DNA of 42,597 nt, taken from a virus. Numbering within the stretch: position 1 is the stretch's first letter; the number at the start of each line of letters is the position of its first letter. The notes under the pieces are model-generated. The model had not been told where the DNA came from, made no database searches, and worked only from the letters and a program-made list of their open reading frames with translations. The stretch lies in IMG/VR virus record IMGVR_UViG_3300047323_000683, positions 1 to 42,597 of that record; one strand, written 5' to 3'. The translations under genes and the position numbers were made by a program. Of this stretch, positions 1-42,597 are shown piece after piece.

Positions 1-219
1 TCAATCCCCAATCCCAAGCGTCACCCGCTCATCGATCGCCCACCACCTGGCGCAGTCGATGAGCTCATACATCTCGACCAATTCTCCTTGCTCGATTATT
101 CCCCGGCACCCAGCGACGAACTCCTCGAGGAAGTCCCGCCGCGCATCAGGGTCAGCGATCAGCGCGGCCCGGTCGTTGATCAGCCCCCGCCACTGATCCA
201 GCAGTTCGGACCTATTCAA
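1..219 (-). CDS. Hypothetical small phage protein
   Basis: A 72-residue acidic, helical protein (LLDQWRGLIND, ARRDFLEEFVAGC, ELVEMYELIDCARWW) with no membrane segment and no domain I recognise. The frame stays open to an ATG at 303, but that start would put 91 bases out of frame inside the next gene. I therefore prefer the TTG at 217-219, which overlaps the upstream stop by 8 bases and suggests translational coupling. There is no good Shine-Dalgarno sequence, so the start is uncertain. It would be co-transcribed with the upstream gene, behind the LexA-type box at 524-539. Its stop is the first codon of the window, so the gene is complete. Confidence 0.55.
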   Translation of the reverse strand: MNRSELLDQWRGLINDRAALIADPDARRDFLEEFVAGCRGIIEQGELVEMYELIDCARWWAIDERVTLGIGD

Positions 220-508
220 GCTGGCACAGCCAGGACTGGGCGTAAAAAGCATCGCCAATCTGCTCGAGCCCGGAAAGCACCATGCCGTTCTGAGCCATGC
301 CAACTATCTTAATGTCGAGCAGGGGCGCAAAGTCGTGGTCCTTTACGGGTGCGCTGCTGAATATCCAGGCGCTGATCGTGGTCCTGCCAAGAGCCTTGTT
401 TTCAGCCTCCATGATGTGCACATCGGCCTTGAGGGGCTGGACTTTGCCAAGCTGCTTTGGGTCGATGGCGATGCCGAGGTGTCGCCGACGACGGACAAGG
501 TACATCAT
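212..508 (-). CDS. Hypothetical protein behind a LexA-type box
   Basis: A 98-residue soluble protein beginning MMYLVRRRRHLG, followed by a mixed alpha/beta sequence with no recognised domain. It is the first gene of a two-gene minus-strand unit at the prophage edge and diverges from the gene at 617. A CTG-N10-CAG palindrome lies 16-31 bases upstream of the ATG. A promoter-like pair (TTGACC, 17 bases, TTAACT on the minus strand) lies just upstream of that box. LexA control, with induction by DNA damage, is therefore likely by inference. The function is unknown; such edge genes are often accessory. Confidence 0.7.
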   Translation of the reverse strand: MMYLVRRRRHLGIAIDPKQLGKVQPLKADVHIMEAENKALGRTTISAWIFSSAPVKDHDFAPLLDIKIVGMAQNGMVLSGLEQIGDAFYAQSWLCQLE

Positions 509-517
509 TTTGATTGC

Positions 518-575
518 TCAATACTGGATATGCATACAGTTAACTAAGCGGGCGATTTGCGGTCAATACTGGATA
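518..575. repeat. 13-bp direct repeat in divergent promoter region
   Basis: TCAATACTGGATA occurs at 518-530 and again at 563-575, 45 bp apart, in the short region between two divergent genes. The first copy runs into the LexA-type palindrome at 524-539. The second has the left half of that box but not the CAG half. It may be a relic or a half operator. Confidence 0.55.
524..539. promoter_or_regulatory. Putative LexA (SOS) box
   Basis: CTGGATATGCATACAG matches the gamma-proteobacterial LexA consensus CTG-N10-CAG, with the typical AT-rich interior and ATACAG right half. It sits between the minus-strand gene starting at 508 and the plus-strand gene starting at 617, so it could control either or both. 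A very similar box lies at 31484-31499. Confidence 0.65.
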
Positions 576-616
576 AGGGGATTTTCGACGAACGACCAGA
601 ACGGTCAGGGAAAGGT

Positions 617-844
617 ATGACACTCGAAGAGATGAACATTCCTGCGGTGATCAAGAAGGAAGCCGCCGACCTGATCCGGCGCATCGAACTGGCTGAGGGC
701 CTGCTCGAACTGTCCACCGCCGGCGGCATGACTGAGGGCTTCATGATCGGCGTGACCTGCCTCAAGGCGTTGCGCCCATCGAACGCAGACGCCCTTGAGA
801 TCATGTTCAGTCAGGCTATCGACCGGAAGATGGCGCGGAAGTGA
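617..844 (+). CDS. Hypothetical small protein
   Basis: A 75-residue protein starting MTLEEMNIPAV, mostly helical (KKEAADLIRRIELAEGLLEL). It has no signal peptide, membrane segment or recognised family. The frame is open upstream to 557, but the ATG at 617 has an AGGGA element about 6 bases before it and a more natural N-terminus. It is the only plus-strand gene at the left end, convergent with the late operon's DUF6527 gene and divergent from the LexA-boxed pair. Being outside the late operon, it may be expressed from the lysogen or under SOS. Confidence 0.6.
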   Translation: MTLEEMNIPAVIKKEAADLIRRIELAEGLLELSTAGGMTEGFMIGVTCLKALRPSNADALEIMFSQAIDRKMARK

Positions 845-895
845 TCCCGGCGATGGCCAGGGCAGCCGCTACGTAGAGCGCAACCTTAAATTGCC

Positions 896-1312
896 CTACC
901 AACGCTTCCATGATTCTTCCCAGTTCGGCAGGTCGACCGTTTGCCCGGCCAGCGCGTGCGTGCAGTCGCTCAAGTATTGGATGCGGCCGTCAGTGACGAA
1001 TGAGTGGCAGATCTTGCCGAAGCGACTGGCGTACACCGCATCTCGCCCACCCGCTTTGTAAATGGCGTCGTACTCCCGCTCTTCCTCGTCGGTCATGACG
1101 TCACGACCATCAGGCGCGCCCGTTGTCCGCGCCAGAACCGATGGCGTGAAAGTGGGCGCATCAGGATTTCCGTTGTAGCCCCAGTTCGGGCCTGGCTTGC
1201 CGGGGGAGTTGACCTTGATGCTGTGCGGGCCATTGCAGCCATTGCAGAAGAACCAGACCGAGCCGTCAGCGCCCTGGCCCAGGCATCGCCCAATCGTTTT
1301 GATTTCGCTCAT
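896..1312 (-). CDS. DUF6527 family protein
   Basis: A 138-residue protein ending in ICHSFVTDGRIQYLSDCTHALAGQTVDLPNW, the conserved C-terminal block of DUF6527 proteins (often misannotated as ammonia monooxygenase). The N-terminal half carries CNGCNGPHSI, a CxxC pair that could bind zinc with the later Cys and His. The start ATG overlaps the endolysin stop in an ATGA junction, so the two are translationally coupled. The family is common next to phage lysis or tail-fibre genes; its function is not established. No catalytic role can be read from the sequence. Confidence 0.8.
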   Translation of the reverse strand: MSEIKTIGRCLGQGADGSVWFFCNGCNGPHSIKVNSPGKPGPNWGYNGNPDAPTFTPSVLARTTGAPDGRDVMTDEEEREYDAIYKAGGRDAVYASRFGKICHSFVTDGRIQYLSDCTHALAGQTVDLPNWEESWKRW

Positions 1313-1749
1313 GCGGCCCCCAGGAACATCGCCCGTTCAGCCGCGCGGCGCGCAGTCAGTCCGCCCATGACCTTGCCTGCCGCCTTGTTCCAGCGAGCGA
1401 ACTGGTCGCCTGCCGCCGCATAGTCACCAGCGTTCAGCAGCTTCAGCAGTGTCGACGACGCCAGGTTCTCCGCGCCCAGGTTGTAGGTGAACGACATCAG
1501 GGCGTCCCACTGCCCCTGTTTGAGCGCCACCTTCACCAGCGCGTCGAGCTGGGGCTCGAACCTGGCGATATCGTTCTGCAGCATCCGCTCGGCCTGCTCG
1601 GCGGTGATCGCCATGCCCTTGGTCACGCCACGGGTTGAGCCGTAGCCGATTGTCCACGGATCCCCGCCCGTCGCAGGGTCGGGGTACGCGGTCAGGCGCA
1701 GCCCCTCGGACGACTTGATCAGGGCCACGCCCTTCGGTGATGTACGCAT
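1309..1749 (-). CDS. Endolysin, GH24 lysozyme
   Basis: A 146-residue muramidase of the T4-lysozyme/GH24 type that cleaves the MurNAc-GlcNAc bond of peptidoglycan at the end of infection. The catalytic triad of the family is in place: Glu15 in SSEGLRLTAYPD, Asp24, and the Thr33 region in WTIGYG. FTYNLGAENL and the C-terminal ARRAAERAMFL helix are also typical. There is no signal or SAR segment, so export should depend on the holin, whose gene lies about 21 kb upstream in the same operon with the spanins. A GGAG about 9 bases before the ATG lies inside the end of the preceding gene. Confidence 0.93.
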   Translation of the reverse strand: MRTSPKGVALIKSSEGLRLTAYPDPATGGDPWTIGYGSTRGVTKGMAITAEQAERMLQNDIARFEPQLDALVKVALKQGQWDALMSFTYNLGAENLASSTLLKLLNAGDYAAAGDQFARWNKAAGKVMGGLTARRAAERAMFLGAA

Positions 1750-2262
1750 TTACTGATCTCCAGACGAAGAAAACCCCGAACTTGCCGGGGTCTTGGTGTA
1801 ACTCCAATGGCCGCCCAATCGGACACCCAGGTAGAAGATCAGCGCCCGCCAGCGCGCAGTGCCGTCGCCCGTGGTCAGAGCTCGGTAATAGACGGCATCA
1901 CACTCGCGACGGGACAACTGGCCCGTGGTGTACAGCAGGTCGTGCAGGATAGACGCGCGCATGCCGTAGCCGACCAGTAGGCCGTACAGGGCCAGGGCGA
2001 TGACCGCGACGGCCAGCAGCGACCAGCGAATCCACGGATGTGAGTCGACCAGCGTCCCGCCGGTCAGCGCAGTGATTGCGCACCACCGGCAGATCTCCCG
2101 CAGGATTCTGATCGATGCCAGGTCGCTGACGAACGTGTCCGGCACAACCAGCTCACCATGCACAGGATCGTTGAAGGCCATGGCCTGGCGCATCTCCACG
2201 TCCCAGCGGCTGATGAAGCGGATATCGGGCTTTACGTCGAACTTGCCTACTGCTGTTGCCAT
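1750..2262 (-). CDS. DUF1353 protein with inserted membrane segment
   Basis: A 170-residue protein. The DUF1353 signature is visible in two pieces: VVPDTFVSDLASIRILREICRW near residues 40-60 and ASILHDLLYTTG near 110-120. Between them is a hydrophobic segment (WIRWSLLAVAVIALALYGLLVGYG) long enough to span the membrane. Typical DUF1353 proteins are soluble and link these motifs directly, so this version looks membrane-anchored. The ATG at 2262 is preferred over an in-frame start 6 codons earlier because it has GGAG 7 bases upstream. DUF1353 genes occur near phage lysis and tail genes; their function is unknown. Confidence 0.8.
   Translation of the reverse strand: MATAVGKFDVKPDIRFISRWDVEMRQAMAFNDPVHGELVVPDTFVSDLASIRILREICRWCAITALTGGTLVDSHPWIRWSLLAVAVIALALYGLLVGYGMRASILHDLLYTTGQLSRRECDAVYYRALTTGDGTARWRALIFYLGVRLGGHWSYTKTPASSGFSSSGDQ
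1766..1790 (-). terminator. Intrinsic terminator-like hairpin before endolysin
   Basis: On the minus strand a CCCCG/CGGGG stem with a 7-base loop is followed by TTTTCTTC. It overlaps the 3' end of the DUF1353 coding sequence, just before the endolysin ribosome binding site. It may set the endolysin mRNA level or form a 3' end. Confidence 0.5.
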
Positions 2263-2277
2263 GCTTTTCTCCAGGCA

Positions 2278-2299
2278 CAAAAAAACCGCACAAGGCGGC
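2278..2299 (-). terminator. Short terminator-like hairpin
   Basis: On the minus strand a CCGC/GCGG stem is followed by seven or eight T residues, located between the DUF4376 stop (2329) and the DUF1353 start (2262). The stem is short, so termination is probably partial. Confidence 0.5.
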
Positions 2300-2328
2300 C
2301 GGGGTAGCTGAAATTTGTAGTCGATGGG

Positions 2329-2850
2329 TCAGGCTGGCCAGCCCCCGTCGAGCATGGCCTCCGCGATCGACCCGTCAGCCACGGCGGCAAGAAGATCGGC
2401 CTCGCGGTCGAAGCAGGCCTGCACATACGCACGGACCGCCGACGCTACGCCGATGATCTGAGCGCCGGTCAGTTCGACAAAGCCTTCTGCGGTCTTCCAC
2501 TTGATCGTGTAATCAGCATCGAGCATCGCGGCTACGGCGGCGCCGGTGATCAGGCCCTGGCTGCGATCGTCGGTGGCAATGGCCATGCCCTGCACAACCG
2601 TACCGGCCATCTCTGCTGTGTAGCGGCGTGTAGCGATCAGCGCTGGCCAATCAGTGGCTGGCGGCTCCGGCGGTGTCGGGGCGGACGGTAATTTGACCCA
2701 CGCGCCCTGCCACTGCGCTACCTGGGTCCCGGTCAGCTTTGGCGGGGCTGCATCGGTGCGAACCCAGCCAATTGGTTGGCCATCAAGATCGCTAACCTCG
2801 CGAGAAGCGCCGGTCCAAATCTGATTAACGTCGAGTTCATAAATTTTCAT
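2329..2850 (-). CDS. Tail fibre-associated DUF4376 protein
   Basis: A 173-residue protein. The C-terminal part (about 75-173, beginning ALIATRRYTAEMAGTVVQG and including YTIKWKTAEGFVELTG) matches the DUF4376 pattern found C-terminal in fibre-assembly proteins. The N-terminal part (MKIYELDVNQIWTG ... GWVRTDAAPP) resembles the variable region of fibre caps. Its ATG overlaps the stop of the upstream fibre gene in ATGA, so the pair is coupled, which fits a chaperone or accessory of that fibre. Assignment to fibre assembly is by family and context only. Confidence 0.75.
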   Translation of the reverse strand: MKIYELDVNQIWTGASREVSDLDGQPIGWVRTDAAPPKLTGTQVAQWQGAWVKLPSAPTPPEPPATDWPALIATRRYTAEMAGTVVQGMAIATDDRSQGLITGAAVAAMLDADYTIKWKTAEGFVELTGAQIIGVASAVRAYVQACFDREADLLAAVADGSIAEAMLDGGWPA

Positions 2851-4448
2851 GTTTTTATAAACCTTTTGATGTTAGCGAAGGTGCCTGGGTTTGTAAGCGT
2901 AGGAACTTGGAAATAAAGTTTTAAATCGTAAGAGGCTGCGGCGTACAGCATAACGCCAGAGCTATTGCCTCCTGATACAGCGAGAAATCCATTTAACGAC
3001 GAAATTACAGAGGTTTTACATTGTGCGGCCGGAATAGACGCCGGGTTTGTGTTAGTTGAAAATATATCACCAACCCTCCCAACAACTGCCATATAGGGTG
3101 CTACATCAGCAGTGACAAGTAAAATATTGGCGTCCGTACTAAACGCAATCCTGCCGCGAAACGAAATACTCAGATTGCCAGCCGGTAGCTTGGTAAAAAC
3201 ATCGCCAGACCGTTTATATACTTCAACAACAGGTCCGGAATTGGGGCTAACTGCAATATAAGAAGCGTCCCCGCTTATACTCACAGATCCATAAATTAAT
3301 GCTGCGGAAGGTAAAACTGCGGGGTCGGCCAGCTTAGTAAATACATCTCCGCTACGCTTATAAATTGTGATAAAAGGAGACGACGCGCTACCGACAACTA
3401 AATAGATTCCATCCTTACTAATTGAAATAGCATAGGCTGTGCCTGAGGGCATGACAGAAGGGTCTGCTAACTTTGTAAATACATCGCCGGTACGCTTATA
3501 AATAACTGGCCCACCGGAGGTTACTACAGCCGTATAAACACCATCAGCTGTTGAGGTTACTCCAGTAGCATCGCCGCCTGGCAGCACGGCAGGGCTTGCT
3601 AGCTTGGCGAATGTATCGCCGGTACGCTTATAAATACTGACAAATGGGCTTGTAGTGTGAGCCGCTACTAAATACCCACCGTCTCCAGTAAACGACACCC
3701 CATTAACTGTTCCGGCGGGAGGAGTATCAACTGCTGCTAGCTTTGTTAAAACTCCACCCGCCTGTTTATATAGGGTTAAGTAAGGCGAGGCGTTACTACC
3801 TACAGCTACGTATGTTTCGTCAGGGCTAATATCGACTGCTTGTCCTACGCCGGGAACAGCCACTGCTGGATCGGGCTGCTTCACTCCGGGGTTGAAGGGT
3901 TTTATGGCAGGACCGATCAACGCATACAGCGCTGGATAGCTAGCCTGCAGATACAGAGACCCGTCACATTTTAGCCAGTCCGGTGCTGCCAATGCCCTGG
4001 CGCTGTCTAGGATATCGCCCGTCACGAAGGACTGAGGGATGGTTTTCCACGATACTGCGCCAACGCCATCCGTTCCCAAAAATCGATTTGGCAGCGGGGT
4101 CGGAACGGTGCTTGCCTGAGCCGCCTGCGCATATGCAAGAGACTGTGCGGCGCTGGTTGCCGCATTGCCCGCCTGCGTCGTTGCCAGGGCCACCTGTGCA
4201 GCGGCAAGGGTGACTTGCCCAGCGGCCGTCGTAGCGGATGCATCTGCAGCAGTTGCCGAGGATGCTGCCGCATTCTTGTAGCCAAGGCTGGCGGTCATGG
4301 TGTCCGCCATCCAGCTGATAGCGGTATTTACCTGAACGCCGAACGGTGGAAGTGCTGCCGTGAAAATATCAGCCTTAACCATGTAATCGTCTGGGCCATC
4401 ACCGCGAGTCGGGGCGACAGGAAGCGCGGCAATCACTGGGGTCGCCAT
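2847..4448 (-). CDS. Tail-collar fibre with inserted 7-bladed propeller
   Basis: A 533-residue receptor-binding candidate. Residues 1-50 form a conserved tail-attachment region. Residues 56-112 are an Ala/Gln/Thr-rich helical or coiled stretch. Residues 157-180 (DWLKCDGSLYLQASYPALYALIG) are the first half of a phage tail-collar domain, and its second half is residues 507-533 (DLKLYFQVPTLTNP ... IKRFIKT). Between them, residues about 185-505 hold seven repeats of 44-47 residues, most with the pattern YIAVG...PYxxIYKRSGDVFTKL, as expected of a seven-bladed beta-propeller. The DNA of this insert is clearly more AT-rich than its surroundings. AAGGAG lies 8 bases before the ATG. Confidence 0.88.
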   Translation of the reverse strand: MATPVIAALPVAPTRGDGPDDYMVKADIFTAALPPFGVQVNTAISWMADTMTASLGYKNAAASSATAADASATTAAGQVTLAAAQVALATTQAGNAATSAAQSLAYAQAAQASTVPTPLPNRFLGTDGVGAVSWKTIPQSFVTGDILDSARALAAPDWLKCDGSLYLQASYPALYALIGPAIKPFNPGVKQPDPAVAVPGVGQAVDISPDETYVAVGSNASPYLTLYKQAGGVLTKLAAVDTPPAGTVNGVSFTGDGGYLVAAHTTSPFVSIYKRTGDTFAKLASPAVLPGGDATGVTSTADGVYTAVVTSGGPVIYKRTGDVFTKLADPSVMPSGTAYAISISKDGIYLVVGSASSPFITIYKRSGDVFTKLADPAVLPSAALIYGSVSISGDASYIAVSPNSGPVVEVYKRSGDVFTKLPAGNLSISFRGRIAFSTDANILLVTADVAPYMAVVGRVGDIFSTNTNPASIPAAQCKTSVISSLNGFLAVSGGNSSGVMLYAAASYDLKLYFQVPTLTNPGTFANIKRFIKT

Positions 4449-4490
4449 AAAATAACTCCTTCAAGATTTAATATTAAAGTGCTGGAACAA

Positions 4491-5393
4491 CTACACAAAA
4501 CCTTCGACAGTGATTGTTCCCGAAGACAACTTCGGCCCGGCCAGAACTATGTTGAAGTCCTTGTAGAAACCGAAAAGAATCGTGGATTCGTAAGTTTCCT
4601 CTCCGATCCAAACTATTGGCGTGGAACGCATTTCAGCCAGCAAGCGCCGTATCTTCGCTGCTTCAGAGGTTTCCAATGCAATGTCGAACTCGGCCCGGTT
4701 TGAGTACGAGCGCGGAATAATTGTGGTGTTGCCGAAGTCATCCGTGGACTTTCGGCTGTAATCGTTGATGCCTACAGAGCTGCCATACAGCGCATCACCG
4801 AGTTTCTTCCACGCGCCGACTACGATGTGGCCCACTGCCGCCGTGCCTGATCCGGCGTCTACCGTCACCAGGACGTCAGCAGAGCCGTAGGCGGGCATGT
4901 CCAGCAGAACAAAGTCTGTGCGGACGTCGATCTCGGAAAAGAAATAGTCGTACCAGTTGGTGACGCCGCCATCGACAAGGCTGATGACTCGCCGGTACTT
5001 CTCCCCTTCCAGCGGATCCACCATGGTGACGGTTACCGTGCGCCCGGCGACATTGAACATCGCCAGCGAGTTGACCACGGCGCCAGGCCGTAGCCGAACG
5101 GTGATCGTTCCGGCGTTCGTGGTCAGCGACTCGACCTTGGTGTCGAACATCCGCCAGCGGTTATCGGCACCGATCAACTGCCACTTTGCCGGAGCCGTTG
5201 CCGTCACAACCTCTTCACCAGGCTTTACGCCGGCGGGAACCGCCGCCAGCGCTTCCCAGACGTTATGGGCCAGCAGCACCCGGGCGGCAATGGCGTAAGT
5301 GGCCGTCGCCGACCAGGCCGGGTAATCGCTTTCGGGGACGTTGCTGCTAATCAGCTTCGCCTCGGTGATCTCCACCGGTTTGATGAGCCTCAT
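4491..5393 (-). CDS. Putative minor tail protein
   Basis: A 300-residue, mostly beta protein with no signal peptide (MRLIKPVEITEAKLISSNVPES, then WSATATYAIAARV and W-rich strands). Its position fits a tail-tip component: between tape measure and fibre, its ATG overlapping the tape measure stop in ATGA. I do not recognise a defined family motif such as a distal tail, lambda J or NlpC/P60 domain. It could join the tail tube to the fibre. It is the only gene between tape measure and fibre, so the tail tip looks unusually simple, or other functions are fused into the tape measure. Confidence 0.65.
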   Translation of the reverse strand: MRLIKPVEITEAKLISSNVPESDYPAWSATATYAIAARVLLAHNVWEALAAVPAGVKPGEEVVTATAPAKWQLIGADNRWRMFDTKVESLTTNAGTITVRLRPGAVVNSLAMFNVAGRTVTVTMVDPLEGEKYRRVISLVDGGVTNWYDYFFSEIDVRTDFVLLDMPAYGSADVLVTVDAGSGTAAVGHIVVGAWKKLGDALYGSSVGINDYSRKSTDDFGNTTIIPRSYSNRAEFDIALETSEAAKIRRLLAEMRSTPIVWIGEETYESTILFGFYKDFNIVLAGPKLSSGTITVEGFV

Positions 5394-8300
5394 GCGTAAT
5401 CCCGCTCCTGTGGCATGCCTTCGTTATCGAATTTCTCCAGCAGTTGCGCGACCTTCTGGCTGTACTTGGCGATCTGAAACTGTCCGCGCTGATTCTCCGC
5501 GCGCAGTTCTCGAATCTCGGCCAACAGCGCCGCGTTGTCGTCACCACCATTGAGCATGTCGGCCGTCTGGCTGGCGTTGTAGATCCGCGACGGGCCGGTA
5601 ACTTCCAGCTCAGGGCCGTTTTCGCCGACAAGGCGCAGGCCACCCGAGTGAAAGCCGCCCGAGGCATAGCCTTTGATTTCGCCGTTCGTGACTGCATCAG
5701 CCTTGATCGCTGCGGCCAGTTCCGCAGCGGTCTTACCCGCTGCCATCCCGGCCCAGTACGAGGCATCGGAAACCGACGCATCCCGCCCCAGCACGTTGTT
5801 GTAGATGGCGTTGATATCGTTGTAGCCGACGCCCCCGCCAGAGCCGGTATAGCCAGTTGACGCGCCGGCCGCTGGGGTCGAGGGTTTAGCCGCGGCTGCC
5901 GCTGCCGCCGCAATCGCCGACTGCACTGCCGCGTTGAAAGCGTTCAGCGCCTCGGCAACGCTCACGACCGAATTGTCGATACCGTTCAGTGCGTCCAGCT
6001 GCTTCTGAGCGGCGTCTAGCTGATCGTCCAGCTTGGCCATCTGCAGGTCGAACTGATCCTTCGCGTCGGCGATTTGAGTCTGCACGCTCTTCAATAGCTG
6101 CTGCTGGGCCGTCAGCTGTATGCCGTTGATGGCGTTGAGCTGAGCGACCACGTTCGCCGTGCGGCCTTGCTCCCGGGTGAAGTCCTCGAGCGACCCGTAC
6201 ATGTCGGTGGTGTTGGTGCTGACCGACGTCAGAGCGTCGTCCAGCCCATCAAAGCCGACCAGCGAGCCGCCGCCTTGGGCAGTGGCCAGCGCATTCTGGA
6301 GCGTTGCCTTGGCTTGCTCGCGCAGCATCTTCACCGTCGTTTCAGACGTGCCGTTGAGCGACTTCAGCGCAGTTTCCAGTGCAGTGCCGGTGTTGGTCAG
6401 CCCGGTCACGCTGGCCTGCGCCGTCGACAGCATGTCGTTCAGCGATGCCACTCGCGCGTTGTACCCGGCGGTGAGCGAATTTTTCTCAGCGGTGACCGCC
6501 CGTTGCAGCGCGCTCATTGCGTTGCTTGCACCGGCGATAGCGGCGGCCTGCGCCGCAGACTGTGCTTGTTCCTGGGCTTTGTAGAACGTGTCCGCCGATC
6601 CGGCCAGGGCCATCATGGTGTTGTAGAGCGTTTCGCCGGATTTGGTTGTCCGGTCAATACCGTCGACAATTGCCCGATACCCGTCACGGTTGGCCGGCAG
6701 AGCAATGTTCGCCTTTTTGAATTCGGCGGTGATATCCGCCACGGATCGCGCGGTGTTCTCCGACTCACTGTAAAAGGCGCCGTAGTACGTTTTCTGACGA
6801 GCCTCAATGATGTCGTAGGCGGCGTCAGCAGCCTGCGAAAGCCCAATCAACGTCAGGAACAACTGACGGCCCGACTCTGTCGATTTGTCGATACCTTCGA
6901 CCATGTTCTTAAAGCCTTCGCGGCTGTCGGGCAGCACCTGGTCAACAGAAGTAAACGTATCCTTAACGTCTTGCAGGCTATCTATCGACTTTTGTGTATC
7001 GGTGAAAAACGCATCGTAGTAGGCGGCCACCGATGTTTTCAGAGCATCGATACCACCGGCCCACGCTGAAAGCTGCTCAGCCATAAAGCCGCCACTTACA
7101 GTCATGTCGTAAACGCCCACGTTGACGTGTTTCAAGACCGCATTCACGTCGTAGAGGTTTTTCACAAAGGCTTGGAGGCCGACATAGCTGAAGCCACTCA
7201 GCCCCGCGTCGGTGGCCTTGGATACCGCGACAACGACCTGGTCACCCAGCAGCGCGAACCAATGATCAACCTCGGCCTGGATTTGCTCCGAGGTTTTACC
7301 CTGGGTACTGATCTGGGACGAAGCCATGGTTAGGCCGTCGAGCACGCTGTCGTTGAGCTTGACGCCCAGTTGGGTGAATAGCGCCATTGCTCCCATGGCC
7401 GTCGCGTTGTACTGGCTACCAAGCGCATCCTGCGTGTCGTCCGGCAAATCGCTGTACAGATAACGGGTCTTCGAGCTGCCCGAAATCAGGCCGCCTTTTT
7501 TCTTCTGTTTCACGTACTGATCGGCATCGAACTCACCGCCGGTAACACCCAGCTGAATGCCAGTGTCCTTGGTCTGGTAACTACCGCCGAACAGCTTGCT
7601 GCCGACTTTGCTCCAAACAGCCTGGTAGAGGGTCGACCCGGTCAAGATGGCAGCTGCCTTGCCGCCGACGATTTTGCTCAACGCACCATCGACGATTTCG
7701 AATGCCTTGGCAGTCAAGGTCGGGATGCTCATCACGACCTTGCCCAGGCCAGTGCCGCCGGCGCTATCGTACATTTCACCAGCATCAGGACGAACGCCAG
7801 CGCTATAGAGCTTGCCCGACTGAATCATGCCCATGACCACAGCAAGCGGCCACATCGACGCGGCACTGCCCAGCGCACCTGAAGCACCGGCGGTAGCACC
7901 ACCACCTGCCGCTGCGGCGCCAGCTGTTCCCGCCTGACCAGCAACCCAAGCGGCGTAAGCCGAGCCGGTATAACCCGCCTGCATGGCCCCAATCGCCGCC
8001 GTGTTGCCTGTGATCGCGCCCACCAATGTCGCGCCAACGCTGGACAGCGTAGAGGCGGCGGTAGTCACCAAGCCGCCGTAGTAGCTTGCCACCCCACTCG
8101 CCGCACCCGAAACACCGCCAGCGGCATAACCGCTCGCCGCAGCCTGGCCTACGCCAGTGATCGCGCTGTAGGCGGAATAGAGATTCTTGACGGTGCCGAT
8201 GATGCCGCTTGTGCCCCCCGAAGACCCACCAGAAGAGCCATCCCCGAAGAGGTTACCCAGCGTATCGCTGATGCCGCCCGACTTATTCGTTCCCAACAAC

Positions 8301-11300
8301 GCGTTTGCAAAGCTGATGATGATCGGCTTGGTGATCGCCTCATGCGCCATCTCGGCCAGCAACTGCTTGAAGCCATCAATCAAGCCTTCAGAGAAACCTT
8401 TGAACCCTTTATCGATGTTCAGCCAGGCGTCAGCAAAAGACTTGTCGATGCGGTCCAGGGCGCCTTCGGTCAACCGGCCCCAGACGGTGAGCTTGGCCTG
8501 GTTGTCCCCGTATTCCTGCCCAAGCTTCACCAGCGAATCGCGGTAAAGGTCAGCCTTTTCCGGATACATCGCGATAGCGTCGTTGAGGGCCTTCTGGTCC
8601 TCGGTGTATTCCTTCAGCAGCTTGATTTGCGGATTCAGCCGGTCGACCAGGTCATTGGCTTTGTTCGCGGCCTCGAGCGCCTTATTGGCCTCCAGTTGTG
8701 CCTTGGTCTGCTTCAGCAGCTGGTCATACTCCTTACTGCCAACCGCAATGTTCTTGCCGGCCAGCTCGGTCTGCATCGACTTGTTGATGTTGTAAGCCTC
8801 AAGCGCATCGGAGCCCTGCAACGTAGCTTTGGCTTGGGCCAACGTCTGATCGACCTCGACCTTCATCGCGGCGGCAGCCTTAGCAACGTCGCGGCGGTCC
8901 TCAGCATCCTGCATGTCGTTGATCGCTTTGGTGACCCTGTCGCGCGCACCGGCGCTGGTCTTGAGCAGTTCCTCTTCGATCTTCTGCTGGATTGTCATTG
9001 CCCGGACGTTGTCGGCACCGCCCAGGTATGCATCGGCCATGTCGTTGGCGGACTTGGTTGCGATGTCCGATTTGTCCAGCAACTCCTGCAGGGCTTTGGC
9101 CTGAGCTTTAAGTGCGGCCGCCGCAGCGTTGGCGGCCTTATCCACTCGCTTATTCGGATCGGTGCTCTCTTCAATTTGAGCCGTCGCTTTTTTTGCTCGC
9201 GCAACAGGATCAATATTTGGGTCAATGCCTACACTTGCGTTATTCTGGCCTATTGGTTGAACACTCCAGGCCAAATTATTAGTGTTAGCTGCTTTACTAT
9301 TTACAATAAGCGGGTTCTTGCCGGTAACGAACGATTGGTTTTTGCCTATATTCGCAGCCGCATTTATAACCCTATTCATTTCATCGATTTGTTTGCTCGC
9401 GCTATCTTGGGCGGCTTTGGCAGCATCTTCGTGTGCTTTTTTAGTCGCGGCGGCTGCATCTTTTGCAGCATTCTCGACCGTATATAAAGCGATCAGTTGC
9501 TTCTCTAATGACGCTTTCGCTACCTTGTCATTTTCTTTGACGGCGTCCTTGTACTTATCCAGAACATCCTTTTGCTGGCTGATCACCTTGGCTTGCTCGC
9601 GCTGCTCGCTCGTCAGGCCCATTTGATCGGCTTTGTAAGCAGCAATGGCAGCAGCATTCGCCCCAAATAAGTCGCGGCTTTCTTTTAGGCCTTCGATGTA
9701 CTTGGCCCAATCGCTGGCACTGGTAGAGGCTCGACCAGAGGATACTTGTTGAGCGGCAGACAACTTATCTGTGCTCGCAGCTGCGCCAGCTGTTGCAGCA
9801 TCAACTGCGGACAGTTTCTTTGTAAGTTCCGCAGCGCTTTGAGAGTTCTGGGAGTAAGCAGCTGCAATTTCTACCAGGCGAGCAGCCTGAACAGGCGCAA
9901 TCTTCGCGCTTTCCTTCGCCCAGTTGGTCACGCTATCCAGCGTCCTGGTGCCCGCCTTAACTTCGGCGATCATTTTCACAAACTGCTGCTGATATTCGTC
10001 GCTGCTTTTGTTAACCATATTCAAGCTGGTCATTGCGACATTCGAATAATCGGCCAAATCACCTGCAGCGGACTTCAGGGCATCCTTTTGCTCCTTGACC
10101 CAGGTTGCAGACTGGAGGCGCTGTTGCTCCGCGCTCAGTTCTTTATATTTCTGCGTGGTCTGATCGATGGTCAGTCCGTGGTCAAGCAACGCTTTGCTTG
10201 CCTTGTCGGCACTACCCCCAAAGTCAATGAACGAAAGAGCCAGCAAACCAACAGTAGCGATAAGCCCAACAGGGCCGGTCATAAGCCCTAATAGCGCGCC
10301 GCCCGCAGTCCCTATGCCAGCCATGGATCGAGATGTGGCAGTCGCGGCGGCAGTAGCTCTGTCAGAGAGCGCAATCGCCTCGTTCGCGGCGAGAGTGGTC
10401 TGCTCATATTTAATTGCCGCCGCCTCCCTGACTTTGTACGCGGCCTCAATTTCAGCCGATGTTCCAAAGATGGTTGCGGCAAGAGCAACTTCGGCAGCCC
10501 TGACCTGATTGATCATTGCCGTCTCAGCCACGCGCAATTCACCGATGCGTGTCATTGACTGCATCCGGCCCACATCCGTGATTTGCGCGGCGTGTCGCTG
10601 CATTTCGAGCTCGCGCTCAGCGGTCAAGCTGGCCTGGGTAAACTTCAAATTTCCGACTTCGGACGCTTGGCGCACCCGATCAGACGCTACCTTTTGCTCG
10701 GCTGCTGCCAGATCGGCGGCAGCGAGGTCGAGCACAGATTTCGACTCGGCCTGTCGAGCAATTGCAGTTGCAGCAGCCTGACTGGCGCTGGCAGCTGCTG
10801 CGACCGTTGCGGCGTTGGCGGCCGGCACTGAGCGCAAAAGTGCTGCTGTGTGCTCTATCGAGGCCTTCGTCGCCGAAACAAAGGATACCGCCGCCTGCCC
10901 AGCTGCCAGAACTAGGCGCGCAGCGATGACGCCGGCGAGTGTTTCAGCGACATTTGTCACGCGTTCCACTGTTACCGAGAACGAGTTCCCGTCCGCGGTG
11001 ACCGAGTCGAGGCTTTTGGCCATGCCTGTGAGCACGTCAGAAAGCTTGGAGCTTGTGCTGGTCGCTTGGTCGAACTTGCCGATCAGGTTGGTGGCCGAGT
11101 TATTGAGCCTGGTCATGCCTGTGCTGACGGTGTTCTGCATTTTGCCGAACTGCTCGTTTACGGCAGCGGCCTGGGCCTGCAGCGCTTTCACCACTGAATC
11201 CGCTGTCAGTTGCCCCGCCGCACCAAGCGTGCGCAGAGCGCCCACAGACACACCCATACCCTTGGCGATGGCCTGGGCCAACGCCGGGGCCTGCTCCATC

Positions 11301-11869
11301 ACCGAGTTAAGCTCTTCGCCACGCAGCACGCCAGAGGCGAACGCTTGCCCGAGCTGAATCAATGCAGCGTTTGCCGATTCAGTCGAAGACCCGCTGATCA
11401 CCATCGTCTTCGCAATGGTCTCGACAATCCCGGCCACGCCCTGGCCGGAAAGCTTCAGTTCTTTCTGGTTCGTGGCGATTCGCTGATACAGCTCAGCGGT
11501 GGCAGTCAGCGGCTGTCCGGAGCGTTGAGCAATATCGAACACAGCATTCTGAGCGGCGGTAAATTCAGCGGCGCCAGAGGTGACGAGCTTCAACCGGTTG
11601 GCAACAGTGGTGTATGCCTCGGCGTGGTCGAGCAATGCGGTAATACCGGCACGGCTCACAGTAAACGCCAGAGCGCCCTTGAGGGTGTCGCCAAGCGCTT
11701 GCGCGCTGCGGCCCACCTGGTCGAAAGCGCTATCAATACGGCCAAGCTGCGTATCAATGCGCCCGGATACTTGCGCCACGGTCGCGTCGGCCCTGGCCAT
11801 CTCCTGACGGAGCTGCGCCGTGGTCGCTTCGAGGCGAATCAGCATCCCCTGGACTTCTTGACCTGACAT
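5390..11869 (-). CDS. Tail tape measure protein
   Basis: A 2159-residue tape measure that sets tail length and is ejected with the DNA. The N-terminus has the typical phage tape-measure domain (HAEAYTTVANRLKLVTSGAAEF, TAELYQRIATNQKEL, FASGVLRGEELNSVMEQAPALAQAIA). Long Ala/Gln/Lys-rich coiled regions follow, with hydrophobic segments (GGALLGLMTGPVGLIATVGLLAL and a Gly/Ala-rich stretch coded near 7.8-8.1 kb). Two tandem repeats of about 77 residues are coded near 6560-7025 (AYYDAFFTDTQKS, TYYGAFYSESENT). Near the C-terminus are a DUF4214-like piece (IYNNVLGRDASVSDASYW) and the common ending YASGGFHSGGLRLVGENGPE. The ATG at 11869 has GGAG 8 bases upstream and is preferred to a start 12 codons earlier. 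At about 0.15 nm per residue the tail would approach 300 nm, if unprocessed. Confidence 0.95.
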   Translation of the reverse strand: MSGQEVQGMLIRLEATTAQLRQEMARADATVAQVSGRIDTQLGRIDSAFDQVGRSAQALGDTLKGALAFTVSRAGITALLDHAEAYTTVANRLKLVTSGAAEFTAAQNAVFDIAQRSGQPLTATAELYQRIATNQKELKLSGQGVAGIVETIAKTMVISGSSTESANAALIQLGQAFASGVLRGEELNSVMEQAPALAQAIAKGMGVSVGALRTLGAAGQLTADSVVKALQAQAAAVNEQFGKMQNTVSTGMTRLNNSATNLIGKFDQATSTSSKLSDVLTGMAKSLDSVTADGNSFSVTVERVTNVAETLAGVIAARLVLAAGQAAVSFVSATKASIEHTAALLRSVPAANAATVAAAASASQAAATAIARQAESKSVLDLAAADLAAAEQKVASDRVRQASEVGNLKFTQASLTAERELEMQRHAAQITDVGRMQSMTRIGELRVAETAMINQVRAAEVALAATIFGTSAEIEAAYKVREAAAIKYEQTTLAANEAIALSDRATAAATATSRSMAGIGTAGGALLGLMTGPVGLIATVGLLALSFIDFGGSADKASKALLDHGLTIDQTTQKYKELSAEQQRLQSATWVKEQKDALKSAAGDLADYSNVAMTSLNMVNKSSDEYQQQFVKMIAEVKAGTRTLDSVTNWAKESAKIAPVQAARLVEIAAAYSQNSQSAAELTKKLSAVDAATAGAAASTDKLSAAQQVSSGRASTSASDWAKYIEGLKESRDLFGANAAAIAAYKADQMGLTSEQREQAKVISQQKDVLDKYKDAVKENDKVAKASLEKQLIALYTVENAAKDAAAATKKAHEDAAKAAQDSASKQIDEMNRVINAAANIGKNQSFVTGKNPLIVNSKAANTNNLAWSVQPIGQNNASVGIDPNIDPVARAKKATAQIEESTDPNKRVDKAANAAAAALKAQAKALQELLDKSDIATKSANDMADAYLGGADNVRAMTIQQKIEEELLKTSAGARDRVTKAINDMQDAEDRRDVAKAAAAMKVEVDQTLAQAKATLQGSDALEAYNINKSMQTELAGKNIAVGSKEYDQLLKQTKAQLEANKALEAANKANDLVDRLNPQIKLLKEYTEDQKALNDAIAMYPEKADLYRDSLVKLGQEYGDNQAKLTVWGRLTEGALDRIDKSFADAWLNIDKGFKGFSEGLIDGFKQLLAEMAHEAITKPIIISFANALLGTNKSGGISDTLGNLFGDGSSGGSSGGTSGIIGTVKNLYSAYSAITGVGQAAASGYAAGGVSGAASGVASYYGGLVTTAASTLSSVGATLVGAITGNTAAIGAMQAGYTGSAYAAWVAGQAGTAGAAAAGGGATAGASGALGSAASMWPLAVVMGMIQSGKLYSAGVRPDAGEMYDSAGGTGLGKVVMSIPTLTAKAFEIVDGALSKIVGGKAAAILTGSTLYQAVWSKVGSKLFGGSYQTKDTGIQLGVTGGEFDADQYVKQKKKGGLISGSSKTRYLYSDLPDDTQDALGSQYNATAMGAMALFTQLGVKLNDSVLDGLTMASSQISTQGKTSEQIQAEVDHWFALLGDQVVVAVSKATDAGLSGFSYVGLQAFVKNLYDVNAVLKHVNVGVYDMTVSGGFMAEQLSAWAGGIDALKTSVAAYYDAFFTDTQKSIDSLQDVKDTFTSVDQVLPDSREGFKNMVEGIDKSTESGRQLFLTLIGLSQAADAAYDIIEARQKTYYGAFYSESENTARSVADITAEFKKANIALPANRDGYRAIVDGIDRTTKSGETLYNTMMALAGSADTFYKAQEQAQSAAQAAAIAGASNAMSALQRAVTAEKNSLTAGYNARVASLNDMLSTAQASVTGLTNTGTALETALKSLNGTSETTVKMLREQAKATLQNALATAQGGGSLVGFDGLDDALTSVSTNTTDMYGSLEDFTREQGRTANVVAQLNAINGIQLTAQQQLLKSVQTQIADAKDQFDLQMAKLDDQLDAAQKQLDALNGIDNSVVSVAEALNAFNAAVQSAIAAAAAAAAKPSTPAAGASTGYTGSGGGVGYNDINAIYNNVLGRDASVSDASYWAGMAAGKTAAELAAAIKADAVTNGEIKGYASGGFHSGGLRLVGENGPELEVTGPSRIYNASQTADMLNGGDDNAALLAEIRELRAENQRGQFQIAKYSQKVAQLLEKFDNEGMPQERDYA

Positions 11870-11886
11870 GTACTTTTCTCCGGGCG

Positions 11887-11911
11887 AAAAAAAAGCCGCC
11901 TTCACGGCGGC
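11887..11911 (-). terminator. Strong intrinsic terminator before tape measure gene
   Basis: On the minus strand a GCCGCC/GGCGGC stem with a 5-base loop is followed by eight T residues. It lies between the cargo gene stop (11936) and the tape measure start (11869), inside the late operon. Read-through, presumably by Q-modified polymerase, is needed to reach the tape measure and lysis genes. Confidence 0.8.
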
Positions 11912-11935
11912 CCTTTAATTTTTTAAATCTGATTT

Positions 11936-12583
11936 TTACTTATAACTAACAGCAGCCCATTTCATATATGCCAGAACAGCAGACAATCCATATAAGCTTG
12001 CTTGACTGTCCTTTGATTCAGGATAAGGCCATTCTACGTACCTAGTCCGTACCAAGCTGGACTTCTTCATCTCTTGTAAGATTTTTTGAGAAGTTGCAGC
12101 ACTAAACCCGCCATAATTAGTAGTAACGTACGGCTTTCCATCGCCCACTCGTATAGACGAGCTGTATCCTGGATAGTGATCCAACCCTACAGATATGGTG
12201 TAGCCTCGCTTACGACTGTAATGGATAAACATATTCCCTTTCAGCACCAAGCAAGCAATCGCGTCAGTCATAGGGTCTTTTGAACAGCTTACATCCCAGT
12301 TTGTTGCAAGGCCTTCGAGACTTGCTGGATCGCTGTTAGCAATCGTGCCATTCGCATAGGCATAGTCGATACTATACTTAATACCTTCATAATTACCAAT
12401 CTCAGCGTTGTACACCAAAGACTTTGGAAACTTCGGAATAGTACGCTCAGCCATTACTCCCGTAGCAGTAAACATTGAGCTTGGCTTGAGCACATTTGGT
12501 AGACGCTCTACTTCACCTGCATAGATTGTCGCCGAAGCCCACAGTAAACAAATAGCACTGGAAATCTCTCTAATCTTGATCAT
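11936..12583 (-). CDS. Secreted IalB-like cargo (moron) protein
   Basis: A 215-residue protein with a clear Sec signal peptide (MIKIREISSAICLLWASATIYA, cleavage likely after Ala22). The mature part has WDVSCSKDPMTDAIAC with two Cys (100, 111) placed for a disulfide. SSIRVGDGKPYV, ILQEMKKSSLVRTRYVEWPYP and SLYGLSAVLAYM follow; this layout recalls the invasion-associated locus B (IalB) family of periplasmic proteins. AGGGA lies 6 bases before the ATG. It sits between the tail assembly chaperone and the tape measure, where no export-dependent protein is needed for virion assembly, and its DNA is more AT-rich than both neighbours. This suggests an acquired lysogenic-conversion or superinfection-exclusion gene. 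Function is inferred only. Confidence 0.75.
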   Translation of the reverse strand: MIKIREISSAICLLWASATIYAGEVERLPNVLKPSSMFTATGVMAERTIPKFPKSLVYNAEIGNYEGIKYSIDYAYANGTIANSDPASLEGLATNWDVSCSKDPMTDAIACLVLKGNMFIHYSRKRGYTISVGLDHYPGYSSSIRVGDGKPYVTTNYGGFSAATSQKILQEMKKSSLVRTRYVEWPYPESKDSQASLYGLSAVLAYMKWAAVSYK

Positions 12584-12665
12584 TTTCTTCCCTGATTGGA
12601 ATGATGACGAGGTGTCGCGAGATTACCAAAATCGCAACTACAATACCTGCCGGTAGCCACCATCC

Positions 12666-13291
12666 CTACTCCCGCGCCTTGCGCGCGCCCATCTGCGCTT
12701 TGATCCGTGCGCGCTTCTCGTCCTGAGTTTCGTCGTCCGGCGGCTTGGCCGGCCCGGGCATGCCGTCGCCGGACCCGAAGGGGTTGGTGCTGCGCAGAAA
12801 CTCGACCTTGGCATCCCATGCCATCAGAATCTCGGGCACCGGGGTATCCCATGCCTCGCTGGGCGGCCAGCCCAGGCAGCCGGTGGCTATGCCGAACAGT
12901 TCATCGACATAGCTGCCGTTTTCGGGCCGATTTACTTTTTTGCGCCTGTTGCCGGCTTGGCGGAAGCGGTTTCGAGCTGTTCAGCGGTCTTTGCAGCCGG
13001 GTTCAGCAGCGCGGACAGGTACTCAATTAGCGGAGGCGTCACGCTGATGATGCCAGCGTCGTAGATTTCTTCTTCCAGCGCTTCGACTTCCTTGGGCTTC
13101 AGGGCCAGGTCAGCACCGGCGGCGATCACCTGGGTGACGGCGGTCAGGTTGAATTTCTGCACTTCCTGCATGGCTGGCAAGATACCGCCGAATACGCGCT
13201 CGATTCGCTTCACGGCCTTCAGTTTGAATGCCAGGGTGTAAGAGTTATCGCCAACGATTGCTTCAACGGTGCCGTGGTCAGTCTTGGACAT
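12666..13291 (-). CDS. Tail assembly chaperone, frameshifted long form
   Basis: This is the gpG-T type fusion made by -1 frameshifting on A AAA AAG (12935-12941), read as 13291-12935 joined to 12935-12666, about 208 residues. The downstream frame adds 89 residues beginning VNRPENGSYVDELFGIATG. It contains GCLGWPPSEAWDTPVPEILM, the typical T-domain motif of these proteins, and ends in a basic tail (KRARIKAQMGARKARE). The extension has no good start of its own, so it is made only by the shift. As in lambda, the long form would bridge the tape measure and the tail tube subunit during assembly. Confidence 0.85.
12932..13291 (-). CDS. Tail assembly chaperone, short form
   Basis: A 119-residue lambda G-like protein (MSKTDHGTVEAIVGDNSYTL ... 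LKAVKRIERVFGGILPAMQEV). It coats the tape measure and is absent from the finished virion in the family. The ATG at 13291 is chosen because it has AAGG about 8 bases upstream; the open frame to 13435 overlaps the major tail protein gene. It ends GAKK then TAA directly at the slippery heptamer, the standard arrangement for programmed -1 frameshifting. It is followed by the secreted cargo gene rather than directly by the tape measure. Confidence 0.88.
   Translation of the reverse strand: MSKTDHGTVEAIVGDNSYTLAFKLKAVKRIERVFGGILPAMQEVQKFNLTAVTQVIAAGADLALKPKEVEALEEEIYDAGIISVTPPLIEYLSALLNPAAKTAEQLETASAKPATGAKK
12935..12941 (-). promoter_or_regulatory. -1 frameshift slippery site A AAA AAG
   Basis: The minus strand reads GCA AAA AAG TAA, so the zero-frame codons AAA AAG can re-pair after a one-base backward slip. 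The heptamer is the same as in E. coli dnaX. The zero frame stops at the next codon, while the -1 frame stays open for 89 codons with a recognisable chaperone domain. Confidence 0.9.
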
Positions 13292-13364
13292 GGTTTTTAC
13301 CTTGAGGGTCTGAGTGGTTCGGGAGAGGAATGAGGTTGATGCCGGGGCCGAAGCCCCGGGCGGG

Positions 13365-13835
13365 TTAAGGCTTGTCTTCGTAGATAGCGGAGTTGATCGC
13401 CAGCGACACCGAAGCCTTGCGGATGGAATCGGCACTGCCGATCTGCTTGCGGAAGCTCAACACCTGGACCAGGTAGTAGTCGGCGGTGCCATCGCCGTAA
13501 TCCATCATGACGGCGAAGTTCGAATCACTGGCCAGCGCCACCTTGATGGCGTCCTGGCCATCGTCATCCGGGTCTTCGCCCAGGGTGACCTGCTGGGTGC
13601 CCGCGTCGAAGGTGCCCTTCACTTTTCGCTTACGGCGGTTGGCCAGGGCGGTGAAATCAGCGGTCGAGGCTTCATCGCCCAATTCGCCAGCGTCCTCGAC
13701 TTCGCCGATTTCTTTGTAGATGAGCGCTTTCAGCGCGGTGACTGCTGCTGTTCGGCCTGCAGTGTCTTCGCCATAGGTAACGTTGTGCACCGGCCCGATC
13801 TTGAGCGTGATACCGGCAGAAGTTTTAATAGCCAT
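13365..13835 (-). CDS. Major tail (tube) protein
   Basis: A 156-residue protein starting MAIKTSAGITLKIGPV, with beta-rich segments (RKVKGTFDAGTQQVTLGED, NFAVMMDYGDGTADYYLVQVLSFRK) as in siphophage tail tube subunits. The position before the assembly chaperone and after the tail terminator is the standard one. GGAGG lies 6 bases before the ATG at 13835; an upstream in-frame start is rejected. As the most abundant tail protein it needs high expression, which makes the terminator hairpin just upstream (13862-13885) notable. Confidence 0.85.
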   Translation of the reverse strand: MAIKTSAGITLKIGPVHNVTYGEDTAGRTAAVTALKALIYKEIGEVEDAGELGDEASTADFTALANRRKRKVKGTFDAGTQQVTLGEDPDDDGQDAIKVALASDSNFAVMMDYGDGTADYYLVQVLSFRKQIGSADSIRKASVSLAINSAIYEDKP

Positions 13836-13861
13836 GTTGCCCTCCAGGGCGCGGATGAAAC

Positions 13862-13885
13862 GAAAAAACCCGCTCAATGGCGGGT
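13862..13885 (-). terminator. Intrinsic terminator before major tail protein gene
   Basis: On the minus strand an ACCCGC/GCGGGT stem with a 6-base loop is followed by a T run (GGGTTTTTTCG). It lies between the tail completion gene stop (13906) and the major tail protein ribosome binding site, inside the late operon. Confidence 0.7.
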
Positions 13886-13905
13886 GCTGGTGTTGCTCGG
13901 CAATG

Positions 13906-14292
13906 TCAGTGCTGGGTGATGATTTGCAGGGTAACGCTACCCATGTAGGTCCGGCCGTCTGGCTCGCGCGTGCTGTCGGAGCGCGTAACGCGGACAGAAA
14001 TGACCCTGCCTACCTCAAGCGCCAGCGGCTGCTCGTTCAGTGCCGCGTCGATCTCGGCCATGATCCGTTTCACTTCGGCCTGGCCTGGGTAATTGCTCCA
14101 GACGGACAAGTAGAACAGGCGGTTCTGCCGGTTTTTGCCCGATATAGGCGTGGTGTTCCGGGAGAACTCGCGATCAAAGGTCGTGTACGGCATGGGCGCG
14201 TCCTGCGGCACATCGTCGTAGACCGGGCAGGAAATCGACGCTGACAACCGGGCATAGAGCGCCTTTTGTAGCGCCAACGTCGGGTCACTCAT
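13906..14292 (-). CDS. Tail completion/terminator protein (DUF3168)
   Basis: A 128-residue DUF3168-type protein (ALQKALYARLSAS, CPVYDDVPQDAPMPYTTFD, LSVWSNYPGQAEVKRIMAEIDAAL). It is related to lambda gpU/HK97 gp10-region tail terminators that cap the tube and join it to the head. It sits between the HK97 gp10-like gene and the tube protein, as expected. Its start overlaps the upstream stop by 4 bases. Confidence 0.88.
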   Translation of the reverse strand: MSDPTLALQKALYARLSASISCPVYDDVPQDAPMPYTTFDREFSRNTTPISGKNRQNRLFYLSVWSNYPGQAEVKRIMAEIDAALNEQPLALEVGRVISVRVTRSDSTREPDGRTYMGSVTLQIITQH

Positions 14293-14711
14293 CGCGCCTC
14301 CTGTGCGGCTCGCGACAGCGTGCTGGCAATGGCAGCCTTGATCAGTCGGGCAATGTCATCACGATTCAGGTCAATGGAAGGCCGGAGCCATGGATGAGCT
14401 GGCCGGGGTGCTACTACAGTGTCGCCCCGCTGGTACTGCTTTGTGCCTCGCTCCAAGAAGACGACATAGAAGACCTTGCGGTTGTCACGCTTGCCCCGGA
14501 TGCCGATCTGCGCATCCAGCCCGCTCTTCGAAACGAACGCCTTCAGTGTGTTTCGGGCATCGCCATCGTCGACGGGTATCAGTTCCTGCTGTGTAGCCAG
14601 CACCAGGTTGGCGGCCTGGACCATCGCCGGGCGCAGGTCACTCTCCATCTGGTTGCCGATACGGCGCAGAAGACCGCGCAGCTTGAAATCACCTTTGGAA
14701 CGCCGGGCCAT
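14289..14711 (-). CDS. HK97 gp10-like tail/neck protein
   Basis: A 140-residue basic protein with the HK97 gp10 family pattern: AANLVLATQQELIPVDDGDARNTL, then VFLERGTKQYQRG and HPWLRPSIDLNRDDI. These proteins act at the head-tail junction, by family. It lies between the head closure gene and the DUF3168 gene. The ATG at 14711 follows the upstream stop by 9 bases. Confidence 0.85.
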   Translation of the reverse strand: MARRSKGDFKLRGLLRRIGNQMESDLRPAMVQAANLVLATQQELIPVDDGDARNTLKAFVSKSGLDAQIGIRGKRDNRKVFYVVFLERGTKQYQRGDTVVAPRPAHPWLRPSIDLNRDDIARLIKAAIASTLSRAAQEAR

Positions 14712-14720
14712 GTCAGTACC

Positions 14721-15041
14721 TCAGGGATTGGTTACGTTCGAGCACAGCAGTCGTAGCATGCTGTTCGCGTTATCGAGCAGTGCGGCCTCGATCTTGTACG
14801 TGATGCCCTTGTGCACCAGGCGCAGGCCCGCCACCAGATCATCAGCGGGTCGGCACCGGATCTCGGCAGTCACATCAGCAGTGATCTGCTGAGCCACAAC
14901 CTGCGTACGACCGGTAGGCATGGTGATTTCAGTCCAAACCTTGCGCAGCTCGAGCCAGGCCTGCGCGCCGCCGCCCATGCCATCCGGGGCGCGCTGGTTC
15001 TTCTGCAGCGAACAGCGGTGACGCAGGGGGCCAGCTCTCAT
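14721..15041 (-). CDS. Head-tail adaptor (SPP1 gp16-like)
   Basis: A 106-residue protein with the head closure pattern MRAGPLRHRCSLQKNQRAPDGMGG, then WTEITMPTGRTQVVAQQ and RLVHKGITYKIEAALLDN. It closes the connector after DNA packaging, by family. The start at 15041 overlaps the upstream stop in ATGA; the frame extends 9 codons further but without a better ribosome binding site. Confidence 0.87.
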   Translation of the reverse strand: MRAGPLRHRCSLQKNQRAPDGMGGGAQAWLELRKVWTEITMPTGRTQVVAQQITADVTAEIRCRPADDLVAGLRLVHKGITYKIEAALLDNANSMLRLLCSNVTNP

Positions 15042-15355
15042 ACATTCACCCAACGGTATGGACGCCAAAGCGCATTGGTGGATTGCGGCAGCTCGGCAGC
15101 TGTCACACCCACCACCGCCGATTCGCGATTTGCATACCAGTGCCCGACCAGCAGCAGAGCGCCCTGCTCCACTGCTTTGGTCGGCAGCATCGCGCTGCCA
15201 ACCGGATCGGGGAGCGCGTCGCCAGGGTCGACCAAAGTGCGATTGGTCCAGGCCGTGAAGGCGCTGAATGCCGCATCGACATAAGCCTGTATCAATGCGT
15301 CGTCATCGTCGCCATCCACGCGCAGGTGAGCTTTGACGATGGCTATATCAAGCAT
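15038..15355 (-). CDS. Head-tail connector (HK97 gp6-like)
   Basis: A 105-residue protein with the gp6-like connector pattern MLDIAIVKAHLRVDGDDDDALIQAYVDAA, then AVEQGALLLVGHWYANRE. It forms a ring under the portal in the family. The start at 15355 overlaps the upstream stop by 8 bases and gives the normal N-terminus; a longer frame to 15403 runs deep into the upstream gene and is rejected. Confidence 0.88.
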   Translation of the reverse strand: MLDIAIVKAHLRVDGDDDDALIQAYVDAAFSAFTAWTNRTLVDPGDALPDPVGSAMLPTKAVEQGALLLVGHWYANRESAVVGVTAAELPQSTNALWRPYRWVNV

Positions 15356-15773
15356 CGGCTGGGACCAGGGCCTGCAGCGCTTCCTTGTTCGCGCCCGCGT
15401 CAAATTCGATGCCTTTGGCGGTGAGCCAATCCTTCAACTTGGGTACGGTCATTTTGAGCGGATCAGCGACGTCTTCCAGTTCCTTCTGGGCCTTGATGGC
15501 TGCATCGATCTCTTCCTGAGAGCTGCGGGAGGCATAACCCTCAGGCGGGTAATTGATCGCCGGGTAACCAGCCTCGATAAACTCGAGGATGGTCGGACCG
15601 TCCATACGCAGATCAGGCAGCGGTCGCTCACCGAGATACGTGGCGACATTCAAGTGATCAACCGCAACCAGTGCGCAGCGATCAGATACCTCCTGCTCGC
15701 CGGTCTCGACTTGCACTACGTGATTGCCTTCAACCGCGAAGGGAAAGGCCTGGGTAACAAGAATCTTTGGCAT
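15348..15773 (-). CDS. Hypothetical head-region protein with HeH-like end
   Basis: A 141-residue protein between capsid and connector. The C-terminal 35 residues (TVPKLKDWLTAKGIEFDAGANKEALQALV) look like a HeH/SAP-type helix-extension-helix often found at the end of small head proteins. The N-terminal part (MPKILVTQAFPFAVEGNHVVQVETGEQEV) is beta-like. No defined function; a capsid decoration or DNA-binding role is possible from position only. Confidence 0.75.
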   Translation of the reverse strand: MPKILVTQAFPFAVEGNHVVQVETGEQEVSDRCALVAVDHLNVATYLGERPLPDLRMDGPTILEFIEAGYPAINYPPEGYASRSSQEEIDAAIKAQKELEDVADPLKMTVPKLKDWLTAKGIEFDAGANKEALQALVPADA

Positions 15774-15816
15774 AACAATCTCCAGAGGTTCGGGCGCCCG
15801 GAGACGCCCACCATGA

Positions 15817-17019
15817 TTACGCCGCGCTGAGGGTCAGGATCTTCACCGCCTGAGAGTTCGTCAGCATGCCGCCGACGCGCTTGGTGGTGTAGAAGCCGAC
15901 GTAGGGCTTGTTGGTGTAGGGGTCGCGCAGCACGCGAGTGCCGATGCGATCGACAATGGTGTAGGCCGCCTTGAAGTCGCCAAACGCGATAGCGTTGGCA
16001 TCTGCCGCAACATCGGGCATGTCTTCGTTTTCAGTGATGCCATAGCCCAGCAAGCTGGACGGTGCGCCAGCCTCCAGGCCCGGACGCCACAGATAGTTGC
16101 CTTCGCTATCCTTGAGCTTGCGGGCATAGGCAACGGTCAGGTTACCCATCATCCACTTGCCGTTGGCGCGGTATCCGGCCTTCAGCGAGTGAATCAGATC
16201 GATTAACTTGTCGCCGCCGAATGCGCCCGATGCACCGCTCACAAGTTTCTGCAAGGTGCCGAACGCACGCGTGTCATCACCGGTGACAGCGAGCGGATAC
16301 GCCAGCAGACCCTTCGGCTTGTTGGTGCCGTCGCCGAGCAGGAAAGCGGCGCCTTCTTTCTCGGAGAATTCGCGACCCACTTCGCCGTTCAACCAGCCTT
16401 CAGCGTCGAAGAAAATGTCATCAAGGCTGGTTTGCGTGGCCTGAGGGTTGGCGTAAATCTCGCCCATGAAGGCAGAGATCTGGCTCAGTGTTGGCGTTCC
16501 GGTCGCTGGGCGAGCAGCAGTCTCACCGACCCAGCCAGAACCGGCGCCGCCCTGGCTGACCAGGCGCTTGTAATCGTTGGTGCCCACGGTGATCTGGTTG
16601 CACACCTGACGCATCGGAGATACGTCGTGCAGCAGGGTGATGATGTTGCGGTCCAGTTCTTCCGGCACCGCGTAGCCGCCATCGGCTTCGACGCCAACCT
16701 GCAGGGCTTTCGCTTGCAGTTCGCCCAGACCGGCATCAATGCCTTTTCGCACAAATTGCATGAACGCAGCTTTATGTTCGCTGGCAGCTTTAGTGCCGGT
16801 GCCACCAGGCCGCTTGATGTCAGCCAGCTCTTTTTCCAGTGCGGTTTTCAGGTTGTCCAGCTCGCCCAGCTTTTCGTTCAAGGTGTCGACTTGGCCAGAC
16901 AGCTTGCCCTTTTCGGACTCCAGGCCATCGATACGCTTGTCGTTCTTTTCCTTGAATTCGTCGAACTTCTTGCCCAGGGCTTCTGCGACGTCTTCAATAT
17001 CTTTCTTTTCAACAGCCAT
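15817..17019 (-). CDS. Major capsid protein, HK97 family
   Basis: A 400-residue HK97-fold capsid protein. Residues about 1-100 are a charged coiled coil (KKDIEDVAEALGKKFDEF, KLSGQVDTLNEKLGELDNL), the scaffolding delta domain normally removed by the prohead protease. The rest shows the family core: QVGVEADGGYAVPEELDRNIITLL, VGTNDYKRLVSQGG, KPKGLLAYP and YKTIVDRIG-like AAYTIVDRIGTRVLRDPY. The ATG at 17019 has AGGAG 6 bases upstream. It follows the protease gene directly, so this is a complete portal-protease-capsid module. Confidence 0.95.
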   Translation of the reverse strand: MAVEKKDIEDVAEALGKKFDEFKEKNDKRIDGLESEKGKLSGQVDTLNEKLGELDNLKTALEKELADIKRPGGTGTKAASEHKAAFMQFVRKGIDAGLGELQAKALQVGVEADGGYAVPEELDRNIITLLHDVSPMRQVCNQITVGTNDYKRLVSQGGAGSGWVGETAARPATGTPTLSQISAFMGEIYANPQATQTSLDDIFFDAEGWLNGEVGREFSEKEGAAFLLGDGTNKPKGLLAYPLAVTGDDTRAFGTLQKLVSGASGAFGGDKLIDLIHSLKAGYRANGKWMMGNLTVAYARKLKDSEGNYLWRPGLEAGAPSSLLGYGITENEDMPDVAADANAIAFGDFKAAYTIVDRIGTRVLRDPYTNKPYVGFYTTKRVGGMLTNSQAVKILTLSAA

Positions 17020-17029
17020 GAGAGGCTCC

Positions 17030-17689
17030 TTACAGTCGATCAATAAGTGATTTCAGGGATTGCAATGCGTCGTCGGCATCCGCCTCTCGCGGTGAAACTG
17101 CGCCGTAGCCTTTGGCCATAAAAGCCTTGGCCTGGGAGCCGGAAAACCCTACCTCTCGCAGGGCTCGCTCCACTTTGCTGGGCGGCGGTGTTTGCCCGCG
17201 CGCCAGCAGAGATTTCACGTCGGTGATTCGGGCGTCATCGTTCGCCGGGAAGGTGACCAGGGACACCTCCCACAGGTCGATAGCCTTCAAAATCCAGACG
17301 CCTTTTTCTTTGTCGTACTCGTAGTCATCGAGCATGTAGCCGATCGACATACCGCTGAGGCTGCCTGCCTTCATGTGCCCGTGAGCGCGCTTGGCCAGCG
17401 GGTCGTCATCGATCAGCAGTCGCCCCTTGACGTAAAGGCCGGTGTCGTCCTCGCGCATCTCGGTATAAACACCGATCGGCTCGCTCATGTTGTGCTGCCA
17501 GAGCATTGCAGGCAGTCGGGCCTTCTCTTTCCAGCGCGCCAGGGTGGCGTCAAAAGCACCGCGGACCACGACGTCTCCGTAGCTGTCCTCCACGCCGAAC
17601 ACCGAGCCGTAGCCCTCAAACTCACCGCTATCACTGACCGATTTAATGGTCAGCGGCAGGTCAAGGCGCTGTTTTGTTTGCATCGACAT
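17030..17689 (-). CDS. HK97-family prohead protease
   Basis: A 219-residue serine protease that processes the capsid delta domain during maturation. The family motifs are present: FEGYGSVFGVEDSYGDVV near 24-42, His66 in LWQHNMSEPIG, the Ser motif GSLSGMSIGY (110-117 region), and Glu141 in LWEVSLVTFPAN. The His/Ser/Glu set is consistent with an active enzyme. The start overlaps the portal stop by 29 bases; Met3 (17683) is a possible alternative start. Confidence 0.94.
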   Translation of the reverse strand: MSMQTKQRLDLPLTIKSVSDSGEFEGYGSVFGVEDSYGDVVVRGAFDATLARWKEKARLPAMLWQHNMSEPIGVYTEMREDDTGLYVKGRLLIDDDPLAKRAHGHMKAGSLSGMSIGYMLDDYEYDKEKGVWILKAIDLWEVSLVTFPANDDARITDVKSLLARGQTPPPSKVERALREVGFSGSQAKAFMAKGYGAVSPREADADDALQSLKSLIDRL

Positions 17690-18875
17690 CGGATGCCTCC
17701 GGCTTGGTGGTCATGTTCATCGGGGTGAGATAGATGTCGCCGCCCTCGCGAGGGTTGAGGTCTTCAAGCTCGCGGCAGTCGTTGGGGCTCAAAATGCCCC
17801 ACTGAATGCCCTTTCCGTACGAGGTGTAGCGGCCATTCAAGTCACCGCGCATCAAGGCGCCGGCGTTGAATTTGGCGTAATGGGTGAGCCGGTCCCGCTC
17901 ATTGAGCAGACCGACCTGAATTCGGTGCTCAATACGGGTGATAAGTGGCACAAGCGAGTAGTTCACGAAGCTCATGCCCATGTTTTCAACGTTGTTCAGC
18001 GTCATTTTTTCCATGTTTGCCACCAGGTGGGGCGGCACACGGAATAAGCCGCACAACTGGGCCTCGGTGAGCCGTTTCGACTCGATGAACTGAGAGTCCT
18101 GGGCATTGAGACTGATTGGCTTCCAGTCCAGGCCAGCCTCCAGCACCATGGGCTTGTAAGCGTTTGCCACACCCATGTGCTCACCGTTGAACTGATCCTT
18201 CAGACGCTTGAATGCCTCGTCGGTGAGCTTTTCACTGGTAGCCAACACCCCGCTGGCAACCGCGCCGTTCGTGAACAGCTTCGCAGCATGAGCATCCATC
18301 GCCTGACCAAGGCCCAGCGCCTGGCGGGCGTACGCGATTGGGTTCAATCCGTTTAATCCGTCCAGCGTGAACAGCCGAACGTGCCAGATTTCATCCTGAC
18401 TCAGCACCCGGGGCCCGCTGCTGAAGTTGACCGAGTATTCAACTGTCCAGTCATCCTTGAGTTTTGGCTTTACCGAGTCCGGATTGATCGGCAACAGCTC
18501 GACCACATTGCCCAGCGCCTTAACCTTGTAGGCGTAGAAATTGCCCCGCAAACACAGGCAGGCCACCAACATTTCCCAAAATTCCTGGGAGGTCATGTAA
18601 CCGTTGGGCGCCATTGAGAGCAGCGGGTAAAGCCTGTGCCCAATGGCCGGCAGGCGCTGCTTATCTGTCTGTTTAAAGAGGGTGCAAGGCAACATGCCAA
18701 CTGACTCGGACAGGACCCGCACGCAGTTGAATACCACCAGCTGCTGCAATGCGCTGGTGGTGGTCACACGCTGACCGCTGTTCGTGTCGTAGCCCGATCC
18801 CAACGCCCGAGCTAACTTCTCGGAAGTGTCGACAACCTGTGGATCGCCCTTGCGACCGAATAGGGACCGCAGCAT
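17661..18875 (-). CDS. Portal protein, HK97 family
   Basis: A 404-residue portal that forms the dodecameric DNA-entry ring at one capsid vertex. Family features include SALQQLVVFNCVRVLSESVGMLP, YMTSQEFWEMLVACLCLRGNFYAY, EIWHVRLFTLDGLNGLNPIAYAR and FRVPPHLVANMEKMTLNNVE. The ATG at 18875 has GGAGGT 5-6 bases upstream and shares one base with the upstream stop (TGATG). A longer frame to 18968 is rejected because it overlaps the membrane-protein gene. Confidence 0.95.
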   Translation of the reverse strand: MLRSLFGRKGDPQVVDTSEKLARALGSGYDTNSGQRVTTTSALQQLVVFNCVRVLSESVGMLPCTLFKQTDKQRLPAIGHRLYPLLSMAPNGYMTSQEFWEMLVACLCLRGNFYAYKVKALGNVVELLPINPDSVKPKLKDDWTVEYSVNFSSGPRVLSQDEIWHVRLFTLDGLNGLNPIAYARQALGLGQAMDAHAAKLFTNGAVASGVLATSEKLTDEAFKRLKDQFNGEHMGVANAYKPMVLEAGLDWKPISLNAQDSQFIESKRLTEAQLCGLFRVPPHLVANMEKMTLNNVENMGMSFVNYSLVPLITRIEHRIQVGLLNERDRLTHYAKFNAGALMRGDLNGRYTSYGKGIQWGILSPNDCRELEDLNPREGGDIYLTPMNMTTKPEASDVDANKTAP

Positions 18876-19072
18876 CAGCGACCTCCTCGCACGACGGAGA
18901 CAAGAGCCAGGCTCAGCAGGACAGCGCCGCATATAGAGAGCGCCACGGCCTCGCCCCAGCCAGCCCACAGGCCGCGAGTCAGCAAGCAGAGGCCAAGCAC
19001 GCCCACTAGATCAGGCGCAGCGCTGGCCAGCAGCGCAAGCCTTGACGGCTTCTCGCTCGATTGTTCGGTCAT
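18875..19072 (-). CDS. Small two-helix membrane protein
   Basis: A 65-residue protein with two hydrophobic segments ([20 protein letters not shown] and [20 protein letters not shown]) and a charged N-terminus. It lies between large terminase and portal with ATGA and TGATG overlaps on its two sides, so it is translated as part of the head operon. Small membrane proteins are common at this position in HK97-like Pseudomonas phages. The role is unknown; a holin-like or packaging-site anchoring role is speculative. Confidence 0.75.
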
Positions 19073-20796
19073 AGGGTTCGAATTCCGTGCTTAACGATGT
19101 GGTCAGAGAGGGAGTCTTCAGGCGCCGCGCGCGCCAGAACTCGACCGATAGCCATGATCAGCGCCACGGCGCCGTCGATTTTGTTGTCATTGCCCTGCTT
19201 GATCGCGCGAACGACATCGTCGTTGCCCGGCAGGAACTTGCCGATCACGTTGCCGATGCACCAGGTCATGATCGGGTTGCCGTCGTGGTGAAACCGACCG
19301 GATTCGATCGCCGCCTCCAGTTCTTTCATGGGGTCGGACATGTTGGTGTAGTTCTGGGTGATCGTGATTGGCGAAAGCCCCTCGTCATCCAGCTGATGAC
19401 TGAGGTTGGTAGCACCGTGCGGGTCAATCGGGCTTTCGCGCACTGGCGCCAGCTTGTTGGCCTCTTTGCACTCCTCGAGGATGTCCCGATAGTCGATCTC
19501 GGCGCCCTGCGAGGTGTATAGGTAGCCCGCGTTGAGCCAGGCCTGGAACCGCTCGAACATTCGCCGGTTGTCGGTATTGAAAGCCGTGTCTTCTGGCACC
19601 CAGAACCGTGGCGCAACGCTGTAATAGTGGATTTTTCCGTCGATCTCGCGCCAAAACAACCGGGCCATCGAGTTCATATCCAGCTTGCGGGCAAGGTCGA
19701 GCCCCAGATTGCACTCCTGCCCTTCGAACTGTTCCAGGTTGAGACTGAGGTCTTCGCACGCTTTCCAGCTCTGCAGGTTGAAAAACCCTGATTTGGCGCT
19801 CACCCAGACGTTGAGATGCTTGGTTTTGAACGTGTTGGTGAACCGCGCTGAGCGAATTGCTCGCTGCTGCTGGCTCTCCAGGTACTCCTGGAATACCGAA
19901 ACCCCCATGCACGGGTTGGCCTTCGCCAGATTCTTCGGGTCCGTCCAGTCGTCGCCCTCGTCCAAGGTCCAGATATAGCCGAACAGCTCTTCGTCCGGCA
20001 CCGTGCCGTCCAGCATCTCCAAGACCTGGCGGCGCTTGTCGTAGCACGGGCCCTCAATGTTCGCCCCGGCCGTCGTGATGATGAACATCAGCGGTTGTCG
20101 GCGGGCGCCCATGCCAGTGAGCATGGTGTCGTACAAAGCGGCGGTTTCGTGTTCGTGGAATTCGTCGATGATCGCGCAACTGGGCGATGCACCGTCCCCA
20201 GGGTCTCCGATCAAGGGCTCGAACCGACTGTTGTCGGCCGGGATGTTCATGTTAGAGGCGTTGATCTCTATGCCAACGGCCCTGATCAGCATCGGAGAGC
20301 GCTGAATCATCAGCTTGGCCGGACGGAATACTTCCCAAGCCTGCTTTTCACTCGTCGCGCCAGCGTAGACCTCGGCGCCGAACTCCTTGTCCATCACGAA
20401 CATGCTGGAACCGACACCAGCGGCAATCACGCTTTTGCCATTCTTGCGCGGCACTTCCCAGTAGCTTTCGCGGAACCGGCGGTGCGCGCCCTTCTTTCTC
20501 ACCCAGCCGAAGGTGCAGGCCAGGCCGAACAGTTGCCACGGCTCCAGGGTGATCAGTTGCCGCTTGTAGGCCCATTCTCCCTTCGTATGCGGCAGAAGCT
20601 GTATGAATTTCAGCTTCTTCTCGGCCTTAGCCGGGTCGAATTTGAACGGAAAATCCTTCGACCGACTCTTCGTGACGTCGTCGAAATGCCGCTCGATGGC
20701 CTGGTGGATATACCGACAGGCCGGAAACTTGCCTTTCAGGACCGACCTCGCCCAAACCATCGCCTTATCGACGTTGGTGTGGGCAGTTTTGGCCAT
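19069..20796 (-). CDS. Terminase large subunit
   Basis: A 575-residue packaging ATPase and nuclease of the Terminase_1/HK97-like group. A Walker A variant PRKNGKS lies near 116-122, followed by AAGVGSSMF. Walker B is [10 protein letters not shown] near 207-216, with a coupling motif [12 protein letters not shown]. The C-terminal nuclease part begins at [15 protein letters not shown], with Asp as the likely metal ligand. [13 protein letters not shown] near the C-terminus is typical. The start at 20796 overlaps the small terminase stop (TGATG). Confidence 0.96.
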
Positions 20797-21275
20797 CAGG
20801 TACTCAGAAGGTCTGAAAACGGGTTTGTGGGTTCCGGCTTGTTGCCACCGATGATTCTGGTTCTGCTGGCGGGGTCCAGGCCCAACATCGAACCGAACGT
20901 GACCATTTGGCGCATCGCCTCGTTGGCGGCGGTAAGTGCCGGGTTCTTGATCGGGCTGCCCATGGCGGACGTGACAACAATCCCGAACTGCTGGACGGAA
21001 TCTTGAGCCAGGCGCCAGTTCCCGTAGGCAGTGCAAAACGCCTCGACGTTATGCAGGTCGGTCAGCGCCAACACCTTCGCAGAACAAAGCTGCGGGACAA
21101 TCATCTGCCAAACGCGGCGAGCGTTTTCGCTCAACCAATCCGGCGGATCAATGTCGTTGACCAGGGAGAAATCCGGTTCGTGCTTATTCAGCGCGCGCTT
21201 GCCTGGGTTACCGGCTAGCGCCTTCTGGGCCGTGGGTTTCGGACGACGGCCCGACCGTCCCGCAACCCCCGGCAT
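20796..21275 (-). CDS. Terminase small subunit, P27 family
   Basis: A 159-residue DNA-recognition subunit of the P27/Terminase_4 family. It begins [30 protein letters not shown], the typical basic start. [40 protein letters not shown] and a C-terminal [10 protein letters not shown] follow. GGAG lies 7 bases before the ATG. The neighbouring HNH gene and terminase pair are the usual cos-packaging set. Confidence 0.93.
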
Positions 21276-21435
21276 CGGCTAACTCCTGAACTTTATATTT
21301 CGCGGCGACAGAAGAACGGTGGGATGGACCATTTCCGAGCAAAAGATCCGGAAGTTTTTCCCTCCCCCCCTCCGCCATTTGAGAATTATTCTCACGCACC
21401 AACTGAGTGCAAGCACCAAAACAGTGCGAAACCGG
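21276..21435. other. Candidate packaging (cos) region
   Basis: A 160-bp non-coding gap between HNH endonuclease and small terminase, where cos sites usually lie in HNH/P27-type phages. It contains a G-rich block on the minus strand (complement at 21359-21376, including a run of seven G) beside a perfect 13-bp palindrome GAGAATTATTCTC (21381-21393). The cut site itself cannot be identified from sequence alone. Confidence 0.45.
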
Positions 21436-21825
21436 TCATTTGACCGGGTAGCCATCCAGCCCGGCGGGCGGCCGGTACTCGTAGCCAAGGTCCTCGGCTG
21501 TCTTCTGGTGATGGCAACCGCCGACACCCCTGCAGAGCACCTGGCAGTTCTCCTCCACATCCTTGCCGCCCTTGAATAGCGATACGGTGTGGTCCAGTTC
21601 GAAGCCGCCCGGGTAATCCGTCAGCCTTCCGCACATGGCGCAGGTTGGGTCTCTGGTCCAGACACTCAGGCGGCGCTTCTGTAGCGCTCTACCTGCCAGT
21701 CGAGGAAGCGACTTGTTGGGTCGCTTCACTTGGGCGAGCTGGGCGTGCTGATCACAGTAGGCGCCGTTACGGTGAAGCGTGTTGCAGCCTGTAAGCCGGC
21801 AGGGCTTTTGGGGGCGCTGCGGCAT
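21436..21825 (-). CDS. HNH endonuclease (packaging-associated)
   Basis: A 129-residue HNH nuclease with all core motifs: CAMCGR, FELDHTVSLFKGG, ENCQVLC and CHHQKTAEDLG. An extra N-terminal cluster (CRLTGCNT, YCDQHA) may bind zinc. HNH genes next to terminase are needed for cos cleavage in HK97-type phages. The start overlaps the upstream stop in TGATG. It lies at the head of the packaging block, after the lysis genes. Confidence 0.92.
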   Translation of the reverse strand: MPQRPQKPCRLTGCNTLHRNGAYCDQHAQLAQVKRPNKSLPRLAGRALQKRRLSVWTRDPTCAMCGRLTDYPGGFELDHTVSLFKGGKDVEENCQVLCRGVGGCHHQKTAEDLGYEYRPPAGLDGYPVK

Positions 21826-22067
21826 CAGGCGACTACCATCCGCTCTACGCTGACATCGCCCATCGCCACGTACTCATCAACGCGGTCAGTGCCAGGTACA
21901 ACCCGCAGGGGCTGAATTGCCACTATCGCGATGCCGAGAGCGGTATCGGCGTACGTCACAAGGTCATGCTCAACACCGTCAACACACACTCTCCGTAGGC
22001 CGCGACCATCATCCGGCGTGTGAACATGCTCTTGACTGAAGTACTCGACCTGATGGGCTGTGCTCAT
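21825..22067 (-). CDS. Hypothetical protein
   Basis: An 80-residue beta-rich protein (GLRRVCVDGVEHDLVTYADTALGIAIVAIQPLRVVPG) with no membrane segment or recognised domain. It overlaps the HNH start by one base, so it belongs to the late operon, between lysis and packaging genes. Function unknown. Confidence 0.65.
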   Translation of the reverse strand: MSTAHQVEYFSQEHVHTPDDGRGLRRVCVDGVEHDLVTYADTALGIAIVAIQPLRVVPGTDRVDEYVAMGDVSVERMVVA

Positions 22068-22074
22068 GGGCTAA

Positions 22075-22179
22075 TCACTCAACGGTTGCGCTCGGCCAGA
22101 TCGACCGGGCGTAAGCCAGTGCACCAGCGTGGGCATGGTCTTCTGGCATGATCATGGGGAACGGCGGATAGCCTGGCAC
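22075..22179 (-). CDS. Small protein with unclear start
   Basis: The frame encodes KKSWYVAVPGYPPFPMIMPEDHAHAGALAYARSIWPSATVE. The sequence has the look of a short conserved protein (WYVxVPGxPPFxMI ... ALAxARxIWPxAxVE), but there is no ATG, GTG or TTG where homologous starts would be expected (just before SWYV). The nearest in-frame candidate is GTG at 22179, giving 34 residues; a start at 22287 would overlap the Rz1 gene by 88 bases. It may be decaying, or it may start at a rare codon. Confidence 0.4.
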   Translation of the reverse strand: MPGYPPFPMIMPEDHAHAGALAYARSIWPSATVE

Positions 22180-22199
22180 TGCGACGTACCATGACTTCT

Positions 22200-22475
22200 T
22201 TACTTGCTCTGACTGCGCAGGATCTGGGCGTCGACCTGATCGGCGCAGGTGTCGAGCAGGTTTACTGCCCTGTCCTTCAGCGTCCACAGATCACCATTCA
22301 ATGCCAGGTCTTCATCAGCCGTGCTGATGCGCTCACACGGCACAAGCTCAGGGGGTTCGAGCCTTACCGCCGTTGTCTTTACCACCAGTGGCTGCGGGCT
22401 TGCCGCGCAGGCCGTCAGGCAAAGGCTGAGCAGCCCAGTCACGAACAGGCTTGCTGGTGCGCTTGAGTTGTTCAA
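22200..22475 (-). CDS. Rz1-like outer-membrane spanin
   Basis: A 91-residue lipoprotein with signal peptide and lipobox LTAC (Cys23): SLFVTGLLSLCLTAC. The start lies 128 bases inside the Rz gene in another frame, the classic nested Rz/Rz1 arrangement. With Rz it forms the spanin complex that disrupts the outer membrane after the endolysin has acted. It is longer than the lambda Rz1 and less proline-rich. Confidence 0.85.
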   Translation of the reverse strand: MNNSSAPASLFVTGLLSLCLTACAASPQPLVVKTTAVRLEPPELVPCERISTADEDLALNGDLWTLKDRAVNLLDTCADQVDAQILRSQSK

Positions 22476-22737
22476 AGTCTTTCCTCGCCTTCAGGGCTTT
22501 CTGTTCGCTGTCCTTGAGGCGCTTGGCCAGGTCAGCCTGATAGTCGGCATTGCGCTTGGCCTCTGCCCGCAAGTCAGTGATGGTGGCCTGACTTTCCTTG
22601 TTGGCGGCAACGGCGTCCCGGGTGGCGTCGGTAGCAATGGTGATCTGACCCTGTAGGCCAATGACTCGGTACTGCTGAATCCCGACCAGAAGCAGCGCGA
22701 CCAGCGCGACGATCAACGCAACGGCGAAAGCCTTCAT
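22348..22737 (-). CDS. Rz-like inner-membrane spanin
   Basis: A 129-residue protein with an N-terminal signal-anchor (AVALIVALVALLLVGIQQY) and a long periplasmic helix (ATDATRDAVAANKESQATIT, RNADYQADLAKRLKDSEQK), as in i-spanins. The C-terminus is basic and Gly-rich. The ATG at 22737 overlaps the holin stop in ATGA. Its partner Rz1 is nested in its 3' half. Confidence 0.87.
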   Translation of the reverse strand: MKAFAVALIVALVALLLVGIQQYRVIGLQGQITIATDATRDAVAANKESQATITDLRAEAKRNADYQADLAKRLKDSEQKALKARKDFEQLKRTSKPVRDWAAQPLPDGLRGKPAATGGKDNGGKARTP

Positions 22738-23057
22738 AGCGTGTCCGCCTTGCGGCCCAGGAAACGGGTGACCAGCTCTCGTATCGCCGTGACACCAAGG
22801 AAACCAATGGTGCCGCCGGCGGCGACTGACAGGCTCGAGGGCCATGCCATCCATTCGATAACGCTGCTGGCAGACAGGCTCAGGCCACCACAGATCAGCG
22901 CTTCGAACACAATCCGGCGTGTACTGGTCTCCTTGGCGTCGTACAGAACACGAAGGGCCGAGATAAGGATCGCCATGATTGCGCCCTGCCAAAGTGGATT
23001 CGAAAGAGCGACCCAGAGCGCGGCCCACGTATCTGGCTTTTCAGGCATGGTTGGCAT
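22734..23057 (-). CDS. Holin, lambda-S-like family
   Basis: A 107-residue membrane protein with about three hydrophobic segments (NPLWQGAIMAILISALRVLY, IVFEALICGGLSLSASSVIEW, LSVAAGGTIGFLGVTAIRELV) and a charged C-terminus, the pattern of the phage holin lambda family. It times lysis by forming inner-membrane holes. GGAGG lies about 8 bases before the ATG at 23057. A second in-frame ATG is three codons on (MPTM), recalling the dual start of lambda S, though an antiholin role here is only a possibility. It is the first gene after the late promoter region. Confidence 0.86.
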   Translation of the reverse strand: MPTMPEKPDTWAALWVALSNPLWQGAIMAILISALRVLYDAKETSTRRIVFEALICGGLSLSASSVIEWMAWPSSLSVAAGGTIGFLGVTAIRELVTRFLGRKADTL

Positions 23058-23087
23058 CCGGTGTCCTCCCTTTCGGGGAGCTATAAA

Positions 23088-23113
23088 CGAAAAGACCCCA
23101 GCGAATGCTGAGG
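23088..23113 (-). terminator. Terminator-like hairpin upstream of holin
   Basis: On the minus strand CCTCAGC pairs with GCTGGGG (one mismatch, loop ATTC), followed by TCTTTTC. It lies in the late leader about 30 bases before the holin start and is a second block that late transcription must read through. Confidence 0.65.
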
Positions 23114-23278
23114 CCTGGAATAGTTGTGCGTGTCTTCCCACGCTGCCCAGCATGACCGCCCCGGAGCAAAACGAGGTGTGAGGGCTTCATGCCTGCCGGT
23201 GTTCTTTCGTGACACGTGACGACCGGCTGTACCGTGTGCAGATCCACCCGAAGGTCCGCTCTGCCTGCGTCTCAAAAC

Positions 23279-23305
23279 GCAAAAACCCGGCGCAAGGGCC
23301 GGGTT
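23279..23305 (-). terminator. tR'-like terminator after late promoter
   Basis: On the minus strand an AACCCGGC/GCCGGGTT stem with a 6-base loop is followed by TTTTTGCG. It begins about 50 bases downstream of the -10 element of the late promoter, as tR' does in lambda, so late mRNA should be short unless Q acts. Confidence 0.85.
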
Positions 23306-23355
23306 CTAAAGTCTGGTGCGTGCTTTGCTGTTACAGCTTTCGCAGCATGGAATAA

Positions 23356-23384
23356 ATCGTACAACTGCTGTAATCCACTGTCAA
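23356..23384 (-). promoter_or_regulatory. Late promoter, pR'-like
   Basis: Minus strand TTGACA (perfect -35, complement at 23379-23384), 17-base spacer, TACGAT (-10, complement at 23356-23361). It lies just after the Q-like gene and before the terminator and holin. It is the strongest sigma70 match I see in the window. Confidence 0.85.
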
Positions 23385-23385
23385 T

Positions 23386-23402
23386 GATATGTTTTACATA
23401 TC
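23386..23402. promoter_or_regulatory. Dyad next to late promoter (candidate Q site)
   Basis: GATATGT-TTT-ACATATC is a perfect 7-bp inverted repeat lying one base from the -35 hexamer of the late promoter and just after the Q stop codon. Q proteins bind near their own late promoter, so this is a candidate Q-binding element; a repressor site is the alternative. Confidence 0.5.
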
Positions 23403-23404
23403 GT

Positions 23405-23770
23405 TCATGCCGCCTCGAGTACGGCAGACATGCGGCCATCAAGCCAGGATTCCCCCGACTTAACCAACTCGGCGGCCTTCATATGGGTGCAGCCCAGCAA
23501 CAGACCCAGCTTGCGATAGGTGAGCCCGTCGAAGCGGTAGTAGTGCCACACCGCGTTGAAGCAATCACGGTCCCGCTCCCGCAACACTGACAGCATGCGA
23601 TCTACCCACATCGCCTCAGCATCGTTGATGGCCGGTGTGGGCAACTGGTCGGTGGCCACGTTGTCACGCATCAGCGCATAGGTCGGGCAGATATAACCGC
23701 CTATCCCGGCCTGGATGCGGGTCCATATTCCCCAATGGGTGAGCAGGTAGCAGCTGCTGACGTTCCGCAT
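23405..23770 (-). CDS. Q-like late antiterminator
   Basis: A 121-residue protein matching the phage antitermination Q pattern: NVSSCYLLTHWGIWTRIQAGIGGYICPTY, then NDAEAMWVDRMLSVLRERDRDCFNAVWHYYRFDGLTYRKLGLLLGC. The C-terminal half is a sigma-like helix-turn-helix. AGGGGA lies about 6 bases before the ATG at 23770. It is the last gene of the early minus-strand operon and directly precedes the late promoter and its terminator, exactly the lambda Q-pR'-tR' order. Confidence 0.87.
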   Translation of the reverse strand: MRNVSSCYLLTHWGIWTRIQAGIGGYICPTYALMRDNVATDQLPTPAINDAEAMWVDRMLSVLRERDRDCFNAVWHYYRFDGLTYRKLGLLLGCTHMKAAELVKSGESWLDGRMSAVLEAA

Positions 23771-23771
23771 A

Positions 23772-24083
23772 TCAATCCCCTGTGAAGTTCGCTGCACCGG
23801 CGCCGCGCCGGTTGCTCTGTTCGTACTGCCGCTGCGCGCCGCCCTGGTGCCCGGCTTTAGCCAGGTTTCGAGCCATCGCTCGCAGCTTCATGTTCAGTTG
23901 CAGGACCAGCTCGGGCAGCTCCAGGGCTTGGCCGGTATCAGCACAGACCCAGCCCGAGGCGTTGCATGAAGCGCAGTCCATCTGGTGGAACAGCCCCTTA
24001 ATCAGCCCGCTCCCACGGCAATCGGCGCACTCCCGGAGCGGGCGGGCCACCTTGCGAAAAGCTGGGCCGTGGCTCTTCTTCAT
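23772..24083 (-). CDS. Small DnaJ-type zinc-motif protein
   Basis: A 103-residue protein with two CxxCxxxG motifs (CADCRGSGLIKG and CASCNASGWVC), the zinc-binding pattern of DnaJ cysteine-rich domains. A helical C-terminal half follows (LQLNMKLRAMARNLAKAG). There is no J domain. Such proteins are common just before Q in lambda-like phages; their function is unknown. Its start overlaps the upstream stop by 4 bases. Confidence 0.75.
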   Translation of the reverse strand: MKKSHGPAFRKVARPLRECADCRGSGLIKGLFHQMDCASCNASGWVCADTGQALELPELVLQLNMKLRAMARNLAKAGHQGGAQRQYEQSNRRGAGAANFTGD

Positions 24084-24283
24084 TGCGCCTCCAGCAACCG
24101 CTTGTGCACCGCGTGAATGTCGTCGCCGTCATGGCAGTGGGCGGTGTGCCTGACCATGTGCCGCTCGCCGGTCGTCATTCGGATATCGCGTACCTGCCAC
24201 CCATTGGAACTGCGGATCACCATCGAGCTGATATCGGCGGGGTTTACGGCAAGGCCGGTGTGCCTTTCGAGCAAAATCAGCAT
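24080..24283 (-). CDS. Hypothetical small protein
   Basis: A 67-residue protein ([29 protein letters not shown] ... HCHDGDDIHAVHKRLLEAQ). The strand pattern and histidines give no family I recognise. It overlaps the upstream recombinase stop by 7 bases and the downstream gene by 4, so it is a coupled member of the early operon. Confidence 0.7.
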   Translation of the reverse strand: MLILLERHTGLAVNPADISSMVIRSSNGWQVRDIRMTTGERHMVRHTAHCHDGDDIHAVHKRLLEAQ

Positions 24284-25578
24284 TTTGAAACCTCGCCATT
24301 AACAATGTTAGAAACTGCCTCGCAGGCCACGTCTTTCGCGGTCTGCGCTGGGTTATGTGATTCTTCGTATTGGGCGTCTGTCAGGTTGGGAATCGCGTTT
24401 AGGCCGCGCTCATCTAACCAGTTGTGCCACTTCTCCAAAGCCAGCAGCCGCTGTGCCGTGGCCTGGGTGTTGATGTAGGTCGAGGCGATCTTGCCCAGCG
24501 AGTGGTTCAGCAGCATCTCGCCGATGTGCCCATCGATACCGAGGTCAGTCCAGGCTGTGCGGGCTACCTTGCGCAGGTCGTGACTCGTCCACTCGCCCTT
24601 CCCTATCCTGGTGAACACGGCGCTGGCCTGCCCCTCGCTCAGCGCCCGGCCACGACGCGACGGGAACAGGTAGATGCCTTCGTAGCCTTGGGCCTGCTGG
24701 ATTGCCCGGTAGCCCCGCAGTAGGGTCTGAGCCTGGGCGGTCAGTGGCAGTCGATGCTCGGTGCGGGTCTTGGTGTGATCCGCCGGAATGAACCACTCGG
24801 CATCCGCCAGGGATATGTCCGACCAGCGCGCTTGCCGCGTCTCGCCGATGCGTGTGCCGTGGCAGAGCATCATCAGCGCCAGCATGGCGTCGGCCGGGGC
24901 GCTGTAGAACATCCCGGCCAGCATCGGCACCACGTCGACCAGGTGCACGCCGCGCAGCCGGGCCGCCTTCGGAATGATCTTGGCCTTGGTGAAGTCCACG
25001 AACTTCAGCCCGGCCATGGGGTTGCCGTCGATAAGCCCGAGCTTATGGGCCTGGCGGAATGCGACGACCAGCAGACCGAACAACTGCCGGACGTATGACA
25101 GCGACAGGACTTCCTGCGCGGGCCACATCAGCAGCTTGTCGAGTTCCGGCGCCGACACGTCGCGAATCGGTAGATCTGCGAGCCGCGGCTTAAGGTGGCA
25201 GGCGATCGCCGACTTGGCGCCGCTCTTGCGTTTGCCCGACAGGGAACGGTCTTTGGCCATCCGGTCGCCGTACCAGTCGAGCAACTGGCCGACCGTGGCC
25301 AGGCCGCCCAAGGCGACGGCGGCAGCAGGATCGCGCAGCAGGCGTTGACGCAGGGCGGGCAGCTCAGCCAACACGGCGGATGCACCCAACTCAGGGAATC
25401 GGGCGATCTGGGTCCAGGCCTTGCCCTTCACCAAATACCACGACCCTCGCTGCCGGTCTTGGCCGAAGCGCAGGTACAGCCCCGGGTGACGCGGATCGCG
25501 CAGGTCGTGCACGCCCAGGTCGGCGGCCTGACGGCGGATCTCCGCGTCACTGAACTTTACCGCCCGGGTCTTGCTCAT
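24277..25578 (-). CDS. Second tyrosine recombinase in replication block
   Basis: A 433-residue tyrosine recombinase with the full catalytic set visible: Arg243 (HGTRIGE), Lys270 ([14 protein letters not shown]), His333/Arg336 (SHDLRK), His359 (LNHSLGK) and Tyr368 (STYIN). A core-binding region lies near 95-200 ([14 protein letters not shown]). The ATG at 25578 overlaps the upstream stop in ATGA. It is not at the prophage edge but within the early operon between the VRR-NUC gene and Q, so it is unlikely to be the main integrase. Dimer resolution or DNA rearrangement are possible roles; none is proven by sequence. Confidence 0.9.
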
Positions 25579-26000
25579 GCTGCCACCGTCTTCGGCAGCC
25601 GCAGGTATGCCCGCAGCGCTTCCATCGCGTCGAAGTGCCCACGACAAACGACAGCCAAATAACCCTGGCCATTCAGCGCCTGGATGAAAGCGTGCTGGTT
25701 CGCCGACACTTCCGCATCGTTGGGCGGCGTGGCCTTGAATTCGATGTACAGCCCGAAATACCCGCCACGGGCCATGGGCAAGATCAGGTCCGGCACCCCG
25801 GCCTTCACGCCCTGCTCTTTCAGCTTGATAGCAACCAGCTTGTGCCGATGCCCGCCGTTGGGGACGTGGAAGATCAGGCGATGCACGTCGGGGTAGCGGA
25901 GTTCGATCTCGCGAATCAGGGCGGCCTGCTCCAGGCCCTCGCGGTCAACCGGCTTAGCCCGCGCGGTCTTCGGTGCCCATGTCTTGAGGGGCGCCGTCAT
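25575..26000 (-). CDS. VRR-NUC domain nuclease
   Basis: A 141-residue nuclease of the VRR-NUC fold: Glu24 (LEQAALIREIELRYPD), FHVPNGGHRHK, GVPDLILP (Asp71) and GLYIEFKA (Glu87, Lys89), followed by NQHAFIQALNGQGYLAVVC. The PD-(D/E)xK residues are all present. Phage copies are thought to act as small structure-specific nucleases in recombination. It overlaps the YbcO-like and recombinase genes by 4 bases each. Confidence 0.92.
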   Translation of the reverse strand: MTAPLKTWAPKTARAKPVDREGLEQAALIREIELRYPDVHRLIFHVPNGGHRHKLVAIKLKEQGVKAGVPDLILPMARGGYFGLYIEFKATPPNDAEVSANQHAFIQALNGQGYLAVVCRGHFDAMEALRAYLRLPKTVAA

Positions 26001-26299
26001 GCTGCGATCACCCGCTCGCCCACCAGAATATCGATGGTTCGCACCATGCCCTCAAGATGCATGACCCTGAGTTCGTCGCTTTTGAACTCGGTCTTGCGCC
26101 GGCCGTCGATGGCGTCGTGACAGGAGCTGCACGCCCAGGCGCCCTGCAGGTCGTTCGGCTTGAGCCCAACACCACAGCGAGTGCCGGACATGCGGAAATG
26201 AGCCAGCACAGTGGTTTCGGGATTGCCGTTGCAGACGCCCGGCACGCGGACTTGGCATTCACGGCCACGGGCTGCCTTGGTAAGTTTTGTCTGCTTCAT
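25997..26299 (-). CDS. YbcO-like nuclease-domain protein (DUF1364)
   Basis: A 100-residue protein starting MKQTKLTKAARGRECQVRVPGVCNGNPETTVLAHFR and continuing to CSSCHDAIDGRRKT. This matches the E. coli DLP12 YbcO/DUF1364 type with its CxxC zinc and HNH-like His-Asp elements. The ATG at 26299 has the family N-terminus; the longer frame is rejected. It forms part of the recombination block with NinX and VRR-NUC genes, as in many lambdoid phages. Confidence 0.9.
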   Translation of the reverse strand: MKQTKLTKAARGRECQVRVPGVCNGNPETTVLAHFRMSGTRCGVGLKPNDLQGAWACSSCHDAIDGRRKTEFKSDELRVMHLEGMVRTIDILVGERVIAA

Positions 26300-26673
26300 G
26301 CCAGCAGTTCCTTGGGGACCGACACGGCGTCGCCAAAGGCAGACGCGACAACAGCGCGGCATGCGCTGGTGAGGTGATTGGCGCCCGTCCCTGCCCCTGA
26401 CTGCTCGTTCAGGCCGGTGACAGCAAAATAGTGATCTGCGTAGATGCCGAAGCCGAGACGATGTTTATCAATCAGCGGGCCGCCCTGGCTCCAATCACTA
26501 GACGGGGAATACTTGGCCTGCGTGTGGAGCAAGTCGTATCGAACTCGCCAGCCATTGCCGTAGGCAGGGGCAGCCAGAGCCACCTTGACGCCTTCAGCCA
26601 AAGCCACCGCCCAGTCGAGCGCAGGACCTTCGAGGTCAGAGGCGTTGCAGGTGATCAATATCAACTCTTTCAT
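26296..26673 (-). CDS. NinX-like protein (DUF2591)
   Basis: A 125-residue protein with the DUF2591 pattern: LEGPALDWAVALAEG, DWSQGGPLIDKHRLGF, a central aromatic region and GANHLTSACRAVVASAFGDAVSVPKELL. The ATG at 26673 overlaps the upstream stop. The family lies in nin-like regions of lambdoid phages; its function is not known. Confidence 0.87.
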   Translation of the reverse strand: MKELILITCNASDLEGPALDWAVALAEGVKVALAAPAYGNGWRVRYDLLHTQAKYSPSSDWSQGGPLIDKHRLGFGIYADHYFAVTGLNEQSGAGTGANHLTSACRAVVASAFGDAVSVPKELLA

Positions 26674-27341
26674 AGGCCGCTCCCGGAGCGTTTGGCGCGA
26701 AGCTCGGCAAGGGCTTTCTTGCCTACCTCCACACTGGAGGACTTTCCAGGCGCTGCTATCTGGGCGACGGGCACTGGTGGCATCTCTTCGCCGCGCCATA
26801 TCCTCCGGCACTGGTCCTGATACTTCTGCTCGAATCGAGCAAGCCCAAGCTCCCTGGGAAGTGTTTGCAGGCTTAGAAAACCGGCTGCAGCTGCGGCGTG
26901 ATAGATCGCAGGATGAAACCACTTTCCGCGCCCTTCCATGCCTGGGTGAGAGTTTCGCAGCGCTTGCAAATACGCGGTCTCAACGCTCGGCAGCCCAAGT
27001 CCCTCGGGGGCGAAGCACCAACTCACGAACACACCCGGAGCTGGCACGAATGCAGACTTGCTGGCACTGACCATTCGCATCCCGTGGCGTAACTGGTCCA
27101 TTGATGTGATGCCGAAGCGCATGAACTCCGCCAACCACTCGAGCTTAGAAGCGTCCATGATTGTTTGATTTGGCCAGGACTGACGCCAAGCGCCGCAGGC
27201 GCCCTGAAGCCGGAGGAACAGTTCGTCGATGATTTGCTGGGTGGCAGGATCGATCTCGACCTGCACAGCAGGGGCATAGCTGTAGGTCGGGTCAGCCTGC
27301 CGATGCTCAACCAGGTAACCAGCGCGGATTGGACCACTCAC
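26670..27341 (-). CDS. Replication protein P-like helicase loader
   Basis: A 223-residue protein starting at GTG (27341), which overlaps the upstream stop as GTGA. The core (IIDELFLRLQGACGAWRQSWPNQ, EWLAEFMRFGITSMDQLRHGM, YHAAAAAGFLSLQTLPRELGLARFEQKY) is that of lambda P-type loaders, which deliver the host DnaB helicase to the origin. It is paired with the O-like initiator just upstream. The C-terminus is Ser/Lys-rich and variable. Confidence 0.85.
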   Translation of the reverse strand: MSGPIRAGYLVEHRQADPTYSYAPAVQVEIDPATQQIIDELFLRLQGACGAWRQSWPNQTIMDASKLEWLAEFMRFGITSMDQLRHGMRMVSASKSAFVPAPGVFVSWCFAPEGLGLPSVETAYLQALRNSHPGMEGRGKWFHPAIYHAAAAAGFLSLQTLPRELGLARFEQKYQDQCRRIWRGEEMPPVPVAQIAAPGKSSSVEVGKKALAELRAKRSGSGL

Positions 27342-28126
27342 AGCGTCACCCCCTTTGCGGCCCAGTTGCTCGGCGCCGGTGTCTCGTTCTCGACTTCAAC
27401 GGCACCTTGGGCTCGCTCTCGGACAAACCAAGTTACAAGACGACGGCACCATCCCGCTGCTGTGTCCACGGTGTCGGGCTTGGCGGCGAAGAAGCCCATG
27501 AACGCCTTGACGACCGGGTCAGGAATTTCTGTTGGCTTGACCCCGGCGATCTGGGCCTGAGCGATCAGGTAACGACTGTTCGGCGACCACTCGGCGAACA
27601 TGGCGTACCGCTGGCGGTTGTCCAAGTCATCGATGGCCTGCTCGTCCTGCTGGCCGATCAAGTCCGAAACCTCGCGCTGCTGCTGCTCTTTGGTTTCTTG
27701 ATGGTTCAATGGTGTATTGGGTGCAGCTGCTGCACCCCGTTCTGCGTTTTCCTGCACCCCGTTCGGTTGTGAGCTGCACCCCGTGCGGTCATCTGCACCC
27801 CGATCTTTACGGGGTGCAGCATTTGCACCCCGCTTTAACTGAAGGTCATACACCACGGGGCGGCGGTCGCGGCGGTCGATGTAGGCAGCGGCAATTGCCT
27901 GATTGCCCTCGGCGATCCACCCGGCCTTCTCCAGTTCATCCAATTTCAGGCGGACCGTGCGTTCCGAAAGGCCTGTCTGTTTCGAGATAGTCGCCGCAGA
28001 CGGAAAGGCTCCACGGCCTTCAGGTCCGGCATAGTTGGCCATGCACAGCAAGACGTGCCGCGCGGCGGGGTTATCCAGGGAGGACGTCGGGATATCCATC
28101 GCCCAGGTCATTGCTTGAACGCTCAC
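27338..28126 (-). CDS. O-like replication initiator with winged helix
   Basis: A 262-residue protein starting at GTG (28126), coupled to the upstream gene (GTGA). The N-terminal third is a winged helix (ARHVLLCMANYAGPEGRGAFPSAATISKQTGLSERTVRLKLDELEKAGWI). The middle is Gly/Ala/Pro-rich, low complexity and coded by the repeats described at 27719-27832. The C-terminal part (AEWSPNSRYLIAQAQIAGVKPTEI ... WCRRLVTWFVRERAQ) resembles the DnaT/O helicase-contact domains. Initiator followed by a P-like loader is the lambda replication module. Confidence 0.87.
   Translation of the reverse strand: MSVQAMTWAMDIPTSSLDNPAARHVLLCMANYAGPEGRGAFPSAATISKQTGLSERTVRLKLDELEKAGWIAEGNQAIAAAYIDRRDRRPVVYDLQLKRGANAAPRKDRGADDRTGCSSQPNGVQENAERGAAAAPNTPLNHQETKEQQQREVSDLIGQQDEQAIDDLDNRQRYAMFAEWSPNSRYLIAQAQIAGVKPTEIPDPVVKAFMGFFAAKPDTVDTAAGWCRRLVTWFVRERAQGAVEVENETPAPSNWAAKGVTL
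27719..27832. other. Iteron cluster: probable replication origin
   Basis: Inside the O-like gene, CTGCACCCCG occurs at 27730, 27752, 27774 and 27793, with TTGCACCCCG at 27823. Inverted copies lie at 27719-27726 and 27810-27819. The first three are exactly 22 bp apart, about two helical turns. Copies 27793-27802 and 27810-27819 form a perfect 10-bp inverted repeat. This matches the lambda plan of iterons within the initiator gene. Confidence 0.8.
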
Positions 28127-28872
28127 TGCGCAGCTCCAATGTTCTTTTCAGCCAAGCACGCAAGGCCTTTCGGGGTTACGAGGGGTTGAAACGCAGCGCG
28201 CTCGATACCGGTTTCGGTGTCGGGCTTGAGTGCGGTCACTTTGTGTTTCAGGTAGCCGGAACGAATGCGCGGCTGCATGGCGATCCAGCGTGTGGACCCG
28301 CCACGGCGGTAAAGCCAGCGGTTGGCCTGCATCCAGTCAAAAAGCTTGGATGGGGAGATGCCGAGGTGCTTCGCGGCGTCGGTAATGCAGATAGCGCCCT
28401 CGGCGGCGGCCAGACGCTGAATCGCGGCAACCTTGGGCGCCTGCCTGTCGATGACCTCCTGCAGCTGTCGGCTGCGCTCGACTTGATCGGCGGCCAGGCG
28501 CAGTGCCTGGGCAAAGTCGGCGGGAATCTGGACGTGGCCGATGACCCGCGCTTCAAGCTCACGCCATCGGCGGATCACCTTCATGCGCAGCTCGGCGCTG
28601 TAACCGGTCAGCAGGCAGTCGGTGTGCTCGCGGTCGAGCAGATACTGGACCTGCTCGCGGTTGCGGCCATCGAGATAGTTATCCTCAAACTTGAGGGCAT
28701 CGGCTTTGAGGTCTTTCAGCATCACGACAATGTCACGCTTGACGTTGTCGTGGCGCTTGCCGGTCAGGTCGGCGATTTCCCTGGACGACATGAGCTGACG
28801 TGTCAGGCTCTGCGAAAAGCTAAGATCTGACGAATCAGGGCGGGGATTGTGTGGGGAGGTTGTCGCGTGCAT
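28123..28872 (-). CDS. Rha/KilAC antirepressor-like regulator
   Basis: A 249-residue two-domain protein. Residues about 27-110 are Rha-type (MSSREIADLTGKRHDNVKRDIVVMLKDL ... YLLDREHTDCLLTGYSAELRMKVIRRWRELE). Residues about 140-225 are KilAC-type (AEGAICITDAAKHLGISPSKLFDWMQANRWLYRR). Such proteins interfere with repressor or host regulation. The ATG at 28872 has GAGG 6 bases upstream and is preferred to a GTG at 28914. It is the first gene after the CII-like regulator and the terminator-like hairpin at 28899. Confidence 0.9.
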   Translation of the reverse strand: MHATTSPHNPRPDSSDLSFSQSLTRQLMSSREIADLTGKRHDNVKRDIVVMLKDLKADALKFEDNYLDGRNREQVQYLLDREHTDCLLTGYSAELRMKVIRRWRELEARVIGHVQIPADFAQALRLAADQVERSRQLQEVIDRQAPKVAAIQRLAAAEGAICITDAAKHLGISPSKLFDWMQANRWLYRRGGSTRWIAMQPRIRSGYLKHKVTALKPDTETGIERAAFQPLVTPKGLACLAEKNIGAAQ

Positions 28873-28898
28873 AATCGGCCTCACAAGTGTTGTTGAAG

Positions 28899-28925
28899 AA
28901 GCCGGTCTAGCCACCGGCTTTTTTG
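28899..28925. terminator. Terminator-like hairpin between CII-like and Rha genes
   Basis: An AGCCGGT/ACCGGCT stem has a 6-base loop. On the plus strand it is followed by TTTTTG; on the minus strand by TTCTTC. Early minus-strand transcripts must cross it, as at lambda tR1, but the better T tract is on the plus strand, so direction is unclear. Confidence 0.55.
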
Positions 28926-28935
28926 TGCCTGTAAT

Positions 28936-29358
28936 TCAAGCGGCCTTTACCGACGCCTTCAGCTGCGCCAGCGCCTGCTCGGCGTGATCAATCTCTCGGA
29001 GGATTCGGGCGCGCTCGATTTGGTCTATTCGGCCGTCGTCCATGGCGCTGTGCGTCTCCACGGTCAACTCCGAAATCTCGAGCGAAACCTTGCTCAAGGC
29101 CGGGTGCACTCCTATTGCAGCGGGCAGTTCAATCTTCGTGATCGCATAGCCGAATTCGCCAGCGAGCGCAGCCAGTGGACGCATGTCCTGTGTGTGCCGC
29201 AGCAGCGCATACAGGTGCTTCACGTTGAACCAAGTGCCGTCATAGTTCGCATTGGCACGCTGAAGCAGGCTCACCGGAGGCATGTTCATGAGCTTCGCGA
29301 GATCCTTGGTATTCGCCTCGTCGACAACGCTGTCGCAAGCCTTCAGAAAATCGTGCAT
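28936..29358 (-). CDS. CII-like regulatory protein
   Basis: A 140-residue protein of the phage CII (CP76) type: MHDFLKACDSVVDEANTKDLAKLMNMPPVSLLQRANAN, with a helix-turn-helix-like region near 18-40. A central LYALLRHTQDMRPLAALAGEFGYAI and a C-terminal coiled helix (IDQIERARILREIDHAEQALAQLK) follow. In the family it activates lysogeny promoters. It lies directly downstream of the Cro-like gene, the normal lambda cII position. Confidence 0.82.
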   Translation of the reverse strand: MHDFLKACDSVVDEANTKDLAKLMNMPPVSLLQRANANYDGTWFNVKHLYALLRHTQDMRPLAALAGEFGYAITKIELPAAIGVHPALSKVSLEISELTVETHSAMDDGRIDQIERARILREIDHAEQALAQLKASVKAA

Positions 29359-29433
29359 CCGTAAAACCTCAAGTTTGTTTAAGTGGCATCAGGCCATCAG
29401 CAGCCACAAAATGAATCTGTGCTGACGCGCCGC

Positions 29434-29673
29434 CTAAGCTGCCGTTTTATTGGGGTGCGCCTGGGCGAGCAGCCAAGCTGGTTCGAACGGGTGACCGTTC
29501 TTTTCAGCCAAGCCAGCGATCTTCTTGGCGTATTGGGTTTCACCTGTGTACTCGGTGCGTGGAAGAGCGTCGGCCTCAAGCCACTTGTAGATAGCGCGCG
29601 GCGTCTTTCCGCAGACCAGGGCAACGGCCGCTACACCGCCAGCGTCTTCAATCGATTTCTTGAGCGGCCGCAT
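29434..29673 (-). CDS. Cro-like repressor
   Basis: A 79-residue helix-turn-helix protein (MRPLKKSIEDAGGVAAVALVCGKTPRAIYKWLEADALPRTEYTGET) of the Cro/YdaS type. It is divergent from the CI gene across an 81-bp control region. GGAGG lies about 5 bases before the ATG at 29673; longer frames run into that control region and are rejected. By position it should repress the CI promoter and, later, early transcription. Confidence 0.88.
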   Translation of the reverse strand: MRPLKKSIEDAGGVAAVALVCGKTPRAIYKWLEADALPRTEYTGETQYAKKIAGLAEKNGHPFEPAWLLAQAHPNKTAA

Positions 29674-29754
29674 GAGGCCTCCGGAACGTATGAACTTACG
29701 GTACATATTATGTCGGGACTGAAAGTACATGCAAGCACATGCGATATTGAACGC
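29674..29754. promoter_or_regulatory. OR-like control region between Cro and CI
   Basis: The 81-bp gap holds a palindrome ACATATTATGT (29703-29713), two GTACAT half-sites (29701, 29725) and a repeat ACATGC (29727, 29737). A Cro-directed promoter can be drawn on the minus strand: TTGCAT (29729-29734), 16 bases, CATAAT (29707-29712). The -10 is good, the -35 weak. I cannot place the CI promoter with confidence. Confidence 0.65.
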
Positions 29755-30618
29755 ATGGTTCACATCGAAGATATTCGCGCCGCTTTCGTTGCCCGCCTCA
29801 AACAATCCATCGCTAACAAAGGCGTTGAGGAATGGGGCGCTGGCGCTCGCCTGGCTGAAGTCACAAAAGTAACGCCAAAGGCCGCCAGCAAATGGCTCAA
29901 CGGAGAGTCAATGCCAGGGCCTGCAAAAATGCGGGCGATAGCAGATTTTTTGGGCGTTAAGATTGAATGGCTTCAATTCGGATCGGCTGAATACCCCATG
30001 AAAGTGGACGGCGATGCTGGCGACTACCCTCGCGTCGAAGAGCCGAAGTCGGCCGCCGATCTGGTCCGTCAAATGCTGTCGACTCAGGGCAAAGGCTTGT
30101 CCGATGATGCACGCAGACGGTTGCTATCTGCGGCTTCCGCCGAAGATGGTGGCGGTGCCATCGAGATCGATTACTACCGCCCTGGAGTAGTTGGTGATGA
30201 GGTATGGATCGCCCATTACGATGTTCGCGCCGCGATGGGAGGCGGCCAGATCCCGCACGACTACCCGGAAATGTTTCAGGACGTAAGGGTGAGTCCTCAG
30301 CATCTGCGGGAAATGGGCGTCGAGTTTGTCGAGCACTTCCATCTCAAGATGGTCACCGGATGGGGCCAATCAATGGCTCCCACCATCAAGCACCGCGACC
30401 CGCTTCTGGTGGATATCAGTGTTCGAGAATTTGTCGGTGATGGAATCTACATGCTCACCTGGCAGGGCCATCTGTACATCAAGCGTCTTCAATGGCTCGG
30501 TGAAAATCGCCTGAATATGATTTCGGATAACACCAAGCACCCGCCGCAGACCATCGATGCCGAAGACACATACATCCAGGCGCGAGTACTCCTCGTCTGG
30601 AATGCTCAACTGCTTTAG
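29755..30618 (+). CDS. CI-type repressor, S24 peptidase family
   Basis: A 287-residue lysogeny repressor. An XRE-type DNA-binding domain is near 9-80 (GARLAEVTKVTPKAASKWLNGESMPG). The C-terminal S24/LexA-like domain has Ser206 (GWGQSMAPTIKHRDPLLVD) and Lys243 (LYIKRLQWL) as the catalytic pair. A probable self-cleavage region is RAAMGGGQIP near 158-167. RecA-stimulated self-cleavage would couple induction to SOS. The ATG at 29755 gives the normal family N-terminus; the frame open to 29383 crosses the control region and Cro gene and is rejected. The ribosome binding site is weak. Confidence 0.93.
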   Translation: MVHIEDIRAAFVARLKQSIANKGVEEWGAGARLAEVTKVTPKAASKWLNGESMPGPAKMRAIADFLGVKIEWLQFGSAEYPMKVDGDAGDYPRVEEPKSAADLVRQMLSTQGKGLSDDARRRLLSAASAEDGGGAIEIDYYRPGVVGDEVWIAHYDVRAAMGGGQIPHDYPEMFQDVRVSPQHLREMGVEFVEHFHLKMVTGWGQSMAPTIKHRDPLLVDISVREFVGDGIYMLTWQGHLYIKRLQWLGENRLNMISDNTKHPPQTIDAEDTYIQARVLLVWNAQLL

Positions 30619-30688
30619 AGAAATTTCCAACCAGCTCAATGCGGCGTGATAGAACGCCCTGAACCATCGACCATAAAGGGACTTATTG

Positions 30689-31147
30689 ATGCGCATTTTT
30701 GCGATGCTATTACTTCTTGCCGTGATATCGGGTTGCGCAGGCACGAACTTTGACTTTGACCAAGCAAGGCGAGTTGAGGTCGGCATGAGCAGTACTCAGG
30801 TCGAGCAGATCATGGGCAGGCCGTATTCCGTGACCTCAAACAATGGCAACGAAATATGGGTTTGGAGTCGAGCAAATGCGCTTACAGGCTCAAGCCGGGC
30901 GGTGTCGTTCGTTCTTAGAAATGGTGTCGTCACTTCAGTGCCGGTTATTCCCCAGAGCTTTGACGGATCGAGGCGCCAGATCGTGTCAGCGCCCCCGGCG
31001 CCAACTGGCAAGCCGCCAGAAGTAGCCTCCCCCGGCAGCACCTCTACAGTCGTGCCGTCATATGACGATTGCATGCGGCGCATCGCGAAAATTTCCGATC
31101 CCACCCTTAGAGCATCCTCCATGAGCATGTGCGACGGGGCCAAATAG
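30689..31147 (+). CDS. BamE/SmpA-like lipoprotein (lysogenic cargo)
   Basis: A 152-residue lipoprotein: signal peptide MRIFAMLLLLAVISGC with lipobox ISGC (Cys16). A SmpA/OmlA/BamE-like domain follows (FDFDQARRVEVGMSSTQVEQIMGRPYSVTSNNGNEIWVW). The C-terminal part is Pro/Ser-rich and ends with two Cys that could pair (CMRRIAKISDPTLRASSMSMC). AGGGA lies 8 bases before the ATG at 30689. It follows CI on the same strand 70 bases away, so it may be expressed in the lysogen. A role in outer-membrane change or superinfection exclusion is inferred from class and position. Confidence 0.82.
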   Translation: MRIFAMLLLLAVISGCAGTNFDFDQARRVEVGMSSTQVEQIMGRPYSVTSNNGNEIWVWSRANALTGSSRAVSFVLRNGVVTSVPVIPQSFDGSRRQIVSAPPAPTGKPPEVASPGSTSTVVPSYDDCMRRIAKISDPTLRASSMSMCDGAK

Positions 31148-31167
31148 CACCGCCACAAACAAAGCCA

Positions 31168-31467
31168 TCAAAACGGCGCGGTCTCTGGGTCCGCGTCGAA
31201 CGCTTCAGCTACCATATCCTCGCGTTCCTGCCTTTCCCATCTCACTGTCACAGATCCGTCAGCGTTGATCGTCAAATCTAAAGCCGCCGTGTCGGAAAGA
31301 GCCCCTACTACCTCTCGCCACTCCCGCTCTCCATCCGTGTCCAACCGGTGGATGGTCACCCATCGCTGAATTTGGGCAACTGGGTGATTGATCATTTCTG
31401 ACGCCCGCAATCGCAAGCGCTCAATCCCGGCCATTTCCATACGCCCCTCCCCTTCAAGTCCAAACAT
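31168..31467 (-). CDS. DUF1654 protein, SOS-boxed
   Basis: A 99-residue protein of the Pseudomonas DUF1654 family (RLRLRASEMINHPVAQIQRWVTIHRLDTDGEREWREVVGALSDTAALDLTINADGSVTVRW). AGGGG lies 6 bases before the ATG. A LexA-type palindrome lies 17-32 bases upstream of the start. It is convergent with the lipoprotein gene and divergent from the plus-strand early operon. LexA control is strongly suggested by the box; the biochemical function is unknown. Confidence 0.87.
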   Translation of the reverse strand: MFGLEGEGRMEMAGIERLRLRASEMINHPVAQIQRWVTIHRLDTDGEREWREVVGALSDTAALDLTINADGSVTVRWERQEREDMVAEAFDADPETAPF

Positions 31468-31483
31468 AATTCGCCCCTAAAAA

Positions 31484-31499
31484 CTGTATAAACATCCAG
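31484..31499. promoter_or_regulatory. LexA (SOS) box upstream of DUF1654
   Basis: CTGTATAAACATCCAG fits CTG-N10-CAG with the canonical CTGTATA left half. It lies 17 bases upstream of the DUF1654 ATG, in the usual operator position, and closely resembles the box at 524-539 read on the other strand. Confidence 0.75.
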
Positions 31500-31594
31500 T
31501 ATTTCGAAAAGCATAACGAACCCTTGGTTCGCGGTAAATCCCCCTACAGCGATCAACGCAGATTCCTACGATTATCGACCTGCGTTAAAAATAT

Positions 31595-31607
31595 GTACTT
31601 TAAGTAC
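31595..31607. promoter_or_regulatory. Palindromic operator candidate (OL-like)
   Basis: GTACTTTAAGTAC is a perfect 13-bp palindrome about a central T, immediately next to the -35 of the plus-strand early promoter. Its GTAC half-site resembles the GTACAT elements in the Cro-CI gap, so CI or Cro binding is a reasonable inference. Confidence 0.6.
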
Positions 31608-31637
31608 TTGACCGCATTTGAACCTGTAGTTCATATT
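31608..31637 (+). promoter_or_regulatory. Early promoter, pL-like
   Basis: TTGACC (31608-31613), 18-base spacer, CATATT (31632-31637). It directs transcription into the plus-strand early operon and abuts the palindrome at 31595-31607. A boxA-like element follows about 40 bases after the expected start. Confidence 0.6.
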
Positions 31638-31682
31638 TACACCCATCGCAGCAGTAATGCAGCGAAGGGCCTGCGGCCCGAC

Positions 31683-31694
31683 CGCTCTTTAACA
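31683..31694 (+). promoter_or_regulatory. boxA antitermination element
   Basis: CGCTCTTTAACA matches the boxA consensus of lambda nut sites and rRNA leaders, the RNA site bound by NusB/NusE. It lies in the 5' leader just downstream of the pL-like promoter, where lambda has nutL. I see no convincing boxB immediately next to it. Confidence 0.7.
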
Positions 31695-32214
31695 GTCAAC
31701 GCAAAAAACAACAGACCGCACTGCCTCTACCGGCGACCGGCGATCCGTCTCGAAGCCATTGAGGGGCTAAGGGAACACGGGAAAAACCTGTGGCGGACGA
31801 GGGTTACCGAACCGAGCGAATGACCCGGATATGCAGAGCGCCCCGCGAATCCCAGCGGCAGAAAGGGAGAGACAACGAATCGAATTAGCGCTCTGAGCCT
31901 CGGCAATGAGGAGCGCCGGACCTCATGTGGCGTGCCATTCCTTCCCTCGGAACCCAACTGGCACAGGGCTGCACTCCGCATGTTGTAAGTACCCAACGAC
32001 CATCCAGGCAACGCTGCTGATCAAGCCGGGATGAACAGGGAAGCCCGCCGCCAACACTCCATACCGAAACCTGCGATCAGCAAGCGGGGATTAGGCACCA
32101 GAAGCACCATCACCGCTGATGCAGTACCCCGGCCTGTCGCCAGTAGCGAGGCCGGGATTTCACCGATTGACCTTCTCGCGAGGGGCAAACGGGAAATCAC
32201 AGGGAGGCAGGAAA
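31695..32214 (+). other. Structured leader of plus-strand early operon
   Basis: About 520 bases without a convincing gene between boxA and the first clear gene. It holds at least two good stem-loops: 31888-31916 (GCGCT and CCTC arms pairing with GAGG and AGCGC) and 31932-31964 (GTGCC and TTCC arms pairing with GGAA and GGCAC). The repeated leader hairpin at 32157-32199 also lies here. The only open frame over 60 codons is the doubtful one at 32031. Confidence 0.5.
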
Positions 32215-32228
32215 ATGTCAGCAGATAG
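32031..32228 (+). CDS. Doubtful Arg-rich ORF (N-like?)
   Basis: A 65-residue frame starting MNREARRQHSIPKPAISKRG and ending SPIDLLARGKREITGRQENVSR. It is in the lambda N position, after boxA, with an Arg-rich N-terminus like N proteins. Against it: no good ribosome binding site, a 14-base overlap with the next gene, and it covers the repeated RNA hairpin at 32157. Listed only as a candidate. Confidence 0.25.
   Translation: MNREARRQHSIPKPAISKRGLGTRSTITADAVPRPVASSEAGISPIDLLARGKREITGRQENVSR
32157..32199 (+). repeat. Duplicated leader hairpin, copy A
   Basis: A GATTTC/GAAATC outer stem encloses CCG/CGG, TTG/CAA and CC/GG pairs with a short loop. It ends 15 bases before the start of the membrane-protein gene at 32215. 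Copy B lies at 32423-32464 before the next gene with the same outer stem. Confidence 0.65.
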
Positions 32229-32424
32229 CAGTTCGAACGCCGGCGGGATTTGCGTGCTGGCGATCCCGGGATTGATCGGGGTGGCGCTGGTGGCCCTGAA
32301 GTTGAACGGGCTTATCTGGTGCTCATGGTGGTGGGTGACCGCGCCATTCTGGGAAGTCGGCGCCAGCGCCGCAGTCGTCCTGGCCATCAAGTTCATGGCG
32401 ATACCAGCAAGGCGCTTTCACTGA
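32215..32424 (+). CDS. Small Fels-0-like transmembrane protein
   Basis: A 69-residue protein with two hydrophobic segments (GICVLAIPGLIGVALVALKL and WEVGASAAVVLAIKFMAI) around LIWCSWWWVTAPFW, the hallmark of the small Fels-0-type prophage membrane proteins. GGGAGG lies about 8-10 bases before the ATG at 32215. The stop TGA (32422-32424) touches the second leader hairpin. Function unknown. Confidence 0.8.
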   Translation: MSADSSSNAGGICVLAIPGLIGVALVALKLNGLIWCSWWWVTAPFWEVGASAAVVLAIKFMAIPARRFH

Positions 32425-32464
32425 TTTCGCCGGTTGGCCTTCATAGAGGGCCAGACGGGAAATC
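32423..32464 (+). repeat. Duplicated leader hairpin, copy B
   Basis: The same element as copy A: GATTTC/GAAATC outer stem, CCG/CGG, then TTGGCC pairing with GGCCAG. Where copy A has an A-G mismatch, copy B has a G-C pair. It lies between the stop of the membrane-protein gene and the start at 32481. Confidence 0.65.
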
Positions 32465-32480
32465 AACCGAGGGCGACAGA

Positions 32481-32876
32481 ATGTTCAAGTTCATGGCCAG
32501 GCTATTCGGCCGCAAGCCACCTGAAGCGATTCACGAACCACAGCCGGAGAAGCCGAAGGCTCACACGGCGGCCCCGGTGCCAAGGCCGACGCCCCCGGCG
32601 CGGACCGCATCCCCACCACCTATTCGCCGTGGCAGCTCGCCGCGATCTGCTGCCACGTCGGATCGACGAGACACCGACAACGGACTCAGCAACCCACTTC
32701 ACCCGCTGAACCCACTGAACCCGCTGGCATATAGCAGCGCCTCTGATGAGCCCACCAGGTCATCGTGTAGCGGGTACAGCAGCAGCGACAGTTACAGCAG
32801 CTCCAGCAGCAGCAGTGACAGCTCGAGCTGTTCATCGAGCGATAGCAGCTCGTCCAGCTCCAGCAGTAGCGACTGA
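32481..32876 (+). CDS. Small protein with extreme Ser-rich tail
   Basis: A 131-residue protein. The N-terminus MFKFMARLFGRKPPEA is amphipathic and basic, a possible membrane-surface helix. A Pro/Ala-rich linker follows (PVPRPTPPARTASPPP), then NPLHPLNPLNPLAYSS. The last 40 residues are almost all Ser with Asp and Cys, coded by AGC-type repeats. No family is recognised. The ATG at 32481 is preferred because the leader repeat ends 16 bases before it. Its sequence is not suited to a structural role; a disordered regulatory role is possible. Confidence 0.65.
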   Translation: MFKFMARLFGRKPPEAIHEPQPEKPKAHTAAPVPRPTPPARTASPPPIRRGSSPRSAATSDRRDTDNGLSNPLHPLNPLNPLAYSSASDEPTRSSCSGYSSSDSYSSSSSSSDSSSCSSSDSSSSSSSSSD

Positions 32877-32916
32877 ACAACCAGCGCCACGGCAGCACAG
32901 CCGACAAAGCCCGATC

Positions 32917-33088
32917 CCTGGTTCGCCAGGCCGCATCGGAGAGTGATAGAAGCGTGCCCAAGCGGGCTGCAGCGCTAGGATCGCAAAGCCCCGTAAATCT
33001 CCTGAGCCGGGCCTCCGGCCAATACTAGAAACGCGGCGGGAAACAAGCAGGGGTAGCGCCCTGGTGTTTCGATCACTCTCCGATGCGG
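32917..33088 (+). ncRNA. Candidate structured RNA element 1
   Basis: No supported gene is present. It starts with a hairpin CCTGG-TTCG-CCAGG (32917-32930), followed at once by CCGCATCGGAGAGTGAT (32931-32947). That strand pairs perfectly over 17 bp with 33072-33088. Inside the closed loop are more stem-loops: GCCC/GGGC near 32956-32967, GCCGG/CCGGC (33006-33019) and CAGGG/CCCTG (33048-33063). The result is a multi-branched fold. A related element lies at 33351-33519 with compensatory changes in the long stem. The strand is assigned from the operon direction. Confidence 0.55.
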
Positions 33089-33350
33089 ATGCGGCGTGGA
33101 AAGCAGACACGCAGCGCAACGAAGCTCCGAGCGCACCTGAACGACCGGAGGCATGGTATCCGCGCTTATCGATGGCGGACTAAGAGAGATTGGCGGAACC
33201 ATCGGGGCCATGACCGACCGCAGAGAGAAAGGCCTTGTCAGCCTTTGAGGATAGCCAGGTTAGCGTCTGGCCATCCGCATCACCTATTCGGCGAAAGCCT
33301 ACGGAAATGGGCGAACTACACGTATGAACCCCATATAAAAGTAATGGTGA

Positions 33351-33519
33351 CGTGGAAGTCCGGTGCAATCCCGGACCCGAGCGCCTGGTACTCCCCAGCA
33401 CCAGGCCGCATCGGGGTGTGATCTGTAACGAAGCATCTAAGTGCAGCGACGTGGTTGTTAATCGGGGAGTAGCTACCCCCGAGGGTGAGACAGACCTGCC
33501 AGATCACACCCCGATGCGG
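33351..33519 (+). ncRNA. Candidate structured RNA element 2
   Basis: The same plan as element 1. A hairpin CCTGGT/ACCAGG (33384-33405) is followed at once by a 19-base strand (33406-33424) that pairs perfectly with 33501-33519. The closed loop holds a CGGGG/CCCCG hairpin (33463-33481). Upstream is GTCCGG-TGCAATC-CCGGAC (33358-33376), a 7-base loop resembling a T-loop. Relative to element 1, two stem positions change on both strands so that pairing is kept. A strong terminator follows at 33663. Confidence 0.55.
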
Positions 33520-33662
33520 ACGAAGCCGCGGCCTATAACCGCCCACCTGCATTGCGTCTATCAACCCCCAGAGGATTTGCAGCCATGTAAGCGACAGCCC
33601 GCCAGCCCTGCCTCATGCAGCGCTCGCTTAAGCGTGACGTACGGAGGTGTACACCACGCACA

Positions 33663-33687
33663 AAGCCCGGTCCGCCGGGCTTTTTAT
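33663..33687 (+). terminator. Strong intrinsic terminator, plus strand
   Basis: AAGCCCGG/CCGGGCTT stem with loop TCCG followed by TTTTTATT. It closes the 790-base gene-free stretch that holds the two RNA-like elements. The gene at 33788 therefore needs read-through or its own promoter. Confidence 0.88.
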
Positions 33688-33787
33688 TGCCCGCGCTTAT
33701 CCGTCAGCACCCTCCCCTGCGCCTGACCGGCTCACAGCAGGCGGCCAGGGTGTTGACGAATAACCGCAGCCCAAAAAAGGAATAGCA

Positions 33788-34138
33788 ATGAACCACACTA
33801 TCCGTCAGCGCATCGCCATCCTGGATGGGTTGCGCGAGCGCAGCAACCTGGCCACCGCCGACTTTTACAGCCGGATCGGCCGCCCGGCACCGGCGCCAGC
33901 CCCTCGTTTTATCGTCGAGCCACGCGGCGACAACCACTTCAGCATCGTTGATCGCACCACCGGCCAGCGCCAGGGCCTGCACGTTGGCCATATGACTGCC
34001 TGCAACTGCGCCCAGCGCCTGGAAGACGAAGCCATGACGGTAAATGCGCCTGTCCCGTTCGCTCGCAAGCTGCTGCGCTGGACGGCCGTCATCGGCGTTG
34101 GTCTGGTGCTATTCGCTGCATACGGTGCCTCGCGATGA
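33788..34138 (+). CDS. Hypothetical protein with C-terminal membrane helix
   Basis: A 116-residue protein: a soluble N-terminal part (QRIAILDGLRERSNLATADFY), a small beta region (RFIVEPRGDNHFSIVDRTTGQRQGLHVGHMTACNCAQRLED) and a C-terminal hydrophobic helix (WTAVIGVGLVLFAAYGA), probably a tail anchor. AAGGA lies about 7 bases before the ATG. Function unknown. Confidence 0.75.
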   Translation: MNHTIRQRIAILDGLRERSNLATADFYSRIGRPAPAPAPRFIVEPRGDNHFSIVDRTTGQRQGLHVGHMTACNCAQRLEDEAMTVNAPVPFARKLLRWTAVIGVGLVLFAAYGASR

Positions 34139-34452
34139 TCGTCGGCGTACCCCAGGCGGACATTCGCAAACAGATCAAGGCCGACCTGGAACGGCAGATC
34201 GATGCTTTCCTCAATCGCGGTAAAGAGATCCTCGAGGTGCCCGCCGGCGCCAGCAAGGAGGCGCCTTTCTACGGCGCCACCGGCCACACCGAAAAGCTCC
34301 GGGCGAAACGTGATCGCATGGCCCCGGCGGTCCGCGAGCTGGCAGACAAAGGCATTGCGAAGAAAGGCATTGCGAAAGAGCTAAAGCTCAACGCCAGCAC
34401 GGTCGCGCTGATCCTCAAAGAAAACAAAATCACCATCGCAGCGGGGCATTAA
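34135..34452 (+). CDS. Hypothetical helix-turn-helix-like protein
   Basis: A 105-residue protein coupled to the previous gene by ATGA. The N-terminal half is a charged helix (ADIRKQIKADLERQIDAFLNRGKEIL). The C-terminal half (VRELADKGIAKKGIAKELKLNASTVALILKENK) looks like a helix-turn-helix for DNA binding. It contains a short duplicated unit (GIAKKGIAKE) coded by a near-perfect 15-base repeat. Regulatory function is an inference. Confidence 0.7.
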   Translation: MIVGVPQADIRKQIKADLERQIDAFLNRGKEILEVPAGASKEAPFYGATGHTEKLRAKRDRMAPAVRELADKGIAKKGIAKELKLNASTVALILKENKITIAAGH

Positions 34453-34546
34453 TGCGCCGCATACCGTCCCGGGCGAATCACCGTCGCCGACAAACCCAGC
34501 TCTCCCTCCCACCCAGCGGCCTCGCGGCCAAGCCGGAGAAATCCCC

Positions 34547-34900
34547 ATGTCCACACCTACCGATACAACCGAGTTCCTGAACGAGCTGAACGGCGGCGCG
34601 TTCGCCAGCCAGATCGGCTACGCAATCTCCGAAGTCGCCGCTGGCGTTGTCGAGCATGGCAAAGCCGGAAAGCTGGTCGTTACGCTCGATTTCAGCCAGA
34701 TCGGCGACTCCCACATGGTCAAGATCAAGCACAAGCTCGACTTCAAGGTGCCGACCAAGCGCGGTACCCGTAGCGAGAACACCGCGCTGGACACACCGAT
34801 GAATGTCGGCACAGGCGGCCAGGTGACGCTGTTCGCTGAAGCTCCGCACCCGGGGCAACTCTTCGAGCGCAACGAAACGCCGATCAAGCCGCGCACCTGA
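34547..34900 (+). CDS. Hypothetical protein upstream of DUF2303
   Basis: A 117-residue protein (TEFLNELNGGAFASQIGYAISEVAAGVVEHGKAGKLVVTLDFSQIGDSHMVKIKHKLDFKVPT). It has a beta-rich core and a C-terminal VTLFAEAPHPGQLF. It sits just before the DUF2303 gene, with which it is usually paired, and is preceded by a GC-rich hairpin leader. Possible role in recombination or nucleoid protection; unknown. Confidence 0.78.
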   Translation: MSTPTDTTEFLNELNGGAFASQIGYAISEVAAGVVEHGKAGKLVVTLDFSQIGDSHMVKIKHKLDFKVPTKRGTRSENTALDTPMNVGTGGQVTLFAEAPHPGQLFERNETPIKPRT

Positions 34901-34939
34901 TCCACCGCAACAACCTCCCTCCCCATAGAGACCTGACAC

Positions 34940-35755
34940 ATGTCCTTCACGAAAGAAGCACTCCAGCTCGTCAACGACAACGCGCTGATCGCCGCAGGCA
35001 AGACCCTGCCAACGTTCACGCCTACGGCCGTCATCCCGGAAGGCGCAAAAGTGCTGGACCTAGAGAAGTTCCAGGAAGGCCGCAGCCGCTTCCGTGGCGT
35101 CTTCGCCACTCATTCCCTTGCGGACTACAGCGTTTACGTTGCAGACCGAGCAGCAGCGGGCGCGCGCGGCTTCATCGACCAAGACGGCATGAGCTGCAAC
35201 GTACTGTTCAACATCGGTGATGCAGAAAAGCCTGGCCATGCCGATGACCGCGCCGTGCTGAAACTGAAGGCCACCGCCGGTTACAAGGCGGTTCAAGAAA
35301 TCGCCGGTAGCCCGATGAGCCAGAAGGACCTGAGCGACTGGATCGAAGACTGGCACCAGTACCTGACCCCGGTCGACGCCGACGACAACCCTGTGTCGCT
35401 GAGCAAGGCCATCGCAGCGGTCCGCACCATCACCGTCAAAGCTACCAGCGAGTCGGAGACCACCGTCGGCGATACCAGCGCCAGCCGCAGCGCAATGGAC
35501 CAGATCGAAGCCAAGAGCAAGGAAACGCTGCCCACGGCACTGCTGTTCAACGTTGTCCCGTTCGAAGGTTTGATCCAACAGGAAATTCGCCTGCGCGTAA
35601 CCGTGATCACCAGCGGCTCGGTGCCGGTGCTGAAGCTGCGTTGGATCGGCGAAGAAGTTCAGCGCGAGGCGATTGCGCAGGAGTTCAAGTCGGTGCTGGA
35701 AGACAAGATCGGGGGTGCGGCGAAGCTCTCGCTGGGCGCTTTCGATCCACGGTAA
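34940..35755 (+). CDS. DUF2303 family protein (YfdQ-like)
   Basis: A 271-residue protein of the DUF2303/YfdQ type (VLDLEKFQEGRSRFRGVFATHSLADYSVYV, LKLKATAGYKAVQEIAG, MSQKDLSDWIEDWHQYLTP, TLPTALLFNVVPFEGL). The family is frequent in early operons of lambdoid prophages; its function is unestablished. Its start follows a short leader 39 bases after the preceding stop. It is the last gene before the inserted minus-strand cargo gene. Confidence 0.9.
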   Translation: MSFTKEALQLVNDNALIAAGKTLPTFTPTAVIPEGAKVLDLEKFQEGRSRFRGVFATHSLADYSVYVADRAAAGARGFIDQDGMSCNVLFNIGDAEKPGHADDRAVLKLKATAGYKAVQEIAGSPMSQKDLSDWIEDWHQYLTPVDADDNPVSLSKAIAAVRTITVKATSESETTVGDTSASRSAMDQIEAKSKETLPTALLFNVVPFEGLIQQEIRLRVTVITSGSVPVLKLRWIGEEVQREAIAQEFKSVLEDKIGGAAKLSLGAFDPR

Positions 35756-35770
35756 TAGTTAGCTCAAGAG

Positions 35771-36682
35771 CTATCGCGGCTTTTGCTCGGTTCTCGGAGT
35801 TATTTTAGGGATGCTCTCGGAGGGGCTAACGATAGACTGTACGGATACGTCAGCCCCTTCAAACCTTTCCATAAAAATCGAGGCCATGGTTCTACCGGTT
35901 CTCTGGCTCTCTTCAAATGCAGCGATTATCTCTTCACCCTTGATCGGCCTGTTGGGAGCCATCACCATTGTTTGTATATTGAAGACCGATTCTGCCTCAT
36001 CGTCAGTTGGCGTCGTGTAATTCACTATATCGGCAGGATCAACGCTCATGGCGTCCTGCATTCCGAATCCATGAGCGCCGAAATCAAAGTGCATACCTGG
36101 TTCTTTTGCCAGCCTCATTTGAAATAGATCTTGATCACTGAAAGGCAAATGGTAGTCATTGAAGTTGATAAACTGACGACCATCTATTCTCATCTGAAAA
36201 TGATAATGCGGAAAATTTGAATGCCCTGAACCGTGACCAACAAAGTCGTTAGGCGAACAATCAAAAGACCACTCTATATTTTTCCATTTTATAGTGGAGC
36301 TAAGTACCTTCCCATCTGGAGCCTCAGCCACCAAATCGTTAATATTGGCAGCTATTCGCTCAGCGTTGGCGCACCATCTTAAGTAAGAACTAATATTGTG
36401 ATACCCAAATTTTTTTGCGATCAGAGTGATATCTTTATTTTTGAACTTACCCCTGCGCAGGAGCCAATGAACGCAGGGATCCTCTTTGCTAACCGTTTTG
36501 AAGTCTTTCTCACATAGATAACAAAAGTCTTTTTTGTAACCTTCGATAAAACTTTCGTGCTGAGAATGATGTTCTGCTTCATTAATTTCATTCCAGCGCG
36601 CAAGATCTTCGGGAGTGAATTTATCAAAATCAGCCTTTGCTCTCGCGACAGCTTTGTCAAAGTCAACAGCCATGTCTTTCAT
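35771..36682 (-). CDS. AT-rich cargo gene, uncharacterised zinc-type protein
   Basis: A 303-residue protein, the only large gene on this strand in the right-hand early region, and clearly more AT-rich than its neighbours. The N-terminal part has a probable zinc site: CYLCEKDF (Cys54, Cys57) and DPCVHWLL (Cys70, His72). A conserved-looking core follows (HSNFPHYHFQMRIDGRQFINFNDYHLPF, near 154-181), rich in His and aromatics. No signal or membrane segment. The start may be Met4 (36673), which has GGGAG 10 bases upstream. Position, strand and composition mark it as horizontally acquired cargo, possibly an exclusion or host-conversion function. I do not know the family's role. Confidence 0.8.
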   Translation of the reverse strand: MKDMAVDFDKAVARAKADFDKFTPEDLARWNEINEAEHHSQHESFIEGYKKDFCYLCEKDFKTVSKEDPCVHWLLRRGKFKNKDITLIAKKFGYHNISSYLRWCANAERIAANINDLVAEAPDGKVLSSTIKWKNIEWSFDCSPNDFVGHGSGHSNFPHYHFQMRIDGRQFINFNDYHLPFSDQDLFQMRLAKEPGMHFDFGAHGFGMQDAMSVDPADIVNYTTPTDDEAESVFNIQTMVMAPNRPIKGEEIIAAFEESQRTGRTMASIFMERFEGADVSVQSIVSPSESIPKITPRTEQKPR

Positions 36683-36827
36683 GCTCCCATTCGTTGTGCA
36701 CTCTGCGATGTCCTATGTATAGGCGAACGCCAAAGGATGTTCCAGCGTTATTAACTGCTCATTCCCCATTCACAAACCAAATTGCCACCATCCTCATGGA
36801 GGGCGGCGCGCACCCTGGAGAAAGCTG

Positions 36828-37403
36828 ATGATCCAAGGCCAGATATCCGATGCCCAGGTCGGGCTGCTGTGGCACACGCTTGGCCTTCGTCCTGAACTGG
36901 GCGAGCGTGGACGCCACCCCTATCGAAACTTCTACGGCACCTCCGTGGACGCGCCCGAAGCGCCAGACCTCGATGCGATGGTCGGTGCTGGCTTGATGGT
37001 GAGCACCAAGGCCCCGGCCTTCTGCCCCGCAGATGAAGTCGTCTGGCAGTCAACCGAGGATGGGAAGCGAGTGGCCATTGCCAGTCTGCCTCCCCCGCCC
37101 AAGCGAACGAACTTCGACGCCTATCTGGATACGGACGGCGGCTACGATAGCTTCCCCGAATTTCTTGGCATCAATCAGCCTAGATATCAGGAACGCGGCG
37201 GACGCGGAAATCGCGAATACAGAATGGTTCGCTACAGGCGCCGCAACGTCAGCCGCTTTCATAGCCAAGAATACCTGCAGCTCTGTGAGTCGGTAGAGGT
37301 CGCTGGCGATTGGTGCACGGCCAAAAAGGATGCCAAGGCCAGTTACAAATCAGCCCTCAACGCAGCTAGGCCCGCCCGGAAGGATCGCGGCGACGGCTTC
37401 TAA
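36828..37403 (+). CDS. Hypothetical early protein
   Basis: A 191-residue protein starting MIQGQISDAQVGLLWHTLGLRPELGERGRHPYRNFYGT. The N-terminal half resembles a small alpha/beta module; the C-terminal half is Arg/Lys/Gly-rich (GRGNREYRMVRYRRRNVSRFHS). GGAG lies 8 bases before the ATG. It restarts the plus-strand operon after the cargo gene, and the 145-bp gap before it must hold the cargo gene's promoter. Function unknown. Confidence 0.72.
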   Translation: MIQGQISDAQVGLLWHTLGLRPELGERGRHPYRNFYGTSVDAPEAPDLDAMVGAGLMVSTKAPAFCPADEVVWQSTEDGKRVAIASLPPPPKRTNFDAYLDTDGGYDSFPEFLGINQPRYQERGGRGNREYRMVRYRRRNVSRFHSQEYLQLCESVEVAGDWCTAKKDAKASYKSALNAARPARKDRGDGF

Positions 37404-37418
37404 TTCAACCCCCACCTT

Positions 37419-37449
37419 AACGAATCACGCCACCACCCAGGCGAGGACG
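37419..37449 (+). repeat. 31-bp leader repeat, copy 1
   Basis: A 31-bp sequence starting AACGAATCACG and ending GCGAGGACG is identical at 38539-38569. Both copies end a few bases before a start codon and contain a CGCC/GGCG hairpin followed by a GAGGA ribosome binding site. Confidence 0.9.
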
Positions 37450-37453
37450 CCCG

Positions 37454-38323
37454 ATGAACCCCTATGCCCTGAGCGGCAAGACCGTCGTGAGTTTTTCCGG
37501 CGGCCGCAGCAGCGCCTACATGCTGCGCCAAGTGCTCGACTGGAACGGCAACCACGAAGACCTGATAGTGCTGTTCGCTAATACCGGCAAAGAACATCCG
37601 GCCACCCTTGACTTTGTGCAGGACTGCGCCGAACGCTGGGGAGTGCCGATCACTTGGCTTGAATTCCGCGATGACGATGCAGGGTTTGCTGTAGTCGATT
37701 TCGCCAGCGCCAGCCGTGCGGGCGAACCATTCGAGGCGCTGATAAAGAAGCGCAGCTATCTACCGAACCCCGTCACCAGGTTCTGCACCATCGACCTGAA
37801 AATCCGGATCATCCACAAATACCTGCGCAGCATGGGCCTTTCGACCGAGGATGAGCCGGTGGGCATGATGACCGGCATTCGCGCTGATGAGCCCCGCCGG
37901 GTTGCAAAGATCCGCAACAGGGGCAGTACCAGCGAAAGTAAGCACGCCACAATGATCATGCCCTTGGCTGACGCCGGGGTCGGCGTTCAAGACGTCACTG
38001 ACTTCTGGGCGGCTCAGGCCTTTGACTTGATGCTGCCGACGATCAACGGAAGGACGCTCGAAGGCAACTGCGATTTGTGCTTCCTGAAGGGCGCTAAGCA
38101 GGTCTATTCGATCATCGCAAGTGATCAGGGGCAGCCAGAGCGCAAAGGCGATTGGTGGGCTCGACAGGAACGAAATGCCAAGTCGAGTAACGGAACAACC
38201 GGTGAAGGCGCACTGTTCCGTTTCGACCGGCCCAGCTACCAGCAGATGCTCGACTATTCAAACATTCAGATCGACATGTTTGCCGAGCACGACGAAGCCA
38301 TCGAGTGCTTTTGCGGAGATTGA
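37454..38323 (+). CDS. PAPS-reductase-like ATP-pyrophosphatase protein
   Basis: A 289-residue protein of the phosphoadenosine-phosphosulfate reductase/adenine-hydrolase superfamily. The PP-loop is SFSGGRSS (residues 13-20), then IVLFANTGKEHPATLDFV and MMTGIRADEPRRVAK. Cys111 (FCTIDLK), Cys206/Cys209 (CDLCFLKG) and Cys285/Cys287 (CFCGD) could bind an iron-sulfur cluster. Phage members occur in early operons; proposed roles include sulfur or nucleotide modification chemistry, none shown here. No dnd-type neighbours are present. It is preceded by the 31-bp leader repeat. Confidence 0.88.
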   Translation: MNPYALSGKTVVSFSGGRSSAYMLRQVLDWNGNHEDLIVLFANTGKEHPATLDFVQDCAERWGVPITWLEFRDDDAGFAVVDFASASRAGEPFEALIKKRSYLPNPVTRFCTIDLKIRIIHKYLRSMGLSTEDEPVGMMTGIRADEPRRVAKIRNRGSTSESKHATMIMPLADAGVGVQDVTDFWAAQAFDLMLPTINGRTLEGNCDLCFLKGAKQVYSIIASDQGQPERKGDWWARQERNAKSSNGTTGEGALFRFDRPSYQQMLDYSNIQIDMFAEHDEAIECFCGD

Positions 38324-38340
38324 CTTTATTTTCGCTTCCT

Positions 38341-38363
38341 TCCAAAAAACGGCCTTTTTTGGA
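38341..38363. other. A/T-arm stem-loop after PAPS-like gene
   Basis: TCCAAAAAA pairs perfectly with TTTTTTGGA around loop CGGCC. It lies 18 bases after the PAPS-like stop and could act as a weak terminator on either strand. Confidence 0.4.
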
Positions 38364-38423
38364 GCAGTGCCTACCCACTATTGATAACAGAGGAATATCC
38401 CTCTGCAATCAAGAATACCCAAA

Positions 38424-38495
38424 ATGAAGCCAGCCCTTTTTATCACCCTTCTCGTAGTCGTAGTCATTGCCCAATTCGGCGGCTGCATCAGCTAA
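38424..38495 (+). CDS. Possible 23-residue membrane peptide
   Basis: A short frame encodes a Lys, then a hydrophobic run (ALFITLLVVVVIAQFGG) and CIS at the end. It looks like a tiny membrane or lipoprotein-like peptide, as found in phage early operons. The ribosome binding site is poor, so it may not be translated. Confidence 0.35.
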   Translation: MKPALFITLLVVVVIAQFGGCIS

Positions 38496-38538
38496 CGCTT
38501 GAGGGCGGGCCAGCGATGGCCTGCCTTTCCCCTACTTC

Positions 38539-38569
38539 AACGAATCACGCCACCACCCAGGCGAGGACG
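38539..38569 (+). repeat. 31-bp leader repeat, copy 2
   Basis: Identical to 37419-37449. It ends 5 bases before the ATG at 38574 and supplies its GAGGA ribosome binding site. The exact copy suggests recent duplication or a conserved translation element. Confidence 0.9.
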
Positions 38570-38573
38570 AATC

Positions 38574-38858
38574 ATGTCTCCAGCAAATCAACCGGCCTTC
38601 ACCAAAACCTTCGAGCAGGCCGGCACGTTCCAGGCCTTTTACGCCGCCCAGCAGTGGCTCACGAAACACGGCTATAGCTTTGGGTCCACCTGCCGCAACC
38701 AGCCCACGGGCATCCTCAAGGGCGATTTCATTATCGCGAAGTGGCGCAACCTCACCCAGCAGGAAATCGAGCAACTGGATGGCCGGATGACGGGAGACAC
38801 GCGCGAAGGACCGGTAACTATCACGCTGATGGAGGCGCCAGCCCAGGAGGCAGCATGA
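38574..38858 (+). CDS. Hypothetical early protein
   Basis: A 94-residue protein (FTKTFEQAGTFQAFYAAQQWLTKHGYSFGSTCRNQPTGILKGDFIIAKWRNLTQQEIEQLDG). The WLTKHGYSxGSTCRNxPTGILKGDFIIAKWRNL block is like small phage proteins of unknown function. The ATG at 38574 follows the 31-bp leader repeat. It overlaps the next gene by 4 bases. Confidence 0.75.
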   Translation: MSPANQPAFTKTFEQAGTFQAFYAAQQWLTKHGYSFGSTCRNQPTGILKGDFIIAKWRNLTQQEIEQLDGRMTGDTREGPVTITLMEAPAQEAA

Positions 38859-38992
38859 TCGTTGAATTCAGCCTGAACATAGGAGATCGCGTCGATCAAC
38901 AGTGGTCGATCGAAGTGGCGGACGACTCCGCAGACGAGCAGATTCTCGAGCATATCCAGGAAGAGATGGCGGAAGCACTGCGCGATGACTGA
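38855..38992 (+). CDS. Small acidic hypothetical protein
   Basis: A 45-residue protein (MIVEFSLNIGDRVDQQWSIEVADDSADEQ, then an acidic helix ILEHIQEEMAEALRDD). It starts in an ATGA overlap with the preceding gene, which supports translation. Function unknown; convergent with the two small minus-strand genes that follow. Confidence 0.6.
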   Translation: MIVEFSLNIGDRVDQQWSIEVADDSADEQILEHIQEEMAEALRDD

Positions 38993-38999
38993 ATTCTGA

Positions 39000-39092
39000 C
39001 TAGTCATCGCCCCACACCATCAGGACCACCGTTACACCTGTCGCAGAAAACGCGATTACAAAAAGAATCAGCAAAAAAAACGGCTCGTACAT
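39000..39092 (-). CDS. 30-residue membrane peptide
   Basis: A short protein starting MYEPFFLLILFVIAFSATG with one membrane span and ending VWGDD. GGGAG lies about 9 bases before the ATG. It is downstream of the small gene at 39127-39336 on the same strand, 34 bases apart. Such single-span peptides are common in phage accessory sets; the function is unknown. Confidence 0.6.
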   Translation of the reverse strand: MYEPFFLLILFVIAFSATGVTVVLMVWGDD

Positions 39093-39126
39093 CAGAAAAC
39101 TCTCCCGAATGGGCGAGCCATAACAA

Positions 39127-39336
39127 CTAGCAGCGCAGTACTTTGGCCGCAAACAACGACTCGTTAATAATCTGCTCGGCGGCGGGCGCTAATGGCCTCA
39201 ACGCCTTCTGATCCCGTAACGCGACATCCATTTTCGCCTGTACTGCAAGTGCGTAGGGATCAAACCCCAGTTCAAACGCAGCGCTAAATACTGCGATCAA
39301 CGTGTGAACGTATACGCGTTCCTCGATGCTTTCCAT
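39127..39336 (-). CDS. Small hypothetical protein, minus strand
   Basis: A 69-residue helical protein (MESIEERVYVHTLIAVFSAAFELGFDPYALAVQAKMDVALRDQKAL). GGGAG lies about 5 bases before the ATG. With the membrane peptide at 39000 it forms a two-gene unit opposite to the surrounding operon, in a 510-bp gap between plus-strand genes. It could be a self-contained accessory cassette. No family recognised. Confidence 0.65.
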   Translation of the reverse strand: MESIEERVYVHTLIAVFSAAFELGFDPYALAVQAKMDVALRDQKALRPLAPAAEQIINESLFAAKVLRC

Positions 39337-39505
39337 AGTAGCTCCCTGAGGCGTAACGAGCTGCCAACAGTCCTCGGGCAGCCCTTGCTATTCAGTGAAG
39401 TTGGCTTTTTCTCTCCATTCAAATACTCACCGACCAGCGTCACGCTTACTGACGGTCGGTAACCAATCAATTCAAAGTCAGCCGCAGCAGCGGCGAGGAT
39501 TTGTC

Positions 39506-40105
39506 ATGCCTGAAGAAATGAAACTGAACCGTGCAGCCCGCGATGTGATCGCCGAGCGCCAGCGCCAGGTTACTGGAGAGGGCTATTCGCTGTATCGCGA
39601 CGACATTTACATTCACGGCGAAATTGCCGAGGCGGCAGCGACCTACGCCAGCCTGGCCGGTAAGCCTGGAAGCGGTAGCACGGCATGGCCCTGGGGGCAG
39701 CACACATTCAAGCCAAGCTCTGACCGGCGTCGCGACTTGGTGAAAGCCGGTGCGCTCATCTTGGCCGAGATTGAGCGCCTGGACCGGATACCGCTGATCA
39801 AGCACTGGCCGGTAAAGCGCGATGAAAACGGGATGTTCCAGCACCCCGATATGCCTGATTTCGATGAGGGCGACGGCGAGAAGTGCAAAGCGTGGATCGC
39901 GGAGCAGGGGCTGGAAGTGATGATGGTTGAACTCGAGTACCACAGTGACGAAGCGGTATCTGAGCGCTACTTCGAAGCGGGCGACCCGGATTGCAGCTAC
40001 TGGGAACCCGACAGGCCAGAGGGCGAAGGCTGGTTCTGCTTGGCCATTCACGACAGCGAAAACGGCCCAGTTTGCTGGTGGGGCCGCCGGGCGGTGACGC
40101 CATGA
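39506..40105 (+). CDS. Eaa-like phage protein, ERQRQ...RRRDLVKA type
   Basis: A 199-residue protein. The N-terminal half (DVIAERQRQVTGEGYSLYRDDIYIHGEIAEAAATYASLA, then WGQHTFKPSSDRRRDLVKAGALILAEIERLDR) is a widespread lambdoid early module, MazG-like in layout but without a clear metal site that I can confirm. The C-terminal half (LEVMMVELEYHSDEAVSERYFEAGDPDCSYWEP ... FCLAIHDSENGPVCWWGRR) is a separate small module. The ATG at 39506 follows a GCCGC/GCGGC hairpin and GAGGA. Confidence 0.8.
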   Translation: MPEEMKLNRAARDVIAERQRQVTGEGYSLYRDDIYIHGEIAEAAATYASLAGKPGSGSTAWPWGQHTFKPSSDRRRDLVKAGALILAEIERLDRIPLIKHWPVKRDENGMFQHPDMPDFDEGDGEKCKAWIAEQGLEVMMVELEYHSDEAVSERYFEAGDPDCSYWEPDRPEGEGWFCLAIHDSENGPVCWWGRRAVTP

Positions 40106-40173
40106 GCGGACCCGGGCAGCCAGGATCGTTATTCCAGAAGCCGGATCCGAGGACCGCTGTATGGGATACATGA
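40102..40173 (+). CDS. Possible 23-residue peptide
   Basis: A short frame (MSGPGQPGSLFQKPDPRTAVWDT) begins in an ATGA overlap with the preceding stop and overlaps the next start. The tight coupling hints at translation, but the length gives little support. Confidence 0.35.
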   Translation: MSGPGQPGSLFQKPDPRTAVWDT

Positions 40174-40382
40174 ACCCGCTGCTGAAGCTTCCAGCGGGCA
40201 AGGCGCTGCTTGCTCTTCCTCCAGAAGACCGAGCACGAATCGAAGCAGTATTTCGAGAGCTGCGCGACCAGGCCAATGATGAAGCCGAAAATGCTTGGCG
40301 CCGCCGAAAAGGCCCGATGGCTGCGTATTGGCGAGCCGTTTCAACCTACAGCCGCCATTTAGCTCACGCATTGTCCCGCTAA
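40161..40382 (+). CDS. Small hypothetical protein
   Basis: A 73-residue protein (MNPLLKLPAGKALLALPPEDRARIEAVFRELRDQANDEAENAWRRRKGPMAAYWRAVSTYSRHLAHAL). Met4 at 40170 is an alternative start. The RxxKGPMAAYWRAVSTYSRHLAHAL ending is typical of a small conserved phage helical protein. Function unknown. Confidence 0.65.
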   Translation: MGYMNPLLKLPAGKALLALPPEDRARIEAVFRELRDQANDEAENAWRRRKGPMAAYWRAVSTYSRHLAHALSR

Positions 40383-40438
40383 TAACCCCCACCCACTCAT
40401 TCACCCTGCCGCACACACGCGGCGGGCGGAGAATTCCT

Positions 40439-40933
40439 ATGTCTGCACTCGAACGATTTCACCTGGCCGCTAACGATACGCTGGTGGCGCTGAGCGAAAA
40501 GCTTTGGCCCGAAGCCAAGATAGTGCTCGTCATCTACTCCCCAGGTAGTCCCGAAATGGACATCGTCCTGAAAGACCAAGGCGCTAACCCGGACGATGTT
40601 GTCAGCGCGCTGCGGCGACATGTCCTGCACCTCGACGGCACGAACCTCTACAAGCGGGACCTGTGCGACTCCGTCACCGGTGCTTTAGCGTTCGGCAAGC
40701 AAAACACGAACCCGCCGCCGGATGAACATTGGGGCCGCCAATTCTGGGACATCGGCCGAGCCGAGGGCGCTGAGAAAGAGGCCCTGGTCGAGGCCCTGAA
40801 GATCACTCGCGAAAACCTCCGCGCTTGCCAGGCGGTCATTCACTTGGCTGGCGGCTTTGATCCCGCGTACGTGGATCACGCACAGGCCGCCATGAAGATT
40901 GCCGACGCCGCACTAGCCAAAGCCACGGCGTAA
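40439..40933 (+). CDS. Hypothetical early protein
   Basis: A 164-residue protein (MSALERFHLAANDTLVALSEKLWPEAKIVLVIYSPGSPEMDIVLKD ... ITRENLRACQAVIHLAGGFDPAYVDHAQAAMKIADAAL). It has an alpha/beta N-terminal part and a helical C-terminal part resembling the end of Ead/Ea22-type proteins. GGAG lies 7 bases before the ATG, preceded by a CCGC/GCGG hairpin. Function unknown. Confidence 0.72.
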   Translation: MSALERFHLAANDTLVALSEKLWPEAKIVLVIYSPGSPEMDIVLKDQGANPDDVVSALRRHVLHLDGTNLYKRDLCDSVTGALAFGKQNTNPPPDEHWGRQFWDIGRAEGAEKEALVEALKITRENLRACQAVIHLAGGFDPAYVDHAQAAMKIADAALAKATA

Positions 40934-40983
40934 CCTTTTCGCCGCCATGCGTGGCACTCATTCAGCAAGCAGAGGAATCCAAA

Positions 40984-41235
40984 TTGGAAACGACGACTAC
41001 CTTCAGCGCCTGGGTGCTGACACGGGCCTTAGAGGCCAAGAAAGTGCAGTTGGCCAAAGACCCAAGCGGGTATTTGGACCCTGCTACAGGCATTCGCTAC
41101 CAGCAACCAAGCGTGTTCAGCGGTAAAGAGGCGGCGCAAGCGGCTGGCCGTCGGCGACTTGCCGCATCAGAGCAACAGCTCCGCGTGCTGACCAGCATGC
41201 ACGCGAAGCGTAAAGCCAATGTTGATAAATATTAA
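40984..41235 (+). CDS. Hypothetical early protein, TTG start
   Basis: An 83-residue protein. The TTG at 40984 is preferred because AGAGGA lies 6 bases before it, and the protein then begins ETTTTFSAWVLTRALEAKKVQL. The frame also opens at a GTG at 40951. The central DPSGYLDPATGIRYQQPSVFSGKEAAQAAGRRRL shows no family I can name. It precedes xis and int in the same operon. Confidence 0.65.
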   Translation: METTTTFSAWVLTRALEAKKVQLAKDPSGYLDPATGIRYQQPSVFSGKEAAQAAGRRRLAASEQQLRVLTSMHAKRKANVDKY

Positions 41236-41270
41236 TCGATGCGCCGCCTGCGCGGCTCATGGAGACAACC

Positions 41271-41513
41271 ATGCCTAAAATGACTCTCGAAGAATGGGCG
41301 GCAGAGCAGTACAAGACCCCGCCCAGCGCCGCCACGCTTCGTGCCTGGATCCGGGCCGGGCGAATCTGCCCTACCCCGGTCAAACACGGCAACCGTTACT
41401 ACGTCGAGCAGAACGCCAGCTACCAGGAGCCCCAGGTGCCGGAACGAATCCCGAGGGGCAACAGCCTCATCAGCCGAATAGCGAGTGCACGCCATGGTAC
41501 CCAGGCCGCGTAA
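41271..41513 (+). CDS. xis: Excisionase
   Basis: An 80-residue excisionase-type protein: MTLEEWAAEQYKTPPSAATLRAWIRAGRICPTPVKHGNRYYVEQNASY, a winged-helix of the phage Xis family that bends att DNA and drives excision with integrase. GGAG lies 6 bases before the ATG. It overlaps the integrase start by 20 bases, as xis and int do in lambda, and is preceded by a GCCGC/GCGGC hairpin leader. Confidence 0.9.
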   Translation: MPKMTLEEWAAEQYKTPPSAATLRAWIRAGRICPTPVKHGNRYYVEQNASYQEPQVPERIPRGNSLISRIASARHGTQAA

Positions 41514-42597
41514 AGCTGGATCAAAAGACCTTCCACCCAATCTCTACCGCAAAACCGACAAGCGCAACGGCAAGACGTATTACACATACCGCGACCCGGT
41601 GAGCGGCCGTATGTTCGGCCTGGGCCAGGACAAGGACGAGGCGATCAGAGAGGCGATATCGGCAAACTATGCAGAGCAACTAAAGCCAACGCTGAGGGAG
41701 CGTCTCGCGGAGCCTGCCGCCTCGGATAATCGTAAGTTTTCCGAGTGGCTTGCGGAGTACGAGATTATCTATCGGGACAGAGGCCTGAGCGTACATACTG
41801 TTCGAACCTTTGCGAGCAGGCTCAGGACAATCAAGGATGCTTTCGGTGACAAATACATCAAAAGCATCAGGACGATGGAGATTGCCACTTACCTGGCCAC
41901 TTTCACAAAGGCCGACAAGGCGCCGATGTCCAAAGCAATGCGCTCCCTGCTTCGTGATGCCTTCACTGAAGCTATTGCCGCCGGATGGATCGACCATAAC
42001 CCGGTTGATGCAACAAAGGCAGCACGGTCGAAGGTCAAACGCGGACGCCTCAGCTTAGAGCTTTGGAAGGCCGCCCATGCTGCAACAGACAGGCCCTGGT
42101 TGAAGCGGGCCATGGAGCTTGCGGTGATCACCGGCCAGCGGCGAGACGATATCGCCTCAATGCTATTCAAGGATGTCCATGACGGATTTCTTCACGTAAT
42201 CCAGTCAAAGACAGGGGCTCGCCTGAGACTCAGCACAGATCTCAGGCTCGACTCGATTGGCCTGGACCTGTCAGGGGTGATTAAGCTCTGCCGGGACAGA
42301 GCGCTTTCAAAGAGCTTGGTGCACCACAACAAGACGGTATCCGTTGCAAAGGCTGGCAGCCCAGTCAATTTGAAGACGCTGACTCTTGCATTCGCTCAAG
42401 CCAGAGATATTGGTGCAGCAGCGCTCGGGATTGACCTGGGGGAGCATCCGCCCAGCTTCCACGAAATGCGCTCCTTGGCTGCTCGACTCCATGCAGCTGA
42501 AGGTCGGGACCCTCAGAAACTGCTGGGGCATCGCAGCGCGGCGATGACCGATATGTACAAGGATGGTCGAGGCTTAGACTGGATCGACGTCGCATGA
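41494..42597 (+). CDS. int: Integrase, lambda-type tyrosine recombinase
   Basis: A 367-residue integrase with a lambda-Int-like N-terminal arm domain (RPRKAGSKDLPPNLYRKTDKRNGKTYYTYRDPVSGRMFGLG), a core-binding domain, and the catalytic set Arg216 (ITGQRRDDIASM), Lys239 (QSKTG), His323/Arg326 (SFHEMRSL), His346 (LLGHRSAAM) and Tyr355 (DMYKD). The ATG at 41494 is chosen because it gives the lambda-like N-terminus. It is the last gene of the early operon, and its TGA is the last codon of the window. In this layout attP/attL normally follows int, so the attachment site should be immediately outside. Confidence 0.95.
   Translation: MVPRPRKAGSKDLPPNLYRKTDKRNGKTYYTYRDPVSGRMFGLGQDKDEAIREAISANYAEQLKPTLRERLAEPAASDNRKFSEWLAEYEIIYRDRGLSVHTVRTFASRLRTIKDAFGDKYIKSIRTMEIATYLATFTKADKAPMSKAMRSLLRDAFTEAIAAGWIDHNPVDATKAARSKVKRGRLSLELWKAAHAATDRPWLKRAMELAVITGQRRDDIASMLFKDVHDGFLHVIQSKTGARLRLSTDLRLDSIGLDLSGVIKLCRDRALSKSLVHHNKTVSVAKAGSPVNLKTLTLAFAQARDIGAAALGIDLGEHPPSFHEMRSLAARLHAAEGRDPQKLLGHRSAAMTDMYKDGRGLDWIDVA

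Follow-up and report, generated by a model that had tools for sequence, protein, structure and literature searches.

In the tail fibre protein gp37 of phage T4, a needle (residues 882-1009) is inserted in the collar domain (811-881 and 1010-1026) (PMC6957217). Propellers serve in host recognition in phage phi11 and have been proposed to do so in PRD1 and phiKZ; the (putative) receptor-binding proteins concerned are phi11 gp45 and PRD1 P2, both five-bladed, and the seven-bladed phiKZ gp131C with its putative function, none of which is described there as a collar insert (PMC4901313). Closely related phages are well known to swap their distal receptor-binding regions (PMC10684548). Here we describe a tail fibre gene in an IMG/VR virus record of 42,597 bases (the whole stretch of DNA analysed, termed the window) in which these traits appear to be combined. 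Like gp37 with its collar D10 and needle D11, the fibre would carry a receptor-binding module inserted in a two-part collar at its C-terminal end (PMC6957217), but in place of the iron-containing needle of T4 the insert is a predicted globular propeller with seven blades, in contrast to the five of gp45 and P2. This analogy to the gp37 layout, with a propeller replacing the needle, is supported by the sequence order and by an empty-collar paralogue in another phage. We consider it likely that the gene encodes a tip-bearing fibre in which a propeller in a split collar forms the host-binding head and the distal half is exchanged by recombination. A head inserted in a collar (T4 gp37) and a propeller as receptor-binding domain (phi11) are known already. 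Searches of open-access papers for a collar combined with a propeller or WD40 domain gave no description of such a layout, which is a weak indication of novelty.

The fibre gene is carried by a temperate tailed phage. The window contains an integrase gene (41485-42597), and its host is likely Pseudomonas-like, since a stretch of about 5 kb with head genes shares 77% DNA identity with Pseudomonas phages, e.g., VW-6S. Elsewhere in the window, a 41-base direct repeat (93% identical; 37409-37449 and 38529-38569) brackets a gene on the plus strand (37454-38323) whose product matches phage phosphoadenosine phosphosulfate reductases, an arrangement that would fit gain, or potential loss, of this gene as one unit.

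The fibre gene (2847-4448) and the other window features described in this paragraph lie on the minus strand. The 533-residue product of the fibre gene was recognized by the Pfam Collar profile and by the PHROG tail-fibre family phrog_6256 (residues 53-184, E 6.6e-8). Residues 1-60 (4269-4448) are conserved in the near relatives and presumably form the tail-attaching part. They are followed by an Ala-rich linker (residues 61-143; 4020-4268), a first collar half (145-179; 3912-4016), a seven-bladed WD40-type propeller including the strand that closes it, as delimited by structure prediction, fold matches and PDB profile matches (190-505; 2934-3881), and a C-terminal collar half (506-533; 2850-2933). 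The adjacent gene (2329-2850) encodes a DUF4376 protein (PF14301, E 3.5e-20) listed in PHROG as "tail fiber protein" (phrog_10508, E 1.2e-36), a possible fibre-assembly partner. Between the fibre and the tape-measure gene lies a conserved gene of the family phrog_6278 (4491-5393), which served as marker for lining up the fibre tips across contigs. In Vibrio phage 2.095.A (L134, 3011-4795), a phrog_6278-like domain occurs within a larger protein with the annotation WD40/YVTN repeat-like, so that a propeller may be fused also to the neighbour protein of the fibre. A tblastn search with fibre residues 1-185 against named phages gave no matches. No long repeat was found to be shared between the fibre gene and the rest of the window, and a template/variable repeat pair is hence not indicated.

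The Pfam profile PF07484 (Collar) matched residues 145-179 with 28.8 bits (cut-off 24; E 1.2e-6), confirming the collar half noted in the preliminary description, although slightly earlier than the residues 157-180 given there. Only positions 2-36 of the 57 profile positions are covered, as expected if the remaining part is displaced by an insert. The collar end, previously placed at residues 507-533, was recovered at 506-533 by a motif (YDxxxxFxVP...IK) that is conserved in the collared homologues, but not by Pfam. Given that the profile covers the first half only, the 28 C-terminal residues might be a separate tail that merely looks like a collar end, with the propeller following a shortened collar. 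This we regard as unlikely, because T4 gp37 has the same discontinuous collar and because the protein SLPG_00038 of Salicola phage CGphi29 (270 aa) holds both collar parts contiguously in one short domain. The adjacent gene encodes SLPG_00037 (562 aa), in which a propeller is present and whose C-terminal part is 53% identical to that of SLPG_00038 over 34 residues; judged from their sequences, the two proteins are a natural pair of filled and empty collars. A collar half, a propeller and a C-terminal motif (YDxxTxFxVP...YIK) follow one another in the same order in ten further distinct homologues. Based on this order, the motif and the empty paralogue, we infer that the two collar halves of a split collar pack together as one domain. 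An interrupted collar, which had been set against the short and continuous collars of many Pseudomonas phage fibres, is not odd in itself, as the collar of T4 gp37 is interrupted likewise (PMC6957217).

SLPG_00037 resembles the window fibre in the succession of N-terminus, collar half, seven-bladed propeller and collar end and in adjoining a phrog_6278-like gene. It differs in having only 26% identity overall and an empty-collar paralogue next door, and it is annotated as hypothetical protein. Among the viral fold matches, M4QPW5 (562 aa) ranked first in length and score and was equated with SLPG_00037 by protein length. The gene following the filled/empty pair, SLPG_00039 (L002, 7016-8083), encodes a protein whose end by eye resembles C-type-lectin variable proteins, so that CGphi29 may have three different tip types in a row. 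Viral contigs searched with the CGphi29 empty collar yielded no relatives. The first collar half is too variable in sequence for a degenerate-pattern scan, and among 399 genomes of the order of the host of L064 the collar profile matched in only seven. These include L128, with BNR-like repeats between two collar-like halves, and L130, with an uninterrupted collar.

The seven repeats reported between the collar halves were found again, with unit lengths of 44-49 rather than 44-47 residues: six units of 46, 46, 44, 46, 49, and 44 residues are followed by a seventh, shorter one. Self-similarity at an offset of 46 was +0.33 per residue, whereas 1000 shuffled sequences scored at most -0.19 at any offset from 30 to 59, which rules out a chance origin of the repeats. 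The structure prediction suggested in the preliminary description was performed with AlphaFold2 for residues 134-533 as a monomer with 30 homologues. In agreement with what had been proposed, the repeats close into a seven-bladed propeller in the model (mean pLDDT 90.4, pTM 0.86), in which a short strand preceding the first repeat would complete the last blade. The complete tip would be a trimer. The best structural matches of the model were WD40 propellers (5yzv, Z 35.5, 2.1 A over 285 residues), and the best match of the family profile in the PDB was 2ymu, a highly repetitive bacterial WD40 protein (E 7.6e-45). Both 2ymu and the designed WRAP propeller 7bie share the fold and the repeat motif but are not phage proteins. 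Model and fold matches thus display the hallmarks of a WD40 propeller, i.e., seven four-stranded blades and closure by a strand. With the Pfam WD40 repeat profile, the window protein scored 11 bits, below the cut-off of 27, which was reached by the homologues L012, L040, and L002. The term WD40-type, as used here for the predicted propeller, therefore refers to its fold and does not imply WD40 membership at the sequence level. Homologues have mostly seven blades or, as double proteins, 14. Most of them scored 7 or 8 repeat units, the latter because the closing half-blade can score on its own; double proteins scored 13-14 and incomplete proteins at contig ends fewer.

The insert had been described as AT-rich compared with its flanks. 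The low GC content was confirmed (0.48, GC3 0.375, for residues 183-505; 0.61, GC3 0.59, for residues 1-156; 0.58 for the window), but the low-GC stretch begins near residue 185-200 and continues to the gene end. Since it includes the second collar half (0.37 for residues 505-533), it does not by itself delimit the insert. Moreover, mid-fibre GC is 0.47-0.50 in relatives with another propeller, and low GC is therefore a trait of the fibre tips of this group and not of the WD40-type insert. AT-richness as a sign of recent insertion of this propeller was rejected for the same reason.

A comparison with relatives showed that the propeller is not tied to the rest of the fibre. L066, L067, and L068 are 81-83% identical to the window in the N-terminal 60 residues of the fibre, 92-99% in the protein encoded upstream and 61-73% in the tape-measure protein; the more distant L069 shows 44, 32, and 54%, respectively. 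A relative of the WD40-type propeller was detectable in none of these four. In L067, the upstream protein is 99% identical and the propeller unmatched, in L006 the propeller is 46% but the upstream protein only 23% identical, and in L039 the upstream protein is 75% identical and the WD40-type propeller is kept with 36% identity. Similarity of the propeller is decoupled from that of the backbone and neighbour genes. The insert is accordingly not common to all close relatives, as the near ones carry a different propeller at this place.

At the DNA level, L067 is 87% identical to the window over 4264-7889 and 97% over 1789-2338; between these two blocks, similarity is confined to a 74-base match (2677-2750). 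Similarity of L068 also ends at 4264, inside the Ala-rich linker, and that of L066 extends down to 4155 and resumes at 2756. Because similarity is lost from residue 61-98 into the next gene, the exchanged unit, as far as sequence comparison tells, begins at about residue 61-98 and comprises all of the fibre beyond, with its two collar halves; in the comparison with L067, it appears to take in most of the DUF4376 gene, too. The preliminary description, which had a propeller swapped in by recombination, was correct with respect to an exchange independent of the neighbour genes, but the propeller does not move by itself: the entire distal half is exchanged.

The fibre of L067 ends in the same frame with a different repeat protein (GDILVTAR...FPDL, then YDTTANFMTP...YIK). 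Its model (pLDDT only 67, pTM 0.64, i.e., modest in confidence) best matched Ycf48 propellers (5ojp, Z 21.7, 3.3 A over 279 residues), and the Pfam BNR profile scored 17.1, below its cut-off of 27. With modest confidence, we assign the tip of the near relatives as a Ycf48/BNR-like propeller. A tblastn search with the L067 fibre against named phages gave no matches. In other contigs, fibres downstream of the phrog_6278 marker by eye have Gly-rich, pectin-lyase-like (L106) or other ends.

According to our model, residues 1-60 would hold the fibre to the tail, with the Ala-rich linker next. The chain would enter a small collar, exit to build the predicted seven-bladed WD40-type propeller and return to complete the collar, which would act as a socket presenting the propeller at the fibre end, where it would bind a host surface molecule. 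Recombination would swap the distal fibre half on the same N-terminus, giving a Ycf48/BNR-type propeller in near relatives and other tips in more distant ones, and such tip exchange may change the host range. Recognition of a host surface molecule is the most likely function.

WD40 domains often are scaffolds for protein binding, and the propeller could accordingly have a structural part, either as a spacer or by serving another tail protein as a platform. We consider this quite improbable: in this group, no part of the fibre is exchanged more than the propeller, which also lies distally, as would be expected of a domain that faces the host (PMC10684548). It could also be an enzyme acting on a surface polymer and not a pure binding domain: seven-bladed propellers include lactonases and glycan-active enzymes, the Pfam Lactonase profile scored above its cut-off in the homologues L006, L012, and L002, and pectin-lyase-like tips were seen by eye at the same place in L106. 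In the window protein, however, this profile reached 13.9, below the cut-off of 21.7, and structurally the propeller comes closest to WD40 binding domains, so that we give an enzymatic role little credence.

A further step can be proposed tentatively, with roughly balanced expectations that incline to the negative: the split collar could be a general docking socket that is either empty or filled by a propeller of the WD40 type or the Ycf48/BNR type, and receptor choice could evolve by whole-propeller exchange on a fixed fibre. If the propeller is a host-binding head, nature would provide in these phages a series of fibres that share a backbone but differ in the propeller they bear, with filled and empty collars even in one phage, which would allow the contribution of the propeller to host recognition to be asked directly. 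The arrangement would also help to spot receptor-binding tips among phage proteins that are annotated as hypothetical.

Two to three tandem propeller genes of the same kind per contig, as well as 14-blade proteins, were observed (L016, L018, L019; L003, L010) and point to frequent duplication of the propeller module. Divergence between blades is greater in the window protein than in homologues such as L006. In three blades of the window protein (3310-3636), a stretch of 57 bases still shows 77-79% DNA identity, and some blade duplication or gene conversion may therefore be fairly recent.

Follow-up and report, generated by a model that had tools for sequence, protein, structure and literature searches.

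The stretch of viral DNA analysed here (42,597 nt, IMG/VR record IMGVR_UViG_3300047323_000683; hereafter the window) contains an ATG-initiated minus-strand ORF of 303 aa, located between a DUF2303/YfdQ-type gene and the next gene of the plus-strand early operon. The features of this region are the following:

34940..35755, plus strand: DUF2303/YfdQ-type gene, left anchor of the hotspot (phrog_210, E=1e-79)
35749..36760, no strand: replaced hotspot segment; homology to near relatives ends at 35748 and restarts at 36761-36775 (L080, L106, L162 and others)
35771..36682, minus strand: cargo gene, 303 aa, undescribed protein family (alternative start at 36673)
36149..36235, minus strand: codons of the second conserved cluster, G149-H150...P158-H159-Y-H161-F-Q163-M...H178 (51-row alignment)
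36467..36523, minus strand: codons of a CCCH zinc-type site, C54-x2-C57-x12-C70-x-H72 (98-100% conserved, 51-row alignment)
36828..37403, plus strand: 191-aa early gene, right anchor of the hotspot (phrog_21796, E=1e-68)

The homolog of the left anchor is assigned to the YfdQ family in phage records. A previous sequence-only reading of the window had described a 303-residue minus-strand gene of lower GC between DUF2303 and the next early gene, containing the Cys/His motifs CYLCEKDF and DPCVHWLL. The ORF and its flanks were confirmed, both motifs are present in its translation, and the GC content of the cargo gene is 0.434 (GC3 0.44), in comparison with 0.584 for the whole window. The flanking plus-strand genes have a GC of 0.61 and GC3 values of 0.69-0.77. 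A scan of the surroundings of the cargo gene for consensus promoters and terminators gave matches no more frequent than those found in shuffled sequences.

The window protein aligned end to end with homologs at 46-77% identity. In comparison with its closest homologs, synonymous sites were saturated (pS 0.83-0.88) and nonsynonymous change was low (pN 0.14-0.15). This saturation made dN/dS not computable for the window gene against homologs L059 and L060; the value for the pair L061 and L062 was 0.036. Full-length alignment together with saturated synonymous and low nonsynonymous change indicates that 35771-36682(-) is a functional coding gene, and the gene is under strong purifying selection. 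The closest homologs begin at the residue corresponding to Met4 of the window ORF ('MAVDF', 'MAINF'), so that the true start may be at position 36673 rather than at 36682.

The comparison of the surroundings of the gene covered 80 viral contigs in which a DUF2303 relative occurs and four in which the downstream gene has a relative. In the near relatives L080/L162 (contig 3300047469_000118) and L106/L159, the aligned flanks of the window comprised positions 34402-35748 on the left and 36761/36775-37457 on the right. The left flank of L080/L162 was 91% identical to the window up to 35748 and the right flank 96% identical from 36761, the values for L106/L159 being 81% and 97%, respectively. Locus L161 aligned with the right flank alone and carried a 205-aa gene at the same position. 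Between the conserved flanks, the near relatives contain ca. 0.6-1 kb holding another AT-rich minus-strand gene, unrelated to that of the window (222 aa in L080 and 193 aa in L106). Across 75 DUF2303 loci, the gene that comes after DUF2303 was on the minus strand in 67. The mean GC of these 67 genes was 9-10 points below that of their own locus, with lower values in 64 of them; the eight plus-strand genes found after DUF2303 had a GC equal to that of their locus. Clustering of the occupants of the 75 loci resulted mostly in singletons, i.e., the genes in the slot are mostly unrelated between loci.

The slot combines conserved anchors on both sides, unrelated occupants, and a composition unlike that of the phage backbone, as befits a cargo hotspot. 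We consider it almost certain that the interval between DUF2303 and the next early gene is a prophage cargo hotspot and that the window gene is its passenger. The proposal of the sequence-only reading that the gene is cargo inserted within the early operon is borne out by the near relatives, with the same flanks and a different AT-rich minus-strand gene, and by the presence of the family in unrelated mobile contexts. Comparison of neighborhoods across loci revealed varying locations for the homologs, which are not core phage genes always found in the same place. A search of a limited collection of papers for descriptions of the DUF2303/early-gene slot of Pseudomonas phages found none.

Many unrelated minus-strand passengers were observed to share a leader of ca. 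65 nt, with the consensus GGCTGGCGTGATTCGTTGAARTGGGGTATTNGTGTTC-GACCGGCATGGAGCCGGATCAAGGAG followed by the start codon. A profile constructed with 15 passengers of the same loci matched the 5′ end of 33 of the 67 cargo genes (loci in L079-L158; the seeds are counted within the 33), with nine other occurrences in those loci. The leader also precedes two members of the window gene's family (L059, 9599-9649; L060, 7374-7427) and, in L061 (6461-6521) and L062 (5426-5480), a second cargo gene; a search of the window with the same profile showed that the leader is absent from it. Its elements are a promoter-like arrangement (TTGGCG/CTGGCG...TATTAC), a CCGGC-ATGGA-GCCGG hairpin, and a ribosome-binding site. 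The hairpin was conserved in 96% of cells, and two sequences had one pair altered on both sides. We think that the leader is a putative shared promoter followed by a 5′ mRNA hairpin.

Few of the slot occupants have a Pfam name (DUF2971, n=4; DUF5677, n=2; DUF3800; DUF4238). Some of them matched PADLOC candidate-defence models, namely PDC-S31 (n=3, E values to 3e-45) and PDC-M14B (n=3, to 1e-10), and one matched a TIR effector model (E=9e-7). In the control for these searches, made with plus-strand neighbors, DNA methyltransferases predominated (18 of 66), so it provides no usable baseline for enrichment in the slot. Among the other occupants, L080:4951-5616(-), L096:4867-5793(-), L121:5164-6072(-), L151:4961-5770(-), and L079:2101-3030(-) look by eye like CHAT-like, SIR2-like, TIR/nucleotide-sensing-like, HNH-like, and membrane abortive-infection-like proteins; where these were run singly against Pfam, no match was obtained.

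Searches of Pfam, NCBIfam, and PDB sequences with the single window protein and with alignment A1 yielded nothing above chance, and PHROGs contained no convincing match to the window protein. No family of PADLOC-DB 2023 was matched at E<=10, and no known defence model matched. Searches of 50,697 phages, 72,556 plasmids, and E. coli genomes with the window protein or with diverged members gave no match, and a text search of the literature for the sequence motifs found none. The protein had been predicted to belong to an unknown family, and these profile searches agree with that prediction, with no clear homology to a known housekeeping enzyme.

Homologs were found at 57 loci (22-77% identity), 12 in IMG/VR and 45 in GTDB contigs. 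Their hosts include Pseudomonas, Azotobacter, Vibrionaceae, Shewanella, Psychrobacter, Acinetobacter, Enterobacter, and Janthinobacterium, among others, and extend to Bacteroidales and Patescibacteria MAGs. A copy on a contig assigned to Kiritimatiellae was 79-86% identical to gammaproteobacterial copies, a figure that may reflect a binning error of the MAG. The family is sporadic, being present in no more than 1% of the species sampled, and its frequency was 2 of 398 genomes in the sample of the Pseudomonas family and 3 of 297 and 3 of 287 in two other groups. In loci of more than 50% GC, the GC of the family gene was on average 14 points lower. Disrupted or truncated copies were present in L036, L049, and L054, as expected of a dispensable trait.

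The genomic contexts of the homologs were diverse. The family gene converges with DUF2303 in the window, L033, and L060, and lies elsewhere in the related phages of L059, L061, and L062. A P2-type portal gene (phrog_68) is near or next to it in L028 and L068, a phrog_52 tail gene adjoins it in L064 and L067, a baseplate gene is beside it in L069, and an integrase in L064 and L070. In L020, the family gene has several attC-like repeats of ca. 100 nt on either side, and the locus also contains an integrase-like gene; in L042, only the attC-like repeats are present, after the gene. These arrays were revealed by repeat comparison; a strict attC pattern with perfectly complementary ends gave no useful matches around the gene. 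No attC-like pair flanks the window gene at the expected place, and this copy lies outside any integron. The distribution of the family is sporadic, crosses phyla, and involves several vehicles.

Clustering of 1229 neighboring ORFs did not reveal any constant partner gene shared across contexts. When ten proteins encoded near chromosomal copies were tested for likeness to defence proteins, one was a clear type I methyltransferase (L038) and the others gave weak matches. Three neighborhoods contain genes of separate interest. In L018, an ORF of 1617 aa (5096-9946, plus strand) with a short and weak PADLOC match ends ca. 20 nt before the Psychrobacter family copy, and both genes may be co-transcribed. 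In Azotobacter beijerinckii, HicA/HicB-like genes lie ca. 2.4 kb from the family copy (L016 and L163:1477-2107). The P2-like prophage of L068 carries, in addition to the family member, adjacent HNH-like and ATPase-like ORFs that look by eye like a Septu-type pair (5842-7727, minus strand).

Analysis of the 51-sequence alignment revealed that, besides the CCCH site, residues G149, H150, P158, H159, H161, F162, Q163, M164, and H178 are 98-100% conserved. H159, H161, Q163, and H178 are invariant, as are N115 and W138. In the confident AlphaFold2 model obtained with alignment A2 (mean pLDDT 93.5, pTM 0.89), the N-terminal part consists of long helices, which are accompanied by a Cys/His knuckle and a small beta-sheet, and the C-terminal part has a beta-alpha-alpha-beta arrangement. 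Along the predicted strand 159-166, H159, H161, and Q163 occupy alternating positions and would thus face the same side. Residues C54, C57, C70, and H72 form a putative structural zinc site, and the second, His/Gln cluster is a putative metal or ligand site. A metal-dependent enzymatic mechanism is possible on this basis, its chances being somewhat short of even. Two candidate distant relatives were tried and rejected: HicA (hhalign probability of 0.3%, with a HicA profile of two sequences only) and DUF4160 (profile-profile probability of 0.9%, with a very thin profile). The likeness of the window protein to the HicA mRNA interferase and to DUF4160 is superficial and consists of a motif, PHxH and then 'DGR'; both of these families have short His motifs located on a strand that precedes or follows a hairpin.

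These observations describe an undescribed, strongly conserved bacterial protein family; prophage hotspot cargo itself is of a known kind. Beyond the observed placement, strand, composition, and distribution of the gene, its location makes a role in defence or host interaction plausible, and the more specific reading of an anti-phage function (exclusion or abortive infection), which also rests on location, stands at about even chances. According to this proposal, the gene would be a moron, a single-gene passenger acquired horizontally by a Pseudomonas temperate phage and oriented against the early operon. Its own upstream region would drive its expression in the lysogen, in which the oppositely oriented early operon is repressed, and the protein would work without a partner. 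Both host and prophage would profit from the cargo, most probably because it blocks or aborts infections by other phages, and the cargo would be selected because the protected host retains the prophage. At the molecular level, the protein might, speculatively, be a soluble metalloprotein whose N-terminal helical part owes its order to the CCCH zinc knuckle, and H150, H159, H161, Q163, and H178 on the small beta-sheet might form an active or ligand-binding site, for instance that of a nuclease or other hydrolase.

Genes with non-defence roles are found in cargo slots as well, and the family might instead comprise stress, metabolic, or regulatory conversion genes that raise the fitness of the lysogen without acting on phages. 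Its presence outside prophages, including contigs of small-genome Patescibacteria and integron arrays, is consistent with this alternative, as are the absence of a PADLOC model match and of consistent defence neighbors. Nevertheless, the family is rare and sporadic even among close species, a pattern that fits arms-race genes better than metabolic ones; it has no similarity to any metabolic family, and defence candidates are present among the other genes found in this slot. We regard this alternative as rather unlikely.

Single-gene cassettes of integron arrays are often toxin-antitoxin units. This fact, together with the size and solubility of the protein (small and soluble), its invariant His/Gln cluster, and the HicAB-like genes at ca. 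2.4 kb from the L016 copy, would fit a toxin-like gene, of ribonuclease type or similar, that acts by itself or stabilizes the mobile element and whose toxicity would lead to addiction or abortive infection. On the other hand, no conserved antitoxin is adjacent to the gene across contexts, matches of single members to Pfam toxin families were at chance level, and the comparison with the two-sequence HicA profile argues against this origin, which appears improbable. A counter-defence or host-takeover gene (e.g., of anti-restriction or anti-CRISPR type) aiding phage entry or replication would fit the location among early-region genes of a temperate phage. However, the window gene is oriented against the early operon, in a slot where unrelated genes can replace it, and the family is absent from the 50,697 phage records. 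The family also occurs in bacterial chromosomes and integrons at a distance from phage genes, where such a function would not help the host, which makes this very improbable alternative the least likely one.

The anti-phage reading has parallels in known systems. In P2-like phages of E. coli, the region from gpA to the portal gene gpQ is a documented anti-phage hotspot, containing old and tin in P2, and other such hotspots of prophages and satellites include the P4-like cos-adjacent slot and slots of Vibrionales and Bacillales prophages (PMC9122126). The DUF2303 slot resembles these hotspots in being a small interval between two conserved phage genes with a high turnover of unrelated passengers, and the likeness to the gpA-gpQ slot extends to the location of members of the window gene's family beside a P2-type portal gene. 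In contrast with those hotspots, the anchors here are DUF2303 and an early-region gene of Pseudomonas phages, and the anti-phage role is a candidate one. BstA is a prophage-encoded single-protein phage defence (PMC8585504) that resembles the window protein as a single protein of Gram-negative prophages with no partner gene, the analogy being functional and not based on sequence. The copies in L020 and L042, flanked by attC-like repeats and with no partner gene, are similar to cassettes of chromosomal integrons, from which the window copy differs in its location outside an integron.

The study of hotspots that have conserved phage genes as anchors is a productive route to new immune systems, and the DUF2303 hotspot yields dozens of unrelated small passenger genes, most of them without a family name. 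Among these occupants, the window gene stands out by belonging to a deep, strongly conserved family present in several phyla, with invariant metal-type residues. A broader reading, tentative and on the doubtful side, would be that of a widespread, undescribed family of single-gene anti-phage effectors, perhaps of new fold, whose metal site comprises two clusters. Prophages and integrons would carry the family from phylum to phylum, and Pseudomonas phages would place it in a standard slot in which roughly half of the unrelated passengers have the same promoter-plus-hairpin leader, i.e., a plug-in expression module for defence cargo. If a defence role of the window gene is confirmed, the known prophage repertoire would gain a one-gene defence, and the slot and the shared leader would constitute a sequence handle for finding more.

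Two other regions of the window deserve mention. Just downstream of the hotspot, after the phrog_21796 gene, lies a PAPS-reductase-like gene at 37454-38323(+) (phrog_424, E=2.5e-51). A second AT-rich ORF, with a local GC of ca. 0.44, is found at 11936-12583(-), upstream of a tape-measure-like ORF (5390-11905, minus strand), and encodes a protein of 215 aa with a signal-peptide-like start.
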